The translations under genes were made by a program, and so were the position numbers. Below the pieces are notes generated by a model. The model was not told the DNA's origin and made no database searches. It was given only the letters and a program-made list of their open reading frames with translations. A stretch of 64,000 nucleotides of DNA. Source: Phycisphaerae bacterium (GTDB taxonomy: Bacteria; Planctomycetota; Phycisphaerae; UBA1845). This document shows positions 1 through 64,000 of the stretch, in pieces (the stretch's first letter is position 1; each line of letters begins with the position of its first letter). The stretch lies in contig JAJDDQ010000051.1 in assembly GCA_029260215.1 (NCBI GenBank), positions 186,001 through 250,000 of the forward strand, given 5' to 3'.

Positions 1-2
1 AG

Positions 3-194
3 TTGCGCTCAAGTGGAATACTTGAAGCTGAGGGCGAAGGACAACTGCGCTTTACCCAAGACTACCTTTTCGCGTCCCCAAGCACTGCCGCCGCCATCGT
101 CCTCGCGAGGAGCGCTAACGGTTGGCGCGAATGGAAGAACGCCCAAGGACAAACGCTTCATGAACTCCATCGCTATTCGTCTGCAGACGAATAG
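3..194 (+). CDS. C-terminal end of a DUF4357-domain protein (5' partial)
   Basis: The frame is open to the left edge of the window, so this is only the 3' end of a gene. The visible stretch (DYLFASPSTAAAIVLARSAN, then GWREWKNAQGQTLHEL) matches my recollection of the DUF4357 signature, a small C-terminal domain found on GIY-YIG nucleases and on subunits of restriction-modification systems. The parent protein and its activity cannot be seen here. The stop codon lies inside a perfect 26-bp palindrome (171-196), and a second hairpin follows, so transcription may end here. The downstream sigma/kinase remnants are unrelated. Confidence 0.6.
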   Translation: MRSSGILEAEGEGQLRFTQDYLFASPSTAAAIVLARSANGWREWKNAQGQTLHELHRYSSADE

Positions 195-196
195 CG
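171..196. repeat. Perfect 26-bp palindrome over a stop codon
   Basis: CGCTATTCGTCTG is followed directly by its exact reverse complement, with no loop. It covers the last codons and the stop of the DUF4357 gene. It could form a terminator stem or cruciform, or mark an old insertion. No T-tract follows. Confidence 0.85.
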
Positions 197-206
197 CTAT
201 GACACG

Positions 207-249
207 CAGCGACCCCGGCGGACTTGCGAAAAACTCTCCGGGGTCGCTG
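207..249. terminator. Terminator-like hairpin downstream of the DUF4357 gene
   Basis: CAGCGACCCCGG (207-218) pairs perfectly with CCGGGGTCGCTG (238-249) across a 19-nt loop. There is no strong T-run directly after it, so it may be a Rho-independent-like end of weak type or simply a structural element. The stretch 250-403 holds no gene I can support. Confidence 0.45.
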
Positions 250-403
250 CAGTTGGGTAGACTTCAGTTTTGTTCAGCCGGTTTTACCGACCGATCTGAT
301 TCATAAGCCTCGACCTCCATCCTGCAAAACCGAACGATCCTGTTACGTCCATCAACGAGACACAACCTAGTCAGCCGGGCGCGTCTGGTAATTCGATCGA
401 CGG

Positions 404-871
404 ATGACGGCGTCGTACTTTCGAAATGAACGCGACGACCACACGCTTCAGCCCACCGCACTTGTTAACGAAGTTTACATCAGGCTGGGCGATCAGGACT
501 CGAACAATGTCGTGAGCCGAAATCACTTCTTCGGTGTCGCGTCTCGATTGATGCGCCAAATCCTCGTGGATCACGCGCGTACCAAGCGTGCGGGCAAACG
601 CGGCGGCGACTGGTCGCGCGTCACGCTGAGCAGCGTCCATGGCGAATCATCAGCCAGGGAAGTCGACATCGTGGTACTGGATGAAGTACTGAGCTGGCTT
701 GAGGCGCTCAATGAAGGCTACGCGCGCCTTGTGGAATTGCGATTCTTTTCCGGCCTGACGTCGGTCGAGGCGGGCGAGATTCTCGGCGTCTCCCGCACCG
801 ATTTGGCACGCCGATGGCGAATCATCAAGGCATGGCTGATCGACGAGTTGCGGGGCCGGCAGAACACGTGA
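404..871 (+). pseudogene. N-terminally truncated ECF sigma factor (Sigma70_ECF family)
   Basis: The product resembles the planctomycete-type ECF sigma factors that pair with Hanks kinases. It has the region-2 motif HTLQPTALVNEVYIRLG, the segment FFGVASRLMRQILVDHAR, and a region-4 helix-turn-helix near its end (LTSVEAGEILGVSRTDLARR). It begins inside region 2: the family normally has 25-35 more residues (the LLPLVYDELRRLA part), and an in-frame stop at 389 prevents extension. The stop overlaps the GTG of the kinase remnant downstream (GTGA), the usual sigma-kinase coupling. With both partners shortened, the pair is probably a decayed regulator. A functional short sigma factor is possible but less likely. 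Confidence 0.65.
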
Positions 872-1398
872 ACGCTGCGCGATTCAAACTCGTGGAATCA
901 GTCTTTGAGCGTGCGTGCGCATTGCCTGCTGATCTGCAAGAGGCCTTCGTCGATGAGCAATGCCGTGAGGCCCAGGAAGTTCACCGGAAGGTGATGGGTA
1001 TGCTTAATGTGGACTCGGCAGAAAGCATGGTTCTCAGTCCTGAGAATCCCCTGGACATGAACAATGAGCACCTTCTCGCGGACATTACTGGGAACGACGA
1101 AGTTCGTTTTTTCGGGCGTTATCGGATTCTCCGGCACCTTGGCCGAGGTGGAATGGGCGACGTGTTTCTGGCTGAGCAGGACAAGCCCAAGCGCACCGTT
1201 GCGCTGAAGGCCATCAGGCCCGAAATGGGATCGGATAGCATCCGTCGGAGATTCGAGCGCGAAATGGACGTGTTCGGCCGGCTGACACATCCGGGTATCG
1301 CACAAATCTATGACGCCGGTGTGACTGATGTCGGGCGCGGACCGCAACCGTTCTTCGCCATGGAGTACGTTCGTGGAGAACTGTCCGCCCGCTTGTGA
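868..1398 (+). pseudogene. Truncated Hanks-type Ser/Thr protein kinase
   Basis: I chose the GTG at 868 because it overlaps the sigma stop (GTGA) and leads into the usual N-terminal region of sigma-coupled kinases (KLVESVFERACALPADLQ). The kinase domain starts well: the glycine loop LGRGGMGDVFLAEQ, the catalytic lysine in VALKAIRPE, then THPGIAQIYDAG and FFAMEYVRGE. The frame stops right after the hinge (ELSARL). The HRD catalytic loop, DFG motif, activation segment and C-lobe are all missing, and no other frame downstream continues the domain. The product cannot be an active kinase. The break at about 1380 looks like a deletion that brought the VOC gene close. Confidence 0.75.
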
Positions 1399-1478
1399 TC
1401 GGGAGAGCCAATCGATAGATTGGTCGTCGCGCGGTCCCGGATACGATCAGGAACAACCCACGACAAGGAGATGCACAA

Positions 1479-1961
1479 ATGAGCGATGTCAAACCTATCC
1501 CGGACGGATTTCAAACCATCACGCCGCACATGGTCATCAAAGACGCGTCCGCTGCCATCGAATTCTACAAAAAGGCTTTCGGAGCTGAGGAGCGGTTCCG
1601 CATGCCGGGTCCGGGCGGGGCGGGCGTGATGCATGCGGAGATTCAAATCGGCGACTCGATCATCATGCTCTGCGACGACATGCCGCAGATGGAACAGTTC
1701 GCCTCGCCTTCGCGATTGAACGGAACGACCGTGGGGCTTGGATTTTATACCGAGGATTGCGACAAGGTTTTCGAGCAGGCAATCGCCGCCGGTGCCACCG
1801 CCATCATGCCCCCGATGGACGCATTCTGGGGCGATCGCTACGGCAAAGTGGCTGACCCTTTTGGACATCATTGGGGGATCATGACCCACAAGCAGGATCT
1901 GACGCCTGAGGAAATTGCCGAAGGTGCGGAGAAGTTTTTTAGCGAGTGCAGCGGAAAATAA
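1479..1961 (+). CDS. VOC-family protein, PhnB/glyoxalase-like
   Basis: The protein has 160 residues and the vicinal-oxygen-chelate fold signature of PhnB-like proteins: an opening ITPHMVIKDASAAIEFYKKA, a central MHAEIQIGDSIIMLCDD, and a final WGDRYGKVADPFGHHWGI. These proteins bind a divalent metal and include glyoxalase-like and resistance proteins; the substrate here cannot be told. The ATG at 1479 follows AAGGAG at a normal distance. A truncated paralogue lies at 4103, so the genome carries several of this type. The S46 peptidase gene follows after 21 bases and may be co-transcribed. Confidence 0.85.
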   Translation: MSDVKPIPDGFQTITPHMVIKDASAAIEFYKKAFGAEERFRMPGPGGAGVMHAEIQIGDSIIMLCDDMPQMEQFASPSRLNGTTVGLGFYTEDCDKVFEQAIAAGATAIMPPMDAFWGDRYGKVADPFGHHWGIMTHKQDLTPEEIAEGAEKFFSECSGK

Positions 1962-1982
1962 TCGCTCGGAGTTGCGTGAACG

Positions 1983-4067
1983 ATGAAGAAAAAATTGATG
2001 ATTCTCGCCGCGACGTGCCTTGCGTTGTCGGTGTTTTCAGGGCCATCCGCCGCCGATGAGGGCATGTGGCTGTTTACCGATCCGCCGTCGAAGCTGCTCA
2101 AGGACAAGTACGGATTCGACGTGAAGGATGCCTGGCTGGAGCACGTGCAGAAATCGTGCGTGAAGTTCGGGCGATCCGGCTCGTCCTCGCTCGTGTCGTC
2201 GAACGGCCTGGTGATGACCAATCACCACGTCGGCTTCGGTCAGCTTTACAAACTGAGCACGCCCGAACGCAACCTGCTCGAAGAGGGGTTCTACGCAGCC
2301 ACGCGCGACGAGGAGCTTCAATGCGACGATCTTGAAATGAAAGTCTTGTGGTCGATCGAGGACGTCACCGACGACGTCGTGTCGGCGGGCAAGTCGGCTG
2401 ATACAACCGCAGGGGCCGACTCCGCCAAGCGCAAACGCATCGCCGAGATCGAAAAGCAGGCCAAGGAACGCACCGGCTTGACCAGCGATGTCGTCACGCT
2501 CTTTCACGGTGCCCGCTACCACCTGTACCAGTACAAACGGTACACCGACATTCGCCTCGTGATGGCCCCGGAAGGGCTGGCTGCTCATTTCGGCGGCGAC
2601 ACGGACAATTTTGAATACCCGCGTTACTGCATCGACGTGTCGTTTTTCCGCATCTACGAGAACGGTAAACCGCTACAGCCGAAGCATCACTTAAGTTGGA
2701 GCACGAGCGGTGCGCGCGACGGCGAGTTGACGTTCATCGTCGGGCATCCCGCTCGGACGGAGCGCATGTTCACGCTGGAGCACCTCAAGTTCCTGCGCGA
2801 CGTGAAGTTTCCGACCATCCTCAAGCGACTTTGGCGGCGCGAGGTGCAATTGCTCAATTTCTCCGCCCGCAGCAAAGAGCAGGAGCGCATGGCCCGCTCG
2901 GACCTTGGCGGCGTTCGCAACAGTCGAAAAGCCTTCACCGGCATGTTGGCTGGCGCGCTGGACCCCAACATCTGGCAGGCGAAGCAGTCGGCTGAATGGC
3001 AACTGCGTTTGGCCGTCGATGCCAACCCCGAATACGCGTCAGAGTGGGGCGATGCGTGGGCGCGCGTTGCACAGGCCCAGCAGAAGCACGCGGAGATCTA
3101 CGAGCGATATTCCGCTCTAGCCGGTCGGCGAACGGTCATCCGATCCGACCTGTTCGCGATCGCGCGGAACATTGTTCGACTGGCGGACGAGCTTCCCAAG
3201 CCGAACGGCGAACGGCTGTCCGAGTATTCCGACGCCTCGCTCGAATCGCTCTACCTGCGACTCTACTCACCCGCACCGATTCATCCGAAATTGGAAATAA
3301 ATCAGATTGAGAGTGGCCTGTCTTATCTGGCTGAGACATTCGGAGCCGACGATCTGTTGGTGCGCTCCGCGCTGGCCGGTCAAAGCCCGCGTGCCCGCGC
3401 TGCATCACTCGTTCGCCATACGAAGCTGGCCGACGTGGATGAGCGAAAGCGGTTAGTGGAAGGCGGGGCTGACGCTGTCCGGGCGTCGGACGATCCGATG
3501 ATCGCGCTGGCCGCTTTGCTCGATCCGGAAACGCGCATGCTGCGGAAGATTTACGAAGACGAGGTCGAAAGCGTCGAGCACGATGCCTACGCCCGTATCG
3601 CAGCCGCACAGTTCGCAATACAGGGTGCGAACACTTACCCCGATGCGACATTCACGCTCCGCCTCGCCTTCGGGCCGGTGATGGGGTACACGGAAAGCGG
3701 CGTCGAGATTCCGCCCTTCACGGAGCTTGGCGGACTGTACGAACGCCACGAAGCACGCGGCGGTCTTGATCCCTTCAAACTCCCCGAACGCTGGCTCAAG
3801 GCGAAGAGCACGCTCGATCTGAATACGCCTTACAACTTCGTTTCAACAGCCGACATCATCGGCGGAAACTCGGGAAGCCCGGTCATCAACCGCAAGGGCG
3901 AGGTCGTGGGTATTGTTTTCGACGGCAACATCCAATCGCTCGTCTGGGACATCGCCTACACAGACCACGAAGCTCGGGCGGTCTCGGTCGATTCCCGTGG
4001 GATCATTGAAGTGCTGCGAAACGTCTACCACGCCGACGCGCTGGCCAACGAACTGGTAGGCCGATAG
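1983..4067 (+). CDS. S46-family dipeptidyl-peptidase (DPP7/DPP11-like), secreted
   Basis: This 694-residue protein has a Sec signal peptide (residues 1-24, basic start MKKK, hydrophobic core, ending SAADEG). Next comes the mature start EGMWLFTDPP, typical of peptidase family S46. The serine-protease triad is visible: TNHH (H82 by alignment to the usual TAAH position), the aspartate in FGGDTDN (about 206-208) and the nucleophile in GGNSGSP (S630). Family members remove dipeptides from the N-terminus of oligopeptides in the periplasm, in bacteria that live on peptides. Length fits the family (about 700). I cannot assign DPP7 or DPP11 specificity, because I did not place the S1 residue with confidence. 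GGAG lies 11 bases before the ATG. Confidence 0.93.
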   Translation: MKKKLMILAATCLALSVFSGPSAADEGMWLFTDPPSKLLKDKYGFDVKDAWLEHVQKSCVKFGRSGSSSLVSSNGLVMTNHHVGFGQLYKLSTPERNLLEEGFYAATRDEELQCDDLEMKVLWSIEDVTDDVVSAGKSADTTAGADSAKRKRIAEIEKQAKERTGLTSDVVTLFHGARYHLYQYKRYTDIRLVMAPEGLAAHFGGDTDNFEYPRYCIDVSFFRIYENGKPLQPKHHLSWSTSGARDGELTFIVGHPARTERMFTLEHLKFLRDVKFPTILKRLWRREVQLLNFSARSKEQERMARSDLGGVRNSRKAFTGMLAGALDPNIWQAKQSAEWQLRLAVDANPEYASEWGDAWARVAQAQQKHAEIYERYSALAGRRTVIRSDLFAIARNIVRLADELPKPNGERLSEYSDASLESLYLRLYSPAPIHPKLEINQIESGLSYLAETFGADDLLVRSALAGQSPRARAASLVRHTKLADVDERKRLVEGGADAVRASDDPMIALAALLDPETRMLRKIYEDEVESVEHDAYARIAAAQFAIQGANTYPDATFTLRLAFGPVMGYTESGVEIPPFTELGGLYERHEARGGLDPFKLPERWLKAKSTLDLNTPYNFVSTADIIGGNSGSPVINRKGEVVGIVFDGNIQSLVWDIAYTDHEARAVSVDSRGIIEVLRNVYHADALANELVGR

Positions 4068-4102
4068 GCGACAGTCGTACTGGAAAATAACGGACCGCTG
4101 CC

Positions 4103-4294
4103 ATGGCAATTCAGGAATTCGTCCCTTACCTCAGGGTGGCCAATGCTGCGGACGCTGTTGTGTTCTATTCGCGAGCATTCGAGATCGAGCCGGATCTTTT
4201 ATTGAACATGCCGGATGGAAAGGAATTCAGCGCTGCCCGAAAACGAAACGATCATCATCGCCAATCCCGTTTCCGGAGCGGGCGGTGGAGCTAA
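4103..4294 (+). pseudogene. 5' fragment of a VOC/glyoxalase-like gene
   Basis: The first 40 codons read FVPYLRVANAADAVVFYSRA and then LLNMPDGKEF, the N-terminal half of a PhnB-like VOC protein similar to the one at 1479. After about 4230 the frame becomes a shadow of the diacylglycerol-kinase gene and has no VOC character. The remnant appears to have been joined by deletion to the 5' end of that gene, which now uses an ATG inside the old VOC sequence. It is not expected to make a working protein. Confidence 0.65.
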
Positions 4295-5129
4295 GCTGGC
4301 TTCCCAAGCCGCCGAACGCCTGCGCGCCGCGGGGACGACCGTTCGCGTCACGCTGACCCAAGGCCCCGGCGACGCGGTAACCATCGCCCGGAGCGTCCCC
4401 GACGATGCGTCAGCCGTGGTCGCGGTCGGCGGGGATGGAACGCTGCGCGAGGTGCTGACCGGTCTGGATGGCAGGCCTGTGCCGGTCGCACTGCTGGGGT
4501 CGGGCACGGAAAACGTGGTGGCCAAAGCCCTGCGCATGCCGCGAAATGTCGACGAATTGTGCGAAGTGTTGGCCAACGGATGGCAGGTTCGCGTCGATCT
4601 CGGGGAAGCCAACAACCATTTGTTCGTAATCCTCGCCAGCGCAGGATTCGACGCGGAAGTGGTAGCCAGGCTCGTTTCGGTCCGTCAGGGACCGATTTCG
4701 CACCTCACCTACTTCGAGCCGCTCCTCGGGGCATTGAAGTCGTACGACTTTCCGGCTGTTCGCGTCGAAATCGACGGCCAAACCGTTTTTCACGATCGGG
4801 GCATGGTTTATGTCGGAAATCTGCCCCGTTTCGCGATGGGCCTGTCCATCCTGCACAAAGCCAGCCCGGACGACGGGCTGCTGGACGTCTGCTGCCTGCC
4901 CTGCCGATCGGGAATTGAGGTGGTTCGCATCGCCCGCGAGATTTTCGACGGAGCACATGCCAACGCGACCGGAGCGGTCTACACTCAGTGCGAAAGCGTA
5001 CAGATTTCGTCGGACAGCCCCATGCCGTTCCAGTGCGACGGCGACGCCGGCGGGAGCCTGCCGCTGACCTGTCGGGTGAGGCCTGGGGCGGCGACCTTGA
5101 TCGTCCCGCCGGACGTGTCGTTTCCGTAG
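4215..5129 (+). CDS. Diacylglycerol-kinase catalytic-domain protein (YegS/DgkB-like lipid kinase)
   Basis: This 304-residue protein has the DAGK catalytic-domain signature: an N-terminal IIANPVSGAGGG, the nucleotide-binding VVAVGGDGTLREVL, and the LLGSGTENVVAKAL that usually reads GTGN-F/D-A-R. A C-terminal beta-rich region follows (MVYVGNLPRFAMGLSILHKA, DDGLLDV, FQCDGD). Such enzymes phosphorylate diacylglycerol, sphingoid bases or other lipids at the inner membrane. The substrate is not evident. The start at ATG 4215 lies inside a VOC gene remnant in another frame, so the original start and promoter were probably lost in a deletion-fusion. The catalytic core remains intact. Confidence 0.85.
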   Translation: MERNSALPENETIIIANPVSGAGGGAKLASQAAERLRAAGTTVRVTLTQGPGDAVTIARSVPDDASAVVAVGGDGTLREVLTGLDGRPVPVALLGSGTENVVAKALRMPRNVDELCEVLANGWQVRVDLGEANNHLFVILASAGFDAEVVARLVSVRQGPISHLTYFEPLLGALKSYDFPAVRVEIDGQTVFHDRGMVYVGNLPRFAMGLSILHKASPDDGLLDVCCLPCRSGIEVVRIAREIFDGAHANATGAVYTQCESVQISSDSPMPFQCDGDAGGSLPLTCRVRPGAATLIVPPDVSFP

Positions 5130-5184
5130 GCGAACGTCAAGCCCCCAAACGTCGCGATTCAGCCGTGTCGCGCTCGAATCGTCG

Positions 5185-5213
5185 TTGACAAAGAGCGACA
5201 GGATCACAACAAT
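5185..5213 (+). promoter_or_regulatory. Sigma-70-type promoter for the bc-complex operon
   Basis: A perfect TTGACA (5185-5190) is followed by exactly 17 bases and AACAAT (5208-5213, four of six matches to TATAAT). Transcription would begin near 5220 and leave a leader of about 90 nt before the HEAT-repeat gene. The stretch 5130-5308 contains no gene. Confidence 0.6.
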
Positions 5214-5308
5214 GCCGTCGATTCCGACACCTTGAAATTGGGTTTTTCAGGTCGGATTGCAGGGTTGGCTGCTCTGGCGCGTAGGCCGACTCGTTCTTGA
5301 CGTGGATC

Positions 5309-6412
5309 ATGACTCACTCGACACAAAATGACCCCGGTTCAAAGGATGTACCGCCTGCGCCGGGTGAAGCCGACGGTTCACCACCGAATCCAGTCGATTC
5401 GCCGCTGATCGCAGCGACGGTATTATCGGACGATGATTCTCCGATGACGACGTCGCTGATGGCGCGCCTGTTTGCGGTGCCGATGATGATCATCGCGGTC
5501 ATCGTCGCCTGCGCCATCGTGGTCGTGCTCATGTTCGGCTCAATCACCACGGACAAGGAACAGCCCATTTCCAGCCTGCTCGACGTGCTTGAAGCCAACG
5601 TCGGCGAAAAAACGATGGGCGTGCTCTTGCCTCGGGAAAAACAGGTCTGGCAGGTGGCCCGCGAGCTTTCGCTCCGCCTGGATAACCGTGGAACCGAGCT
5701 GACGCAGGACGAATTGGCGTTGGTGACAGAGCGGTTGGCCGCTCTTTTGGGGCGCATGGCGGAAGAATCTGATCAGTTGTCGGAAATGGGCCAGAAGCAG
5801 ATGCATCTGGTGATGCGTGCGTTGGCCAAAACAGAGCAAGTGGCGGCGATCGAGCCGATTGCAGCCTGTCTGGGCGATGGTTTGGCAGAAACGCGTCGGG
5901 AAGCGCTGTTTTCGCTGGCTGCGCTGAAGGATGTCCCCGGAATAGGGGCGATCACACCCAAAATCACAAATTTGCTGGATGATTCAGATCCGGTGGTGCG
6001 TTTGCTGTCTTGTGTGACGATATCCATTGTGGGCGCTGCCGACGACCCGGAAGTGATGAAGGCGTTGCGTCGGGCGTATTTCGACGAGGACCGTGAGGTA
6101 CGGTGGAACGCGACGCTTGCGTTGGCGCGACTTGGCAGTTCTGAAGGAAAGTCCCTGTTGCTGGACATGTTGAGCAGGGAATTTTGGGAAAAAGACGTAA
6201 AAGTTCGCTCGGAGATTCGCCCCGGTGAATTTCGCGAGTATCCGATGCCGCCTCAGGCGGTATCCGGTTATCTTGTCGCAGCCGTCGAAGCCTCCGCGGA
6301 TCTGGACGACACGGAGATTCGGGAGAGCATTCGATTGCTGGAGAACGACTCCGCCCCTGCGGTGAAGAGTGCGGCGCTTCAGGCGTCCTCGTCCGCGACG
6401 GGCGGGGTGTAG
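5309..6412 (+). CDS. Membrane-anchored HEAT-repeat protein, first gene of the bc-complex operon
   Basis: The protein has about 367 residues. A hydrophilic Pro/Asp-rich head is followed by one strong membrane helix (near residues 50-75, FAVPMMIIAVIVACAIVVVL) and an alpha-helical HEAT-type domain (DGLAETRREALFSLAALKD, then a second unit at DDSDPVVRLLSCVTISIVG and a third at DREVRWNATLALARLG). HEAT repeats serve as protein-binding scaffolds. Its place directly before the Rieske and cytochrome b genes suggests a role in assembly or anchoring of the complex; this is inference. I preferred the ATG at 5309 over the TTG at 5297. The last repeats end 21 bases before the Rieske ATG. Confidence 0.75.
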   Translation: MTHSTQNDPGSKDVPPAPGEADGSPPNPVDSPLIAATVLSDDDSPMTTSLMARLFAVPMMIIAVIVACAIVVVLMFGSITTDKEQPISSLLDVLEANVGEKTMGVLLPREKQVWQVARELSLRLDNRGTELTQDELALVTERLAALLGRMAEESDQLSEMGQKQMHLVMRALAKTEQVAAIEPIAACLGDGLAETRREALFSLAALKDVPGIGAITPKITNLLDDSDPVVRLLSCVTISIVGAADDPEVMKALRRAYFDEDREVRWNATLALARLGSSEGKSLLLDMLSREFWEKDVKVRSEIRPGEFREYPMPPQAVSGYLVAAVEASADLDDTEIRESIRLLENDSAPAVKSAALQASSSATGGV

Positions 6413-6433
6413 TTAAACGAAGGTGCGTTGATC

Positions 6434-7513
6434 ATGGCGACCAAGGAACTGGTGACAAAGGTTTGGATCGAAGACGGCTGCATCGTGTGCGATGCGTGCG
6501 AGACAGCCTCTCCGGACGTGTTCGAAGTGCTGGATGATTCCTGTGTGATTCGGCCTGATGCGTTGAACATGGAGTTTACCAAGCCGCTGACGGATTCGAT
6601 TATCGAAGCGGCAGAGGAATGCCCGGTGGACGTCATCAAGTTCGACACGGTGGCCGGCGAAGCGCCAGACGCGCCCGCACCGGCGGCTGACGCTCCGGCT
6701 GAGAAAGCGGTGCCTGCACCGGCTGCTGCAGCCAAAGCGCCCGCCTCCAAGCCGGCGGCTGCGTCCGAGCCTGCGAAGAAATCGGCGGCGAAGTCACCGG
6801 CCAAGCAGCCGGTTGTTTCCGTCGCGGGCGATCCCGATCCGGCGATTCAAGCGTTGTTGCGGGCGGCCACCGCACGCGGTGGGGCTGCAGGAATTGCAGC
6901 TTCCGAAGATGGTGCGGGTTTGGCAGCCAAGGCGTGGGATCGAAAATCGGCGGCTGACCTTCCCCCGGATGCACGGCAGGCGAAAGTCATGTCCGCTGCG
7001 AAGGCGGCAGCGAAGGACGGTGTCACGCGTCGCGGGATGCTGGCGAGTTCCGCCTGTGGTGTCGGCTGGCTGGCGATGGCGGGGACGACGGCGGTTTCAG
7101 GGATCGCGTTTGGCCGATTCATGATGCCCAATGTGCTGGAGGAGCCTGATCCGAAAGTGCGTATTGGTCCATTGTCGTACTTTGCCCAGTTGCCGCCGGG
7201 TGGGGTGAACAACGAGACCAAGCTCCAGGGTTTCTGGATGATCCGCGTCGAGGACAAGCTGATCGCACTCAACATTATTTGTACGCATCTCGGTTGTATT
7301 CCGAGTTGGCTGCCGAACGATCGCAAGTTCAAGTGCCCGTGTCACGGCAGTGGTTTCCGTCAGACGGGCATCAATTTTGAAGGGCCTGCTCCGAGACCGT
7401 TGGAGCGCTTCAAGATCAACGTGATTGACGGTATTGTGGTCGTTGACCGGAGCAAGAAGTTTCAATACGAGAAGGGTCAGTGGGATAACCCTGATTCTTT
7501 TCTGACGGTTTGA
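6434..7513 (+). CDS. Rieske iron-sulfur subunit with N-terminal [4Fe-4S] ferredoxin domain
   Basis: Three parts can be read. Residues 1-70 form a small ferredoxin domain with CIVCDAC and a distal CPVDVI, giving the four cysteines for a [4Fe-4S] cluster. Residues 75-195 form an Ala/Pro/Lys-rich linker. A twin-arginine-like segment (TRRGML, then a hydrophobic anchor near 200-230) leads to the Rieske domain, with cluster boxes CTHLGC and CPCHGSGF. The Rieske protein takes electrons from quinol and passes them to cytochrome c. An N-terminal ferredoxin is not a normal part of a bc1 Rieske protein; it sits on the opposite side of the anchor and could offer an extra electron route. The ATG at 6434 follows GAAGGTG. 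Confidence 0.93.
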
Positions 7514-7655
7514 TCGGGATCGGGACAAGTCCCGGTTCGTTCGGTACTTAGTGAGTGTCGCGAGCCTGCGCAATGCAGGCATGCGGCTGCCTGTGTGTTT
7601 TCGAAGTGTAGGGCCCGAGACGTTCGGCCCATGGCGCGGCGACGAGTGTGAGTTC

Positions 7656-8441
7656 ATGAGCGTATTCAGCCGGTTCGGAGATTGGGTCCGCGAAGGACAG
7701 GTTTGGGGCAGTGTTTTTCGCCACGGCGTGCCGCGCGATCGGCGTACGCGGGCGATGGCTGTCCTCAGCAACGTGTTCCTTCACCTTCACCCTGTGGCTA
7801 TTCGCAAGAGCGGCATTCGCCTCTCTTTCACGTGGTGTATGGGCGGGCTGACGTTTTTCCTGTTTCTTGTCGAAGTTATTACGGGCGTGCTGTTGATGTT
7901 CTACTACCGCCCGACGGTGGAGTATGCCTACTTCGACATTCAGGGTTTGCGTGCCCATGTCACGCTGGGCATTCTTCGCGAGATGCATCGATGGGGTGCC
8001 CATGCGATGATTATTGCGATTTGGCTGCACATGCTGCGTGTGTTTTTGACCGGCAGTTACAAACCGCCCCGCGAATTCAACTGGGGCGTGGGTGTGATTT
8101 TGCTGGTCCTGACGCTGCTTCTGTCGTTTACCGGCTATCTGTTGCCGTGGGATCAGTTGGCGATGTGGGCGATCACGGTCGGGTCCAACATGGCCCGGGC
8201 AACGCCGTTGGCGGGTCATGAGGGGCCGCTGGCGAGCATGATTCAGATTGCCGGCGTGCCGCTGTTGCACGCGGGTGACGACGCTCGCTTCGGTTTGCTG
8301 GCGGGCACGTTCGTGGGTCCGAATGCGCTGTTGCGTTTTTACGTGTTGCACTGCGTGTTCATTCCGGTGGTGGTGACGGTTCTGATCGCCGTTCACTTCT
8401 GGCGTATCCGCAAGGACGGGGGCATTAGCGGGCCTCTGTAG
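7656..8441 (+). CDS. Cytochrome b, N-terminal (b6-like) subunit of the bc complex
   Basis: This 261-residue membrane protein matches the haem-carrying half of cytochrome b. Haem ligands can be placed by spacing: H111 and H125 ([17 protein letters not shown], 14 apart) and H232 and H247 ([16 protein letters not shown], 15 apart, the b6-type spacing). [12 protein letters not shown] is the typical segment between the two haem pairs. It catalyses quinol oxidation and transmembrane electron transfer together with the C-terminal subunit encoded next. I chose ATG 7656 because the family begins near here; the upstream in-frame stretch from about 7551 has no family character and contains a small GGGACAAGTCCC palindrome. 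Confidence 0.93.
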
Positions 8442-8489
8442 TGTCGGGATGGTTCGACGGATCGAATCGGCGAAGAGAACGAAGTACTC

Positions 8490-9641
8490 ATGGACATGAC
8501 AGCGATGACGATGACCGGTTTGGATCTGTTGGCTGCCGGCGATTCCAACGCAATCAAGGATTTGATCAACACGCTCTGCCAGCCGCACTGGTTCTTCATC
8601 ATTGCGTCGGTCGCGATGATTGTGTTTCTGGTCGGCTACCGCACGTTGACCAAGCCGGCCGTTGCTTTGGCGGGCGGGCTTGCGTTTACCGCATTTTACG
8701 TGCTCAGCGGCTTCGATTCCGATTTTCTTTCGATCATTCAAAAGCCCGACAACGTGCCCATCACCATGATGATATATCTGGTGGGCTTTTTCGTGTGGCT
8801 TGCATTCCGACAGGCTGCGGTGAACGACCAGAACATGGAAGAGGGCAAGCCGCTCCTTGAGGCAGGCTCGGACGACAAGGTTCTGGTTTGGCCTGACCTG
8901 GTGTACACGGAGCTGATCGCGTTGGTGCTGTGTACGGTGGCGTTGACGGTTTGGTCGGTTATTTTGCGTGCTCCGCTTGAGCAGCCTGCCAACCCCGCCG
9001 TCATTCCGAACCCATCCAAGGCACCGTGGTACTTCCTCGGTCTCCAGGAGATGCTGGTCTACTTTGATCCGTGGATCGCGGGCGTCTTGCTTCCCGGCCT
9101 GATTATTGTGGGGTTGATCGCGATTCCTTACATCGATCGCAATCCGCGCGGCAACGGCTACTACACGTTGAAGGAACGAAAGTTCGCGATTACGACTTTT
9201 CTGTTCGGCTTCCTGCTGCTGTGGGTGGTGCTGATTGTGTTCGGCACGTTCCTGCGCGGTCCCAACTGGAACTTCTTCGGCCCGTACGAATTCTGGGATC
9301 CGCACAGGCCTGCCGCTTTGTTGAACATCAATCTCGCGGATATTTTCTGGGTACAGTGGCTGGGGCGTGGGATTCCGACCGAGTCTTTCGGCATGCTGCC
9401 GCACTTTGTGGTGCGTGAAGCGCCGGGGATCGTGCTTCTTAGTTTCTACTTCTTCATTCTTCCAGGGATTCTGCGTTACACGGTGTTCCGCAAGATGGGC
9501 AACCAGCTCGGATTCGTCCGATACATGGTCATGATCCAATTGTTTTTGTGGATGGCTTTTGTACCGATCAAGATGGCATTGCGTTGGACGTTGAACTTTA
9601 AGTATTTCGTGGCCATCACGGAAAACTTCCTGAACTTTTAG
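8490..9641 (+). CDS. Cytochrome b, C-terminal (subunit IV-like) subunit of the bc complex
   Basis: The protein has 383 residues and many membrane helices. The central part carries NPSKAPWYFLGLQEML, the Qo-site region in which classical cytochrome b has PEWY; here the glutamate is replaced in the APWYF form. Helices before this (about residues 35-110) are additional compared with the 160-residue subunit IV of b6f, so the protein is an extended form. The C-terminal part has four more hydrophobic stretches. Split b subunits suggest a b6f-like gene architecture. A MITE-like repeat begins 15 bases after the stop and separates this gene from the octahaem subunit. Confidence 0.88.
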   Translation: MDMTAMTMTGLDLLAAGDSNAIKDLINTLCQPHWFFIIASVAMIVFLVGYRTLTKPAVALAGGLAFTAFYVLSGFDSDFLSIIQKPDNVPITMMIYLVGFFVWLAFRQAAVNDQNMEEGKPLLEAGSDDKVLVWPDLVYTELIALVLCTVALTVWSVILRAPLEQPANPAVIPNPSKAPWYFLGLQEMLVYFDPWIAGVLLPGLIIVGLIAIPYIDRNPRGNGYYTLKERKFAITTFLFGFLLLWVVLIVFGTFLRGPNWNFFGPYEFWDPHRPAALLNINLADIFWVQWLGRGIPTESFGMLPHFVVREAPGIVLLSFYFFILPGILRYTVFRKMGNQLGFVRYMVMIQLFLWMAFVPIKMALRWTLNFKYFVAITENFLNF

Positions 9642-9656
9642 GACATTGAAAAAAGG

Positions 9657-9910
9657 TAACAGGTTAGCGATGTGCAATGCTTGCGTATCTTCTGTTCTTT
9701 CCTTGCGAAGGGGAACAATATTTTCCCCCCTTACAAAGGGGGGACACAGGGGGGTTTGGACCGGAATAACGCTTCGGTTCGCAAGAAGAACCTCCCCCGG
9801 CCCCTCCTTCGCAAGGAGGGGAGGAAGAAGGCGACCGTTGCGTTTGTACGAGAAAGTCTCATCCTCGATGTGTTTTTCGTCGTCCGACATTGCATACGGC
9901 TGACCTGTTA
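9657..9910. repeat. MITE-like repeat, family 1 copy A (complete, with terminal inverted repeats)
   Basis: The element is bounded by 23-bp inverted ends that agree at 19 positions (left end TAACAGGTTAGCGATGTGCA; the right end at 9888-9910 reads the same way on the other strand). Inside are two GC-rich palindromic blocks, CCCCCCTTACAAAGGGGGG and CTCCTTCGCAAGGAGG. The flanks GAAAAAAGG and GAAAAAGG look like an imperfect target duplication. Partial copies occur at 34794-35060 and 56585-56708. It has no coding capacity. The rest of the gap (9911-10080) holds no gene. Confidence 0.8.
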
Positions 9911-10080
9911 CGAAAAAGGACAAAGTCGGGCTTCGGATGTGAATTCCGCAGCACAGACCTGAATCAGGTTTCCGGCGAAATTGTGTAGAGCGCATCAATT
10001 GCCGGCGTACCTTGTATTTGTCGCCGGCTGAAAACAGGTGTTCCTGACGGAACGGCCACAACCCCTACGGATTCGCGGAT

Positions 10081-13000
10081 ATGCCGATCCCAACCGAAAC
10101 GCTTCGTAACATGGGCCGCCTCAACCGCTGGTTTGCGCTGAGTTGCTTGGCCATGCTGGCCAGCCTCATCTGGGCGATCTGGGAAGACTACGATCGCCCG
10201 TGGCGCGGCATTCAGGACGACTACATGGTTGCCCAGGCTGCGCTCGCGCACCTGGACTATCTGGACACGCAGACGGAGGCGTACCAGTCGCGTATCGAGA
10301 CTGCCCGTGCAGCCGTTGAGAACGCCAAGGCTGAAGCGGCTGACAAGGCGGATGAGCGTGCCGACCTCGTGAAGCGACAGGACGCTTTGCGTGCCGCGGA
10401 GGATGCGAACAGGATCACATTCGGCAACGCCGAGGCGCTCTTGCAGGTGACGCGCAGCGAGTTCGAGCACGCACTCAGTGTCTATGGCCCGGCTGCGCCG
10501 CAGACCGAGGCCGTTAAGAAACGGGTTGCAGACGAAGAGGCGGAGTTGGCCACGCTGCGGACGGAGAAGGAACGTATCGAGGACGGGCAGCGTGCTGTTC
10601 GCGACCATTTGAAGGCGATCGATTCTCTGGTCGTCGAAGCGGAGAAACGCCTGACCAAGCTGGAAAAAGTCGCCACCGATGCGCAGGACAAGGAAAGCCA
10701 ATACACGAACATTGTGCTGAAGAGCATAATCAATTTTCCGTTGCTGGACTTCACCGCGCCCAAGGGCACGCCTGCGCGACACGAAATCAGGCAACTCGTG
10801 CTGCCCGACATTCGCGCTGAACTCAACTACATGGAAACGTACACAACGGACCGTTGTACCACGTGTCATGTCTCCATTGACGACAGCGCGTTTTCGCGTG
10901 AGGCGTTGGCGCGCAAATTCGAACGATCGCTGCCGGGCATTAACGAGGCGCTTCGTCGCGACGGCATGGATGAGCTTCCGATTCCAGAGCCGCCGGTTCT
11001 CGCGGGCGAGGATGTGCCGGAATTGGAAAAGGGCAAGGTCACCGGATTCTGGTCCTATCTCGATGAGACTCAGAAGCACGACTATTTCAGCCTGTTGTGT
11101 GATGCGGTCAACAACTATCTGACCAGGACGGGGCGCAAGGAGATTCGCGTTGAGCAGCCGTTGCTCGCCCATCCGAATCTTGAGCTTTTCGTGAGCGTGG
11201 ATTCGTCGCATCCGATGACCAAGCTGGGCTGCACGGTGTGTCACGAGGGCAATCCGCAGGAGACCGATTTCGTGCAGGCCGCCCACACACCGGTGGGCCA
11301 CGAGCAGGAGCACGAATGGGCGGAGAAGCATTACGTGACGGCTGCGTTCGTGCCGAATATCACGTTCCACACGGTGGAGCACCACTGGGACAGGCTCATG
11401 CTGCCGCCGCAGTATACGGAGGCTGGTTGCGCCAAGTGTCATTCGGAAGTGGCGGACATTATCTCGTTTCGGGGCGAGGCGCAGGCCAAGAAGCTGAACC
11501 TCGGGCGTGATCTGTTTACGCGTGTGGGGTGCATCAACTGCCACAAAGTCGAGGAGCTTGGCGAGCAGCGCAGAGTCGGGCCTGCTTTGACGCGCGTGGG
11601 TGCGAAGCTGGACTCCAAGTTTACGGATCGCTGGATTCACAGTCCGAAGGAGTTTCGGCCTTCCACGTGGATGCCGCATTTGTTCCTGCAGGAGAACAAC
11701 GGCGCTCACAGTGCGAACGGGTTCGATCCCAACCCGGTGCTGCGTACCGAATCTGAAGTGTCAGCCATCAGTCACTACCTGTTCACGGTTTCTCAGTCGT
11801 GGACTCCGTTGGCGATACCGCAGGATGTGACAGGCGATGCCGATCGCGGGCGAAAACTCTTCACGGAGGTCGGTTGTCTGGCCTGCCACGCCAATGTGAA
11901 GGAATTCGGCAAGGACATGATCGTCGATGATCTGGTGTACGAAGGGCGCAGCGAGCGTGTGGCTGAAGCGCTTTACGACGAGATGGGTTACGTCGAGCGC
12001 GTGAGCTATCTGCTGGAGAACGTGCCCAACGATCGCGATACGGTTTACGCGCCCGAGTCGGTGGGTGATCAGCCGGTTTTTACACGGTTCGCACCGGAGC
12101 TGTCCGCTGTCGGTTCCAAGCTTTCACGTGAGTGGATATTCGCCTGGCTGAAAGACCCCAAAGCGTACTACCCCGCGACGCGCATGCCGTCGCTCCGCCT
12201 GAGCGATCAGGAAGCAATTGATATCACCGAGTATCTCTTGACGCTGAAGGCCAACGAATCGTTCACGCCGCAAAACTTCCCCGACGACAAAGCTCATCGC
12301 GACATGACCGATGAGATGGTGTTTCAACTGTTGGCCGGGCAGAATTCCGAACGCCGTTCGCGCTCGATCATGGAGGACGACGGCGGCGAAATGACCGAGA
12401 TTCTGGTGAAGGTGCTGAGCGGGTATCTTGGCGAAGACGATGCGCGTACGCGTGTGGGTTCGCTGGATGCCGCGTCGAAGCGCAAGTTGTTCCTCGGTAA
12501 CAAGATGATCGCGCACTACGGGTGCAACGCCTGCCACGATATCGGCGGGTTTGAGTCGGCTCCGCCTCCGGGAACGGATCTCTCGCGTTGGGCGGAAAAG
12601 CCGCTTTCGCAGCTTGATTTCGCGTTTTTCAGTACGTCACACGACCACCTGCGCGAAGCGAAGCCGGAAATCTACGGGCATATCTACAGGCCTGAAGACA
12701 CGCAGTTGATCGAATGGTCGCGCGGGGAAAACCCTGAAGAGCGTGTCTCGCATACGCACGCTGCGTTCGCTTGGCACAAGCTGCTCAATCCGCGTTTTTG
12801 GGATCGCGGGAAGATCAAGAAGCCGTACGAAAAACTCAAGATGCCCAATTTCTACTTCACGCAGCAGGAGACCGACGCGCTGGTGACGTACCTGCTTTCG
12901 CGGCGGGAGCCGCGGGTGGGCGAGTCGTTGAAAATTGATTACGACGCGACGCTCAAGGGGGCGATCGCCGAAGGGCGGAATCTGACGCGCAGTCTCAACT

Positions 13001-14055
13001 GCGTGGGCTGTCACAAGATCGAAAACAACGAAGCCGTCGTGCATCAATACTTCCAGAGGGAGGTCGGCGGTGAAATAGAGTTCGACGAAGTCAACGCGCC
13101 GCCCTGGCTTCGCGGTCAGGGTGCGAAGGTGAACTACCCCTGGTTCTACACATTCCTGAACCAAGTCGAGACGCTGCGCCCGTGGTTGAAGGTCCGTATG
13201 CCGAGCTTCAATCTCTCCGAAGACGAAACGGCAACGCTCGTTGAGTACTTCGCCGGGATCGCAGGCGAGGAATCCGGCATTCTTGAAGAACACCTGCACG
13301 ATGTGGACAAGTACCTCGCCAATGTGCATGCGGCTGCGGCGGCGGACGAGGGAGCGCCTGAGGCGGACTCCTGGTATCTCTCCGACAAGCTTCGCGCCAC
13401 GGCTGAGTACCTCGCGGACTACGCGGTCGAAAATCGCCTGGTCCTGATCTACGATGTAGACCCTGCCTTCAACAGTGCCGAAGAAATGGCACCGGGATTC
13501 GAGGAAGTGCGCAAGACTGCGCAATTCACTGCCGATTTGTTCGATGTCGATTTCCCGTTCGCCGAGCAGGCTCGGCCAGTTGTCGACAATAATCGCTTCA
13601 AACGCGGCGAAGAGTTGTTTTACGAGTTGAGGTGTCTCGCCTGCCACGTGCTGGGCGATCCGAACATCCCCGGGTCCAATCCGAATCCGTCAGCACCGAA
13701 TCTGGCGTTGGCACACACGCGGCTGCGGCAGGAATGGGTCCATGAGTGGCTGCAGCAGCCGTCGTGGATGCAGCCGGGTACGAAAATGCCGCAGTTGTTC
13801 GCCGACGGGAATTCCGCTTTTGCCGGTTATACCGAGGACGATAAAGCCCTGCTTGAAGCCAAGTATGGCCAAACAGGTGAGGAGCAGATACAGCTTCTGA
13901 TGGATTTCGTGTACAACGCGGGGGTTCTCAACTACACCGCCACCCAGCCGGGCGGCATCGCGGGGGCTGACGATGGGGACTCCGGTGACGACGATGAAGG
14001 GGACGACGAGGACGAAGACGACGAGGAAGAAGAAGAGGAAGACGAAGAAGAATAG
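10081..14055 (+). CDS. Giant octahaem c-type cytochrome of the bc-complex operon
   Basis: This 1324-residue protein has an N-terminal membrane anchor (about 15-33) and a long coiled coil (about 60-215, rich in Ala/Glu/Lys/Arg). Eight CxxCH haem sites follow, with first cysteines at 259, 384, 450, 484, 599, 815, 974 and 1185. Several occur as monohaem cytochrome c domains with a distal RMPS or KMP methionine motif (e.g. TRMPSLRL, KMPNFYFTQ, VRMPSFNLS, TKMPQLF). The C-terminus is an unusual run of almost only Asp and Glu (about the last 25 residues). Position after cytochrome b suggests it replaces cytochrome c1/f and may also store or relay electrons. Export to the outside of the membrane is inferred. 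Which haems accept electrons from Rieske is unknown. Confidence 0.9.
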   Translation: MPIPTETLRNMGRLNRWFALSCLAMLASLIWAIWEDYDRPWRGIQDDYMVAQAALAHLDYLDTQTEAYQSRIETARAAVENAKAEAADKADERADLVKRQDALRAAEDANRITFGNAEALLQVTRSEFEHALSVYGPAAPQTEAVKKRVADEEAELATLRTEKERIEDGQRAVRDHLKAIDSLVVEAEKRLTKLEKVATDAQDKESQYTNIVLKSIINFPLLDFTAPKGTPARHEIRQLVLPDIRAELNYMETYTTDRCTTCHVSIDDSAFSREALARKFERSLPGINEALRRDGMDELPIPEPPVLAGEDVPELEKGKVTGFWSYLDETQKHDYFSLLCDAVNNYLTRTGRKEIRVEQPLLAHPNLELFVSVDSSHPMTKLGCTVCHEGNPQETDFVQAAHTPVGHEQEHEWAEKHYVTAAFVPNITFHTVEHHWDRLMLPPQYTEAGCAKCHSEVADIISFRGEAQAKKLNLGRDLFTRVGCINCHKVEELGEQRRVGPALTRVGAKLDSKFTDRWIHSPKEFRPSTWMPHLFLQENNGAHSANGFDPNPVLRTESEVSAISHYLFTVSQSWTPLAIPQDVTGDADRGRKLFTEVGCLACHANVKEFGKDMIVDDLVYEGRSERVAEALYDEMGYVERVSYLLENVPNDRDTVYAPESVGDQPVFTRFAPELSAVGSKLSREWIFAWLKDPKAYYPATRMPSLRLSDQEAIDITEYLLTLKANESFTPQNFPDDKAHRDMTDEMVFQLLAGQNSERRSRSIMEDDGGEMTEILVKVLSGYLGEDDARTRVGSLDAASKRKLFLGNKMIAHYGCNACHDIGGFESAPPPGTDLSRWAEKPLSQLDFAFFSTSHDHLREAKPEIYGHIYRPEDTQLIEWSRGENPEERVSHTHAAFAWHKLLNPRFWDRGKIKKPYEKLKMPNFYFTQQETDALVTYLLSRREPRVGESLKIDYDATLKGAIAEGRNLTRSLNCVGCHKIENNEAVVHQYFQREVGGEIEFDEVNAPPWLRGQGAKVNYPWFYTFLNQVETLRPWLKVRMPSFNLSEDETATLVEYFAGIAGEESGILEEHLHDVDKYLANVHAAAAADEGAPEADSWYLSDKLRATAEYLADYAVENRLVLIYDVDPAFNSAEEMAPGFEEVRKTAQFTADLFDVDFPFAEQARPVVDNNRFKRGEELFYELRCLACHVLGDPNIPGSNPNPSAPNLALAHTRLRQEWVHEWLQQPSWMQPGTKMPQLFADGNSAFAGYTEDDKALLEAKYGQTGEEQIQLLMDFVYNAGVLNYTATQPGGIAGADDGDSGDDDEGDDEDEDDEEEEEEDEEE

Positions 14056-14153
14056 CCGACATACAATATGAGTGCTGCGACAGGTTTGCGACAAAAGTTT
14101 CTCGCACGAGCGCTCGAAAGACAGATAAGCCAGTTCCGTTAGGAGACAGCAGG

Positions 14154-14870
14154 ATGAACCGCAAGGCAGTGATTTCCACAATGTGCGCCGTATTTATGGC
14201 CAGCTCGACGTTGGCTATGGCTGAAGGCTCGACCGTCAAGGTTACGGTCAAATGGCAGGGCAAGCCCTACAAAGCCAAGCGCATGAAGAACATGAACAAG
14301 GAGTGTACCGGTTTTCACGCGGGCAAGCCGCCACGCAAAGAGAAAGTCGTGACCAACGAAAACGGCACGCTGGCCAACGTTTTCGTTTATGTCAAGAACG
14401 CCCCCAAGGGTGATTACCCCACCCCCAGTACGCCGGCCAAGCTCGATCAGAAGGGCTGTGTCTACACGCCGCATGTGTTGGGTGTCATGGTTGGGCAGGA
14501 CTTACAGGTCGTCAACAGCGACCCGACCGCGCACAATGTTCACTTCACGCCCAAAAAGAACAAGGAGCTGAACAAGTCCCAGCCGAAGAAAGGCCTCATC
14601 GAAACGCTCAAGTTCAAGCGGGCCGAGATCATGGTTCCGGTCAAGTGCGACGTGCATCCGTGGATGTCCGCCTTTGTCGGCGTGATGGATCACCCGTTCT
14701 TCGGCACCACGCGCGCGGAGGGCACGGTCACGATCGACGGGCTGCCCGGCGGTCAGTACAAGATCATCGCCTGGCACGAAAAATATGGCGAAAAGGAACT
14801 CGACGTTACCGTCGCCACCGGCGAGACCAAAGAAGCGGAAATCACCTACTCGCGCAAGGACAAGAAATAA
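14154..14870 (+). CDS. Secreted cupredoxin-like (plastocyanin-type) protein
   Basis: This 238-residue protein has a clear signal peptide (MNRKAVISTMCAVF..., cleavage near LAMA-EG). The central domain has the mononuclear-copper arrangement: an early His in DPTAHNVHF, then Cys-His-Met in KCDVHPWMSAFVGVM. The C-terminal part (GTVTIDGLPGGQYKIIAWHE) resembles the carboxypeptidase-regulatory-like beta sandwich that often accompanies such domains. It could carry electrons from the octahaem protein to a terminal oxidase. This is inferred from position at the end of the operon. AGGAG precedes the ATG, and a terminator follows the stop. Copper binding is likely but untested. Confidence 0.75.
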   Translation: MNRKAVISTMCAVFMASSTLAMAEGSTVKVTVKWQGKPYKAKRMKNMNKECTGFHAGKPPRKEKVVTNENGTLANVFVYVKNAPKGDYPTPSTPAKLDQKGCVYTPHVLGVMVGQDLQVVNSDPTAHNVHFTPKKNKELNKSQPKKGLIETLKFKRAEIMVPVKCDVHPWMSAFVGVMDHPFFGTTRAEGTVTIDGLPGGQYKIIAWHEKYGEKELDVTVATGETKEAEITYSRKDKK

Positions 14871-14918
14871 ACCGGCCTGAATCGGGCGCACGCCCGGGCG
14901 GTTTCAGAAAAATGTGCA

Positions 14919-14955
14919 GGGGCTGGGGAGACATCGGTCTTCCCAGCCCCTTTGC
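14919..14955 (+). terminator. Rho-independent terminator of the bc-complex operon
   Basis: GGGGCTGGG (14919-14927) pairs with CCCAGCCCC (14942-14950), then TTTGCTGTT. It lies about 50 bases after the cupredoxin gene. Confidence 0.75.
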
Positions 14956-15054
14956 TGTTCTTCAGGCGGGTTGCGAAGGTTTTGCGTCGTTGTGGGCATT
15001 GGCGGTATAGTGTTCCGAACGGGCGCGGGGTGTCACGGGGGGCGTGCTCTTTGC

Positions 15055-15082
15055 GTCCGCGCGAACTGAAGTTCACGGCTCG
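15055..15082 (+). repeat. 28-nt hairpin repeat, family 2 (copy 1)
   Basis: Begins GTCCGCGCGAACTGAAGTTC and ends CGGCTCG. The arms CGCGAACT and AGTTCACG fold around GA with one mismatch. It lies 44 bases before the ctaA start. Confidence 0.85.
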
Positions 15083-15126
15083 TTGCGTTGTGTTGAAATC
15101 GGCGTTGTTTTTGGAAATCGCTTGCG

Positions 15127-16140
15127 ATGGACCGTTGCATGCAAGAAATATCGGACGACACCATCAATACAACATGCCCGCCTTCGAGGCGGGCAAGCCA
15201 CCCGTCGAATCCATCCGCCGGGTCTCGTCGTGGTAGAGGGTTGTATCGTCTGGCGATTCTTGGGGCGGTGAGCACGCTGTTCCTTGTTTTTTGGGGCGGG
15301 ACGGTGACCAGTAACGACGCGGGGATGGCTTTTCCTGATTGGCCTACGGTCGAGGGGCAGAACATGTTCGTCTATCCGCCGAGCAAGTGGGTGGGTGACA
15401 AATTCTACGAGCACACGCATAGGTTGGCAGGTGCGTTTGTGGGTGTGGTGATGATCGTGCTGGCTTATGGGACGCAGCGTCTTGAGCCGCGTCGCTCGGT
15501 GCGTGTGCTGGGGTGGATTTTGCTGGCTGGTGTCATCGCACAGGGCGTCATGGGCGGGGTTCGTGTCCGGTTGGATTCGGTGCCGTTCGCGATTGCGCAT
15601 GGTTGTTTCGGGCAAGTGTTCTTTTCCGCTGTTGTGTGCATGGCTGTTGTCATGTCGCGCGGGTGGTCCGAGTCGTCGGGCGAAGCTCCGGTGTACGGGC
15701 GGGGGCTGAAGTGGTTCTGCGTGTTCACGACGCTGGTCGTTTTCTGCCAGCTTATTGCGGGTGCGGTGTATCGACACACGGGGCAGGGGCTGGCGATACA
15801 CGTGGGTGGTGCCATAGGTGTGACGCTGGTGGTGAGCTGGCTGGCGATGTGGGTATCGGGTGAATATCACCAATATCGATTGATGAATCGCCTTGTGCGG
15901 ATATTGGCTGGCTTGTTCGTGGTTCAGCTCGCGTTGGGTGTTGGGGCGTATGTGTCCACGATGGACTACGATGCAGCCCGTCCGGCGACGCTGGTTGAAT
16001 GGCTCGTGCCGTCGTTGCATGTGGCTGTCGGCGCATCGATTCTGGCGATCAGTTCCGCTCTGGCTGTGAGCGTGTTTCAGGTGTCGCGTCGTGGCACGCA
16101 ATCGGCAGACACTTTGTTATCGGGAGCAACCACCGCATGA
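15127..16140 (+). CDS. ctaA: Haem A synthase (COX15/CtaA)
   Basis: The 337-residue membrane protein has eight hydrophobic helices and the conserved histidines of haem A synthase in their usual contexts: EHTHRLAGAFVG, FAIAHGCFGQV, VYRHTGQGLAIHVGGA and SLHVAVGAS. It oxidises the C8 methyl of haem O to make haem A for cytochrome c oxidase. Its stop overlaps the cyoE start (ATGA), so the two are translationally coupled. The first 37 codons are odd: they read through a dispersed GC hairpin repeat (15166-15213) giving TCPPSRRASHPSNPSAG, and are not conserved in the family. A TTG at 15241 just before the first helix is an alternative start. Confidence 0.9.
   Translation: MDRCMQEISDDTINTTCPPSRRASHPSNPSAGSRRGRGLYRLAILGAVSTLFLVFWGGTVTSNDAGMAFPDWPTVEGQNMFVYPPSKWVGDKFYEHTHRLAGAFVGVVMIVLAYGTQRLEPRRSVRVLGWILLAGVIAQGVMGGVRVRLDSVPFAIAHGCFGQVFFSAVVCMAVVMSRGWSESSGEAPVYGRGLKWFCVFTTLVVFCQLIAGAVYRHTGQGLAIHVGGAIGVTLVVSWLAMWVSGEYHQYRLMNRLVRILAGLFVVQLALGVGAYVSTMDYDAARPATLVEWLVPSLHVAVGASILAISSALAVSVFQVSRRGTQSADTLLSGATTA
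15166..15213 (+). repeat. GC hairpin repeat, family 3 (copy 1), inside the ctaA frame
   Basis: AACATGCCCGCCTTCGAGGC is followed by GGGCAAGCCACCC and GTCGAAT. The stem GCCCGCC/GGCGGGC closes on TTCGA. A second copy lies at 36575-36615. If ATG 15127 is used, the repeat is translated. Confidence 0.8.
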
Positions 16141-17036
16141 GCGCCGCTGTGATGCAATCCGCCGTTCAGTCTCCGGCTCGCTGGAAGGACCATATCGACG
16201 CAGCCAAGCCCCGGTTGACGGCGCTTGTGGCCGTCGCTGTGGCGGTGGGTTTTCATCTGGCTGCGGATTCTCTGGAATCGTCCTGGCCGACGCTGGTGTG
16301 GACGTGTGTTGGCATGTTGGCTGTCGTGGGAGGCGCCAACGCGGTCAATCAGGTTCTCGAGCGCAAGCACGACGCACGCATGCTGCGAACGGCTGATCGT
16401 CCGGTGGCGTCCGGGCGCATCGGCGGTCGCCACGTACTCGCGTGGGCCGTCCCTGTTTCGGTCGCCGGACTGGTCTGTCTGTTACAGTCCGCTGGTTCGC
16501 TCGGCGCGTTGCTGGCTGCTATCGCGTGGGTGCTTTATGTCGCGGTCTACACACCATTGAAGCGCGTGACTCCGTGGTCGGTTGTGGTGGGTGCGATTCC
16601 GGGTGCGTTGCCGCCCGTTGTGGGATGGGTGGCCGCCGGCGGTGAGCTTGGGCTGGCTCCTTTCTCATTGTTTGCGGTGATGGTCGTGTGGCAACTGCCG
16701 CACTTCTTCGCTATCGCGTGGATGTACTGCGATGATTATGCGAACGCTGGCTATCGTGTGCTCCCCGTTGTCGATCGCACGGGGCGGCGGCTGATCGCAC
16801 AGATGATCGGCTACTCGATTCTGCTTATTCCGGTGAGTTTGCTGCCGACGTACATTGGGCTTACTGGTTCGACCTATTACTTCGGCGCGTTCGTTCTGGG
16901 GTTTGCGTTTCTCGCGTTTTCAGTGGAGGTCGTCCGCCTGCGCACCCGAGCCAGCGCCGCGCAGCATCTGATGGCATCGCTTTCCTACCTGACGCTCCTG
17001 TTCGCGCTGATGGTGGTGGACAAGGTTAGTGCCTGA
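16137..17036 (+). CDS. cyoE: Protohaem IX farnesyltransferase (haem O synthase)
   Basis: This is a UbiA-family prenyltransferase of 299 residues, within the usual range. The polyprenyl-diphosphate/Mg site is visible in NQVLERKHDARMLRT, followed by RPVASGRI. The second aspartate region lies near FAIAWMYCDDYANAGYRVLP, with WQLPHFFAI just before it, typical of CyoE/CtaB. It farnesylates haem B to haem O, the substrate of CtaA. The ATG overlaps the ctaA stop by four bases. No cytochrome oxidase structural genes lie beside the pair in this window. Confidence 0.93.
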   Translation: MSAAVMQSAVQSPARWKDHIDAAKPRLTALVAVAVAVGFHLAADSLESSWPTLVWTCVGMLAVVGGANAVNQVLERKHDARMLRTADRPVASGRIGGRHVLAWAVPVSVAGLVCLLQSAGSLGALLAAIAWVLYVAVYTPLKRVTPWSVVVGAIPGALPPVVGWVAAGGELGLAPFSLFAVMVVWQLPHFFAIAWMYCDDYANAGYRVLPVVDRTGRRLIAQMIGYSILLIPVSLLPTYIGLTGSTYYFGAFVLGFAFLAFSVEVVRLRTRASAAQHLMASLSYLTLLFALMVVDKVSA

Positions 17037-17060
17037 CGCGCCCGCCGTGCGCGTTTTCGA

Positions 17061-17228
17061 TCAGAAAATCATAGGCCTCTGCCAGCCGAAGTGCCCCGCG
17101 AGCGTCCAATAAGCGAACAAGCCCAGCGCGGGCAGGACGAGCAGACGCCACAGTTTTCGCGGCGGCAGATTGAGCAGCAGCGCGATCAGCGTCAGACTGA
17201 GAAACCCCCAGACGTACCAGTGCGTCAT
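17061..17228 (-). CDS. Small two-helix membrane protein, 55 aa
   Basis: The peptide starts MTHWYVWGFLSLTLIALLLN and has a second hydrophobic segment (LLVLPALGLFAYWTLAG) with a short PPRK loop between. AGGAG lies nine bases before the ATG, which makes the start convincing. It points towards cyoE and ends 24 bases from it. I do not recognise the family. The nearby respiratory genes raise the possibility of a small assembly or stabilising subunit, but nothing in the sequence proves this. Upstream in-frame codons run through repeats and are unlikely to be translated. Confidence 0.6.
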   Translation of the reverse strand: MTHWYVWGFLSLTLIALLLNLPPRKLWRLLVLPALGLFAYWTLAGHFGWQRPMIF

Positions 17229-17356
17229 TTCCCCAAGCTCCTTTCGACGTCTGAAAACAGACGCCCACCTCCGCAAGCGTGATTCCCCATGTGCCGAAAA
17301 AGAATCATAGCGAGTTTGAGGAATTCGTGATGGTTTTCGCGGAAAGCGCTTGGAGA

Positions 17357-17384
17357 GTCCGCGCGAACTGAAGTTCACGGCTCG
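17357..17384 (+). repeat. 28-nt hairpin repeat, family 2 (copy 2)
   Basis: Same sequence as the copy at 17514, including the ten bases before it (CGCTTGGAGA), so 17347-17384 and 17504-17541 form a 38-bp direct repeat. Confidence 0.85.
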
Positions 17385-17401
17385 CTGCGTGGGGAACGGC
17401 A

Positions 17402-17484
17402 GGGTGGCTCGGTCTACCGGCGCAGTCGGTAGGCCGTGGGTGCTGTGGAACTCCACGGCCTGGCTGCGCCAGACCGTGCTACCC
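17402..17484. repeat. Imperfect inverted-repeat element between two direct repeats
   Basis: The left arm starts GGGTGGCTCGGTCTACCGGC and the right arm ends CAGACCGTGCTACCC. The arms are about 35 nt and meet near CCGTGGGTGCTGTGGAACTCCACGG. It could be a REP- or MITE-like unit and has no coding capacity. Confidence 0.6.
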
Positions 17485-17513
17485 AGAATGGGATACGCCC
17501 GATCGCTTGGAGA

Positions 17514-17541
17514 GTCCGCGCGAACTGAAGTTCACGGCTCG
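17514..17541 (+). repeat. 28-nt hairpin repeat, family 2 (copy 3)
   Basis: Starts GTCCGCGCGAACTGAAGTTC. It lies 51 bases before the PilT-like start and forms part of the 38-bp direct repeat with copy 2. Confidence 0.85.
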
Positions 17542-17592
17542 TGGGGTGCGAAACGAGGTCGATCGAAACGAACCGCTGAATCGAGAACGTCT

Positions 17593-18690
17593 ATGAACAC
17601 ACTGCTGACAGAAGCACCCGCAAGTCAAATCTCGCTCGACAGCCTGCTCGAAGAGGCTGTCGCCACCGACGTTTCGGATATTCACCTCGTCCCCGGCAAC
17701 GCGCCGGCTATGCGTCGTCACGGCGTGCTGCAATCGGTGCCGGGTGCGGTTCTTTCAGCCGACGATGTTGAGGCGATGATTACTTTGATCTGCCCAGCCG
17801 ATCGGCGGGCGGAGCTGGACGGGGCGCGCAACATGGATTTCGCCCTGCGCCGCGATGTGGGGGGCAGCCCACGCCGTTTTCGGGTGAACGCTTTTTACGC
17901 CGGGGGTTTGCCGGCGTGCTGCCTGCGTCTGATTCTCGAACGCGTGCCGGACGCATTGTGGACGGGTTTTCCGACCTACGTGCTTGAACGCATCACACAG
18001 TATCGCAACGGTTTGGTGCTGTTTACCGGCATCACCGGATCGGGAAAGTCCACGTCGCTGGCCATGCTGATCGAGCGCATCAACAATCTCGGCGGTCGCC
18101 GAATCATCACGCTCGAAGACCCTGTAGAATATGTTTTCGACGCCAAGCCGAACACGGTCATCACCCAGCGGGAGGTCGGAGTCGATGTGCGCAGCTTCGC
18201 CGAAGGTCTCAAGTACGGCCTGCGGCAAGACCCGGATGTCGTGCTTGTCGGGGAGATTCGCGATCGTGAGACGGCACAGCTCGCGGTGACGGCTGCGGAG
18301 ACCGGACATCTCGTTTTCGCCACGTTGCACACCGCCGACGCTAAAGGTGCAATTACGCGGCTGACGGACATGTCTTCGCCTGAAATGCAGAACGAGCTGC
18401 GTACGCAATTGGCATTGAGCTTGCGGGCCATCGTTTCGCAGCATCTCCTTCCGCCAGCCGACGACGATCGCCGCGTGCTGGCGATGGAAGTGATGTTCAA
18501 CTCGTTGGCCATCCGCAGCGCGATACGCTCGGGCAAGGTCGAATCCATCGACGACGCCATCCTGGCGGGCAAGGCTGACGGCATGCTCAGCCTCGATCAA
18601 TGCCTGCGTACGCTGGTCGACTCGCAGCGCATCACGCTCGACACGGCGTTGCGGTACGCGAACAATCCACAGAGATTTGGCGGGAAGTAG
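17593..18690 (+). CDS. PilT-like twitching-motility/retraction ATPase
   Basis: This 365-residue ATPase of the type II/IV secretion superfamily has Walker A GITGSGKSTSL, the Asp box LEDPVEYVF, Walker B VVLVGEIRDRET and the His box FATLHTADAKG. The order and length match PilT/PilU rather than the larger PilB/GspE, which also carry a tetracysteine zinc site absent here. PilT powers pilus retraction in the cytoplasm. The window also encodes two prepilin-like proteins, but no other pilus machinery is beside this gene. I chose ATG 17593. Upstream codons read through hairpin repeats and have no family similarity. Confidence 0.9.
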   Translation: MNTLLTEAPASQISLDSLLEEAVATDVSDIHLVPGNAPAMRRHGVLQSVPGAVLSADDVEAMITLICPADRRAELDGARNMDFALRRDVGGSPRRFRVNAFYAGGLPACCLRLILERVPDALWTGFPTYVLERITQYRNGLVLFTGITGSGKSTSLAMLIERINNLGGRRIITLEDPVEYVFDAKPNTVITQREVGVDVRSFAEGLKYGLRQDPDVVLVGEIRDRETAQLAVTAAETGHLVFATLHTADAKGAITRLTDMSSPEMQNELRTQLALSLRAIVSQHLLPPADDDRRVLAMEVMFNSLAIRSAIRSGKVESIDDAILAGKADGMLSLDQCLRTLVDSQRITLDTALRYANNPQRFGGK

Positions 18691-18930
18691 TTGCTTGTTA
18701 TTGTGACGGTGTATTGGCTTGCCGATTCTACATGAACGAGTTCGAGCGGAACGCGTCTTGTCAGAACCGTGGTCGTTGCGCTAATTTCCCCGAAAACGCT
18801 CACTCAGATAAGATGCACTAACCGGCAAACACTACTCCGGTTGCGTGGCCGTATCTGATCTTGCGGTCTTTCGCCAACCGCTCCCTTACGGTCGCGGCTC
18901 TGATCGGGGAACTGCTTTCTCCGGATGTTT
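18691..18930. other. Intergenic region with a short repeat-like motif
   Basis: No gene is supported between the convergent PilT-like and dockerin genes. The block CCGCTCCCTTACGGTCGCGG, followed by CTC (about 18880-18902), resembles a motif I remember as widely scattered in environmental genomes. Only one copy was seen here. Confidence 0.3.
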
Positions 18931-20235
18931 TCAGGGCAGTTTTGATCCTTGCCACGCGCGCGTTGCGGGGGCGATTCCGTCGAGGATGCGACGTTGCGCG
19001 ATCAGATCGAACGGGTTGGCCACGCCGTCACAGTTGACGTCTGCGAAGTGTTCCAGTGAACCGACGCGGGGCGCCGTCGATCCATCGAGGTATTTTCGCA
19101 GGAGCGTCATATCCTCAGCCGACACGAGGCCGTCCTGATTCACATCGCCCGGCAGGAATCCGACACTGACGTTCATGGCTACGGGTATGTGTGACTCACG
19201 CGTGCGTGCGGAAACGACCAGCGTCGTCCACGCGCCGACGGTTATGGGGCCGGACAGATGCACGGTGATGAGCCTGTCGTCGGGGGACGTCACGCTGTCG
19301 ATGAACGGGGCGAGGTCGGCGGTGTCCGCGATGCGAAACGACTTCGCGCTTAGCTCAGAGCCGTCTGTGTTTTCGATCGGAACATTGAATGCGACGGTCA
19401 ACCGACTCAGGCCGCCGTCGAGACGCTTGCCCGATGTGCTCTCGATGCAGGGATCGATGTAGCCGTCGAAGATGTGCGTGCAATCTTGTGTGTCATGGGT
19501 CGGCGGTACGCTTCTCGGCTTTTCCGCCACAATGACACGCAAGGGTTGATAGAGGTCGATCGTGTAGTCCGCCGCCGTCGGTTGGCCCAGCCACGTTCCG
19601 CCGATCGGTGGTTCGCCGGGCGATACGAAGGCGAATTCATGTGTGCCGCGCGCGTCGAGCGAGGCTTCGATTTCGAACTGGAACAGGTAGCGCAGTCCGT
19701 CAACGCGCTTACGCGGCCGACGCGCGGGCAGTGAGAACGTCGCGCCGAAACCGTGGTAGGCCTCCAGTGGGGGCCTGTGTTCGTGTGCGGTGAGCGTGAT
19801 ATCGCCCGATCGCGCGAAGAGGAAATCCGGTCTTCCGGTGTCGACGGTCAAGCTGCTGGTTTCGGTCAGGTCGCAATCGTTGGGGTTTCCGTCGCAGGCG
19901 TTCGGATCGTTCGGGCGGCATGCTTCTTGCGCTTCGGAACGGCAACCGTAGGCTGCGTAGTCCGAATAATGAACGTTGCCCGATGCGTTGCTCAGGGGTG
20001 TGCCGAACCACGGCAGGCATACCTGGCAGACGCGCAGGGTCTGCTCGCCGTCGGAATCTTCCAGCCAGACGTTGATCGTGGCTCGTTCGCCGGGTTCCAC
20101 GACGACCGCGGTCGCGCCGCGTCTTGGGGTGAATCGCTCCGCGCCGGGTTCAGCCATGAACAGTCGCACCTGCGCACATGCTTCGCCAGCGACGAAGAGG
20201 ATAAGGCAAGAGAATGCAGTTCGTGCGATGCGCAT
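18931..20235 (-). CDS. Secreted dockerin-type protein with a Big-like domain
   Basis: The 434-residue protein has a signal peptide (MRIARTAFSCLILFVAGEAC). A Cys-rich beta region follows (near 65-130, with DPNACDGNPNDCDL). A module with FDGYIDPCIESTSGKRLDG and then LTVAFNVPIENTDG is shared with the protein at 28459. The C-terminus has two dockerin-like Ca-binding repeats (DVNQDGLVSAEDMTLLRKYL; DVNCDGVANPFDLIAQRRIL). In planctomycetes such repeats end many exported proteins, usually without any cellulosome, and their partner is unknown. No enzyme domain is visible. It is a probable cell-surface or extracellular protein. Confidence 0.8.
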   Translation of the reverse strand: MRIARTAFSCLILFVAGEACAQVRLFMAEPGAERFTPRRGATAVVVEPGERATINVWLEDSDGEQTLRVCQVCLPWFGTPLSNASGNVHYSDYAAYGCRSEAQEACRPNDPNACDGNPNDCDLTETSSLTVDTGRPDFLFARSGDITLTAHEHRPPLEAYHGFGATFSLPARRPRKRVDGLRYLFQFEIEASLDARGTHEFAFVSPGEPPIGGTWLGQPTAADYTIDLYQPLRVIVAEKPRSVPPTHDTQDCTHIFDGYIDPCIESTSGKRLDGGLSRLTVAFNVPIENTDGSELSAKSFRIADTADLAPFIDSVTSPDDRLITVHLSGPITVGAWTTLVVSARTRESHIPVAMNVSVGFLPGDVNQDGLVSAEDMTLLRKYLDGSTAPRVGSLEHFADVNCDGVANPFDLIAQRRILDGIAPATRAWQGSKLP

Positions 20236-20423
20236 CGTTCGACCTTCCAGGCTCGGATTCGGTTTCGTTCCGGGGCGTATCCCGCGATTGGCATCGGGCG
20301 GTTGAGGCGGGTGCGTGACTCGGTGCGCGGGTGATCGTTGGGGTGAAGTCGTTATCGGTGCGAACGGATTATGGGCCGTCGCTGCTGGTGTCGATTTTCA
20401 ACGTCGCGCGTTGGTAGCTTGGG

Positions 20424-21485
20424 CTATTCGATTGGGTTGATAATGGCGCCGCTCTGCACGCACTCGACCGTTGTCAACACGGGGGCGGCGGGGAGCGTGT
20501 CCTGCTGCCAGCCTTGGCCTCGGATGATGACACAGTGGTAGCCTTGGTACGTTCCGGGTGAACCGTTGAGGTGTGAAGGATAGGCGCCCAATCGCGGCTG
20601 CGGGACGTTGTGTCCTTCGATGCGTGCCATGCCCGCGTGCCCGTCGGCGAAGGCGGTCGCAAAGTGCCACGGCTTGGCATGCCAACCTTTGATGACTGTC
20701 TCGACGTCAGGCCCGAGCGGCCCACCGCTGAGGAACGGGCACTGGTCCAGGCCGTAGCTTTTCCGCCATCCGAACAGGCCGCAATTCTCGAGGAAGAAAA
20801 GCGTGTTGGCAGGGTTGGGCACGCGCGTCATCGGCTTGAGGTACGCGGAATTGCTGTACAGCAGGCAGTTCGGCCCGGGCGCTCCGATCCATGCGGTGCT
20901 GGCTGCGTAGCTGTTTCCGTAATGATCGTACGAAGTCAGGCCCGAATCCCGCCAAGCGGAATAGTGGTGGCCGACGTAGCCGGTGTCCGACGGTGCGCGG
21001 AAGATCGCGAGATCGAGTCGCGTATCGTCGAGCCAGTTGACGTTTTCTTTGCCGGGGTTGTCCTGATAGTCGCTGAGGCCGCCTTTGTAAATGATTGCGT
21101 TGAGTCCGCGCGTCGCCGGCCCGCGTCCCTCAGCCGTCCCCCATTTGGAGGATGTCGGATCGTTTCCGGATTGCGGTTCACCGATGCCGGATTTTCCGCC
21201 GTACTCGAATTCACCGACCGTGCCGTGTACGCCGCCCATGAGCGGATGCACGGGAATGGACAGGTCGTTGTTTTCGGTGGCAAAGATGAGCGAGCTGGTT
21301 GCGATGGCGCGAACGTTGGCCTGCGAGACCGCCATCTTGGCCTGTGCCCGGGCACGCTTGAGCGACGGCAGGAGAATGCTGATCAGCAGGGCGATGGTGG
21401 CGACGACGATGAGCAATTCGATGAGGGTGAAGGCGCCTCGTTTGTGGGCAGTCCGCCGCAACTGCGCCTTAGCGGGCGATTGCAT
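20424..21485 (-). CDS. Prepilin-like (N-methylation motif) secreted protein
   Basis: The 353-residue product starts with a basic leader and a type IV prepilin cleavage motif, GAFTLIELLIVVATIALLIS, followed by LLPSLKRARAQAK as in many planctomycete pseudopilin-like proteins. The C-terminal part contains WHFATAFADGHAGMA, a variant of the histidine-DG motif of the family. Such proteins are processed by a prepilin peptidase and stay anchored or form short pseudopili. Their role in planctomycetes is poorly known. I chose the ATG at 21485 because codons further up read through a hairpin repeat. A fragment with similar sequence (TRGLNAII) lies near 30484-30632. Confidence 0.85.
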   Translation of the reverse strand: MQSPAKAQLRRTAHKRGAFTLIELLIVVATIALLISILLPSLKRARAQAKMAVSQANVRAIATSSLIFATENNDLSIPVHPLMGGVHGTVGEFEYGGKSGIGEPQSGNDPTSSKWGTAEGRGPATRGLNAIIYKGGLSDYQDNPGKENVNWLDDTRLDLAIFRAPSDTGYVGHHYSAWRDSGLTSYDHYGNSYAASTAWIGAPGPNCLLYSNSAYLKPMTRVPNPANTLFFLENCGLFGWRKSYGLDQCPFLSGGPLGPDVETVIKGWHAKPWHFATAFADGHAGMARIEGHNVPQPRLGAYPSHLNGSPGTYQGYHCVIIRGQGWQQDTLPAAPVLTTVECVQSGAIINPIE

Positions 21486-21519
21486 TTGTGTGCGTTGTGT
21501 CGTCACGGTGCGACCGAGT

Positions 21520-21547
21520 GTCCGCGCGAACTGAAGTTCGCGGCTCG
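21520..21547 (+). repeat. 28-nt hairpin repeat, family 2 (copy 4)
   Basis: GTCCGCGCGAACTGAAGTTC followed by GCGGCTCG. The stem CGCGAACT/AGTTCGCG is perfect. It lies 34 bases upstream of the prepilin-like start, in opposite orientation to that gene. No gene is supported in the rest of 21486-21767. Confidence 0.85.
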
Positions 21548-21767
21548 TAGGGTTCTTGTAGTTCATGGGCTTCAGTCGATCGACGGAGACGGGCCGGCGC
21601 GCGGGTTCCGCCCGGCGCTGTTTGCGCCTCAACCTTTCGTTGCCCCCCTACCACGAGCGGCGCGCGTTCTTGTAACACCGCGAATGATAACGTCGCCAAT
21701 CGGCGTGCCGCTTGTCGGAAATTGTAAAAACTGCCGGCGGGTCCGCTCGGGCCGCGTTTTTCGAGCG

Positions 21768-23711
<1,944 letters not shown>

Positions 23712-23828
23712 CGCGTTTCCTTCCAGTTCGACGACGTATGATCCGGCGATTCTGGTGTTCGCTTCCCGGGTCGTCAACAATGCACGCCCCGATTGGTGCA
23801 ACCCGCCTTCCTGCTTTACACTACGCTC

Positions 23829-24383
23829 ATGGACTTGCCACGCATCGAAAACGCCGTACGGGAAATTCTGGTCGCCATCGGTGAGAATCCGGACCGCGAT
23901 GGCTTGCGCGATACGCCGGGCCGGGTCGCCCGCATGTACGAGGAGCTGTTCAGCGGGTTGACGAGCGACCCCGCCTCCCTGCTCGATACCCGTTTCGAGG
24001 AAACGTACGACGAGCTGGTGGTCCTTCGCGACATTCCGTTCAACTCGATGTGCGAGCATCACCTGATGCCGTTCGAGGGCAAAGCTGCGGTGGCCTACCT
24101 GCCGGAGGGCAAGGTTGTGGGCATCAGCAAGCTGGCCCGGGTCGTGGAAAACTTCGCCCGCCGCCCGCAAGTCCAGGAACGGCTGACATCCCAGGTGGCT
24201 GATTTGCTCATGGGCAATCTACAGGCCAAGGGTGTCGCCGTGGTCATCAAGGCGGTCCACACGTGCATGACCTGCCGGGGCGTGAAAAAAGCTGGCAGCG
24301 TGATGATCACGTCCGCAATTCGAGGCATGTGTCGCAGCGATTCGCGCACACGTGCCGAAGTCATGGCACTGCTGCACGACTGA
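23829..24383 (+). CDS. folE: GTP cyclohydrolase I
   Basis: This 184-residue enzyme converts GTP to dihydroneopterin triphosphate, the first step of folate and pterin synthesis. Zinc ligands can be placed by alignment to the family: C75 and H78 in NSMCEHHLMPF, and C146 in HTCMTCRGV. RDTPGRVARMYEEL is the conserved N-terminal helix region, and LARVVENFARRPQVQERLT the core. Length fits bacterial FolE. I chose ATG 23829 as the family start. The longer in-frame stretch back to 23793 has no similarity and overlaps the divergent promoter region. Confidence 0.96.
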   Translation: MDLPRIENAVREILVAIGENPDRDGLRDTPGRVARMYEELFSGLTSDPASLLDTRFEETYDELVVLRDIPFNSMCEHHLMPFEGKAAVAYLPEGKVVGISKLARVVENFARRPQVQERLTSQVADLLMGNLQAKGVAVVIKAVHTCMTCRGVKKAGSVMITSAIRGMCRSDSRTRAEVMALLHD

Positions 24384-24532
24384 TCCGCCGCTTATCGGAC
24401 GCTATCCGCGCTAGCACGTTTTTCCCCTGAATTGCCGGCGGTCTAAATAACCAAGGGCGATTACCCGATATCGTACGCTAGGCGGGGAGAGGCCGCGCGC
24501 CGGCGGAGCGCCGCTGAGGGTGCATACGAAAC

Positions 24533-25795
24533 ATGCCCATACACACAACAACAGATGATTTGACAGCGGGCATGACCCTGCACGACGCCGTGTACGACGG
24601 GCCGCAGTTGGTTCTAGCAGCAGGCAAGACGCTTAATTCCGCCGACGTGGACTTTCTGCGCAACCATCGCCCGGGCGCGTCGGTCAGTGTCGAAGACCCC
24701 ATCCTCGACGAGATTATCGCGTTTCACGACGAGCGCGGCGACAACGCGCTCGCACAGGAGACACAGTCCAAACTGGCCACGGTCATCAGCGACGTTCAGG
24801 AGCAATACTGCTCGCGCATCACGCGTGCGTCGCTCGATTGCCAGAGTATCAAGAACACAGTGGGCGGCGTCCTGAATTATCTTGGCGAAAAGCCCGTGCT
24901 CGCCGCCAAACTGTGCGACATGGATCGCGAACACGGCTACCTCGTTGCACACTCCGCCCACGTTTTCTACCTCAGCATCGTGCTTGGAAACGCGGTGCGC
25001 TCGCGTGTGCGTGATGCGCGTAGGAAATCGAGAGCCCAATCGACCCTGCACGGAAAAAGCGACCTCGACCTGACGCCTCTCGCACTGGCTGCGTTGTTTA
25101 TGGACACGGGGATGGCTCCCCTTGCAGACCTGTACAACCAGAAAGAGCCATTGACCCTCGAACAGTGCGAGATGATTCGCAACCATCCCACGGTCAGCGC
25201 CCAAGCATTGCCCGAGGACGCACCGGAACTGACCAAGCTGCTCATCGAAACGCACCACGAGAATCACGACGGCTCCGGGTATCCGTACGGGCTGAAGGGT
25301 GATGAAATTCATGTTTACGCCCGCATTCTGCGCGTGGCCGACGCCTACGCCGCCGCCACATCGAGGCAGGTTTACAAGGAGGCTTGTTCCTCGGTTCGCG
25401 CGCTGTGGGAAATGACATGGGGCATGTTCGCCCACTTCTACGACCCCGTCATTCTGAAGATTTTCGCCTCGGTGATTCAACCGTATCCGATTGGTGGCGT
25501 CGTACGTCTTAACTCCCAATTTGGTGCCGTTGTGGTCCGTTACGGCAGGGTCAGCCCGTTCCTGCCCGACATCGTTATCGCCTTCGACGAAGAAGGCCGA
25601 CGTTTGCCCAAGGATAAGTTGGTGGGGCCGATTCGCCTGGACGCTCATCCCACACTCAAGATCGTGGAATTCCTGGGCGAGGATTTGAGCGAGTTGTACG
25701 ACCGAGATACGCGCGTCGAGAAGGTCTCAAACGCCGAATTCACCACTCTGTATGAGGGTGTCGTCTCCGGTTGCGCGACAGCTACGCGCGGCTGA
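24533..25795 (+). CDS. HD-GYP-domain protein with altered metal-binding HD motif
   Basis: The 420-residue protein has an HD-GYP domain (about 135-285). H140 (HSAHV), H218 (NHP), H241-H242 (THHE), DGSGYP at 246-251 and D270 (RVADAY) are all present. The defining HD pair reads M190-D191 (ALFMDTGM in place of LLHDIGK), so a key metal-ligand histidine and the usual lysine are lost. HD-GYP proteins hydrolyse cyclic di-GMP; this one is probably weakly active or a c-di-GMP sensor. The N-terminal 120 residues (TAGMTLHDAVYDGPQLVLAAG) resemble the beta domain often placed before HD-GYP in planctomycetes and gammaproteobacteria. The C-terminal 100 residues look beta-rich. Confidence 0.85.
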   Translation: MPIHTTTDDLTAGMTLHDAVYDGPQLVLAAGKTLNSADVDFLRNHRPGASVSVEDPILDEIIAFHDERGDNALAQETQSKLATVISDVQEQYCSRITRASLDCQSIKNTVGGVLNYLGEKPVLAAKLCDMDREHGYLVAHSAHVFYLSIVLGNAVRSRVRDARRKSRAQSTLHGKSDLDLTPLALAALFMDTGMAPLADLYNQKEPLTLEQCEMIRNHPTVSAQALPEDAPELTKLLIETHHENHDGSGYPYGLKGDEIHVYARILRVADAYAAATSRQVYKEACSSVRALWEMTWGMFAHFYDPVILKIFASVIQPYPIGGVVRLNSQFGAVVVRYGRVSPFLPDIVIAFDEEGRRLPKDKLVGPIRLDAHPTLKIVEFLGEDLSELYDRDTRVEKVSNAEFTTLYEGVVSGCATATRG

Positions 25796-25876
25796 AGCGA
25801 TGCCTGCGGAATCCGTGCAGAGGCGACGGTGGAATTTCCGATGAAACTGTGATTCCAGTCCCTCAAGGAACACAGG

Positions 25877-27040
25877 ATGAGCACGCTTTCGTCGCAGACA
25901 CACACCGCACCCACCTCCGTGGAGACGTTCATACCCGTTTGCGAGCCGGTCCTCGACGGACGCGAACGTGAATATGTGCTCGATTGCATTGACGGCAACT
26001 GGGTCTCTTCACTCGGAAAATACATCAGGAAATTTGAACACGCTTTCGCCGACCACTGCGGCACCGAATTTGGTCTCGCGTGCAGCAGCGGTACAGCTGC
26101 GCTGCATCTTGCGCTCGAAGCGCTCGGCATCGGGCCGGGCGATGAAGTGCTCATCCCATCGTTCACCCTCATCGTGTCAGCCAACACTGTGTGCATGACC
26201 GGAGCCACGCCCGTGCCGGTGGACGTCGAGCGCGATACATGGTGCATCGATCCGCAGGAAATCGAAAAACACATCACGCCCCGAACCAAGGCCATCATGC
26301 CTGTTCACATGTACGGACATCCCGCCGACATGGAAGCGATCAACTACATCGCCAAACGTTGCGGCCTGCGCGTGATCGAGGATTGCGCTCAAGCCCACGG
26401 TGCCAAGGTCAGAGACCGGCGCGTCGGGGGCATCGGGGATGTCGGCGCGTTCAGTTTCTACGGCAACAAGATGATTACCACCGGCGAGGGCGGCATGGTC
26501 GTGACCAGCGATCCCGAAATAGCCGAGCGCGTGGAACTGCTGCGTAATCAGGCTTTTGAAAAAGAACGATTCGTACACCGAGCGGTCGGCTTCAACTATC
26601 GCATGACCAACATTCAAGCCGCCATCGGATTGGCGCAATGCGAAAAGCTCGCCGATAAGGTGGCCCGCAAGATCGAGATCGCGGACACCTATCGCGAACT
26701 GCTCATCGATTGTGACGACCTGCAACTTCCCGTATGTCGCAGTTGGGCTTCGAATGTTTATTGGATGTTCGGCGTCGTGCTCAATACGTCCTTTGGCCGG
26801 CGTGGGGCTGAGGTGCGTGAGATGCTCGCTCAACGCGGTATCGAAACGAGATCATTCTTCGTGCCCATGAATCGTCAGCCGGTTTACCAGGGAACAAGCG
26901 ATCGTTGGCCCGATCTTCGCGGCCACTTTCCCGTTTCAGAACGTCTGTCCGAATATGGCTTCTATCTGCCCAGTGGATTAAGTCTCACACGCGAGCAGCA
27001 GGAATATGTCGTCAGCAACCTTCTTGAGTGTCGAGCCTAG
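25877..27040 (+). CDS. DegT/DnrJ/EryC1/StrS-family sugar aminotransferase
   Basis: This 387-residue PLP enzyme resembles perosamine-synthetase-type aminotransferases: ACSSGTAALHLALEALGI, the PLP phosphate region IPSFTLIVSAN, the ring-stacking VIEDCAQAHGA and the catalytic K198 in FSFYGNKMITTGEGGM. The family transfers an amino group to a nucleotide keto-sugar for surface polysaccharides or glycosylation. AAGGAACACAGG precedes the ATG. The next gene, a GT2, starts inside its last 35 bases, so this is the first gene of a compact glycan operon. The exact sugar is not determined; the dehydratase that would supply the keto-sugar is not in the window. Confidence 0.92.
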   Translation: MSTLSSQTHTAPTSVETFIPVCEPVLDGREREYVLDCIDGNWVSSLGKYIRKFEHAFADHCGTEFGLACSSGTAALHLALEALGIGPGDEVLIPSFTLIVSANTVCMTGATPVPVDVERDTWCIDPQEIEKHITPRTKAIMPVHMYGHPADMEAINYIAKRCGLRVIEDCAQAHGAKVRDRRVGGIGDVGAFSFYGNKMITTGEGGMVVTSDPEIAERVELLRNQAFEKERFVHRAVGFNYRMTNIQAAIGLAQCEKLADKVARKIEIADTYRELLIDCDDLQLPVCRSWASNVYWMFGVVLNTSFGRRGAEVREMLAQRGIETRSFFVPMNRQPVYQGTSDRWPDLRGHFPVSERLSEYGFYLPSGLSLTREQQEYVVSNLLECRA

Positions 27041-27776
27041 GCACGCACACAATCCGGCGGAACCCCGACGCGATCCGTCGGTCTCCATCGTTCTCGCGAC
27101 CTACAACGAGCGCGAGAACATCCTTGACACCGTCGGTGCCATTCTCGATCAGTTTGGCTGGGATGTGGAAATCATCGTTGTGGATGACGATTCGCCGGAC
27201 CAGACGTGGCAGCTCGTCGAAAACCTTGCGGACCCGCGCGTGAAGCTCATCCGTCGCGTCTCGACGCGCGGGTTGGCCAGCGCGTTCAATCGCGGCATCA
27301 TCGAATCACGCGGGCGATTCGTCGGCTGGATGGACAGCGATATGTGCATGCCGCCCGACTTGCTGCCGAAAATGGTTGACAGGCTTCGCCAAGATGACGT
27401 TTGCGTTGGATCGCGCTACGTGCCCGGCGGCAGTGACGACCGCAGCCGACTCCGCGTGTTGTGCAGCCGGTTGATCAACGGGTTGGCCGGCATTGTGCTT
27501 GGCGGTGGCATACGCGATTACGACAGCGGCTTCGTCGTATTGCGACGCACCGTGTTCGACAAGGTGTCGATCATCCCGACCGGGTACGGAGCCTATTTCA
27601 TGGAGTTCCTGTATACCTGCCGGCGAAAGGGGCTGACCATCCACGAGATGCCATACCGTTTTACCGATCGCGAAAAGGGCGAGTCCAAGTCCGCCCCCAA
27701 CGTCCTGCGGTTCCTGTGGACGGGCGTCGGATACGTCGTTCGCATTTTCGCCGCCCGCTTGAGAAGGTTTGACTGA
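27006..27776 (+). CDS. Family 2 glycosyltransferase (dolichyl-phosphate-mannose-synthase-like)
   Basis: The 256-residue protein carries the GT-A signature of GT2 polyprenyl-phosphate sugar transferases: VSIVLATYNERENI, IIVVDDDSPDQTWQL, GRFVGWMDSDMCMPPDLLP (the DxD nucleotide-sugar site), VGSRYVPGGSDDRS and IRDYDSGFVVLRR. There is one hydrophobic segment near the end (TGVGYVVRIFAAR). Such enzymes load a sugar on a polyprenyl phosphate or transfer it to a glycan. The start overlaps the aminotransferase gene by 35 bases, and the stop overlaps the ATG of a 59-codon frame (TGATG). It probably acts with its neighbours in surface polysaccharide synthesis. Confidence 0.9.
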   Translation: MSSATFLSVEPRHAHNPAEPRRDPSVSIVLATYNERENILDTVGAILDQFGWDVEIIVVDDDSPDQTWQLVENLADPRVKLIRRVSTRGLASAFNRGIIESRGRFVGWMDSDMCMPPDLLPKMVDRLRQDDVCVGSRYVPGGSDDRSRLRVLCSRLINGLAGIVLGGGIRDYDSGFVVLRRTVFDKVSIIPTGYGAYFMEFLYTCRRKGLTIHEMPYRFTDREKGESKSAPNVLRFLWTGVGYVVRIFAARLRRFD

Positions 27777-27955
27777 TGCACCGCCCCGATACCGATATGC
27801 CCCAGCTACTAGACGAGTATCCGCGTTTGTTCCCCAACGAGCCGCGAACTTCAGTTCGTGCGGGCGCGACCCCGGACAACGCCGCCCCGACCGAAGCGGA
27901 TGTCATCCATGCACTCGCGTTCAACCTGCCCCCAACGGAGTCGCCAGCATCGTGA
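27776..27955 (+). CDS. Candidate small gene, 59 aa, coupled on both sides
   Basis: The ATG overlaps the GT2 stop (TGATG) and its TGA overlaps the GTG start of the cupin gene (GTGA), so the frame fills the gap exactly. The peptide begins MHRPDTDMPQLLDEYPRLFP and ends HALAFNLPPTESPAS. It is acidic to neutral, Pro-rich and without a membrane helix. I recognise no family. A family-2 hairpin repeat (27838-27865) sits inside the frame and encodes about NEPRTSVRA. It may be a real coupled small protein or only a linker kept open by chance. Confidence 0.35.
   Translation: MHRPDTDMPQLLDEYPRLFPNEPRTSVRAGATPDNAAPTEADVIHALAFNLPPTESPAS
27838..27865 (-). repeat. 28-nt hairpin repeat, family 2 (copy 5, reverse orientation)
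   Basis: CGAGCCGCGAACTTCAGTTC is the reverse complement of the family consensus, with two changes at the far end. It lies inside the 59-codon frame, 86 bases before the cupin start. Confidence 0.8.
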
Positions 27956-28329
27956 AAACATTCGCCCCAAAAAAATTCGAACGCGTGGACGACCGCGGAA
28001 CATTCACCGAGATCATCAGCGAGGGCAACTGGCGCGCCGTCATCCACGGGCAGATGAACGCCGGCGCCGTCATGGGCAACCACTACCACGCAGCCACCCG
28101 CATCTACTTCTATCTAACCAAAGGCCGATGCGACATCGACCTGGTGAACGTCGGCAACGGCGACCGCAAGCGCGTCGAGCTTGAATCCGGCAAAGGCATC
28201 TACCTCGAAGTCGGCGCCTCCCACGCCATCCGCTTCCGCGAAGCCTCCGAGTTCATCCTCCTGAAATCCCTGCCCTTCAACCCCACCGACCCGGACACGT
28301 TTCCATACGTGATAGATGACGGGGAATGA
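27952..28329 (+). CDS. Cupin-fold protein related to polysaccharide-synthesis cupins (CapF C-terminal-like)
   Basis: This 125-residue protein starts at GTG 27952, which overlaps the stop of the preceding 59-codon frame. It reads as a single cupin: RGTFTEIISEGNW, MGNHYHAATRIYFYLTKGRC (metal-site region, with H and H-x-H-like spacing), the turn GKGIYLEVGASHAIRF and the end PFNPTDPDTFPYVID. The PxDPDTF end and the RG-F-TEI start resemble the C-terminal cupin of CapF-type epimerase/reductases of capsule synthesis. It could epimerise or isomerise a nucleotide sugar, or bind one. The operon context supports a role in sugar modification. Confidence 0.7.
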   Translation: MKTFAPKKFERVDDRGTFTEIISEGNWRAVIHGQMNAGAVMGNHYHAATRIYFYLTKGRCDIDLVNVGNGDRKRVELESGKGIYLEVGASHAIRFREASEFILLKSLPFNPTDPDTFPYVIDDGE

Positions 28330-28458
28330 GCATGTCATACTGTATTGTACGTAATCGGTGAACATCGGCATGGCCCGCCAAGTACCCATGCCATCAAGCG
28401 ACCGCCCAACGCTGCCACTACTAAGCAAGAACACAAACAACGATACACAACTGTGGTT

Positions 28459-29337
28459 CTAGGGTCTGGGGTGCTCCATTATCATGTCGGCCCACGGTCG
28501 CGTCGCGTTCGGAAATACGCCGTAGATCAGTTGCCTGAAAAATAACAGATCGAAGGCACCTACTATTCCGGATCGATCCATGTCCAGGAAATCACTGACC
28601 ACGCCCTGTTGAAATTCGAAACCCGGGCCGAAGCTAAACAAGCGGTAACGCAGCAGGTCGAACGGCCCTACGACACCGCTCTGGTCAATGTCTGCGGGGA
28701 GCATGCCAACGTCAACGCGGTCCGGCTCGTCGATGTCTGGGCCTTGGTCGCCAAGGTCGGGCATGAGATTGCCGGCAGCGTCCTGTGCAGCCACGGTGAT
28801 GGTCGTCCATTGCTGCAAGGTGATGATGCGGTCGAGTGTTACGCGAACGGTTTGCTCGCCCAGCATTTCGATCTCGGACACGCTTGGCGGTGCTGCTTGG
28901 CCTGTCTCTGTTATTGAGAAGGCTGCGGCGGTCAATGCGTCTCCGTCGATATCGACGACCGGCTCGGAAAAACGAATGACGAATTGGTTCATTCCGAGGT
29001 TCAGATTCACGCCGTCCGTGGATTCCTTACGGGGATCGATGTAGCCGCCGAACGCATGATCCTCGAAGGATGTGTCGGGGGCACCGTGGACGATGGTGGG
29101 CGGGGTGATGTCGATGTCACCGTCGCGATCGACATCGCCCCAGGCGTAGTCCTTTTCCTGAAAGTCCAGCGCGCCGATTCCCGGATCGGCGGTGACCAGT
29201 CTCTGGTCGGTCTCGTCGTCAAAGGAAATCCATTGGCCCGCAGTGGTCGATGATACAGCGACGAGCGTTGCCATCGCGATTTTCCGAATCGGCAGGCGGA
29301 ACGGACCGTTCTTTACAGAATGGCTGAGGGTATTCAT
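28459..29337 (-). CDS. Secreted dockerin-type protein, apparently shortened
   Basis: The 292-residue protein has an N-terminal export signal (basic region, then IRKIAMATLVAVSSTTAG). A single stretch YAWGDVDRDGDID, the start of an FG-GAP/VCBS unit, runs directly into FGGYIDPRKESTDGVNLN and VIRFSEPVVDIDGDALTA, the module shared with the dockerin protein at 18931. Two dockerin-like repeats end the protein (ADIDQSGVVGPFDLLRYRLF; LDMDRSGIVGAFDLLFFRQL). In related planctomycete proteins an array of FG-GAP units would follow the first one; here it seems to have been deleted in frame. AAGGAG precedes the ATG. Function is unknown, probably extracellular. Confidence 0.75.
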   Translation of the reverse strand: MNTLSHSVKNGPFRLPIRKIAMATLVAVSSTTAGQWISFDDETDQRLVTADPGIGALDFQEKDYAWGDVDRDGDIDITPPTIVHGAPDTSFEDHAFGGYIDPRKESTDGVNLNLGMNQFVIRFSEPVVDIDGDALTAAAFSITETGQAAPPSVSEIEMLGEQTVRVTLDRIITLQQWTTITVAAQDAAGNLMPDLGDQGPDIDEPDRVDVGMLPADIDQSGVVGPFDLLRYRLFSFGPGFEFQQGVVSDFLDMDRSGIVGAFDLLFFRQLIYGVFPNATRPWADMIMEHPRP

Positions 29338-29475
29338 AACGTGCTCCTTGGGAGAAACTGCGGCCCCGAGACAAATTGAGGCTAACGAAACGCCCTTGAC
29401 GAATCAATTCAATTCTATCAATTGATCAAAGCATGCCGAGTCGTGCAGGGGGTCTTTCGGGATAATGATGCTAGA

Positions 29476-30465
29476 ATGCGGGCGATGATGACGCGGTGTG
29501 ACAAATGCGACGCTGAATGGCCGAGCGAGGTGGACATGTGTCCAGAGTGCGGCATGACGCGGGGGGAGCGCGCGGCGGATCGGACCGTGTCGGCTGAGCC
29601 GGCGATGGTTGAGGCGGCAGCCGGTGTGCGGTTGGCGGCGGATGATGATCGGTTCGAGCGGGGCGTGGTGTGGGACGGACGGTTCCGGTTGGGGCGATTG
29701 CTCGGTCGCGGCGGCATGGGCGATGTTTATCGTGCGGACGATCTCAATACCGGGCGCGATGTCACGCTGAAATTCCTGCATGCGGAATACCGCGGCGCGC
29801 GCTGGGCTGATTGGTTTGAGCACGAACTGCGCGTGGCCAGTCGGCTGACGCATCCGAATGTTGTTCGTGTTTCGGATCTTTGTTTGTGTGATGGTTTCCG
29901 TTTCCTTGTGATGGATTATGTCGAAGGCGAAGACCTGGCATCGTTATTGTGCCGGTCGGGACGATTGCCGAAGGCCAAAGCGACGGACATCGCAATTCAG
30001 ATTTGCGCCGGTCTGTCTTACGCGCACGCATGCGGCGTGCTTCATCGGGACGTCAAGCCGGCCAACATTCTGATCGATGGCGACGGCAACGTGCGCATCA
30101 CGGACTTCGGCTTGGCGGTGGAATCGGATGAGCTTGAGCAAGACGCAGTTCGTGCGGGCACACCGGCGTACATGGCCCCCGAGCGTATTCAGGGCGAACC
30201 GGCGACTGAACGCAGCGACATTTATTCACTGGGCCTGGTGTTGTATGAGCTGTTCACCGGGCGACGGGCGTTGGGCCGACATGCGATCGAGGAGATCAAG
30301 ACGCTGCATGTGGCGGCGGACCCGATGCGTCCTTCGTTCTGGTGTGCAGATATCAACGCGCCTACGGATGCGATCATCCTGCGGTGTTTGGACAAGAATC
30401 CGCAACTGCGCCCCGAGCGCGTGGCGGATGTGGAGCGCTCGCTGCGTGAGGCTTTGATCGATTGA
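29476..30465 (+). CDS. Hanks-type Ser/Thr protein kinase with N-terminal zinc ribbon
   Basis: The 329-residue cytoplasmic kinase appears complete: glycine loop LLGRGGMGDVYRADD, lysine in DVTLKFLH, HRDVKPANILID, DFGLAVESD, GTPAYMAPERI and DIYSLGLVLYELFTGR. The N-terminus has two CxxC pairs (RCDKCDAEW, MCPECGM), a probable zinc ribbon. Unlike PknB types, it has no membrane helix or extracellular sensor domain. Substrates are unknown. I used ATG 29476. ATGs at 29485 and 29488 are equally possible, and the in-frame TTG/ATG region back to 29422 is not needed. It is divergent from the dockerin gene, sharing a short AT-rich promoter region (29338-29475). Confidence 0.9.
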   Translation: MRAMMTRCDKCDAEWPSEVDMCPECGMTRGERAADRTVSAEPAMVEAAAGVRLAADDDRFERGVVWDGRFRLGRLLGRGGMGDVYRADDLNTGRDVTLKFLHAEYRGARWADWFEHELRVASRLTHPNVVRVSDLCLCDGFRFLVMDYVEGEDLASLLCRSGRLPKAKATDIAIQICAGLSYAHACGVLHRDVKPANILIDGDGNVRITDFGLAVESDELEQDAVRAGTPAYMAPERIQGEPATERSDIYSLGLVLYELFTGRRALGRHAIEEIKTLHVAADPMRPSFWCADINAPTDAIILRCLDKNPQLRPERVADVERSLREALID

Positions 30466-30483
30466 CATCGTGGCAAGCGCTCG

Positions 30484-30632
30484 GTCGATCGTTTCGCCGC
30501 CTGGCGCATAATCCGCCGAGTCCCTGAGAATGATCGCGTTCAACCCGCGCGTGGTCTCGGCCGATGGGGGAGACCGGCCCTTATCGAACGTCTCGTGGCC
30601 GAAGAAAGTGTTCCCCGACCCCCGACCCCTGC
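30484..30632 (-). pseudogene. Remnant of a prepilin-like protein gene
   Basis: Read on the minus strand, this stretch gives GNTFFGHETFDKGRSPPSAE, then TTRGLNAIILRDSADYAPGG. The part TRGLNAII and its DNA resemble the middle of the prepilin-like gene at 20424-21485. No prepilin leader or C-terminal part is present. It looks like an internal fragment left in the gap between the kinase and the RusA-like gene. The gap also holds a perfect hairpin (CTGTCACC 30639-30646 with GGTGACAG 30654-30661). Confidence 0.35.
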
Positions 30633-30782
30633 CAAAAACTGTCACCCCTTCACGGTGACAGATTCTGACGCGACAGTTCATACGATGAAGGAAACAACCC
30701 TCTCAGGCCGTTGTTTGTTGCGTGGGCGGCGCGTCGAGACGATCGCGCGAAAATGGTCCAAAAAAACACGGAGGTCCGGAAC

Positions 30783-31256
30783 ATGAGTGATACCATTGAC
30801 TTGTTCATCAGCGGCAGGCCCGTCAGTTTTCAAACCAGAGGACAGGCGTTGCGGGATTGGAAAAAGAGAGTCGGCGATGCGGCGCGCGCTCGTGTGCCCA
30901 AGCCGAGCGCGAGTGCCGAAATGGCCGTTGCGATTACGCACTACTATCGCATTCCGCCGCGGTTCGACGCGGACAACATGGCCAAAGCGATCTGCGACGC
31001 GCTGAACAATATCGTGTATGCGGACGATCGGCAGATTGTGGAACGTCTTGCACGGCGGGTTCCGATCAACGGGCGTTTTTCGCTGTGGGACATGCCGCGT
31101 GAGCTTGCGCTGGCTTTGTGCGGCGGGCGGGAATTCGTGCATATCAGGGTGACGCGATACCGCGTGCGTACGTTGGCCTCGGTATTCTGCAGCGAGTTTG
31201 CCGATCAGGATTGGCATACAAACCACCGATGGGCCGGTTGCGCCGGCTTGTTGTGA
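30783..31256 (+). CDS. RusA-family Holliday-junction resolvase-like protein
   Basis: This 157-residue protein contains the RusA signature RFDADNMAKAICDALNNIVY followed by ADDRQI, with the spaced acidic residues that bind the metal in RusA endonucleases. RusA cuts four-way DNA junctions and is often of phage origin. The N-terminus (DLFISGRPVSFQTRGQALRD) fits the family's beta-strand start, and the length is close to typical (120-150) with a short C-terminal tail. GGAGG precedes the ATG at 30783. It converges on kbl with a gap of six bases. No phage genes lie nearby, so it may be a domesticated copy. Confidence 0.8.
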   Translation: MSDTIDLFISGRPVSFQTRGQALRDWKKRVGDAARARVPKPSASAEMAVAITHYYRIPPRFDADNMAKAICDALNNIVYADDRQIVERLARRVPINGRFSLWDMPRELALALCGGREFVHIRVTRYRVRTLASVFCSEFADQDWHTNHRWAGCAGLL

Positions 31257-31262
31257 CGCGAT

Positions 31263-32504
31263 CTACTCGCCGTAGCGCGCGACGATTTTCTCGCGGGATT
31301 GCCCCAGCACTTCGTACTTGCGTCCGACGACGGTGAACGCTTCGATGGCGCGGTCCACCTGCTCGGTCGAGTGCCCGGCGGAGAGTTGTACGCGGATGCG
31401 GGCCTGACCTTTGGGTACGACGGGGAAGTAGAAACCAATCACGTAGACACCGGCTTCGTACAGGTCGCGGGCGAAGTCCTGACTGAGCTTGGCGTTGTAG
31501 AGCATGATGGGGACGATCGGGTGCAGGCCCGGTTTGATGTCGAAACCGGCGGCGGTCATGCCCTGGCGGAAGCGCAGCGTGTTGGCTTCGAGCTTGTCGC
31601 GAAGGGCTGTCGATTCGGTCAGAAGTTCGAGTGCGCGCAGCGTGGCGGCTACGATGACGGGCGAGAGTGTGTTGGAGAACAGGTAGGGTCTGGATCGCTG
31701 ACGCAAGAGGTCGATGATCTCACGCCGGCCTGAAGTACATCCGCCGGAAGCGCCGCCGAGGGCTTTGCCGAAGGTTGTGGTGATGATGTCCACCCTGCCC
31801 ATGACATCACAGTGTTCGTGCGTGCCTCGACCCGTCTTTCCAAAGAAGCCGGTGCAGTGTGAATCGTCAACCATGACGAGCGCGTCGTGCCGGTCGGCCA
31901 GGTCGCAGATGGATTTCAAGTTCGCAATGTCGCCGTCCATGCTGAACGCACCGTCGGTCGCGATCATGCGGTAACGCGCGCCGGATGCGTCCTTCAGTTT
32001 CTGTTCGAGGTCAGCCATGTCGGAATGCTTGTAGATGGAGCGTTTGGCTTTGCAAAGTCGGATGCCGTCGATGATGGAGGCGTGGTTGAGCTGGTCGGTG
32101 ATGACGGCGTCTTCGGCGGAGAGAATTGTTTCGAACAGTCCGCCGTTGGCGTCGAAGCAGGACGTGTAAAGGATGGTTTCCTCGGTGCCCAGAAATTCGG
32201 AAACGGCTGATTCGAGCGTTTTGTGGATGTCCTGTGTGCCGCAAATGAAGCGCACGCTGCTGAGGCCGAAGCCGCGATGGTCGAGCGTCTTTCGTGCGGC
32301 TTCGAGCAGTTCAGCATGCGAAGACAGGCCGAGGTAGTTGTTGGCACAGAAGTTGACGACCTCGGTGGCCGGCGACTGCGGCGGGAAGCGGACGCTGATG
32401 GTGGACGACTGCGGCGACTGGATCACGCGTTCTTCTTTGAAGAGACCGTCGGCGCGGATCGATTCGAGTTCCTGTTGCAGGTGTTCTTTGATGCGTCCGT
32501 ACAC
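31263..32504 (-). CDS. kbl: 2-amino-3-ketobutyrate coenzyme A ligase (glycine C-acetyltransferase)
   Basis: The 413-residue PLP enzyme belongs to the alpha-oxoamine synthase family. [60 protein letters not shown] and [13 protein letters not shown] (with the PLP lysine) match Kbl closely. It cleaves 2-amino-3-ketobutyrate with CoA to glycine and acetyl-CoA in threonine breakdown. The start is GTG 32504, with AAGGAG at a proper distance; an in-frame extension upstream is not conserved. No threonine dehydrogenase gene is adjacent. Length is slightly above the 398 residues of the E. coli enzyme. Confidence 0.93.
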
Positions 32505-32832
32505 TTTTGTCTCCTTGCGAAGCCTGGTGACTGGTTGGGGGGCGATTTTAGGTCGGCGGTCCGACAAACGCCAGCGTTCGGCCTGCATAAGGGCAACCCG
32601 AAGAGGTCGAGCAGGATCACCGCTGCAAGTCGTATCCCGTGAAAGGCGGAGCGCCCACGACGCACGCCCAAGCTGTCATGCGGCTCGATTTTGAGCGATC
32701 TCATAAATACCGCCGCGAGAATGGCCGAGTTGAAACGAATAATAACATTTGTTAGCATCCTGATTGACTCAATCGAGTTCGGCTTGCGGTATTTTTCGTT
32801 CAAACCGAGAATCACATGTTGGAGCAGTGGCA
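32505..32832. other. Intergenic region between divergent genes
   Basis: No gene is supported here. An AT-rich part near 32735-32800 contains TTGACT (32764-32769) and TATTTT (32790-32795), but the spacing is too long for a convincing promoter. Confidence 0.4.
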
Positions 32833-33186
32833 ATGAAAAAAGTGTTGGTCTTCCTGGCGATTGCCGGCGTGGTCGTTTACTCCAAGATGAGTAATCGGAG
32901 CGATGCGTCTTCGGAATTCCTTAACGACATGCAAGCACTGATCGCAACCCTCGACAACTATGAAGACAATGCGGAGTTCATAGATCTTCGTCTTAAACTT
33001 CGCCACACTCAAGCGTTCGCGGATGCTTATGACGCAGGCAGTCGGCGCCGCGGAGCGACATTTGACGAAGGTAAGTACATCCAGGACATCTTCGGCATGC
33101 TGATTAAAGATTGTAACAACGGGAACAGAAAGGAACTCGCCGTTTCGCTGGTCGAACTGCGATCTGAACTGATGGCCGTTGAATGA
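32833..33186 (+). CDS. Small exported or membrane-anchored hypothetical protein
   Basis: The 117-residue protein starts with a single hydrophobic helix (MKKVLVFLAIAGVVVYSKMS), a signal anchor or uncleaved signal. A soluble, mainly helical domain follows (SSEFLNDMQALIATLDNYED, then IDLRLKLRHTQAFADAYDAG, ending ELAVSLVELRSELMAVE). There are two cysteine-poor regions and one CNN. I do not recognise the family. Its last 160 bases overlap the open frame of the convergent lipoprotein gene, which suggests that the annotated 3' end of one of the two is not fully right; this gene looks complete. Confidence 0.55.
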   Translation: MKKVLVFLAIAGVVVYSKMSNRSDASSEFLNDMQALIATLDNYEDNAEFIDLRLKLRHTQAFADAYDAGSRRRGATFDEGKYIQDIFGMLIKDCNNGNRKELAVSLVELRSELMAVE

Positions 33187-34349
33187 CCGCGAACTGTGAA
33201 TGTGGGTAGTCCAGTCGACGGCGTTTGTCGTTGTTCGAACGCACCGGCCAACAGAATTTCCTCAATCGCAGGCAGATGCGCGCCGACACCGGTGACCTGA
33301 GGATCGACCAGGATGATCAGATTGCCCGCTAGGAGGGCGTTGGATGCATCGGCGGATTTTCGCAATGCTTCCGCGTCTTTGGCTGTGATTTGCAGGGTCG
33401 ATTGAGCATCGTCGAGCATCCTGATGACCGGGGCGGCGGTGAAGCCTGTCGGCCTTTGTCTTTTGCGCGCGCGATGCGGCTGCGAAAGCTGATTCGGATC
33501 GGTGCGTGCCTGGGCCGATTCTGAAATACTGGCCTGAAACACCGTCAATTTGAAGAGCCGGTTCGACTCGCGTCGCTCGGTGCGGAGACTTTTCAACGTC
33601 TGTTTCGAGGTGGCGTAACGGGCGACGGGTTGTCGGCCTGCGTGGTCAACGGGTTGCGCTGCAATGTCGTAGAGCGTTCGCCCGCGATCGTCGGCGATAC
33701 GCGGGAAAAGGCATGGCGAAAACCCGGTCCCGCGTGCATCGAGCACGACGGCGTAATTGCGTTGACCGGCTGGTTGGGTGCTGAGCGTGAGGCGGTTTCG
33801 CGAGGCTCGTCGGGCGGCGGCTTGTGCGTCATTCGCGAACACTTCGGCGATGCCGTGGACACCCCAGAGCGGCACTTCGATGACGACGTGCTGTGTTTGG
33901 GTCGCGTCGTCCCAATGTGAGGAAACTTCTCTGTGTCCGCGCACGACGCCCTGGACACGCTTCCTCCCGTTGCGAAATGCGCCAAGCGGTTTTCGGCCTT
34001 CCGCGCGAAGGGCGGCGGCGAACTCGATGGCGTTACGGGCCGCGACGACAGCCGCCGCTCGCCAGCTCCCGAGTTCTCCCTGGACACCTCTCTGACCGGG
34101 GCGCCCTTTGCCCTCGACGCGCATGATACCGCGTGTCCAATCCACTTCGCGCAGCGCCTTACCCGGTGCGCGATAGACGAACGCACCGAAGCCGCCGGGC
34201 AGGCTGCTTGGGGCTTGCGGATTTCCGGATGATAGGCAGACCGGTGTCGATGAAGTCTGCCGATCGAGCCGGACCTGAGCATCGTTCGCGCAGCCGAGAG
34301 TGGTCAACGCACAAATCGCACACACGCTTGTCAGGAATAATCGGCGCAT
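33027..34349 (-). CDS. Probable lipoprotein, 440 aa, uncertain 3' end
   Basis: The start at ATG 34349 gives MRRLFLTSVCAICALTTLGC, a lipoprotein signal with lipobox LTTLGC. An Ala-rich helical segment follows (AAAVVAARNAIEFAAALRAE) after VDWTRGIMRVEGKG, a layout like LPP20/FlgT-type domains, which is only a resemblance. Later parts are Arg/Gln-rich, and LLAGNLIILVDPQVTGVGA may belong to an FlgT-like tail. The last 50 codons lie antisense to the 117-residue gene at 32833 and look unlike the rest (Ser/Thr/Arg-rich), so a frameshift or a lost stop near 33200 is possible. The role is unknown; it may bind the cell envelope. Confidence 0.5.
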   Translation of the reverse strand: MRRLFLTSVCAICALTTLGCANDAQVRLDRQTSSTPVCLSSGNPQAPSSLPGGFGAFVYRAPGKALREVDWTRGIMRVEGKGRPGQRGVQGELGSWRAAAVVAARNAIEFAAALRAEGRKPLGAFRNGRKRVQGVVRGHREVSSHWDDATQTQHVVIEVPLWGVHGIAEVFANDAQAAARRASRNRLTLSTQPAGQRNYAVVLDARGTGFSPCLFPRIADDRGRTLYDIAAQPVDHAGRQPVARYATSKQTLKSLRTERRESNRLFKLTVFQASISESAQARTDPNQLSQPHRARKRQRPTGFTAAPVIRMLDDAQSTLQITAKDAEALRKSADASNALLAGNLIILVDPQVTGVGAHLPAIEEILLAGAFEQRQTPSTGLPTFTVRGHSTAISSDRSSTSETASSFLFPLLQSLISMPKMSWMYLPSSNVAPRRRLPAS

Positions 34350-34695
34350 CAAGCCATGCTCTCCACCGCCTCGTTTGTGTCGGTTACGGTGTGGTATCTT
34401 GGACGGTCGCGGCGACCGTGTCCACGTGCGGGGGGGTGACGGTGTCGGCGGTGCTGGAGATTTGGTATCGGAACGGCTTGTACGTGCGAAAAGGCGTGGT
34501 GCCTGTTCACGGCTTGACTGCTCCCTTCGTGCTCCCTTTTCGGTCGCGCTCTGTGTCGCGGTTTTGATGGATCGCGTTCGCTCGGGTGGAAATGTCATGG
34601 ACCTTTGTGTCATCGCGTTGCTCCTGAAACCCGATTGCCGTCCGGCGATCGAATCGCATTATTGAGGCGCCGTCTCCTACTAATATAACGTCGGA
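34350..34695. other. Intergenic region without recognised gene
   Basis: Open frames exist on the plus strand but are Arg/Ser/Val-rich and look like noise. No promoter of good quality was found for the lipoprotein gene. Confidence 0.4.
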
Positions 34696-34729
34696 GGCGC
34701 GCGCTTTTGGGGTAAAAAAAGCGCGCGCC
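34696..34729. terminator. Strong symmetrical hairpin, probable terminator
   Basis: GGCGCGCGCTTTT (34696-34708) pairs perfectly with AAAAGCGCGCGCC (34717-34729) over an 8-nt loop, GGGGTAAA. A-runs and T-runs next to the GC stem would let it work on both strands. It could end transcripts from the PEP-CTERM gene after repeat copy B, or from the plus side. Confidence 0.65.
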
Positions 34730-34793
34730 CCCGGCTGAGCTCAGAATCGACGATTTTCGGGTGATTTGCTCGTTGGCGGGTCGGCCGTGTGGG

Positions 34794-35060
34794 TAACGGG
34801 TCGGCGGCGTGCAACTCTGGTGGGCGGACACATTGTTTGGGCGAAACACTCTCGGGCGAACGCGATGATTGCCGTCTTCCTCCCCTCCTTCAGAAGGAGG
34901 CTGGACGCGACCAAGTCCGGAGCGCCCAGAATTAGGTTCTTCTTGCGAAGTGAAACATTGTTCCGGTCCCGGACCCCCCTCAATCCCCCCTTTGCAAGGG
35001 GGGACGGAAGAGGCGACGCCAGCCCGTTTTCGAGGGGGGACGATTGTTTCCTGCCGGGTG
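34794..35060. repeat. MITE-like repeat, family 1 copy B (one end decayed)
   Basis: It starts TAACGGGTCGGCGGCGTGCA, matching the terminal repeat of copy A read from its other end. The internal blocks GCCGTCTTCCTCCCCTCCTT, GGTTCTTCTTGCGAA and CCCCCCTTTGCAAGGGGGG follow in the same order. The second terminal repeat is not recognisable. It lies directly 3' of the PEP-CTERM gene and has no coding capacity. Confidence 0.75.
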
Positions 35061-35064
35061 ATTG

Positions 35065-35790
35065 CTATCGCAGGCGAGGTCGGTTTCTGCGCAGTGCGGT
35101 GGCCGCTCCTGCGGCGAGAAGGAGCAACGACGACGGCTCGGGGATGGTGAGGATCATGCGCGCTTCGGCTCTGTACCCGCGTCCGGAACCCGGCCCCATG
35201 CTGCCGAAGCCGGAGAGGTTGGTGGTCAGGCGCATTACGTCGCCGGTAGATGCGCGAAGTGTCGCATCGAGCACAGCCGTTGGCTCTGTCAGATCGAACA
35301 GAACCTCGCCCGTGGTCAGGTTTTGAAATACAGCTTGAGCGAAGCCTTGAAACGGTGCCTCGGGTTCAACACGCAATGCGTAGATCCACTCAAGTTCATC
35401 GACCGGCATGACGAACTCGATGACCGAGTCGATGCCACCCTCGGCCATGCCGCCCGGATTGTCGCCGCCGGGAAAGTTCGAGGGCGAATAACCTACACTA
35501 AGATTCACGAATATCCCCATGCTTTGCTCGAGACTCCCGATGATCGAACGACCAGCCGCGGAAGCTCCAGCACCGAAACTGCCGGACATCGTGGCATCCA
35601 GAGCAACAAAACTTATACTTGAATCGTTGGGGTCTACGGTTCCTTCGCTGTCGCTCGCAGTCGGCCCGCCGTCAAAAACCTGCGCGGTGCCCCATCCAAC
35701 GGCGTTGTGGCGCAGGAACGTCAAAGGCTCTCCGGCAGCAACTTGGGCCATCGTAGCGATCATTACGGCAAACAGACTCGAAATGCGCAT
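35065..35790 (-). CDS. PEP-CTERM sorting-domain protein
   Basis: The 241-residue protein has a signal peptide (MRISSLFAVMIATMAQVAAG), a beta-rich middle (VDPNDSSISFVALDATMSGS, SVIEFVMPVDELEWIYALRV) and a C-terminal PEPSSLLLLAAGA followed by Arg-rich residues. This is the PEP-CTERM tripartite sorting signal processed by exosortase. Such proteins are exported and attached to, or released into, extracellular matrix. No exosortase gene is in the window. AAGGAG lies eight bases before the ATG. The body of the protein is not of a family I know by name. Confidence 0.85.
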   Translation of the reverse strand: MRISSLFAVMIATMAQVAAGEPLTFLRHNAVGWGTAQVFDGGPTASDSEGTVDPNDSSISFVALDATMSGSFGAGASAAGRSIIGSLEQSMGIFVNLSVGYSPSNFPGGDNPGGMAEGGIDSVIEFVMPVDELEWIYALRVEPEAPFQGFAQAVFQNLTTGEVLFDLTEPTAVLDATLRASTGDVMRLTTNLSGFGSMGPGSGRGYRAEARMILTIPEPSSLLLLAAGAATALRRNRPRLR

Positions 35791-35965
35791 AAGAAATCTC
35801 CTTCCCCTACCTAACGGTTGATTATAGCGTCAGTCCTGCTTTGGCTATGCACAATTTTGGACTGCTGCAAGCGTTGTTTCGGCGTTACGGATCAGCAATC
35901 TGCGATGGCGATTTTTCGGCATGGAGACGTGCTGGTTGAGAATCAAGCTGGATGGGTCCGGGGGC

Positions 35966-35993
35966 GTCCGCGCGGACTGAAGTCCGCGGCTCG
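35966..35993 (+). repeat. 28-nt hairpin repeat, family 2 (copy 6, compensated stem)
   Basis: GTCCGCGCGGACTGAAGTCC followed by GCGGCTCG. Relative to the other copies, one A-T pair of the stem is replaced by G-C on both arms (CGCGGACT/AGTCCGCG), so the stem stays perfect. The region 35791-36147 otherwise holds no gene. TTGACG (36049) with TGTTAC (36071) is a weak candidate promoter for the next gene. Confidence 0.85.
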
Positions 35994-36147
35994 TGGGGTG
36001 CGCTCGAAAACCGGGTGGAAAATAGGACGAACGCGGTCCTTGAGTGGATTGACGCTGTACGCGGCGGACCTGTTACCGCCAGCCTATACAGCCTTTGTGC
36101 GGTTGTTTAAGCTTGGTGGTGGAAAGTCATTGTCTCGGCGAGGATTT

Positions 36148-36564
36148 ATGAAGCCTACAGACCCGCAGCATCCCATTCATTCTGTCCCGAAGCCGCCGAC
36201 GCGGACGAAGCGTAACCGCGTTGTGCTTGGGATGTTCCTGGGGGCGGTGGTGTTGCACCTGCTGATCTGCCGCTGGTCAGTGCAATACCCCGGCAAGGGA
36301 TTCGCCGAAATTGTGCGCGTGCCCAATGTGGCGCGGGTGGTTGTGGGTAAGGGGCCTCGGACGATTTATCTGGGCAGTTGGAAAGTGCTGGGCAGGACGA
36401 TCGGCGTTGTGGGGGGGGTGGCGTTGCCGCTGGTGCTGTGTGCAGCCGCTGCGTTTATTCGCTTCAACAGCAAGGAATTGTCGCAAGTTGCGGGGGCGGT
36501 GGTTTGTATTGTCCTTGGGTTTGTGTTGGTGGTTGTTATTACCTGGGCGCTGAGCTACTGGTGA
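36148..36564 (+). CDS. Small integral membrane protein of unknown function
   Basis: The 138-residue protein has three hydrophobic segments (VVLGMFLGAVVLHLLICRW; VVGGVALPLVLCAAAAFIRF; VAGAVVCIVLGFVLVVVITW) and a Pro/Lys/Arg-rich N-terminus on the cytoplasmic side by the positive-inside rule. Between the first and second helix lies a soluble stretch (YPGKGFAEIVRVPNVARVVV). AGGA precedes the ATG at 36148. I do not recognise the family. It is followed by a GC hairpin repeat and then the convergent dihaem gene. Confidence 0.6.
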   Translation: MKPTDPQHPIHSVPKPPTRTKRNRVVLGMFLGAVVLHLLICRWSVQYPGKGFAEIVRVPNVARVVVGKGPRTIYLGSWKVLGRTIGVVGGVALPLVLCAAAAFIRFNSKELSQVAGAVVCIVLGFVLVVVITWALSYW

Positions 36565-36574
36565 CGTTCTGATG

Positions 36575-36615
36575 CAACATGCCCGCCTTCGAGGCGGGCA
36601 TGCCACCCATCGAAT
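36575..36615 (+). repeat. GC hairpin repeat, family 3 (copy 2)
   Basis: CAACATGCCCGCCTTCGAGG continues GCGGGCATGCCACCC, nearly identical to the copy at 15166. It lies between the stops of two convergent genes and may act as a bidirectional terminator stem here. Confidence 0.8.
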
Positions 36616-36632
36616 GACGCGCGTCGACACAC

Positions 36633-37379
36633 TCATTGGATGGCGCGTTTCCGTGTGTGGATTTTGCCGTAGATGTCTTTGGGTTTCCGGCGCGTTTTGA
36701 CTCGTTTTCGGGCTGTTTTGACCGCGTTTTTTTCCGGCGTGTCTGTCTTGTCGGCTGGGTGGTGGAAGGTGATGATTTCGTCGAGGTCTTTGATGCCGTC
36801 GCGGTCGGTGTCCTTGGTCCGCGTTTTGGCGATCCGCTGGACGATGGATTTCGACCGCTTGCCGTCATTGCGCCGGCCTTTCCTTTTCTTGGCGCGGAGG
36901 GTTTTTCCGAAGGCGTTGTGCGGGGCGCGGTCTTCGCGGTTGCCGGCGAACCGATTCACCGATTCGTGACAGAGGTGACAGTTGACGGTGTTTTCGATTC
37001 GGGCGTGAAGCTCGTTTTTTTCGCTTTTGGACGACGGATCGGTGCCGGCCAATATCTCGATCCAGTTGGCCAACCCGTCTCCATCGACGTCCATCCTTGA
37101 TTCTTCGCTGGTGCGTTCCTCTTCCGTGGCTGTTTGCGAAAGGCTCATTTCGACGGTTTTGACGCGGTCGTGCATGGATTCGTCGGTTCCGACGGCGGCG
37201 ATACGTTGCCCGTAGGCGGTCAGTTCGGGGCTGTCGGGGGCGGTGTGGCAGGTTGTGCAAGCGATATTCTGCTCGACGAGCATGAGCTTGAGGTCTTCAT
37301 AATGGATCGGCTTCGCGTTTGCGCTGGCGCTGAAGGCCAATAAGAGGGTAGTGGTGAGGACGGTGTTTGTGCGAGTCAT
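36633..37379 (-). CDS. Secreted dihaem cytochrome c with Ca-binding TSP3-like repeats
   Basis: I chose the second ATG (37379), because AGGAG is too close to the first one (37388). The protein has about 248 residues with a signal peptide (MTRTNTVLTTTLLLAFSASA). It has two haem motifs, CTTCH and CHLCH, each in its own segment, and two Asp-rich Ca-binding loops of thrombospondin-3/EF type (DVDGDGLANWIEILAGTDP; DTDRDGIKDLDEI). The order is haem, Ca loop, haem, Ca loop, then a Lys/Arg-rich C-terminal tail. Electron transfer outside the membrane is likely. The strongly basic tail could bind polyanions or the cell surface. Confidence 0.75.
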   Translation of the reverse strand: MTRTNTVLTTTLLLAFSASANAKPIHYEDLKLMLVEQNIACTTCHTAPDSPELTAYGQRIAAVGTDESMHDRVKTVEMSLSQTATEEERTSEESRMDVDGDGLANWIEILAGTDPSSKSEKNELHARIENTVNCHLCHESVNRFAGNREDRAPHNAFGKTLRAKKRKGRRNDGKRSKSIVQRIAKTRTKDTDRDGIKDLDEIITFHHPADKTDTPEKNAVKTARKRVKTRRKPKDIYGKIHTRKRAIQ

Positions 37380-37678
37380 CTGAATCATTCTCCTGGCTGG
37401 GTAAATCGCATGGAATGATAGGTCCGGCGACGCTCGGATGCAAAAGTAGCCCGCTTGCTGGGGTTACAACCCCATTCCGATCAAGTTCGCGATGTGTTTT
37501 TGTCGATGAATCTAGGTCTGATTATCGGACACAGCGCCGGTTGGAGAGGCCGGCATTTGATCCGGGGCTTTGGGATGCCGATGAAACGGCGGAACAGGCT
37601 CGATCCGTCGCCGGCGAACGTTCGTCGGCTGGGTCGGTCGGGCGGTGAGGCCTTGCCTCGATCACGGTTGAAGCTTTC
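37380..37678. other. Intergenic region between divergent genes
   Basis: No gene is supported. A 63-codon plus-strand frame from 37505 runs into the next gene but is Arg-rich and lacks a ribosome-binding site. Confidence 0.4.
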
Positions 37679-38824
37679 ATGCGATTCTATCGACTGAGTG
37701 AATTCGCCGTAGCGATGGCGGCTGCGACATGGTTGTGCGGGTGTGCGTCCGATCCGGCGGCTGATTCGACGGTTGTCATGGTTCAGCGCGGTGCGAGGCC
37801 GACGTTGACCGCAGGCCACACGCGGGAGCTGACGCTTTTCGGTGGTTTGCCCCGTCGCGGCGAGTCCCGCTTCGAGGGTCGGTCGCGGGGTGCGATGTTG
37901 CAGCATACGTTCACGCGTGAAGGCTCGGATTTCGATTGCCGGGTCGATCGTGACGGGCTGCGATTCATATTCGCATCGACGCGGCACAGCCCTCAGTCGG
38001 ACATTTACATTAAGTCGCTCAACGGTACGGCGGTGACGCAATTGACCTCCGATCCGAGTTCGGACATTCAGCCGGCGTTCAGTCCGGATAATTCCAAGGT
38101 GGCGTTTGCGAGCAATCGCACGGGCAATTGGGATATCTGGGTGGTGAGCCTCGACGGTCAGCAGCCGATGCAGATCACGCATTCGCCGATGGACGAAGTG
38201 CATCCGAGCTGGTCGCCGGACGGCAAGGTGCTCGCTTACAGCGCGCTGCCGCCGAACGACCGCCAGTGGGAGCTTTGGGTTTCGCCGGCGGAGGAACATT
38301 CCACGTCGACATTCATTGGATACGGGCTGTTTCCGGAGTGGTCTCCGGTGGACAACCGGATTCTGTTCCAGCGATCGCGTCAGCGCGGCAGCCGCTGGTT
38401 CAGCGTCTGGACGATTGAGCTTGTGGACGGCGAACCGCGTTATCCGACAGAGGTGGCGTCGAGTGCCGACTATGCGTTGATCACGCCGTCATGGAGTCGC
38501 GACGCGCAGCATATCGCCTATGCTTCAGTGACCAATCTTCCTTCGATCGATCCGGAGTTCGGTGCGACGTACGAGTCGTCGGACATTTGGGTGGTGGATG
38601 CGCAGGGTGGTTCGCGTGTGCGTCTGACGGATGGCCATTCGGTGAACTTTTTGCCGAGCTGGTCGCCTTCCGGTCGCGTGTTGTTCAGCAGCATGCGGGC
38701 CGGTCATGAGAACATATGGAGCATCATGCCGACGATCGGCAACGCGACGTATTCGCCGGTCACGCGTGATTGGCCTGAACAGAACGGCCCGCCTGTGGTA
38801 ATTCACACGAGCGGGCGCGGATAA
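37679..38824 (+). CDS. TolB-like beta-propeller lipoprotein
   Basis: The 381-residue protein has a lipoprotein signal (TWLCGC, Cys at about residue 22) and a beta-propeller of WD40-like PD40 repeats. DIQPAFSPDNSKVAFASNRT, EVHPSWSPDGKVLAYSALPP, GLFPEWSPVDNRILFQRSRQ, LITPSWSRDAQHIAYASVTN and NFLPSWSPSGRVLFSSMRAG each carry the (P-x-WSPDG-x-(I/V)-x-F) pattern. TolB-type propellers bind proteins or polymers in the periplasm. Because of the lipid anchor and the absence of tol genes, it is probably an envelope-binding protein, not TolB itself. A second lipoprotein gene follows. Confidence 0.85.
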   Translation: MRFYRLSEFAVAMAAATWLCGCASDPAADSTVVMVQRGARPTLTAGHTRELTLFGGLPRRGESRFEGRSRGAMLQHTFTREGSDFDCRVDRDGLRFIFASTRHSPQSDIYIKSLNGTAVTQLTSDPSSDIQPAFSPDNSKVAFASNRTGNWDIWVVSLDGQQPMQITHSPMDEVHPSWSPDGKVLAYSALPPNDRQWELWVSPAEEHSTSTFIGYGLFPEWSPVDNRILFQRSRQRGSRWFSVWTIELVDGEPRYPTEVASSADYALITPSWSRDAQHIAYASVTNLPSIDPEFGATYESSDIWVVDAQGGSRVRLTDGHSVNFLPSWSPSGRVLFSSMRAGHENIWSIMPTIGNATYSPVTRDWPEQNGPPVVIHTSGRG

Positions 38825-38958
38825 AAGACAACGAAACGCGGTTGGTCATTAAGGCCGTCCGCTGAATGGACGATGATTCGATTGTCGTCCTAAAGAAGAT
38901 CGCGGGCATGGATGCCCGACGCCGTACGAAGACGGTGGAGATCAGGGAGGGTCCGGGG

Positions 38959-39696
38959 ATGATTTGGACAACTTTCCGTCGCTTGTCGATGGGATCATGC
39001 GTGCCGGTGCTTGCGGTGTTTTTCCTGGCTGGATGCGGGGGGAAACGAACCCGATCGGTGGCGTTGTCCAACGAGACGCTGGGTCCGATGACGATAGCCG
39101 TCGCACCGGCATTGAACGTGAGCGGTTCCGTGGAGATCGACGTGAATCGTGCGGCCGACGTGATGGCCGGCGAGTTGAGTTACGTTGACGGGATCCAGGT
39201 GATTCCTGTGAACCGCGTTCTTGCGATTCTCGGGGATCAGAGAAAGAAGTTCGTTGAGTCGCCGGGGCACGCTCTTGAGATTGCCAAGCGACTCGGGGCG
39301 GACGGCGTGTTGGTTTTTGCGATTACGGAGTATGATGCGTATGAGCCTCCAATCATCGGGATCACAGCGCAGGTCTTTGGCACGCGGCGTGACAGGGGAA
39401 CCGTCCGGTTCGACCCGGTCAGCCAGTCGCGCCTGGGATCGCCGTGGCCCGGAGGCGGACGGGGTGCTTCCCTGGCTCCGCTCGCGCAGGCACAGCGCAT
39501 CCTTGACGCTTCGCATGAGCGGGTGCGCTCGGAGATTGAGCGATTCGCGTCGTCCCGAAACGCTGACGAGAGTCCGCTTGGATGGCGCAAGTATGTCGCC
39601 AGCCAGCAGCTCTACCTGCGGTTTTGCTGTCACGAAACGATTCGATCGTTAGTGACTGTTGATAGAGTTGAAGCAATGACCGGCGACGCCGAGTGA
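38959..39696 (+). CDS. Lipoprotein with LpoB/CsgG-like domain
   Basis: Starting at ATG 38959 after GGGAGG, the protein has 245 residues with lipobox FLAGC. The next part (TIAVAPALNVSGSVEIDVNR, then LSYVDGIQVIPVNRVLAILG and IAKRLGADGVLVFAITEYDA) has the pattern of CsgG/LpoB-type proteins: a strand-rich domain in which a regulator or secretion subunit lipoprotein is formed. The C-terminal 100 residues are polar and helical. It is likely co-transcribed with the upstream propeller lipoprotein. An envelope role is inferred. Confidence 0.6.
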   Translation: MIWTTFRRLSMGSCVPVLAVFFLAGCGGKRTRSVALSNETLGPMTIAVAPALNVSGSVEIDVNRAADVMAGELSYVDGIQVIPVNRVLAILGDQRKKFVESPGHALEIAKRLGADGVLVFAITEYDAYEPPIIGITAQVFGTRRDRGTVRFDPVSQSRLGSPWPGGGRGASLAPLAQAQRILDASHERVRSEIERFASSRNADESPLGWRKYVASQQLYLRFCCHETIRSLVTVDRVEAMTGDAE

Positions 39697-39718
39697 CGTC
39701 GCCGACCGGAGCCCCGCC

Positions 39719-39925
39719 ATGAAAGGCATACGACAGCTTTCGTTGGTAAAGGGAACGGAACGATACGTGTTTCGTTACCAGGCGGGAGATGAAGCCAGAA
39801 TCATCGATGCATTGGCGTCGATGGCGTCCGATCGATCGACGAAATTCGACTGGTTTGACGCGGCTGTGCTAAGTTATCAGATGGGCCGAAAGCTTGAGAA
39901 GGAACTCGACGAGGTTGCCAAGTAG
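39719..39925 (+). CDS. Conserved-looking small cytoplasmic protein, 68 aa
   Basis: The product (starting MKGIRQLSLVKGTERYVFRY and ending WFDAAVLSYQMGRKLEKEL plus a short tail) has no signal or membrane helix and no cysteine. It looks like a compact alpha/beta unit. It lies 22 bases after the LpoB-like lipoprotein and before xerC, so it is probably in the same transcript. I do not know the family. Similar short proteins of this type seem familiar from planctomycetes, but this is memory, not a search. Confidence 0.6.
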   Translation: MKGIRQLSLVKGTERYVFRYQAGDEARIIDALASMASDRSTKFDWFDAAVLSYQMGRKLEKELDEVAK

Positions 39926-40060
39926 GGCGACGGCCACAAGTTGCTCCGACGTGAGCGTTTTCCCAAGGCGCTGCCAGACCCACGGCAGCGGGGGGGACGC
40001 ATGGCGTTGAGAGAAGGGTTAAAAGTGGTTGGAGTTTCGCCGTTGCATTGTGATGCCGAC

Positions 40061-41077
40061 ATGACCGAGAACCGCTTAGTAAACGAGTTCCTCAATTATC
40101 TCAACTTCGAGCGCCACTTCTCGCCTCATACGGCGAAATGTTACGGTGCCGATCTCACCCAGTTCTGCGCATTTCTGTCGAGCGAACGCGGCGGCGGGCT
40201 TGCGAGCGGAACGACGAATGTGGGCGCGACACCTGCTCCGAGCGGGGACGTCACGTCCACCGCTACCGGGGATGGAACGTCTACCGCGGTCATGGTCAAG
40301 ACAGACCTGACGCAGCGGCTGCTCGCGGTAACCGCCGACGACGTCAAGTCGCTTCTGGCTTTTCTGGGTGAACAGAATTATTCGAAGTCGACGATTGCGC
40401 GTAAACTCGCAACGCTCCGCAGCTTCTACAAGTTCTGCGTGCGGCGGAATTACCTGACGGCGAACCCGCTGTCATCGATCCGCATGCCGAAGCAGGAGAA
40501 GCGGCTGCCGAAGTTCCTGAGTGTCCACGAAGTTGACAAGCTTCTGAACACGCCTGAGGTGACCACGCTCCTGGGAGCGCGTGATCGGGCGATGCTCGAA
40601 GTGATGTACTCGACGGGCATCCGGGTCAGCGAGCTGGTGGCGCTCAACGCGTCCGATGTGGATTTCACCGCGCAGGTATTGCGTGTTCGCGGCAAGGGCA
40701 AGAAGCAACGCAACACGCCGATCGGACCGACCGCGTTGGGAACGATTCAGCGATACATCGACATGCGACGGGCCGACGTGCGCAGCGCGAGCTTCGATCA
40801 GGAAGCGTTGTTTGTGAACAAGCACGGCCAGCGTCTGAGCACGCGAAGTGTTCGCCGGAAGCTGGACAAGTATCTGGGTGTCGCGGGGTTGGATCCGTCC
40901 ATCTCTCCGCACACGCTTCGGCACAGCTTTGCGACGCACATGCTGGACAAGGGTGCGGACCTGCGCAGCGTGCAGGAGTTGCTTGGTCATCAGTCGATCT
41001 CGACGACCCAGGTCTACACGCATCTGACGGCGGAGCGAATGAAGGCTGAGTACGATAAGTCGCATCCGCGAAGCTGA
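40061..41077 (+). CDS. xerC: Tyrosine recombinase XerC/XerD
   Basis: This 338-residue recombinase has an N-terminal SAM-like domain (LVNEFLNYLNFERHFSPHTA) and a catalytic domain with R188 (TGIRVSEL), H284 and R287 (HTLRHSFATHML), H310 (LLGHQSISTTQVY) and the nucleophile Y319. XerC/D resolve chromosome dimers at dif with FtsK. Residues about 42-80 form a Gly/Ser/Thr/Ala-rich insertion (GGGLASGTTNVGATPAPSGD and on) inside the N-terminal domain, uncommon for Xer. ATG 40001 gives a 20-residue extension and is possible. A terminator follows the stop. It is the only apparent Xer gene in the window; XerC versus XerD is not certain. Confidence 0.9.
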   Translation: MTENRLVNEFLNYLNFERHFSPHTAKCYGADLTQFCAFLSSERGGGLASGTTNVGATPAPSGDVTSTATGDGTSTAVMVKTDLTQRLLAVTADDVKSLLAFLGEQNYSKSTIARKLATLRSFYKFCVRRNYLTANPLSSIRMPKQEKRLPKFLSVHEVDKLLNTPEVTTLLGARDRAMLEVMYSTGIRVSELVALNASDVDFTAQVLRVRGKGKKQRNTPIGPTALGTIQRYIDMRRADVRSASFDQEALFVNKHGQRLSTRSVRRKLDKYLGVAGLDPSISPHTLRHSFATHMLDKGADLRSVQELLGHQSISTTQVYTHLTAERMKAEYDKSHPRS

Positions 41078-41112
41078 CCGGGCGAAGCCCGTAACTCGAC
41101 AAGAACCACCAG

Positions 41113-41145
41113 AACCCGGATCGCTGTGCGAATCCGGGTTTTGTT
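41113..41145 (+). terminator. Rho-independent terminator after xerC
   Basis: AACCCGGAT (41113-41121) pairs with ATCCGGGTT (41132-41140), followed by TTGTT. It is about 36 bases after the xerC stop. Confidence 0.75.
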
Positions 41146-41472
41146 CATTAATCAAGGTGGAAGGTTCCGATGTACACGCGATCGTGATGGCGCGCGTGGC
41201 AGAGACGGTCTGCGCGTAAGCATCCAATTCTTCGAGCGCGCGGAGCCGCCTCGGTCAGGCCGTGCAGCGGCGCGTGGTACAATTTCTGTGAAGAAATGCA
41301 AACACAATTCACCTGTCCCGCCAAGTCCTCCGATAAGCGACATGAGCGTAGTACCGCGCGTGCTGCTGCTTATGCGCGCCGCCGTACGGCGGGGTTGCGA
41401 CATTTGTAAACATTTTCTCGCCTGGCAGTCGTGACGCAAGGCGGTGGAGTTTCTGGAGAAAGGTCGATCAAC
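41146..41472. other. Upstream region of the giant repeat protein
   Basis: No gene is supported. It contains a perfect 14-bp palindrome CCGCCGTACGGCGG (41379-41392) and a Shine-Dalgarno-like GGAGAAAGG about ten bases before ATG 41473. No convincing sigma-70 promoter was found. Confidence 0.4.
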
Positions 41473-44400
41473 ATGACAGCAAATCGTAGTGCAATTCTTA
41501 CAAAGTGGGTCGCGCCGCTGGTACTCACCATCATCGCTGCCCCCACAATGGCGGACACCATTACCGGTGCGACGAACGCCAGCGGTGTGGCAGACGCTTC
41601 GCTGCTGAACTTCACATCTTCAGCCACGCTGACTATGGATGCGTCCTTGACAACGACGGCCACGATCAGTGTGCAGACCGGCATCAACGCGGTCATCGAT
41701 TTTACGACGTCGACCAATACGATCACGTTCGCGACGAGTGGCGCTGCGATCAATCTGGTCGGCAGCGGCACGTTGACGATCGTCGGATCGAATGCCGCCG
41801 CCGGGTTCACGTTTGGCGCTGCGACTGGGCAAACGTTGACGGTCAACGGTTCGGTAGCTGGCGGCGTGAATGCGAACAGGTTCGTGATTGGTAACAACAC
41901 GCTGCAAATCACCTCCGCGGCTACGATGGCGGGCACGGTGACGATCGGTGGGGCCAGCGCGGTGCTGAACGTCGACGCGAACGCAACGATCGCGACGCTG
42001 GATCTTACGGGTAATGCCACGGCGTCGATTGCGTCGTCGATCACGCTGACTGCGACAAACGGCGTGGATACAAACACCAACACATTGATAATAAACGAGA
42101 CGGGAACCATTTCGCAGGTTGACATCGATGGTACGGGCGGCACGGTCCAACTGACGGCGGCCACCGCGACGATCACGACCTTGACGCACACAGCGGCCGG
42201 CACAATCGACCTCGATACTGACTTGTGCAACCTGACGGTCACGAACGATATCGTGACCAGCAATCTGAAGCTGATACTCAACGGTTCCGGGGCGGGCGGC
42301 GTGGAAACGCTGACCGCGACTGTCGATCTCTCCGGCGGTACGACTTCCGAACTTGAAGTCACCGGTGCCGATGTAGACAACATCGTCATCACCGAGGTGG
42401 ATGTCAGCGTGGATGGCGCGACGTTGGATTGTAACATCAACTGTGCACCGACACTCGTGGACATGAACGCAGGCCAAGGAAATCTGACGCTGGAAGTTGC
42501 GAGCGGCAAGACGCTGACCACGACTACCGGTGTGGATATCAACGACAACACGCTGGCGGTGACTGAGGCCGGCACGATCTCCAAGATCACGATGGACACG
42601 TCCACGGGTATCGCGGACTTCAACGAAAGCTGCACGGTTACGACGTTCGACCTGACGGCGGCTGGCACGGTGGATGTGGCCAACACCAAGACGCTGACCG
42701 CGACCAACGGCGTGGACACCAACACCACAACGCTGACGCTCAACAACACGGGCACGATTTCGAAGGTGGACATCGACGGTGCAGCCGGCATCGTCCAACT
42801 GACGGCGGCCACCGCGACGATCACGACGCTCACGCACACGGCGGCTGGCACGATCGATCTCGACACCAACCTGTGCAACCTGACGGTTACGAACGATATC
42901 GTGACCGGAAACCGGAAACTAACGCTCAACGGATCGGGGGCGGGCGGTGTGGAAACGCTGACTGCGACAGTCGATCTTTCGGGCGGCACGAGTTCTGAGC
43001 TTGAAATCACGGGCGCTGATGCGGACAACATTGTTGTTACCGAAGTGGATGTCAGCGTGGACGGTGCGACGTTGGATTGCAACATCGACTGTGCCCCGAC
43101 GCTTGTGGACATGAATTCGGCTGCTGGCAACTTGACGTTGGAAGTCGCCACCGGCAAGACGCTTACCACGACCACCGGCATCGACATCAACAACAATACG
43201 CTGACCATCTCCGAGGCCGGCACGATCTCCAAGATCACGATGGACACCGCCACCGGCATCGCAGATTTCAACGAAAGCTGCACGGTCACGACGTTCGACC
43301 TCACTGCGGCGGGCACGGTAGACGTGGCCAGCACGAAAACGCTGACCGCGACCAACGGTGTGGATACCAACACGGCGATCGTGACGTTGGCCGGCGTGGG
43401 TACGATCACCCAGGTTGATATCGATGGTACAGCCGGAGGTGTCAGACTGACGGCGGCGACGGCGACGATCACCACGCTCACGCACACTGCGGCGGGCTCG
43501 ATTGATCTGGATACGGACACGTGCAACCTGACGGTCACCAACGACATTGTTACCGGCAATCAGAAGTTGACGCTTATGGGTTCGGGTGGAACGGGTCAGG
43601 AACAGCTCACCGCGACTGTCGATCTGTCCGGCGGGACGAGTTCTGAGCTTGAAGTCACGGGCGCTGATGCGGACAACATCGTCATCACGGAAGTGGATGT
43701 CAGTGTGGACGGTGCGACGTTGGATTGCAACTTCAACTGTGCTCCGACACTTGTGGACATGAATGCCGGTGCGGGCAATCTCACACTGGAAGTGGCCAGC
43801 GGCAAGACGCTTACCTCGACTACGGGCGTGGACATCAACGACAACACGTTGACGGTTTCGCAGGCCGGCACGATTTCCTTGATCACGATTGATATGTCCA
43901 CCGGTATCGCGGACTTCAACGAAAGTTGCACGGTTACGACGTTCGACCTGACGGCGGCCGGCACGGTGGATGTAGCCAGCGGGAAGACGCTGACCGCCAC
44001 CAACGGCGTGGATACCAACACCACGACGCTGACGCTTAACAACACGGGTACGATTTCGAAAGTTGACATCGACGGCGCGAGCGGCATCGTCCAACTGGCG
44101 GCGGCGAGTGCGACGATTACGACACTCACGCACACGGCGGCTGGCACGATCGACCTCGACACGGACACAGCCAACCTTACGGTGACCAACGACATCGTGA
44201 CCGGTAATCAGAAGCTGACGCTTATGGGGTCCGGTGGCACAGGACAGGAGCAACTCACGGCTACCGTTGATTTGTCCGGCGGCACGAGTGCTGAGCTTGA
44301 AATCGTCGGCGCGGATGCGGACAATATCGTTGTTACGGAAGTGGATGTCAGCGTGGACGGCGCGACGTTGGATTGCAACATCAATTGCGCCCCGACGCTG

Positions 44401-47400
44401 GTGGACATGAACGCAGCCGCGGGCAATCTCACGCTCGAGGTCGCGACCGGCAAGACGCTCACCACCACCACCGGCATCGACATCAACGATAACACCTTGG
44501 CGGTGACTGAGACCGGCACGATCTCCAGGATCACGATGGACACCGCCACCGGCATTGCGGACTTCAACCAAAGCTGCACGGTCACGACTTTCGACCTGAC
44601 GGCCAACGGCACGTTGGACGTGGCCAACACCATGACGCTGATGGCGACCAACGGCGTGGACACGAATACCGCGACGATGACGCTCAACAACACAGGCACG
44701 ATTACGAAGGTGGACATCGACGGTGCGGCTGGCACGGTCAGGCTGACAGCGGCCACCGCGACGATCACAACCCTCACGCACACGGCGGCAGGTACGATCG
44801 ATTTAGACACCGACACGTGCAACCTGACGGTCACGAACGACATCGTCACCGGCAATCAGAAGCTAACTCTCACAGGTTCGGGCGGCGGCGGCCAGGATGT
44901 GTTGACGGCGACCGTCGATCTGTCCGGCGGCACCAGTGCAGAGCTTGAAATCACGGGCGTGGACGCGGACAACATTTCACTAACTGAGGTGGATGTCAGC
45001 GTGGACGGCGCAACGTTGGATTGCAACATCAACTGTGCCCCGACGGCTGTGGACATGAACGCAGCCCAAGGCAATCTCACGATTCAGGTTGCCAGTGGCA
45101 AGACGCTGACCAGCACCGTCGATGTCAACGACAACACGCTGACACTCGGCGAAGCGGGCACGGTATCGACGGTGCAAATCGATACGGCTGCCGGTGTGGT
45201 GGACGTGAATGAAAGTTGCACAGTCACCAGTCTGACCAACACTCAGAACTTCAGCATCGACGTGGCAGCGGGCAAGACGCTGACCAACACAGTCAACATT
45301 GCGGCGCGTACGCTCACTTTGCTGGGAACCGGCACGATTACCCGTGTCGACACGACCACCGGAACCATTACCGACAACGGCGGCACGACGATATCGGATC
45401 TTCGTGCTACGTTTGGTAGCGGTGGAACATTCACGTGGAACGGCACCGGAAGCGGAACGATTACCACGCTCGCCAACGCTCTGCCGGGCGCGGGTGAGAA
45501 ATTCCTGAAAGACGGAGCCGGATCGGTGACCATCGCCAGCGGCATCACGACATCGTTCGCGAGCGCTGCCGGCGTACTCTTTGATATCGACGGCGGTACG
45601 CTTGTCGTCGGCTCGGCTGGCACGAACGACGACATTACGTTCAATGACGATGCCGATGAAATCACCGTCGCCAGCGGTGCGGCGTTGACCACATTCGGCA
45701 GCTTCACTGTCGGAGCGGCTGGCGCTAATGTGAATCTTGATGCGGTCGCTGGCTCGACCGTGAATTTCAGCTCGACCAGCGGCGCTGAGACCCTCACCGG
45801 AGTGGCCGACGATGACTTCAACATCCTCGGGACGTTGAATATCACCGGTGCCGATGGTGATTACACGATCAGTGACGCGTTCAATTACAAACTCGGGAGC
45901 GTCAACATCGGTGCCTCGAATTCGCTGATCAACCTTCAGCCGAGCGGCGAAGTGAAGTTCGTTCCAAACTCGACGGTGGCGGTGAGCGGCAACGGTGTTT
46001 TGAACTTCAACGGCCAAGCGAGCGGCACGCGGATCACGTTGGATACGACGACCGGTTCCGGAACGTTCACGATCAATCGTGGAAGCTCCACCGGCATGAC
46101 GTTGAACAACGTCGCGCTGGCCAACGCAACATACGCCGATACTGATTCGAAACCGGCTATCTGCGCTCTATCGCTGACCGGCACATCCTTCGCGGGAACG
46201 GTCAACTACCTTGGCGGATGTGGATCAGCCGATACGGGCGGTGCATCAACCCCACCGGTGGATACCACCACGGAAGAGGACACGACGACCGAGGAGGATA
46301 CGACGACCGAAGAAGACACGACGACCGAGGACGGATCAGACTCGACCGCTATCATTCCGGAAGACGACGGCGATGTGGTCGCCATTGACGACATGAACGA
46401 CCCGGTCGACTCGGCAGACCCCATCATGCCGGTCGAAGACACCGCACGCGACGACGGCACGGCTGATGTCGCGGACGAAAAAGTCGATGTCATGATCGGC
46501 GGTCTGCGTCAGGGAACAGCCGTCGAGCTCAGCACCGACGAAGCAGGCATGAGCACGCTCACCGTCGGTGATGCCGAGAATCCCGAACTCGTCGTCATGA
46601 TTGACGGCACAGAGACTGGTGCCGAAATCGATGTCGCGTTTGAGGATGACGGAACACAATCGCTCATGATCGTCAATCCCGACGGCGGGCAGGCGCTGAA
46701 CGTGAACATCGGCGGCCTGGGCGACAACCCCACGATCGAGGTTTCGATCGATGAGAGCGGCGATCAGATGCTGTTCTTCCGGGATGCAGCCGGGTCGAGC
46801 TATGACTTCGAGCTCGAAGACCTGCCCGAAGGTTCGGACGTTGAGTTCTCAACCTCGACCGACGGTAGTGTCCAACTGGACATCTTCGACCCGAACGGCG
46901 AGAACGTCAGCACGACGATTGGTGCCACGAACGTCTTCCAGACGTTCGGTGCAAACGTCACCTACGATCAGCCGCAGACCTCCGCCACCGCCCGCGTCCT
47001 TACGGGGTTCGCCGGACTCGCCAACGAAGAGTCCTACGGTGGAAGTGTCACCGTTTCCGCGACCGGTTTGACGACAAACTCGGTGGCCACGGTTGAGTTG
47101 CAGTACCTCGATGCCGATCTCGACGGAGTCGATGAAACGTCGCTGCGTCTGCACCGACTCGACACCCAGACTGGCGAATACGAACTTGCCGGTGCGACCG
47201 ATCAGGGCGATCGCGCTCCGACGGGCGTCGCGGGCGACTTCGGCCTCGAAACCGCGGACAACCAGGTCTGGGCCGAGGTGACTTCATTCGGTCGGTTCAC
47301 AATCGGCGTGCCCAAGGCCGTCCAGGACGAGCCGACTTTGACCTCCGGTTGTGCCAACGGCGGCATGTGCGGAACGATGGGCCTGATCTGCCTGCCCATG

Positions 47401-47448
47401 TGCATGCTGGGTCTGCTTGGTATGAAGCGCAACATGCGCCGCTTCTAA
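41473..47448 (+). CDS. Giant secreted repeat protein (1991 aa) with a Cys-rich C-terminal anchor
   Basis: A signal peptide (residues about 1-27, VLTIIAAPTMADT) starts the protein. Residues about 190-1270 are made of five tandem units of 216 residues (last one 214). Each has the same order: TNGVDTNT, TLTHTAAGTIDLDTD, ATVDLSGGTS, VDVSVDGATLDCNINCAPTL, LEVATGKTLTTTTG and IADFNESCTVTTFDL. This short-strand Thr/Asp/Asn pattern suggests a beta-solenoid. The next 330 residues are also beta-rich. A Thr-Glu-Asp linker follows (TTEED repeated three times), then an Asp/Glu-rich region. The C-terminus reads SGCANGGMCGTMGLICLPMC, a hydrophobic end and KRNMRRF, like a sorting or anchoring signal. Likely an adhesin or surface-layer-type protein; no enzyme domain seen. 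Confidence 0.85.
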   Translation: MTANRSAILTKWVAPLVLTIIAAPTMADTITGATNASGVADASLLNFTSSATLTMDASLTTTATISVQTGINAVIDFTTSTNTITFATSGAAINLVGSGTLTIVGSNAAAGFTFGAATGQTLTVNGSVAGGVNANRFVIGNNTLQITSAATMAGTVTIGGASAVLNVDANATIATLDLTGNATASIASSITLTATNGVDTNTNTLIINETGTISQVDIDGTGGTVQLTAATATITTLTHTAAGTIDLDTDLCNLTVTNDIVTSNLKLILNGSGAGGVETLTATVDLSGGTTSELEVTGADVDNIVITEVDVSVDGATLDCNINCAPTLVDMNAGQGNLTLEVASGKTLTTTTGVDINDNTLAVTEAGTISKITMDTSTGIADFNESCTVTTFDLTAAGTVDVANTKTLTATNGVDTNTTTLTLNNTGTISKVDIDGAAGIVQLTAATATITTLTHTAAGTIDLDTNLCNLTVTNDIVTGNRKLTLNGSGAGGVETLTATVDLSGGTSSELEITGADADNIVVTEVDVSVDGATLDCNIDCAPTLVDMNSAAGNLTLEVATGKTLTTTTGIDINNNTLTISEAGTISKITMDTATGIADFNESCTVTTFDLTAAGTVDVASTKTLTATNGVDTNTAIVTLAGVGTITQVDIDGTAGGVRLTAATATITTLTHTAAGSIDLDTDTCNLTVTNDIVTGNQKLTLMGSGGTGQEQLTATVDLSGGTSSELEVTGADADNIVITEVDVSVDGATLDCNFNCAPTLVDMNAGAGNLTLEVASGKTLTSTTGVDINDNTLTVSQAGTISLITIDMSTGIADFNESCTVTTFDLTAAGTVDVASGKTLTATNGVDTNTTTLTLNNTGTISKVDIDGASGIVQLAAASATITTLTHTAAGTIDLDTDTANLTVTNDIVTGNQKLTLMGSGGTGQEQLTATVDLSGGTSAELEIVGADADNIVVTEVDVSVDGATLDCNINCAPTLVDMNAAAGNLTLEVATGKTLTTTTGIDINDNTLAVTETGTISRITMDTATGIADFNQSCTVTTFDLTANGTLDVANTMTLMATNGVDTNTATMTLNNTGTITKVDIDGAAGTVRLTAATATITTLTHTAAGTIDLDTDTCNLTVTNDIVTGNQKLTLTGSGGGGQDVLTATVDLSGGTSAELEITGVDADNISLTEVDVSVDGATLDCNINCAPTAVDMNAAQGNLTIQVASGKTLTSTVDVNDNTLTLGEAGTVSTVQIDTAAGVVDVNESCTVTSLTNTQNFSIDVAAGKTLTNTVNIAARTLTLLGTGTITRVDTTTGTITDNGGTTISDLRATFGSGGTFTWNGTGSGTITTLANALPGAGEKFLKDGAGSVTIASGITTSFASAAGVLFDIDGGTLVVGSAGTNDDITFNDDADEITVASGAALTTFGSFTVGAAGANVNLDAVAGSTVNFSSTSGAETLTGVADDDFNILGTLNITGADGDYTISDAFNYKLGSVNIGASNSLINLQPSGEVKFVPNSTVAVSGNGVLNFNGQASGTRITLDTTTGSGTFTINRGSSTGMTLNNVALANATYADTDSKPAICALSLTGTSFAGTVNYLGGCGSADTGGASTPPVDTTTEEDTTTEEDTTTEEDTTTEDGSDSTAIIPEDDGDVVAIDDMNDPVDSADPIMPVEDTARDDGTADVADEKVDVMIGGLRQGTAVELSTDEAGMSTLTVGDAENPELVVMIDGTETGAEIDVAFEDDGTQSLMIVNPDGGQALNVNIGGLGDNPTIEVSIDESGDQMLFFRDAAGSSYDFELEDLPEGSDVEFSTSTDGSVQLDIFDPNGENVSTTIGATNVFQTFGANVTYDQPQTSATARVLTGFAGLANEESYGGSVTVSATGLTTNSVATVELQYLDADLDGVDETSLRLHRLDTQTGEYELAGATDQGDRAPTGVAGDFGLETADNQVWAEVTSFGRFTIGVPKAVQDEPTLTSGCANGGMCGTMGLICLPMCMLGLLGMKRNMRRF
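42043..45276 (+). repeat. Five tandem 648-bp coding repeats
   Basis: Homologous points fall at 42043, 42691, 43339, 43987 and 44635 (648 apart), and the next at 45277 (642, two codons missing). A second set of points (42397, 43045, 43693, 44341, 44989) gives the same period. Units are highly similar in DNA but not identical, with many silent changes. Confidence 0.95.
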
Positions 47449-47480
47449 CAGGCCAAACGATCAACGCAAATCAGGACGAC

Positions 47481-47516
47481 GGCGTCGGGATTAGTCTCCC
47501 GGCGCCGCCTTTTTTT
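47481..47516 (+). terminator. Rho-independent terminator of the giant repeat gene
   Basis: GGCGTCGGGA (47481-47490) pairs with TCCCGGCGCC (one G-T pair), then GCC and seven Ts. It lies 33 bases after the stop. Confidence 0.85.
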
Positions 47517-47819
47517 GTCGTGAGAAATCAGCCATCGTTCAGGTGAAACTCGCCGGGCGGGCAGGTCGCGACCACTTTGACCTGCGAAAAATCGTCGTTC
47601 CTGTCATCCTGCCGCACGCACCCGCTTAAACTCCTCACCAGCCTTTCTTATCACCCCAAGAACAACATTCGCCGTTGTCGTCTCATAAGCAATCCGAAAC
47701 TATGCACGGGCCGAGAATAGGTCTCGCGACGCTCGCCCAGACGTTATTCCCATTAGCATGCCTCCCGCACCAAAGAAATCGTAGATTAAACGGCTGCGTT
47801 ACTAAAGCACGGAGGAAAA
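47517..47819. other. Intergenic region with a possible 36-codon minus-strand frame
   Basis: The minus strand at 47528-47638 can encode a 36-residue peptide from a GTG, ending KVVATCPPGEFHLNDG. It resembles a protein C-terminus and may be a remnant. Evidence is weak. Nothing else is recognised. Confidence 0.2.
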
Positions 47820-49334
47820 GTGAGCGTCAGCCCTATCTCATCATTGACCAGTTCGCTCGTTTCGAGCGTGGTGCAGACCAGCGCGGGACGGCCCTCGACC
47901 GCAAGTGGCGCGGGCTTCGGCCCCCCTTTTGTTCTGGGCGGCTCTACGCAGGATTTCAGCGAGGGGTTGTACAACGCCATCGGCGACTTGCAGGGCGCTG
48001 CCTCAACCGCACCGACCGTGCCAGCCACCCCGTCAGCCGCCGAAGAGAAACGAACAGACCAACTCACGGACGCAGCTGAGAAAATCGGTACCGGAGACAT
48101 TCAAGCCGGTCGAGAGCAGGCTGAAGCCCTGATCGAAAACAACGCCGACGACGCCTCCGCACTCTATCTGGTTGGCTACTCCTACGCGCAGGAACTGAAT
48201 TACGAGAAAGCGGAGCAGTTCTATATTCGAGCCGCATACTTTGAGCCGAACAATCAGCAACTGCAAACAGATTTAGCCACCGCCAGGTCATTGCAAAAGA
48301 GCGATGAATCCGTTCTGGCTGAGGCCCGCACAAAAATAGCCAGCCCGGAGCGTCGCGACGAAGGCATCAGCCTGCTCTTGCGGCTCACCGACCGAAGCCC
48401 GGACAACGCCGGTGCCTATCTCGCACTCGCCGATGCGTTCAGCGCCACGGGTTCCACCATTCAGGTCATCGGAGCCGTTCAGGAAGCGTTGAGTGCAGCC
48501 AGCGGACAAGACCTTGACGAAGTCGTCCGCAAAGCCGAAGCGCTCGTCGAAGAAAATCCGGAAGCAGGCATCACCCGTAACCTCCTTGGCCGGGCGCTGG
48601 AAAAGGCGGGCCGGACAGACGAAGCCATCACCCAGCTTCGAACTGCCAACCGCGGCGCCCCCGACAACGTCGCCTATATATTCGATCTCGCAGACGCCTA
48701 TGTGCGTCGCGCGACCAGCAAGCTCAAGAAAAACAACGTCACCTCCGCACAGGCAGACATGACAGCCGCACAGGCGATCGACCCCGCCAACGGCGGGCTG
48801 CCCGGCGTGGCAGCTCGGGTCGCCGCCGCGAAAGCGGGCACTGACATTACTGCCGGCCTCTACAACCGGGCGTTCGCCCAGCTCGGCACCGCAGCAGCCA
48901 AAGCACCGGACGACGAAGCGTTCAAGAAGAAAGTAGCTTCACTCTATGGTCGCGTAGCTGCCAAATTCGAAAACGACAACGATGATTCCGTCGCACTCAC
49001 CAGTTACCGAAGGGCCTACGAACTCGACCCCGAGTCAGATTTCTTAGAGAGGAAAGTGGGCGAGCTAAGCTACAGCGAAGGCCTAAAAGCCGGCACAAAC
49101 AACAACCGCGACACCGCGATTGCCCTCCTCGAACAGGCCTATCAAACTGACAGAACCAACACAACCTATCGCCAGGCGTTGTCGAACGCCTACGACCAGC
49201 GAGGTCAGTTCTACACCGCCCTCGATAAGCCCGACGAAGCGCTTGCCGATTTCAAGAAAGGTTTTTCCATCGACCCCACGAATGCCTCCGTCGACCAGAA
49301 TCTGTCCACCGCCCTCGCAGCACAAGGCAGTTGA
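47820..49334 (+). CDS. TPR-repeat protein, 504 aa
   Basis: The start is GTG 47820 with GGAGG five bases before it. Residues 1-80 are Ser/Thr/Pro-rich and contain GRPSTASGAGFGPPFVLGGS. TPR-type helical repeats follow (ALYLVGYSYAQELNYEKAEQ, AGAYLALADAFSATGST, GITRNLLGRALEKAGRTDEA and, near the end, YRQALSNAYDQRGQFYTALD). No signal peptide or membrane helix is evident, so it is probably cytoplasmic or exported by another route. TPR arrays bind partner proteins. It converges on the radical-SAM gene with only three bases between stops. Confidence 0.8.
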   Translation: MSVSPISSLTSSLVSSVVQTSAGRPSTASGAGFGPPFVLGGSTQDFSEGLYNAIGDLQGAASTAPTVPATPSAAEEKRTDQLTDAAEKIGTGDIQAGREQAEALIENNADDASALYLVGYSYAQELNYEKAEQFYIRAAYFEPNNQQLQTDLATARSLQKSDESVLAEARTKIASPERRDEGISLLLRLTDRSPDNAGAYLALADAFSATGSTIQVIGAVQEALSAASGQDLDEVVRKAEALVEENPEAGITRNLLGRALEKAGRTDEAITQLRTANRGAPDNVAYIFDLADAYVRRATSKLKKNNVTSAQADMTAAQAIDPANGGLPGVAARVAAAKAGTDITAGLYNRAFAQLGTAAAKAPDDEAFKKKVASLYGRVAAKFENDNDDSVALTSYRRAYELDPESDFLERKVGELSYSEGLKAGTNNNRDTAIALLEQAYQTDRTNTTYRQALSNAYDQRGQFYTALDKPDEALADFKKGFSIDPTNASVDQNLSTALAAQGS

Positions 49335-49337
49335 CGG

Positions 49338-50699
49338 CTATTGCGTGATCGTAGCGGGGGAGATCGCCGTCGCGGGGCGGTAGATACAGTCATGTGGGCA
49401 TGTCGCGCATTGCCCGGACGAGACGTCGCGCTCAACCGTGTAGGCTTCGCGCCCCGACCAGATGGTCTCGATGTCATGCTCGACCAGCGACCCGATTCTG
49501 AGATGCGAGTGGCAGCATACGAACACATCGCCGTTGACTTCCACATAGACACAATCGCGATCGCGCGAGCACGGCTCGACGACCGACGTAGCCGGAATAA
49601 GCCCGGGGTAGAGCATTTCAAGGCGGTCCCAATTGACGGGAATCGGGGGTGCATCGACGAGTTTCCGAACCTGTGATTCGATCAGCTCACGGTCGAGAAG
49701 ATGCAGACTGAGCGCATCGACCCCGATCGTCACAGCGTCAACGCCAAGCTCCGCTCCCAGTTCGACGAGCGCGGAGATTTCGTGCTGCGTGTCGGGAATG
49801 ACCACCATACTGATTTGAATGACGAGGGGCGCGTTGCAATCATTACGCATCGCCACCGTCCGGCGAACGTTCTCCATCGCCTGCGCGTGCCTGTCCTGGC
49901 CCGCAACCTTCTTGTACGTTTCGGGTGTCGCCGCCACAACAGAGTTGTACACGCCGCCGCCCGTACGACAGAACACGTCGGCCCACCGTTCGTCAAACAA
50001 CACCGCGTTGGTTGTCATGTCGAGTGAGGCTTTTGGGTATTTCCGCGCGACCTCTTCGGCGAAGGGGAGTGCATGACGAAACGCGGTCACTTCGCCGCCG
50101 ACCAGGCTTATCGTGTGGACGTGGGGATAAACGGCGCGTAGTTTCTCGTTGAAAATGGCGGGGTCCATGCGCTCGGTGAAGTCGGTCTGGTAGCAGAACG
50201 AACAGCGAATATTGCATGTCTTGCACATAACGATGGTGACCGATTTGACGTCGACAAGTGTACGCACGCGGCTTGGCGATCGCCCCTCGGGTGCCAACGC
50301 ATCGACGACGTAACGCCGTGGAAAAACCACGCGGACGCCGGGCGCAAGGGCGCGAACCTTGTCAGCCAGACGTTCCTCGACCGACGGGCGCTTTGCACAG
50401 AGGAGCACGTGTGTCGGCTTCCAGATGCTCAGCGCCTCGGCCAGCGAGCGGACATCCGACCGGCCTGCAAGATCGCTGTCGTCAGCAAATCCGACAAATG
50501 TCCGCCCGTGCAAGAGATCATTCGTGACAAGGTCGCCCGCCGCAAGCCAAGCGTTCCGACCGCCCGGATAGACAAGAAACCGCGCATCATGGGGTATGGC
50601 TCGAACGGCTCGCTCAAGAAGGCTGGAGGACCAGCCTTCATTAGCAACAGACGCCTCGCGTACCGGACTGTCGCAGCTTTTGAGCACATCAACGCTCAT
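49338..50699 (-). CDS. Radical SAM protein with N-terminal Rossmann-like and C-terminal Cys-rich (SPASM-like) parts
   Basis: This 453-residue protein has three parts. Residues about 25-135 look like a Rossmann-type module (ARFLVYPGGRNAWLAAGDLV, then TFVGFADDSDLAGR). Residues 152-340 form the radical-SAM core, with C162, C166 and C169 in MCKTCNIRCSFCYQTD holding the [4Fe-4S]/SAM cluster. The end carries more cysteines (PCSRDRDC, FVCCHSHLRIGSL, GQCATCPHDC) of SPASM/twitch type, for auxiliary clusters. Such proteins modify peptides, sugars or cofactors. The next gene upstream in the transcript, a methyltransferase with a similar Rossmann module, is 29 bases away. Substrate unknown. Confidence 0.88.
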   Translation of the reverse strand: MSVDVLKSCDSPVREASVANEGWSSSLLERAVRAIPHDARFLVYPGGRNAWLAAGDLVTNDLLHGRTFVGFADDSDLAGRSDVRSLAEALSIWKPTHVLLCAKRPSVEERLADKVRALAPGVRVVFPRRYVVDALAPEGRSPSRVRTLVDVKSVTIVMCKTCNIRCSFCYQTDFTERMDPAIFNEKLRAVYPHVHTISLVGGEVTAFRHALPFAEEVARKYPKASLDMTTNAVLFDERWADVFCRTGGGVYNSVVAATPETYKKVAGQDRHAQAMENVRRTVAMRNDCNAPLVIQISMVVIPDTQHEISALVELGAELGVDAVTIGVDALSLHLLDRELIESQVRKLVDAPPIPVNWDRLEMLYPGLIPATSVVEPCSRDRDCVYVEVNGDVFVCCHSHLRIGSLVEHDIETIWSGREAYTVERDVSSGQCATCPHDCIYRPATAISPATITQ

Positions 50700-50728
50700 G
50701 ACGGAGAATCCTTTCGCCAGCCGCTCAA

Positions 50729-51826
50729 TTAGACATCCAGAGACACCGTCTTGATTTTGCCGCCGAACACATCCTGTGCACGACGTCTGAGTACGTCAGC
50801 CTGATGCCAGGACGAAATCACGACGGCTCCGAGAGAATCTGTATCCACCTCTGTGGGACGAATACACGGAAGCCCCGCCACAGTACCACCGACCGGAATA
50901 CGGTCGTCAAGAACACAAGACACCTGCACGCCGCCAATATCCCTCACCTGATCCAATAGCCAGGGCGTGTGCGTACCCGCTCCGAAGATGGCCACCGGGC
51001 GACGGGTTGAACCTGCGAGCTTGGTCCATGCTTCGCGTACTCGTGCCCTGCGGCGATCGACATTGATCGGAAATTCCTGGTCGAGCGTTTCATCGAAAAT
51101 GTGATGTGCGGAAAACCTGCCCGGTGTGGCCACCGCGAAATAATGCGCACCTCCGGGACTGTCCTCGATGGATTCCGTTTGAATCTCGAAACCAGCCGTA
51201 GTGAGATACTGGCGAATCATGGCTGTGTTGAAAGACCAAAACCCATGCGCCCCCGAAGCGTAACGATCAAGCCGGCACAACGGCTCATCACCATTCCCGT
51301 CCAAATCGACCGCACTTGTGATAAACAGTTTTCCCCTGCACCGGGCGCGCAGCGCGTTGAGTGTGCCAAGCGGATCGATGAGATGATAAATCAAACCAAG
51401 ACAGAAAACGAAATCGAACGTTTCGTCATCGAGCATTCGTTCAACGCCACCGCAGCGAAACGCAACATTGTCGAGCCCCGAGGCGCTCCGGATGAATTCG
51501 GCGTGCTCATAATTATATCGGTTTCGTTCGATGCCCAGGACACGACTGGCACCACGGCGAGCCGCCCAAAACGCAACCAGCCCATCCGCGCAGCCAACAT
51601 CCGCCGCGCTCAGGCCGGATAGGTCGCTCGGCAATTCGTCCCCAAGCTGACCAAGGAGCTGTCGCCCCGAAGCGTCTACGCGCTCGAGGTCGGGGTTGAC
51701 GTCGTAATCTTCCGCGAAGCGCGTACGCAAGCCGTCAACGACTTCGATATCGTGGTACCACAGGCGGCGGCGATGAAGCTCACGCTCGATGCTGACGCTT
51801 GCTGTGTTCGATTTCAGTTGTGTCAT
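50729..51826 (-). CDS. SAM-dependent methyltransferase with C-terminal Rossmann-like module
   Basis: The 365-residue protein starts with WYHDIEVVDGLRTRF, similar to the region before the fold in CmoB-like methyltransferases. The class I fold follows, with the SAM-binding SAADVGCADGLVAFWAARRG and FDFVFCLGLIYHLIDPLG. The C-terminal 110 residues (RPVAIFGAGTHTPWLLDQV, then CVLDDRIPVGGTVAGLPCIR) form a second Rossmann-like module of the kind found in sugar C-methyltransferases. It likely works with the radical-SAM protein encoded downstream on the same small-molecule substrate; this is inference. I chose ATG 51826. A TTG at 51862 is possible but has no better support. Confidence 0.85.
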   Translation of the reverse strand: MTQLKSNTASVSIERELHRRRLWYHDIEVVDGLRTRFAEDYDVNPDLERVDASGRQLLGQLGDELPSDLSGLSAADVGCADGLVAFWAARRGASRVLGIERNRYNYEHAEFIRSASGLDNVAFRCGGVERMLDDETFDFVFCLGLIYHLIDPLGTLNALRARCRGKLFITSAVDLDGNGDEPLCRLDRYASGAHGFWSFNTAMIRQYLTTAGFEIQTESIEDSPGGAHYFAVATPGRFSAHHIFDETLDQEFPINVDRRRARVREAWTKLAGSTRRPVAIFGAGTHTPWLLDQVRDIGGVQVSCVLDDRIPVGGTVAGLPCIRPTEVDTDSLGAVVISSWHQADVLRRRAQDVFGGKIKTVSLDV

Positions 51827-51982
51827 GCTTAGGGAACCCCGCCTCCCTCGGGCGAACGCCAAGCCCGATTGCTGGACATTCCGCCCGGTCGCGTCCGATT
51901 TATCGGCCTGATATCTCTCGGGGCTGAAGCGTATCCGCGGGCACCACGCTCTGCAGCTACTTGCCTTCGCGGTGTGACAAAA

Positions 51983-52846
51983 TCATCGCCTCGATTGGTG
52001 ATCGACCCAATGACTCATACGCAGGTATTTCTCGCGACTCTGCGATTTGTACCACGCGTCTGAATCCTCCCACCAGTTCAGAAAATGCCCGTCTTTGACG
52101 AACGATGCGTGGCCGTCGCGATAAGCTGCGTTGATGCCGATCTTGTGACGCGATTTCACATTCTGAGGCCAAAGTGTGTCCGTGGCGATGGTGACACCGA
52201 CGCCGACGCGATCCCACAGTACGCCCGTCATGGCTGACCGCCGCTCGAAGCTGGATTCCGTGTGGTTGGCAATGTTGGGATTGCCCGGTTGGCCGGCGGT
52301 TTCCTGTGCGGGTGGCCAGGGGTTGAACGGCGTGTCCCACGCAAGATCGGGATCGCGTTCACTGGGACAGAAAAAAACCTCCGGATTGGTCAGCGTTCCC
52401 GACTCCCACAGCAAGCCAAAGTTCCGCCATTCGCCCACACGCTCCGGCATCGACCAGTGAAACAGCTTGTTGCGATGATAAATCGTCAGCCACTGCTGGC
52501 CCGAGACATTGAGCGCATCGAACGTATCCGGGCCAAAGCCATTGACGTCGATCTGAAGAAACGTCCCGCTGACCTTTCGAAAATTGATGTCGATGCCCTT
52601 GGGCGCCGTCGCCAGAGCGCTCTGATGGTGGGCCAGCGGTGGTGCGTAGCGATATTCGTTGCCGTAAATCTCCCAGGCTTTGTTCAAACCGTAAAGGTGA
52701 GCGAGGCACACCGTCCGCTTCGCCTGCTCACGCGCCCGTGTCAGACTTGACAGCGTGATCGACAGCAACAGGCCGACGATGGCGACAACCGCCAGCAACT
52801 CCACGAGCGTAAACGCCCGACGCGATGTAAACATCGAACTACCCAT
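51983..52846 (-). CDS. Prepilin-like secreted protein with an H-x9-DG motif
   Basis: The 287-residue protein has the prepilin leader and N-methylation site (RRAFTLVELLAVVAIVGLLL, then SLTRAREQAK). Near its end it has HKIGINAAYRDGHASF, in which His and DG are separated by nine residues, as in the planctomycete pseudopilin-like family. It has aromatic-rich regions (NKLFHWSMPERVGEWRNFG) and cysteines VFFCPSERD. It is processed by a prepilin peptidase and probably anchored in the inner membrane or exported through a type II-like system. The gene is divergent from the 1129-residue TPR/FG-GAP gene. Confidence 0.9.
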   Translation of the reverse strand: MGSSMFTSRRAFTLVELLAVVAIVGLLLSITLSSLTRAREQAKRTVCLAHLYGLNKAWEIYGNEYRYAPPLAHHQSALATAPKGIDINFRKVSGTFLQIDVNGFGPDTFDALNVSGQQWLTIYHRNKLFHWSMPERVGEWRNFGLLWESGTLTNPEVFFCPSERDPDLAWDTPFNPWPPAQETAGQPGNPNIANHTESSFERRSAMTGVLWDRVGVGVTIATDTLWPQNVKSRHKIGINAAYRDGHASFVKDGHFLNWWEDSDAWYKSQSREKYLRMSHWVDHQSRR

Positions 52847-53159
52847 GATTCTGTCTTGTCAGCCGATTGGCCAAAAACGAGTAGTGCTCCGTTACACTTC
52901 GAATGACGGGAACCTACGAACAGAGCCGCGACCGTGAGGGAGCGGGGAACCGCGATCGTCGCGCACTACGCCCATCCCGTCTCAAACACTGATGTTCGAA
53001 ATACGCATCGATCCATCTGCAACGCAGCACTGACACCAGCTTAGCACACCCGTCACAGCCAAACCAAGGCCAAAACGGGTTGAATCGGAGCAGGTTTTCA
53101 ACCTTGCACAAGACCGAATAGTCATTATCGTTCAAATCGGTGAAGCAATAGGAGCGAAT
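52847..53159. other. Intergenic region between divergent genes
   Basis: No gene is supported. The area holds the promoters of the two flanking genes. GAGCGAAT precedes ATG 53160, and TTGCAC (53104) is a weak -35 candidate without a good -10. Confidence 0.4.
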
Positions 53160-56100
53160 ATGCGCACGGTTTGGGTAGTCATTGCGGTCGCGGTGTTGGG
53201 AAGCGGCGTCTGGTTTCTTACGCGGTCCACCAGCGGTTCGGACGCGGAATTCGCACGCTTGATGAACCTGGGCCAAGGGTACATCGAAAACCGCGAAACC
53301 GCTCAGGCTGTCGAGACGCTCACACGCGCGGTCGAAACCCGCCCGGAGTCAGCCCCCGCGTTACGCAACCTCGCACGGGCACACCTGATCCCCAAACGCG
53401 AAGAGAATTATCAAGCCGCAGTCGCCTGCCTGAACCGGGCCATGAAAATCGAGCCGGAATCGTCCGCATCCAGCTATCTCATGGGCTTGGCCCTCAGCGG
53501 GCTTGAGCGGTACGAGGAATCGTTGCCGTTTTTCGAAAAAGCTGTCGCGCTCGATCCCAACACGTCAGCGCTGCGTTATCAGTTCGCATACGTGCTGCAA
53601 ATCGTCGGAGACCAGGATCGGGCCTACGAACAATTGCTCGAAACCGTGCGCCTGCAACCGCTGCACATCAAAGCCATTTACAATCTCTCGCGACACGCTG
53701 CCCGCCGCAAAGATCGCGAAGAGGCCATACGCCTCACCAATGAATTCCGGCGGCTCAAGGAACTGTTCGGCACCCAGCCGGATGACATCTTCCAACGCTG
53801 CACGCACACTCGCCCGGAATCCGCTCCGACCAAACAACCCGAAGGGACCGAACAGGGCATTCCCGTCGTTTGGACGAACGCGACAAGCGAAGTCTTCGCG
53901 TCGGAGGCTGACCGGTCCGCTACGACAGCCGCTGTCATCGAAGTGCTGGACGACGGCACGCCCGTTGTCGTGTCATCCGCTTCGGACGGATCAATCGCCC
54001 TTTTGAGTATCGGCGCGAGCGGGAAATTCGAGCGAACGGAGATACTGCCTCCAAACGCTGATAGGCCAGGTTTTCGTGCGGCGGCTGTCGGGGATTTCTA
54101 CGTACGCATTCCCAGCACCGGATCGGAGAGATTCACACCACGGCGAACCGCCCGCAACGATGTGTTCTTCGTCGGCGACACCGGGTGCCTGTTGTTGGAG
54201 CGTGTGGACGACACGACGTTTGTTGATCGCACACTAGGGTCAGGCCTGGAAGATGTTCACGGGGCTGGAGCGATTTGGGTGGACTACGATCACAACGGCA
54301 TTCTCGACTTGTTTGTGGAGAGTGGCCTTGATGGCGCACAGCTTTGGCAAAACAACTCCTATGTCATTCGCGTCGATTCAACCGGGCAGGCGGACGAAGC
54401 CATGAACGCCGAGTCGCTCGAATTCATAAACGTAAGCGAAATCGTCGGCCTCAATGGGTTATCTGCGGCGTATGAAATCGCAGCCGCGGATGTCGATGGC
54501 AACCTGACGACCGATCTGATCGTGGCCGGGGCGGAAGGAACAAGCGTGTATCTGAACACCCGTGCCGGTACGTTCAAACCAATGCCGTCTCCTCCCGGCC
54601 CTTGGCAAGATGCATTGCAATTCGGCATCGACGATCTGAACAATGACGGTTACACCGACATTCTGCTGATCAATCCGTTTGGTTCCCGTCTGATGTACGG
54701 AAACAGCAACCTGAGTTACGTTTTCGATCATACCGGCTTCCTGACTATGCGTGCACTCTTGTGCGACTTCGACAATGACGGCCGACAGGACATCATTTTT
54801 TGTGGCGTCGATTCAACAAAGAAGCGGGTGAAGGGATCGCCGCACGATGCCATTTTTAGCGCTTACCGAAACCTCGGCGCGAACGAATGGACCAATGTGA
54901 CAACTGCCACCCGCGTCGACCAACTGGCGATAAAGGACGATGCCATAGGACCCATCGCAGGCGACTTCGACAACGACGGTGACACGGACATCCTGCTCGT
55001 CACCATGCAGGAAAAACTACACTTCATCCGCAACGACGGCGGAAACGCCAACGGAAAGCTCAAAATACGACTCGCCACCATCCTCACCAACACCACAGGC
55101 CTGGGCAATCACATCGAGCTTCGCGACGGATCATTCAGAGTGTCACGATTTGTCACCAAGCTGCCGATCGAAATCGGCATCGGCCCACACACCCAATTCG
55201 ACACCGTCCACACAACGTGGACAAACGGCGTACTCGACAATGAATTCCTCATCTCCGCCACCAAAGAACCGATCGAACTCGTGGAGAAAATGGTCGAGCT
55301 AGGCTCCTGCCCGTTCCTTTTCGCATGGAATGGGCAACGCTTCCAATTCGTCACCGACATTCTCGGCAACGCCCCCATTGGCCTGTCCATCCGCCGCGAC
55401 GAAATCCTCCCGGCTGACCCGGACGAAATCGTACGCGTCGGACAAGAGAACGAACTCGCGACCCTCAACGGCGACTACGTGCTCGAAGTCGCGGAGTGCT
55501 ACCGCGAGGTACTCTACCTCGACTCAGCCGAGTTGATCGCGGTAGACCATCCAACCAACATCGAAGTGCATCCGACCGACAAGCTCATGCCCCCTCCGTT
55601 CCCCGTTTCACAAATCGTAGCTGTGGAAAACCTCCGCCCGCCGCAATCGGTGGATTCATCCGACGGCATGGATCGCCTCGAAGCACTGCAACACATCGAC
55701 GACCACTACGCCCCGCCCGGTACAACACTCCCGCCGCCGTTTCGCGGATTGTGCCACCCCATGACACTCACCATGAACTTCGGCCCCATCGACCCCGACG
55801 CATCAAACGTGCTCGCCCTCACCGGCTGGCTTCGCTACGGCAGCGCCAGCGTAAACATCGCCGTCGAACAAAACCCGTCCCTCGATATCATTCCCCCAAC
55901 GCTGGAAGTCGAAAACGCGACGGGCGAATGGATACCGGTAGACGCGATCGTAGGCATGCCCGCCGGCAAGACGAAAACCATCCTCTGCGACCTCACCGGC
56001 AAGCTGCCCGAGGGCACCCGACGCCTGCGACTAACCTCGTCATTCGAAATCCGCTGGGACCGCATCGCCCTCGGCACGCACGCCACGCTGAACCCGTCAG

Positions 56101-56549
56101 CCATCCGCATATCGCAACCAACGTCAGCCGATCTGTATCATCGCGGATTCCCCGAGATGGCCAGCCGAGGCAACCACCACCCCATCACGCCCGACTACGA
56201 CACAATCACCAGCACGCCGAAATGGAAAACAACGCCCCAAGGCTGGTGTACACGCTACGGCGATGTGCTCGAACTGCTCGCCGCCGCAGACGAAAAAATC
56301 GCCATCCTCAACGGCGGCGACGCGGTCACCCTGCGCTACAACGAAGCCGATTTCCCCCCACGCGACGCCAACCTCAAACGCACGTTCTTCTTCAAAACCG
56401 TAGGCTGGGAAAAGGACGCAGACTACAACGTCGTAAGCGGCGACACCGTCCACCCCCTGCCGGTAACCATCGCCCCAAACGCCGATTGGCCGAAACGATT
56501 CAACACACGCTACGTCGAAGAGCAACCGTTCAAGAAAACCCCCGACTGA
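53160..56549 (+). CDS. 1129-aa TPR plus FG-GAP (CRTAC1/ASPIC-like) membrane-anchored protein
   Basis: A membrane anchor (MRTVWVVIAVAVLGSGVWFL) is followed by TPR repeats (about 35-210: LMNLGQGYIENRETAQAVET, SSASSYLMGLALSGLERYEE, ALRYQFAYVLQIVGDQDRAY). A beta-propeller-type region with FG-GAP/VCBS units follows (about 390-640: WVDYDHNGILDLFVESGLDG, IDDLNNDGYTDILLINPFGS, LCDFDNDGRQDIIFCGV, GDFDNDGDTDILLV). Then comes an ASPIC/UnbV-like part. The C-terminal 400 residues contain PFLFAWNGQRFQFVTDILGN and are not a named domain to me. The type is widespread in planctomycetes and Acidobacteria; the function is unknown, probably at the cell surface. It is a single gene and not in an obvious operon. 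Confidence 0.85.
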   Translation: MRTVWVVIAVAVLGSGVWFLTRSTSGSDAEFARLMNLGQGYIENRETAQAVETLTRAVETRPESAPALRNLARAHLIPKREENYQAAVACLNRAMKIEPESSASSYLMGLALSGLERYEESLPFFEKAVALDPNTSALRYQFAYVLQIVGDQDRAYEQLLETVRLQPLHIKAIYNLSRHAARRKDREEAIRLTNEFRRLKELFGTQPDDIFQRCTHTRPESAPTKQPEGTEQGIPVVWTNATSEVFASEADRSATTAAVIEVLDDGTPVVVSSASDGSIALLSIGASGKFERTEILPPNADRPGFRAAAVGDFYVRIPSTGSERFTPRRTARNDVFFVGDTGCLLLERVDDTTFVDRTLGSGLEDVHGAGAIWVDYDHNGILDLFVESGLDGAQLWQNNSYVIRVDSTGQADEAMNAESLEFINVSEIVGLNGLSAAYEIAAADVDGNLTTDLIVAGAEGTSVYLNTRAGTFKPMPSPPGPWQDALQFGIDDLNNDGYTDILLINPFGSRLMYGNSNLSYVFDHTGFLTMRALLCDFDNDGRQDIIFCGVDSTKKRVKGSPHDAIFSAYRNLGANEWTNVTTATRVDQLAIKDDAIGPIAGDFDNDGDTDILLVTMQEKLHFIRNDGGNANGKLKIRLATILTNTTGLGNHIELRDGSFRVSRFVTKLPIEIGIGPHTQFDTVHTTWTNGVLDNEFLISATKEPIELVEKMVELGSCPFLFAWNGQRFQFVTDILGNAPIGLSIRRDEILPADPDEIVRVGQENELATLNGDYVLEVAECYREVLYLDSAELIAVDHPTNIEVHPTDKLMPPPFPVSQIVAVENLRPPQSVDSSDGMDRLEALQHIDDHYAPPGTTLPPPFRGLCHPMTLTMNFGPIDPDASNVLALTGWLRYGSASVNIAVEQNPSLDIIPPTLEVENATGEWIPVDAIVGMPAGKTKTILCDLTGKLPEGTRRLRLTSSFEIRWDRIALGTHATLNPSAIRISQPTSADLYHRGFPEMASRGNHHPITPDYDTITSTPKWKTTPQGWCTRYGDVLELLAAADEKIAILNGGDAVTLRYNEADFPPRDANLKRTFFFKTVGWEKDADYNVVSGDTVHPLPVTIAPNADWPKRFNTRYVEEQPFKKTPD

Positions 56550-56584
56550 AACAACCCCATCTGGATCGCACCTCAAAGCACAGG

Positions 56585-56708
56585 TGTTCCTGCGAAACAA
56601 GGCGTTGTTCTGGTCCAAGCCCCCCCTTTGTAAGGGGGGGGAAGACTGTTCCCTGCCGCAAGGAAAGGACAGAAGACATGCACACATTGCAAATGGCTGA
56701 CCTGCTAC
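56585..56708. repeat. MITE-like repeat, family 1 copy C (half element)
   Basis: GCGTTGTTCTGGTCCAAGCC, CCCCCTTTGTAAGGGGGGG, GCCGCAAGGAAAGGACAGAA and the end ATTGCAAATGGCTGACCTGC follow copy A on the opposite strand. Only one terminal repeat is present. It begins about 36 bases after the stop of the 1129-residue gene. Confidence 0.75.
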
Positions 56709-56743
56709 CTTCCAACAGCGCGATCACCGTTTAGGCAACCACT

Positions 56744-57529
56744 TTAAGACCCCAACCCAAGAACCTCCCGCATACCATACATCCCCGCCGGCCTCCCCCG
56801 AACCCAGGCAGCCGCCTCCACCGCCCCACGCGCAAACGCCCCACGCGAATGAGCGGTATGCCGAATACAAATCGACTCACTCGCCCCGGAAAAATGCACC
56901 TCATGATGACCCACAATCGCACCCATGCGCACCGCATGAACGCCGATCTGCCCCGCAGGCCTCACACCCGTATGCCCGTGACGACCATAAACCGCATCCC
57001 GCGCCACATCCCCACCCGTCGCATCAACAATGGCCCGCAACAGCGCGTCAGCCGTCCCGCTCGGAGCATCGATCTTCTTATTGTGATGATGCTCGACTAT
57101 CTCAATATCATAATCAGGCCCCAGCTTCTTCGCCGCCTCCGCCACCAAGCCCAACAGCAGATTCACACCTACGCTGAAGTTGCCGGCCTTCAGTATCGGA
57201 ATCGTCTCGGCACACCGCTCGATCCGCGCCAGCTCCTCAGCCGAGTGACCCGTCGCCCCGATAACCATCGCAGCCGATCGCTCCACACACGCCTCAACCC
57301 ATCGCATCGTGCCCGCCGGCAAGGAAAAATCGACAAGCACATCAAACGCCTCGTCACATGAATCGCGCACAACAACTTCGCGACCCCCGCACCGAACCGC
57401 CTCCCCACAACGCGGATCATCCGGCCCCGTCAAGGCTGCCACCAACTCAAACCGCCCATCCTCCCCAAGCAGTTCCAGCACATGCCCGCCCATACGCCCA
57501 GTCGCCCCAAGCAACGCCAATCTAATCAT
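56744..57529 (-). CDS. dapB: 4-hydroxy-tetrahydrodipicolinate reductase (DapB)
   Basis: The 261-residue enzyme has the N-terminal NAD(P)-binding GATGRMGGHVLELL, the region DFSLPAGTMRWVEAC, the active-site motif VEHHHNKKIDAPSGTADALL and the C-terminal GEV-like part (VGHHEVHFSGASESICIRHT). It reduces the dihydrodipicolinate precursor in lysine and diaminopimelate synthesis, in the cytoplasm. Diaminopimelate is a peptidoglycan residue, so the gene agrees with a planctomycete that keeps peptidoglycan. Length is normal. It stands alone, facing away from lexA. The ATG at 57529 has no strong Shine-Dalgarno but fits the family start. Confidence 0.96.
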   Translation of the reverse strand: MIRLALLGATGRMGGHVLELLGEDGRFELVAALTGPDDPRCGEAVRCGGREVVVRDSCDEAFDVLVDFSLPAGTMRWVEACVERSAAMVIGATGHSAEELARIERCAETIPILKAGNFSVGVNLLLGLVAEAAKKLGPDYDIEIVEHHHNKKIDAPSGTADALLRAIVDATGGDVARDAVYGRHGHTGVRPAGQIGVHAVRMGAIVGHHEVHFSGASESICIRHTAHSRGAFARGAVEAAAWVRGRPAGMYGMREVLGLGS

Positions 57530-57900
57530 GCAACCTCACCCACCTGCAACAAACCCGTTGAATAACACGACTCCATGATTGAACATCATGACTCTCCGGT
57601 TGGACAACATAACTCCCCGGCTAAATGTCACGATCTTCCAGTGTGGCACCGGTTCTCAACCGGTGCAAGCAGTGATGTTCCAACCAGCTCCATCCCTGCA
57701 CGATCATATTTCTGCTCCCCAATAAGAACACCCTGACACCCGACCGATCCAGATACTGCAAATCCCAATCCCAGATCGTGAACCCTATCCTCCCAGCGGA
57801 TCAAATCTCAGAAAACCTCAACAACTCAAAAAAAAGAAACACCAAAACCGTTCACAACCTCATGGCCCGCATGAGGCTCCAAAAAAATCAGAATTTCCAC
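57530..57900. other. Intergenic region between dapB and the lexA promoter
   Basis: No gene is seen. It contains CACCGGTTCTCAACCGGTG (about 57647-57665), a perfect 8-bp-arm hairpin of the kind found as dispersed repeats elsewhere; only one copy was noticed here. Confidence 0.4.
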
Positions 57901-57930
57901 TTGACGTAAGGTCTTTGTTAGGTTACCATA
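57901..57930 (+). promoter_or_regulatory. Candidate lexA promoter
   Basis: TTGACG (57901-57906) and TACCAT (57925-57930) are separated by 18 bases. The -10 lies inside the inverted repeat at 57915-57940, which would allow repression by a dimeric protein. Confidence 0.4.
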
Positions 57931-57940
57931 TACCTAACAA
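57915..57940. promoter_or_regulatory. Candidate operator (SOS-box-like) inverted repeat
   Basis: TTGTTAGGT (57915-57923) and ACCTAACAA (57932-57940) are perfect 9-bp arms with an 8-base centre, TACCATAT. It overlaps the putative promoter of the lexA transcript. It does not match the known gamma-proteobacterial or Gram-positive SOS boxes, so it would be a lineage-specific LexA box if real. Confidence 0.45.
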
Positions 57941-57952
57941 GTGGCGAGTTAG

Positions 57953-58005
57953 TTCGCGGGATCGGAAAAACCCGATCTCGCGAACACGGAAAAGGACGTT
58001 CCGTG
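57953..58005 (+). other. Two adjacent hairpins in the lexA leader
   Basis: TTCGCGGGATCGG pairs with CCGATCTCGCGAA (one mismatch), loop AAAAAC. Directly after it CACGGAA pairs with TTCCGTG (57985-58005). The leader to ATG 58301 is about 360 nt long, and the stretch 58006-58300 holds only open frames of uncertain nature. Confidence 0.5.
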
Positions 58006-58300
58006 ATGACCGTGGCCAACTCGACTGAAAACGTATTACCGCTTTGTTTCTTCGGCCCCGGGGGCGATTTCCGGACCGCGTGGCCTCCGGGGCTGAACCT
58101 TTCTTCGCCCGACCGAGCTTCCTCGGGTTCCGATCGCCCCGTCGGCGACCGGGAGGGTTCGCTGATGAGCGACCTTCGTTCACGCTGCGTGGACGCCCTC
58201 GCGAATATACGGCGGGCGATGCGGGCCGCCGCACGATCCGGACAGCTTCCCCTTGTGGTACGCGGGTGTGCAGAATGGGCCGAGATTCAGGAGAACTTCA

Positions 58301-58936
58301 ATGACCAAAAGCAGGGATCGCTCAACAGGCCGTTGTTTGACGCCGAGACAACTCGAAATCCTCACCAGCATCCGCGACTTCCAGCGCAGCCACGGCTATT
58401 CACCGACGATGCAGGAGTTGGCCGACAAGTTCGGCGTCACAAAGGTCACGGTGTTCGAGCACGTCGAGACACTCATCGGAAAAGGCCTTCTGCAGCGCGA
58501 CGCGCACAAGGCACGCTCTTTGGAGCTAACCTCTAGCGTCGAATTCCCCGACGAACACGAATCGCTCATTCCGTTCGCCGGGCGCATCGCCGCCGGTCTG
58601 CCCGTCGAAGCCATCGAAAATGCAGACGCCGTTGATCTTGAGCAGCTTTTCCACAGCCGCCACCAGCGCTTCATTTTACAGGTGCAGGGCGAAAGCATGA
58701 TCGACGAACAGATTCGCGACGGCGATCTCGTCGTAGTCGAAAAACGCAGCAACATCAGAAGCGGCGACACAGTCGTAGCTCTGTTGGCCAACGGGGACGC
58801 AACCTTGAAAAAATTCTATCGCGAAGGTCGCAAAATTCGCCTTCAACCCGCCAATCCCGATTTCAAACCGATTTACGTGAACGAAAACGAGATTCAGATT
58901 CAAGGCGCCGTCATCGGCGTCATAAGAACATATTGA
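58301..58936 (+). CDS. lexA: LexA-type SOS repressor/autopeptidase
   Basis: The 211-residue protein has the LexA winged helix-turn-helix (about 13-70, LTPRQLEILTSIRDFQRSHG, YSPTMQELADKFGVTKVTVF) and the S24 peptidase domain. The cleavage site A98-G99 lies in GRIAAGLPVEA, the catalytic S132 in VQGESMID, and K170 in DATLKKF. It represses DNA-damage genes and cleaves itself when RecA is active. AGGAG lies eight bases before ATG 58301. The inverted repeat at 57915 could be its own operator. Length and order match LexA rather than UmuD. Confidence 0.95.
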   Translation: MTKSRDRSTGRCLTPRQLEILTSIRDFQRSHGYSPTMQELADKFGVTKVTVFEHVETLIGKGLLQRDAHKARSLELTSSVEFPDEHESLIPFAGRIAAGLPVEAIENADAVDLEQLFHSRHQRFILQVQGESMIDEQIRDGDLVVVEKRSNIRSGDTVVALLANGDATLKKFYREGRKIRLQPANPDFKPIYVNENEIQIQGAVIGVIRTY

Positions 58937-59011
58937 AGACGTTTGGTGAAAGCCGGAAACCGATTACCGGATCGCAACATGAGCACCACACACAATCGCG
59001 CATCGCCGCCA

Positions 59012-59527
59012 TCATTCAGTGGTTTGATCGGGTTCGCTTGGGGAGGTGCGACGGAATTCGATAAGCTGCATGGTCTGGCTCCTGCCCGTGCCGCCGACGG
59101 CACGCAGGTAGCGTTCCATGTACCCGCACTCGCGGTTGAATCGCACACGCAGAAGCGTGGTCTGCGCCCCCCCGCCAAACGGCTGCGAGGGGTCGTTGGC
59201 AAGTTCAATTTCGCGTTCAAGCGTATCGAACATACCCTCGACGGTAAAATCGTCGAGACGATGGGAGGTCGCTTTAAGCCCGTCGCGCGTCAGACTGACA
59301 ACCCGGTCAGCGCGAACCCGCGCTTCCACAATACCGCCCGCGATATCGTAAACGGTATCGTAGTCGCGAACGCCAAGGGTTTTCCACGCGCGCCGGGCCG
59401 CGTCGATTCTTTCAATCGTCAGATCCGACATCGGTTCGCGCAGCGCAAAAAACGCCCCAGTCATGCCGATTATGGCCCCGGCGATCAGGATCAGAACGAT
59501 GCTTGATTTAAGTTTGCCCTCGGCCAT
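59012..59527 (-). CDS. DUF6174-like membrane-anchored protein
   Basis: I chose ATG 59527; the TTG at 59557 would add 10 residues. The 171-residue product has a membrane helix near its start (IVLILIAGAIIGMTGAFFAL) and a domain with RRAWKTLGVRDYDTVYDIAG, then VVSLTRDG and DDFTVEGMFDTLEREIELAN. This fits my recollection of DUF6174 (Trp, DY, and the strand/helix order). Function unknown. It faces lexA tail to tail (75 bases) and borders the tRNA-Lys integration site. Confidence 0.55.
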   Translation of the reverse strand: MAEGKLKSSIVLILIAGAIIGMTGAFFALREPMSDLTIERIDAARRAWKTLGVRDYDTVYDIAGGIVEARVRADRVVSLTRDGLKATSHRLDDFTVEGMFDTLEREIELANDPSQPFGGGAQTTLLRVRFNRECGYMERYLRAVGGTGRSQTMQLIEFRRTSPSEPDQTTE

Positions 59528-59646
59528 TCCGCGTGGGATCCTACGGTTGCAACGCAAAGATCGCCACCCTGCGGTTCAACCTGTTTCACCCGCGAATTTC
59601 CAGTGATTCGCCAGTGCCTTGCTGACCTGTTTTCGCATCGGGAAAC

Positions 59647-59675
59647 TTGACGCGCATGTCGCACGATGCTAAAAA
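59647..59675 (+). promoter_or_regulatory. Promoter of tRNA-Lys
   Basis: TTGACG (59647-59652), 17 bases, then TAAAAA (59670-59675). Transcription would start at the first bases of the tRNA (59683). Confidence 0.5.
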
Positions 59676-59682
59676 GCACGCT

Positions 59683-61176
<1,494 letters not shown>

Positions 61177-61180
61177 CGCG

Positions 61181-61393
61181 TCACCCCCCTTTGCGTTTCG
61201 CCTTGACCGGGCGAAGTTCTAACGAGAACAGCGTCGCCAGCTTCGCGGCTGTCGATAGCCGTATGTCCCGATTGGAGTTCAACAGCCCGTGTACACCTTG
61301 GTAGGGAACGTCGGCGCGCTTGCTCATCTGCAAAACGGACAGCCCGCTCGCCTTCGCCGCGTTTCGTAGTTGGTCTGCGATGTTCATACTCAT
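61181..61393 (-). CDS. Small XRE-family helix-turn-helix regulator
   Basis: The 70-residue protein has a single HTH: LRNAAKASGLSVLQMSKRAD, then VPYQGVHGLLNSNRDIRLST, as in Cro/CI-type regulators, and a short basic tail. It starts seven bases after the DnaB stop and ends four bases before the integrase ATG, so it is in the same transcript. The intervening stretch contains TGATATCA (61396-61403), a small palindrome that might be an operator. It could regulate the integrase or act as an excision factor. The second methionine (61387) is an alternative start. Confidence 0.75.
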   Translation of the reverse strand: MSMNIADQLRNAAKASGLSVLQMSKRADVPYQGVHGLLNSNRDIRLSTAAKLATLFSLELRPVKAKRKGG

Positions 61394-61400
61394 AATGATA

Positions 61401-62774
61401 TCACATTATCACTTGGTTTTCAAATGGTGTATCGATTTCCACCGCGAATTGCTTCGCACGGTACTGCATCGTCGGTCGATGGTACTGGACGAGCACGTTG
61501 CCGGTCTGCCCTTGCCGCTGCTTGTCGAGAATCAGCGTCGTTTCGCATGCTTCGCCCGAAGGTTCGCGTTCCCGATGAATGAGAATCACGTTGTCGGCGT
61601 CGGCTTCGATGATCCCGCTGTCGCGAAGGTCCGACATTCGTGGCCGGCGGACATCTTTGTCCGACCCTCGGTTCAGTTGAGCGAGAACGACGACGGCGGT
61701 GTCGGTATCGGACGCGAGCGTTTTGAATAGTCCCGTTGTTGCCCCGACTCTCAAATCGTGGCGGTCGTAAATGCCCGGCATCGTGCAAAGCCCAAGGTAG
61801 TCGATCACGATCAGCCGGACGCCGTCGCGGCGCACGCAACGACGCGCAAACGCCGAGATTGCGCGAGCATCCCGAACACGATCGAGGACAAGCACCGGCT
61901 GTCCACCGTACGCCTCGTTCGCCGCCTTGTTTCGGGCCAATACAAACTCATCGTCCCCGACGCACCCTGATCGTATGCGCTGCACAGCGATACCGGACCG
62001 CATAGACAGCAAGCGCAGTGCGACTTGCCTCACACCCATTTCCAGAGATATGAACAGTGACGGGCATCCCTCAGTCGCCCGTGATGCGTGGACACACAGC
62101 CCCAATCCGAGGCTCGTCTTTCCGCACGACGGGCGCGCCCCAATGATGGTAAGCGTTCCGCCGTCCAGCCCACCGCCGAGTAAATAACCAAGCTCGCCCA
62201 TCGTGACGGGAACCTTGACGCCGAATGTCCGACCCGCAGGGTTCTCCATCTCGCTAATCATTTCGCCCTCGCAAATCGCCTCCTGATCGGTCGCGGACGC
62301 TTCGTTGATGCTGTCGAGCGACTTGCTCAACTTAGCGATGATCTCGCTCGGATCGGCCTTCTGATTGCACGCTTCCCTTTCGGTCAATCCGCACTGGTGA
62401 GCGATGCTGCGAAGTTGCCATGCTTTCCGAACCTCTTTCGCGTAGAACAGCGCGTTCGCGGAAGAGGGAACGCTTTCCATGAGCACCAGGCAAGACCGCA
62501 TCCAATCGCCGCACTCCGAATCCGGCCCCGCATTCAGTCGCGGAATCAATGAGATGCTGTCAACCGGCTCGCCTTCATCGACGGACTTCAGGATCGCGGC
62601 GAACACCGTTTTGCAGTCTGGATCGGTGAACGCCGCCGCCGTGACGATGGCCCGCAACTCCGACATATCCCACATGATTGAGTCGGGCGGCATCGACGCC
62701 GTCATCAGCATAGCCCCCACAACCGATCGCTCGGCGTCCACGTTGATCGGCACAGCGTTCGTATCACACGACAT
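61401..62774 (-). CDS. DnaB-like replicative helicase of the element
   Basis: The 457-residue protein has an N-terminal DnaB domain (VDAERSVVGAMLMTASMP) and a RecA-like helicase domain with Walker A GARPSCGKTSLGLGL, SLFISLEMGVRQVALRLLSM and VRLIVIDYLGL, and AQLNRGSD. It would unwind the element's DNA during replication, recruited by the protein encoded just upstream. The ATG overlaps the stop of that gene by 11 bases. The sequence is typical of prophage or integrative-element helicases. The chromosomal dnaB is not in this window. Confidence 0.9.
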   Translation of the reverse strand: MSCDTNAVPINVDAERSVVGAMLMTASMPPDSIMWDMSELRAIVTAAAFTDPDCKTVFAAILKSVDEGEPVDSISLIPRLNAGPDSECGDWMRSCLVLMESVPSSANALFYAKEVRKAWQLRSIAHQCGLTEREACNQKADPSEIIAKLSKSLDSINEASATDQEAICEGEMISEMENPAGRTFGVKVPVTMGELGYLLGGGLDGGTLTIIGARPSCGKTSLGLGLCVHASRATEGCPSLFISLEMGVRQVALRLLSMRSGIAVQRIRSGCVGDDEFVLARNKAANEAYGGQPVLVLDRVRDARAISAFARRCVRRDGVRLIVIDYLGLCTMPGIYDRHDLRVGATTGLFKTLASDTDTAVVVLAQLNRGSDKDVRRPRMSDLRDSGIIEADADNVILIHREREPSGEACETTLILDKQRQGQTGNVLVQYHRPTMQYRAKQFAVEIDTPFENQVIM

Positions 62775-63774
62775 GAGATTCTACCTTCCCGCTGAGACGT
62801 GCCCGGAACGCTACCGCGTCGGCGTCCTTCGCGTGCTTGACGATATTCAGGTCTTCGACTCTGCCTACCTCGACGGCGTCGGCGAGCGCAACCCACCACG
62901 CCGGATTCCTGCCAACGTCAGCACCCCAACCGCGAGCCCGCGCGTCGCGCATGACACGGTGCTCGGTGGACGCCGTACACGTGGCGTCGGGTTTTCTCTG
63001 CGCAGTCGCGGCGATGAACTTGGGCAGCTGCGTGCCGCTGGCGAGTATCGCCAGAGTCTTGCCGCGTTTGCAAAACCATGGGTCCGTCGAATCCAGGTAG
63101 ACGTCGATGATCCGCTTCGCCCGGTCCAAATCACCGCCGACGGATTGGAGAATCCGTGTCACCGCCTTCGCATCCTTGCCGCCGCCAAATCCGTACTTCG
63201 CCCCGCCGCCGCTCTTGCTTGCCCATTGCTCTGAAAAGTAACTGACTAGTTCGCGGTGTTCCGATTGCGTTTTCTTCTTCGTCGTCTGACGATTGCGCCG
63301 CGCAGCGCTCTGTTCTTTCTGTTCCTCTGTTCGGGTGACACCCAGGGTGACGGGGTTTGGGGTTGATTCTGACGGGGTTTCTACCTTGGTTTGACGGGGT
63401 TTCCTGTTTGAAACGGTGTCATCAAAGGTGACGGGGTTTTCCCCGGAAACGGTGACTTCCTGAGTGACGGGGTTTCCTTCCGCGTTCGGCGGGCTGGTGT
63501 TCAAAGTGTAGCGGTTCGTGTTCCGCCGTCCGCCGCCTCGCTCGATGTCGATCAAACGGGCGTCCTGCAATGAATTCACTGCTCGCTGCACCGTTCTCTC
63601 TCCAACGCCGGTTAATTCGGCGATTCGCTGGATGCCCGGTGTCGCGTTCCATGTCCGGTCGGCGTGAGACGCCAGCACCATGTAAATACGGAGCTCGGTA
63701 GTAGACAGTCGCCGCACCCAGCCGCCAGCCACAACCGACGACGGCAGCCGCCCGAATTGGACAGACTCACCCAC
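62764..63774 (-). CDS. Helix-turn-helix replication protein (phage O-like/DnaD-like)
   Basis: The start is GTG 63774, with GGAGGG at a good distance; an ATG at 63822 would add an unsupported stretch. The 336-residue protein begins with a winged-helix segment (LSTTELRIYMVLASHADRTW, then IQRIAELTGVGERTVQRAVN) of the kind found in phage replication O and DnaD proteins. A Thr/Pro/Glu-rich linker (about 100-170) follows, and a C-terminal part WFCKRGKTLAILASGTQLPK. It probably binds the origin of the element and loads the DnaB helicase encoded next. Its linker sequence repeats VT-NPVT motifs. Confidence 0.75.
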   Translation of the reverse strand: MGESVQFGRLPSSVVAGGWVRRLSTTELRIYMVLASHADRTWNATPGIQRIAELTGVGERTVQRAVNSLQDARLIDIERGGGRRNTNRYTLNTSPPNAEGNPVTQEVTVSGENPVTFDDTVSNRKPRQTKVETPSESTPNPVTLGVTRTEEQKEQSAARRNRQTTKKKTQSEHRELVSYFSEQWASKSGGGAKYGFGGGKDAKAVTRILQSVGGDLDRAKRIIDVYLDSTDPWFCKRGKTLAILASGTQLPKFIAATAQRKPDATCTASTEHRVMRDARARGWGADVGRNPAWWVALADAVEVGRVEDLNIVKHAKDADAVAFRARLSGKVESHVV

Positions 63775-63892
63775 AGCGTGCCCTCCACGCGGACCGGAGG
63801 GACCGCAGATACAACCGGGCATGCAACCACCGACGATTGAAGACCGACCGGATGACCAGCCACATCAGCCAGAGCATCGATCTCGACATCAT
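63767..63892 (-). CDS. Candidate small frame (41 aa) between two element genes
   Basis: An ATG overlapping the stop of the HTH gene (ATGA) opens a 41-codon frame that ends at TGA overlapping the GTG region of the replication protein (positions 63769-63767). The peptide starts MMSRSMLWLMWLVIRSVF and has many Arg and Trp/Leu residues, so one amphipathic or membrane helix is possible. The exact coupling on both sides is suggestive. There is no family evidence, and the frame might be accidental. Confidence 0.3.
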   Translation of the reverse strand: MMSRSMLWLMWLVIRSVFNRRWLHARLYLRSLRSAWRARCG

Positions 63893-64000
63893 CGGCTCCC
63901 CGCCGCTGCGCGCTTCGCGAGCCAATCTTGAAGCTCCCGAATCGGGTAGACGATCGTCTTGTCGAACCTCGCGTGTGGGATCCCCGAATCCCGATCCGCG
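63889..64000 (-). CDS. C-terminal end of a MerR/AlpA-type helix-turn-helix protein (5' partial)
   Basis: The visible 36 codons read SGIPHARFDKTIVYPIRELQ, then DWLAKRAAAGSR. The pattern (GIP-x-R-F-D/G-x-x-V-x-Y, then DLxxWLxxR) is that of the helix-turn-helix_17/AlpA-type or excisionase-like DNA-binding domains common in integrative elements. The start lies outside the window. It is the first visible gene of the element's transcript and may be an excisionase or regulator. Confidence 0.65.
   Translation of the reverse strand, partial: ADRDSGIPHARFDKTIVYPIRELQDWLAKRAAAGSR

Follow-up and report, generated by a model that had tools for sequence, protein, structure and literature searches.

A five-unit repeat in a large, predicted exported protein

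What is built by five head-to-tail copies of a 648-bp unit within a single bacterial gene, and does their number still change? The question is raised by a 64,000-nucleotide stretch of DNA (hereafter the window) from the 4.97 Mb genome of a Phycisphaerae bacterium, in which an ORF (41431-47448, +) is open over 2,005 codons. The likelier start codon is the ATG at 41473, with a Shine-Dalgarno-like sequence (GGAGAAAGG, 41455-41463) just upstream; the ORF, this site and homologues together delimit a gene (41473..47448) for a putative modular beta-solenoid surface protein, which lies with all its parts described below on the + strand. The protein opens with a predicted Sec signal peptide (MTANRSAILTKWVAPLVLTIIAAPTMA, 41473..41553), read in the translation, and comparable signal sequences open the homologues. 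A first-pass annotation, made from the sequence alone, had described five tandem 648-bp units in a giant secreted protein. Both points hold up: the predicted exported protein is about 1,990 aa long and is predicted to be a rod of ~2,000 residues, and the start-to-start distances between its five copies (42043..45276) are exactly 648, 648, 648 and 648 nt, only the last copy being shorter (642 bp). Since copy 5 lacks two codons in its terminal block (A', see below), the array end given in that annotation, 45276, is correct. Identity at a lag of 648 is 65-88% across about 41973 to 44457 and at background outside. The five-unit repeat is real and far beyond chance; it was missed by TRF because the longest TRF period is 500. 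Downstream of the gene, a terminator-like hairpin of 11 pairs, nine of them GC, is followed by a T run (47480..47507, +), and hairpins of this class are not more frequent across the region than expected from shuffling. Curated RNA families do not overlap the gene, the sole match in the window being a tRNA at 59683.

The copies have diverged in a characteristic manner. Copies 1-4 share 79-82% of their DNA and 82-88% of their protein sequence, and an ungapped comparison of copy 5 with the others gives 66-70% (DNA) and 64-67% (protein). Identity between units is ~60% at third codon positions and about 84-94% at first and second positions; pairwise dS is 0.57-1.06, so that copies differ at about half of their synonymous sites, and dN/dS is 0.10-0.20. 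Differences are mostly silent and unit length is constant, as had been noted at first pass. Judged from these sequences, the unit copies are old and under strong purifying selection. Exact matches between units reach 35 nt at most and the gene contains no exact repeat of 50 nt, which makes short-read collapse unlikely and leaves little substrate for present-day recombination. We rejected an assembly artefact as the source of the array on the grounds that all exact repeats are shorter than 50 nt; the initial worry over a wrong unit number is answered in part, in that exact repeats of ≤35 nt are resolvable by ordinary short reads.

Two module types form one predicted solenoid

The 216-aa unit is a composite, a point absent from the first-pass annotation. 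It consists of module A (61 aa), module B (94 aa) and module A' (61 aa, homologous to A). In unit 1, A (the pre-B type) lies at 42043..42225, B at 42226..42507 and A', which belongs to a separate A lineage, at 42508..42690; further copies of A start at 42691, 43339, 43987 and 44635, those of B at 42874, 43522, 44170 and 44818, and A' repeats every 648 nt up to a last copy of 59 aa (45100-45276). The array is preceded by a beta-rich N-terminal region (41554..42042) with one degenerate A-like block (aa 154-200) and closed by a degenerate A block (45277..45414). It is followed by a conserved beta-helix core of about 270 aa (45400..46230; 43-71% identity across the family alignment), an acidic low-complexity linker of DTTTEED tandem repeats (46260..46440), delimited by TRF and by an AlphaFold pLDDT under 50 at model residues 318-382, and a beta-meander region (46432..46956) with strands about every 11 residues, as assigned by DSSP on model residues 386-560. 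A further beta domain lies between the beta-meander region and the C-terminal tail. The linker is encoded by an 18-bp DNA tandem repeat (46260-46336), and it varies in length and sequence among aligned relatives. The beta-meander region, without a Pfam match, is possibly a single-layer beta sheet and weakly matches OspA.

Sequence searches gave no credible Pfam or NCBIfam match on the array, and a PDB sequence search returned no match. The Pfam hits to DOT1 and TRM5 and the NCBIfam hits to MetW and PRK08654 were set aside as spurious, being short, with no single stretch that passes. The first-pass annotation had suggested predicting the structure of a unit; run on 493 residues (A'-A-B-A'-A-B-A'-A) with a shallow input alignment of nine rows, mostly the protein's own units, AlphaFold returned an all-beta model of one continuous beta-solenoid (pLDDT 87.3, pTM 0.80). 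The autocorrelation of strands has its maximum at 20 residues in A and at 23-24 in B, from which A would comprise three coils and B four wider coils. Stacked parallel coils with a regular strand period, the mark of beta-solenoids, are thus predicted by the model. Foldseek matches are weak (best E-value 0.024). In VIA-align, 35 chains, mostly beta-helices, reach Z of 8 or more against the array model, and the best ranks are beta-helical surface proteins: antigen 43 (Z 16, rmsd 14; the highest matches, at Z 16, have an rmsd above 14 Å), VacA p55 (Z 13.8, rmsd 5.3) and pertactin (Z 12.7, rmsd 4.8), with the S-layer protein RsaA also among the fold matches. Given the weak E-values and the high rmsd, only the general beta-helix fold class is supported. 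Handedness and coil counts derive from DSSP and fold matches, not from inspected coordinates, and on this footing the array is predicted to be one continuous solenoid, right-handed by its fold matches, in which the insertion of a module would preserve the coil register.

The cysteines vary between species. Four Cys positions had been listed as conserved in each unit (in CNLTV, LDC, INC and NESC). The last three are present in all five units, and the CNLTV cysteine is Ala in unit 4. As conserved disulfide positions they find no support: relatives carry Thr, Ala or Leu at the LDC and INC positions of the B module, and the arrays of A-B units in three other genomes (G030, G041 and G037) are nearly Cys-free. 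These alignments lend no support to cross-coil disulfides as a trait of the family; a local C-x3-C bond within B is possible in the source species.

Different lineages probably amplified different segments

Relatives found by a protein scan come from metagenome-assembled Phycisphaerae and other Planctomycetota. Within the source organism's family, homologues were matched in 18 of 51 genomes, the source genome included; at the level of the order, B modules occur in 13 of 114 genomes. Every match in a class-wide sample (397 genomes) falls inside this same single order, and the core was found in none of the other genomes among 392 sampled across the phylum. Within the scope of these searches, the protein family appears restricted to a single order of Phycisphaerae (Planctomycetota). 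No relative turned up among phage records, plasmids or viral contigs, which leaves a mobile-element origin without support. The source genome and others also encode a paralogue (1,301-1,357 aa) that lacks a regular array.

Parsing with A and B profiles revealed distinct higher-order repeats. The window gene reads A-[B-A'-A] repeated, with five B modules spaced by 216 aa. The pattern is [B-A-A-A]x4 in G035 (A-A-A-B units, 275-aa spacing), [B-A]x6 in G030 and [B-A]x4 in G041 (A-B units, 151-aa spacing), [B-A] repeated at least five times in G037 (151-aa spacing; gene cut by the contig end), [B-A]x2 in G091 and irregular in G031. Spacings of 151, 216 and 275 aa fit one B of ~92-94 aa combined with one, two or three A of ~59-61 aa. 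Three of the open frames are nearly equal in total length despite their different units (2005 aa in the window, 1993 and 2009 aa in L044/L043), with cores that begin at aa 1324, 1323 and about 1326. The pattern is broken by G041 (1566) and G031 (2079) and may be chance.

Trees of the parts disagree. In the B tree, window B1-5 and G035 B2-4 form one clade (100/99), and G035 B1 falls with the first B modules of G030 and G041 (98/91). The A tree likewise unites the pre-B A modules of the window and G035 (97/91) and places window A' in a separate clade (100/100). The core tree, in contrast, joins the window with G038 (92/90), and grouping the window and G035 cores is rejected (AU p 0.0026). Identity between the window and G035 is 75% in B, 48% in the core and 33% at the C-terminus; within the window array, B modules are 80-87% identical to the first copy. 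We rejected the idea that the array came recently, by horizontal transfer, from a G035-like donor: synonymous sites between window and G035 modules are saturated (pS 0.74), so any exchange would be old. The pN values for XerC were left out of account, four of the five being implausibly high, probably through a fault in codon register. Given the conflict between module and core trees, each array probably arose by its own amplification from a different founder module. In the simplest view, several B types were already present in an old gene, different segments of which were amplified by different lineages. An old exchange of array segments between lineages might also have occurred, and differential amplification of old module types accounts for the tree conflict equally well. 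On this reading, the five repeats are a stable architecture of long standing and not a switch in rapid change.

A candidate sorting tail at the C-terminus

The protein ends in a sorting-like tail (47335..47445, from the alignment) with a CGxxGM motif, a hydrophobic helix predicted at model residues 700-722 and a basic, Arg-rich end; CG..G is invariant in 13 of 13 aligned tails. Within the source genome, the same tail occurs on the paralogue and on an unrelated exported protein of 1,306 aa with TSP3-like repeats (L108, G000:C84:572-664), and a weaker match ends a 1,137-aa protein with glycoside-hydrolase-like sequence (L109, G000:C43:39304-39414). As it is common to other exported proteins, the tail is a probable sorting tag, and this CGxxG-TM-Arg tail may be an undescribed one of the group. 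Its layout of a Cys motif, a TM helix and an Arg-rich end is that of MYXO-CTERM/myxosortase tails (PMC11980579), and the genome encodes exosortases and yields seven CPBP matches, several of which resemble Mrt proteases. The motif here is, however, CGxxGM, CPBP scores lie below the myxosortase cut-offs, and the last 60 aa match no NCBIfam sorting-tail model at E-values up to 10, a search in which HMMER filters may drop weak matches. From the predicted signal peptide together with the tail, we infer that the protein is displayed at the cell surface.

A proposed modular rod and its possible functions

We consider it reasonably probable that the protein is an exported modular solenoid rod, whose A and B segments were amplified lineage by lineage and which serves as a stalk or adhesive fibre. 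One A-B-A' segment would have been duplicated to five units, later kept by purifying selection, while other lineages of the order would have amplified other A/B segments into A-B or A-A-A-B units. If each module contributes whole coils, modules could be added or lost without breaking the rod, and such gains and losses would make it longer or shorter and change how far apart the wider B segments lie along its axis. Behind the rod would follow the conserved beta-helix, the acidic linker, the beta domains and the Cys-TM-Arg tail, which probably tethers or sorts the rod at the envelope. Its most likely use would be as a stalk or adhesive fibre in contact with a surface or matrix. Fibrillar adhesins combine a known adhesive domain with stalk domains (PMC8286594); a Pfam search found no known adhesive or stalk domain here, though domains of a new kind may be present, and the adhesin role named at first pass is a guess, if a plausible one. 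A narrower version, in which the working sites lie in the B modules and A modules serve as pure spacers of a solenoid ruler with a pitch tuned by evolution, strikes us as rather doubtful. If true, one, two or three A modules would separate successive B sites by about 7, 10 or 13 coils, or roughly 3.4, 4.8 or 6.2 nm at 4.8 Å per coil.

Comparison with known systems places the rod closest to the passenger domains of antigen 43, pertactin and TibA, its best structural matches, which share a predicted right-handed beta-helix rod. It differs from them in its two alternating module types, in its sequence, for which no match is significant, and in its C-terminus, where a hydrophobic helix and Arg residues stand in place of the 12-strand beta-barrel of type Va autotransporters; the protein has no autotransporter Pfam match. 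The Giant1-5 proteins of Apilactobacillus kunkeei (PMC12863079) are likewise very large, exported and repetitive (repeats of 50-366 aa) and carry a beta-solenoid domain. Theirs forms a terminal domain, and Giant1-3 have alpha-helical repeats, whereas here the repeats themselves form the predicted solenoid.

The same matches bear on a second explanation, that of a structural or matrix protein (a sheath, an S-layer or similar) which self-associates side by side and has no separate ligand. Self-associating antigen 43 and RsaA are among the fold matches, the array is Thr-rich (22%) and acidic (pI about 4), and Pfam finds no adhesive domain. Function cannot be read from fold similarity, however, and presence in a minority of the family's genomes would be odd for an essential envelope layer; we regard this explanation as unlikely. 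Quite improbable, in our view, is a length-variable adhesin of the Periscope type, in which homologous recombination within populations would add and remove units and so alter projection from the cell. As in Periscope Proteins (PMC8201768, PMC9704523), a predicted surface protein carries a long repeat stalk; the tandem units of the present family exceed 50 residues and differ in number and type between species. Highly identical repeats and change at the population level define Periscope Proteins (PMC9704523), whereas the repeats here are old and far more divergent (66-82% DNA identity), with no exact match above 35 nt and dS of 0.57-1.06, and the modules belong to one continuous predicted solenoid. 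The initial proposal that repeat number changes by recombination finds no footing in these values, and present-day length switching seems unlikely.

An enzyme that degrades or epimerises polysaccharides through a PL6- or AlgG-like beta-helix catalytic domain is very improbable. The core (AlphaFold pLDDT about 90; beta-helix matches up to Z 15) does resemble alginate lyases and epimerases in fold (Z 13.6-14.3), and giant proteins of the PVC group can carry PL6 and CASH beta-helices (PMC12057145), but other beta-helices match the core equally well, Pfam and NCBIfam give no lyase match, and an array with 1.8% Lys and 0.4% Arg is poor for PL6-type catalysis. An ice-binding solenoid acting through outward Thr ladders is hardly credible: despite the Thr content, TxT motifs in some coils and an ice-binding protein among the low core matches (Z 6.3), TxT does not recur in successive coils and is missing from A coil 2 and most of B.

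Different module compositions at an orthologous locus

One locus, compared between two species, supports the preferred reading of a modular rod amplified by lineage. Upstream of the array gene lies a conserved XerC-type recombinase (39941..41077, +), in a locus orthologous to that of G037. Window and G037 share the upstream genes for XerC (76%), a TolB-like protein (68%) and an unknown gene (60%), and the same slot downstream of XerC holds A-B-A' units in the window and A-B units in G037, whose B modules are 58% identical to those of the window. Because the array gene follows the same block in both, the two genes are positional orthologues. The TolB-like/unknown gene/XerC block is kept in those relatives where the unknown gene was found (in G038 and G031, XerC falls outside the retrieved sequence or at its edge), and among the loci read the array gene adjoins it only in the window and G037.

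Repeat proteins usually contain copies of a single domain. Here, a two-module alphabet forms higher-order repeats that differ among related species, with one species pair showing different compositions at the same locus, and the family offers a natural series for how repeat proteins grow in fold register and for the effect of B spacing. The family is new, lineage-restricted and unannotated, with a predicted beta-solenoid fold and a well-ordered higher-order repeat; together with its probable Cys-type sorting tail, it extends the scant knowledge of the surface proteome in uncultured Phycisphaerae.

Two features of the neighbourhood may be added. In the relatives checked, the genes at 37679-41077, for the TolB-like propeller, a 276-aa protein without annotation and XerC, remain together although the array gene parts from them. 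Further downstream, TPR proteins are encoded at 47820-49334 and 53160-56549, one of them with FG-GAP repeats, near a radical SAM/SPASM protein (49338-50699) and a CmoB-like methyltransferase (50729-51862).
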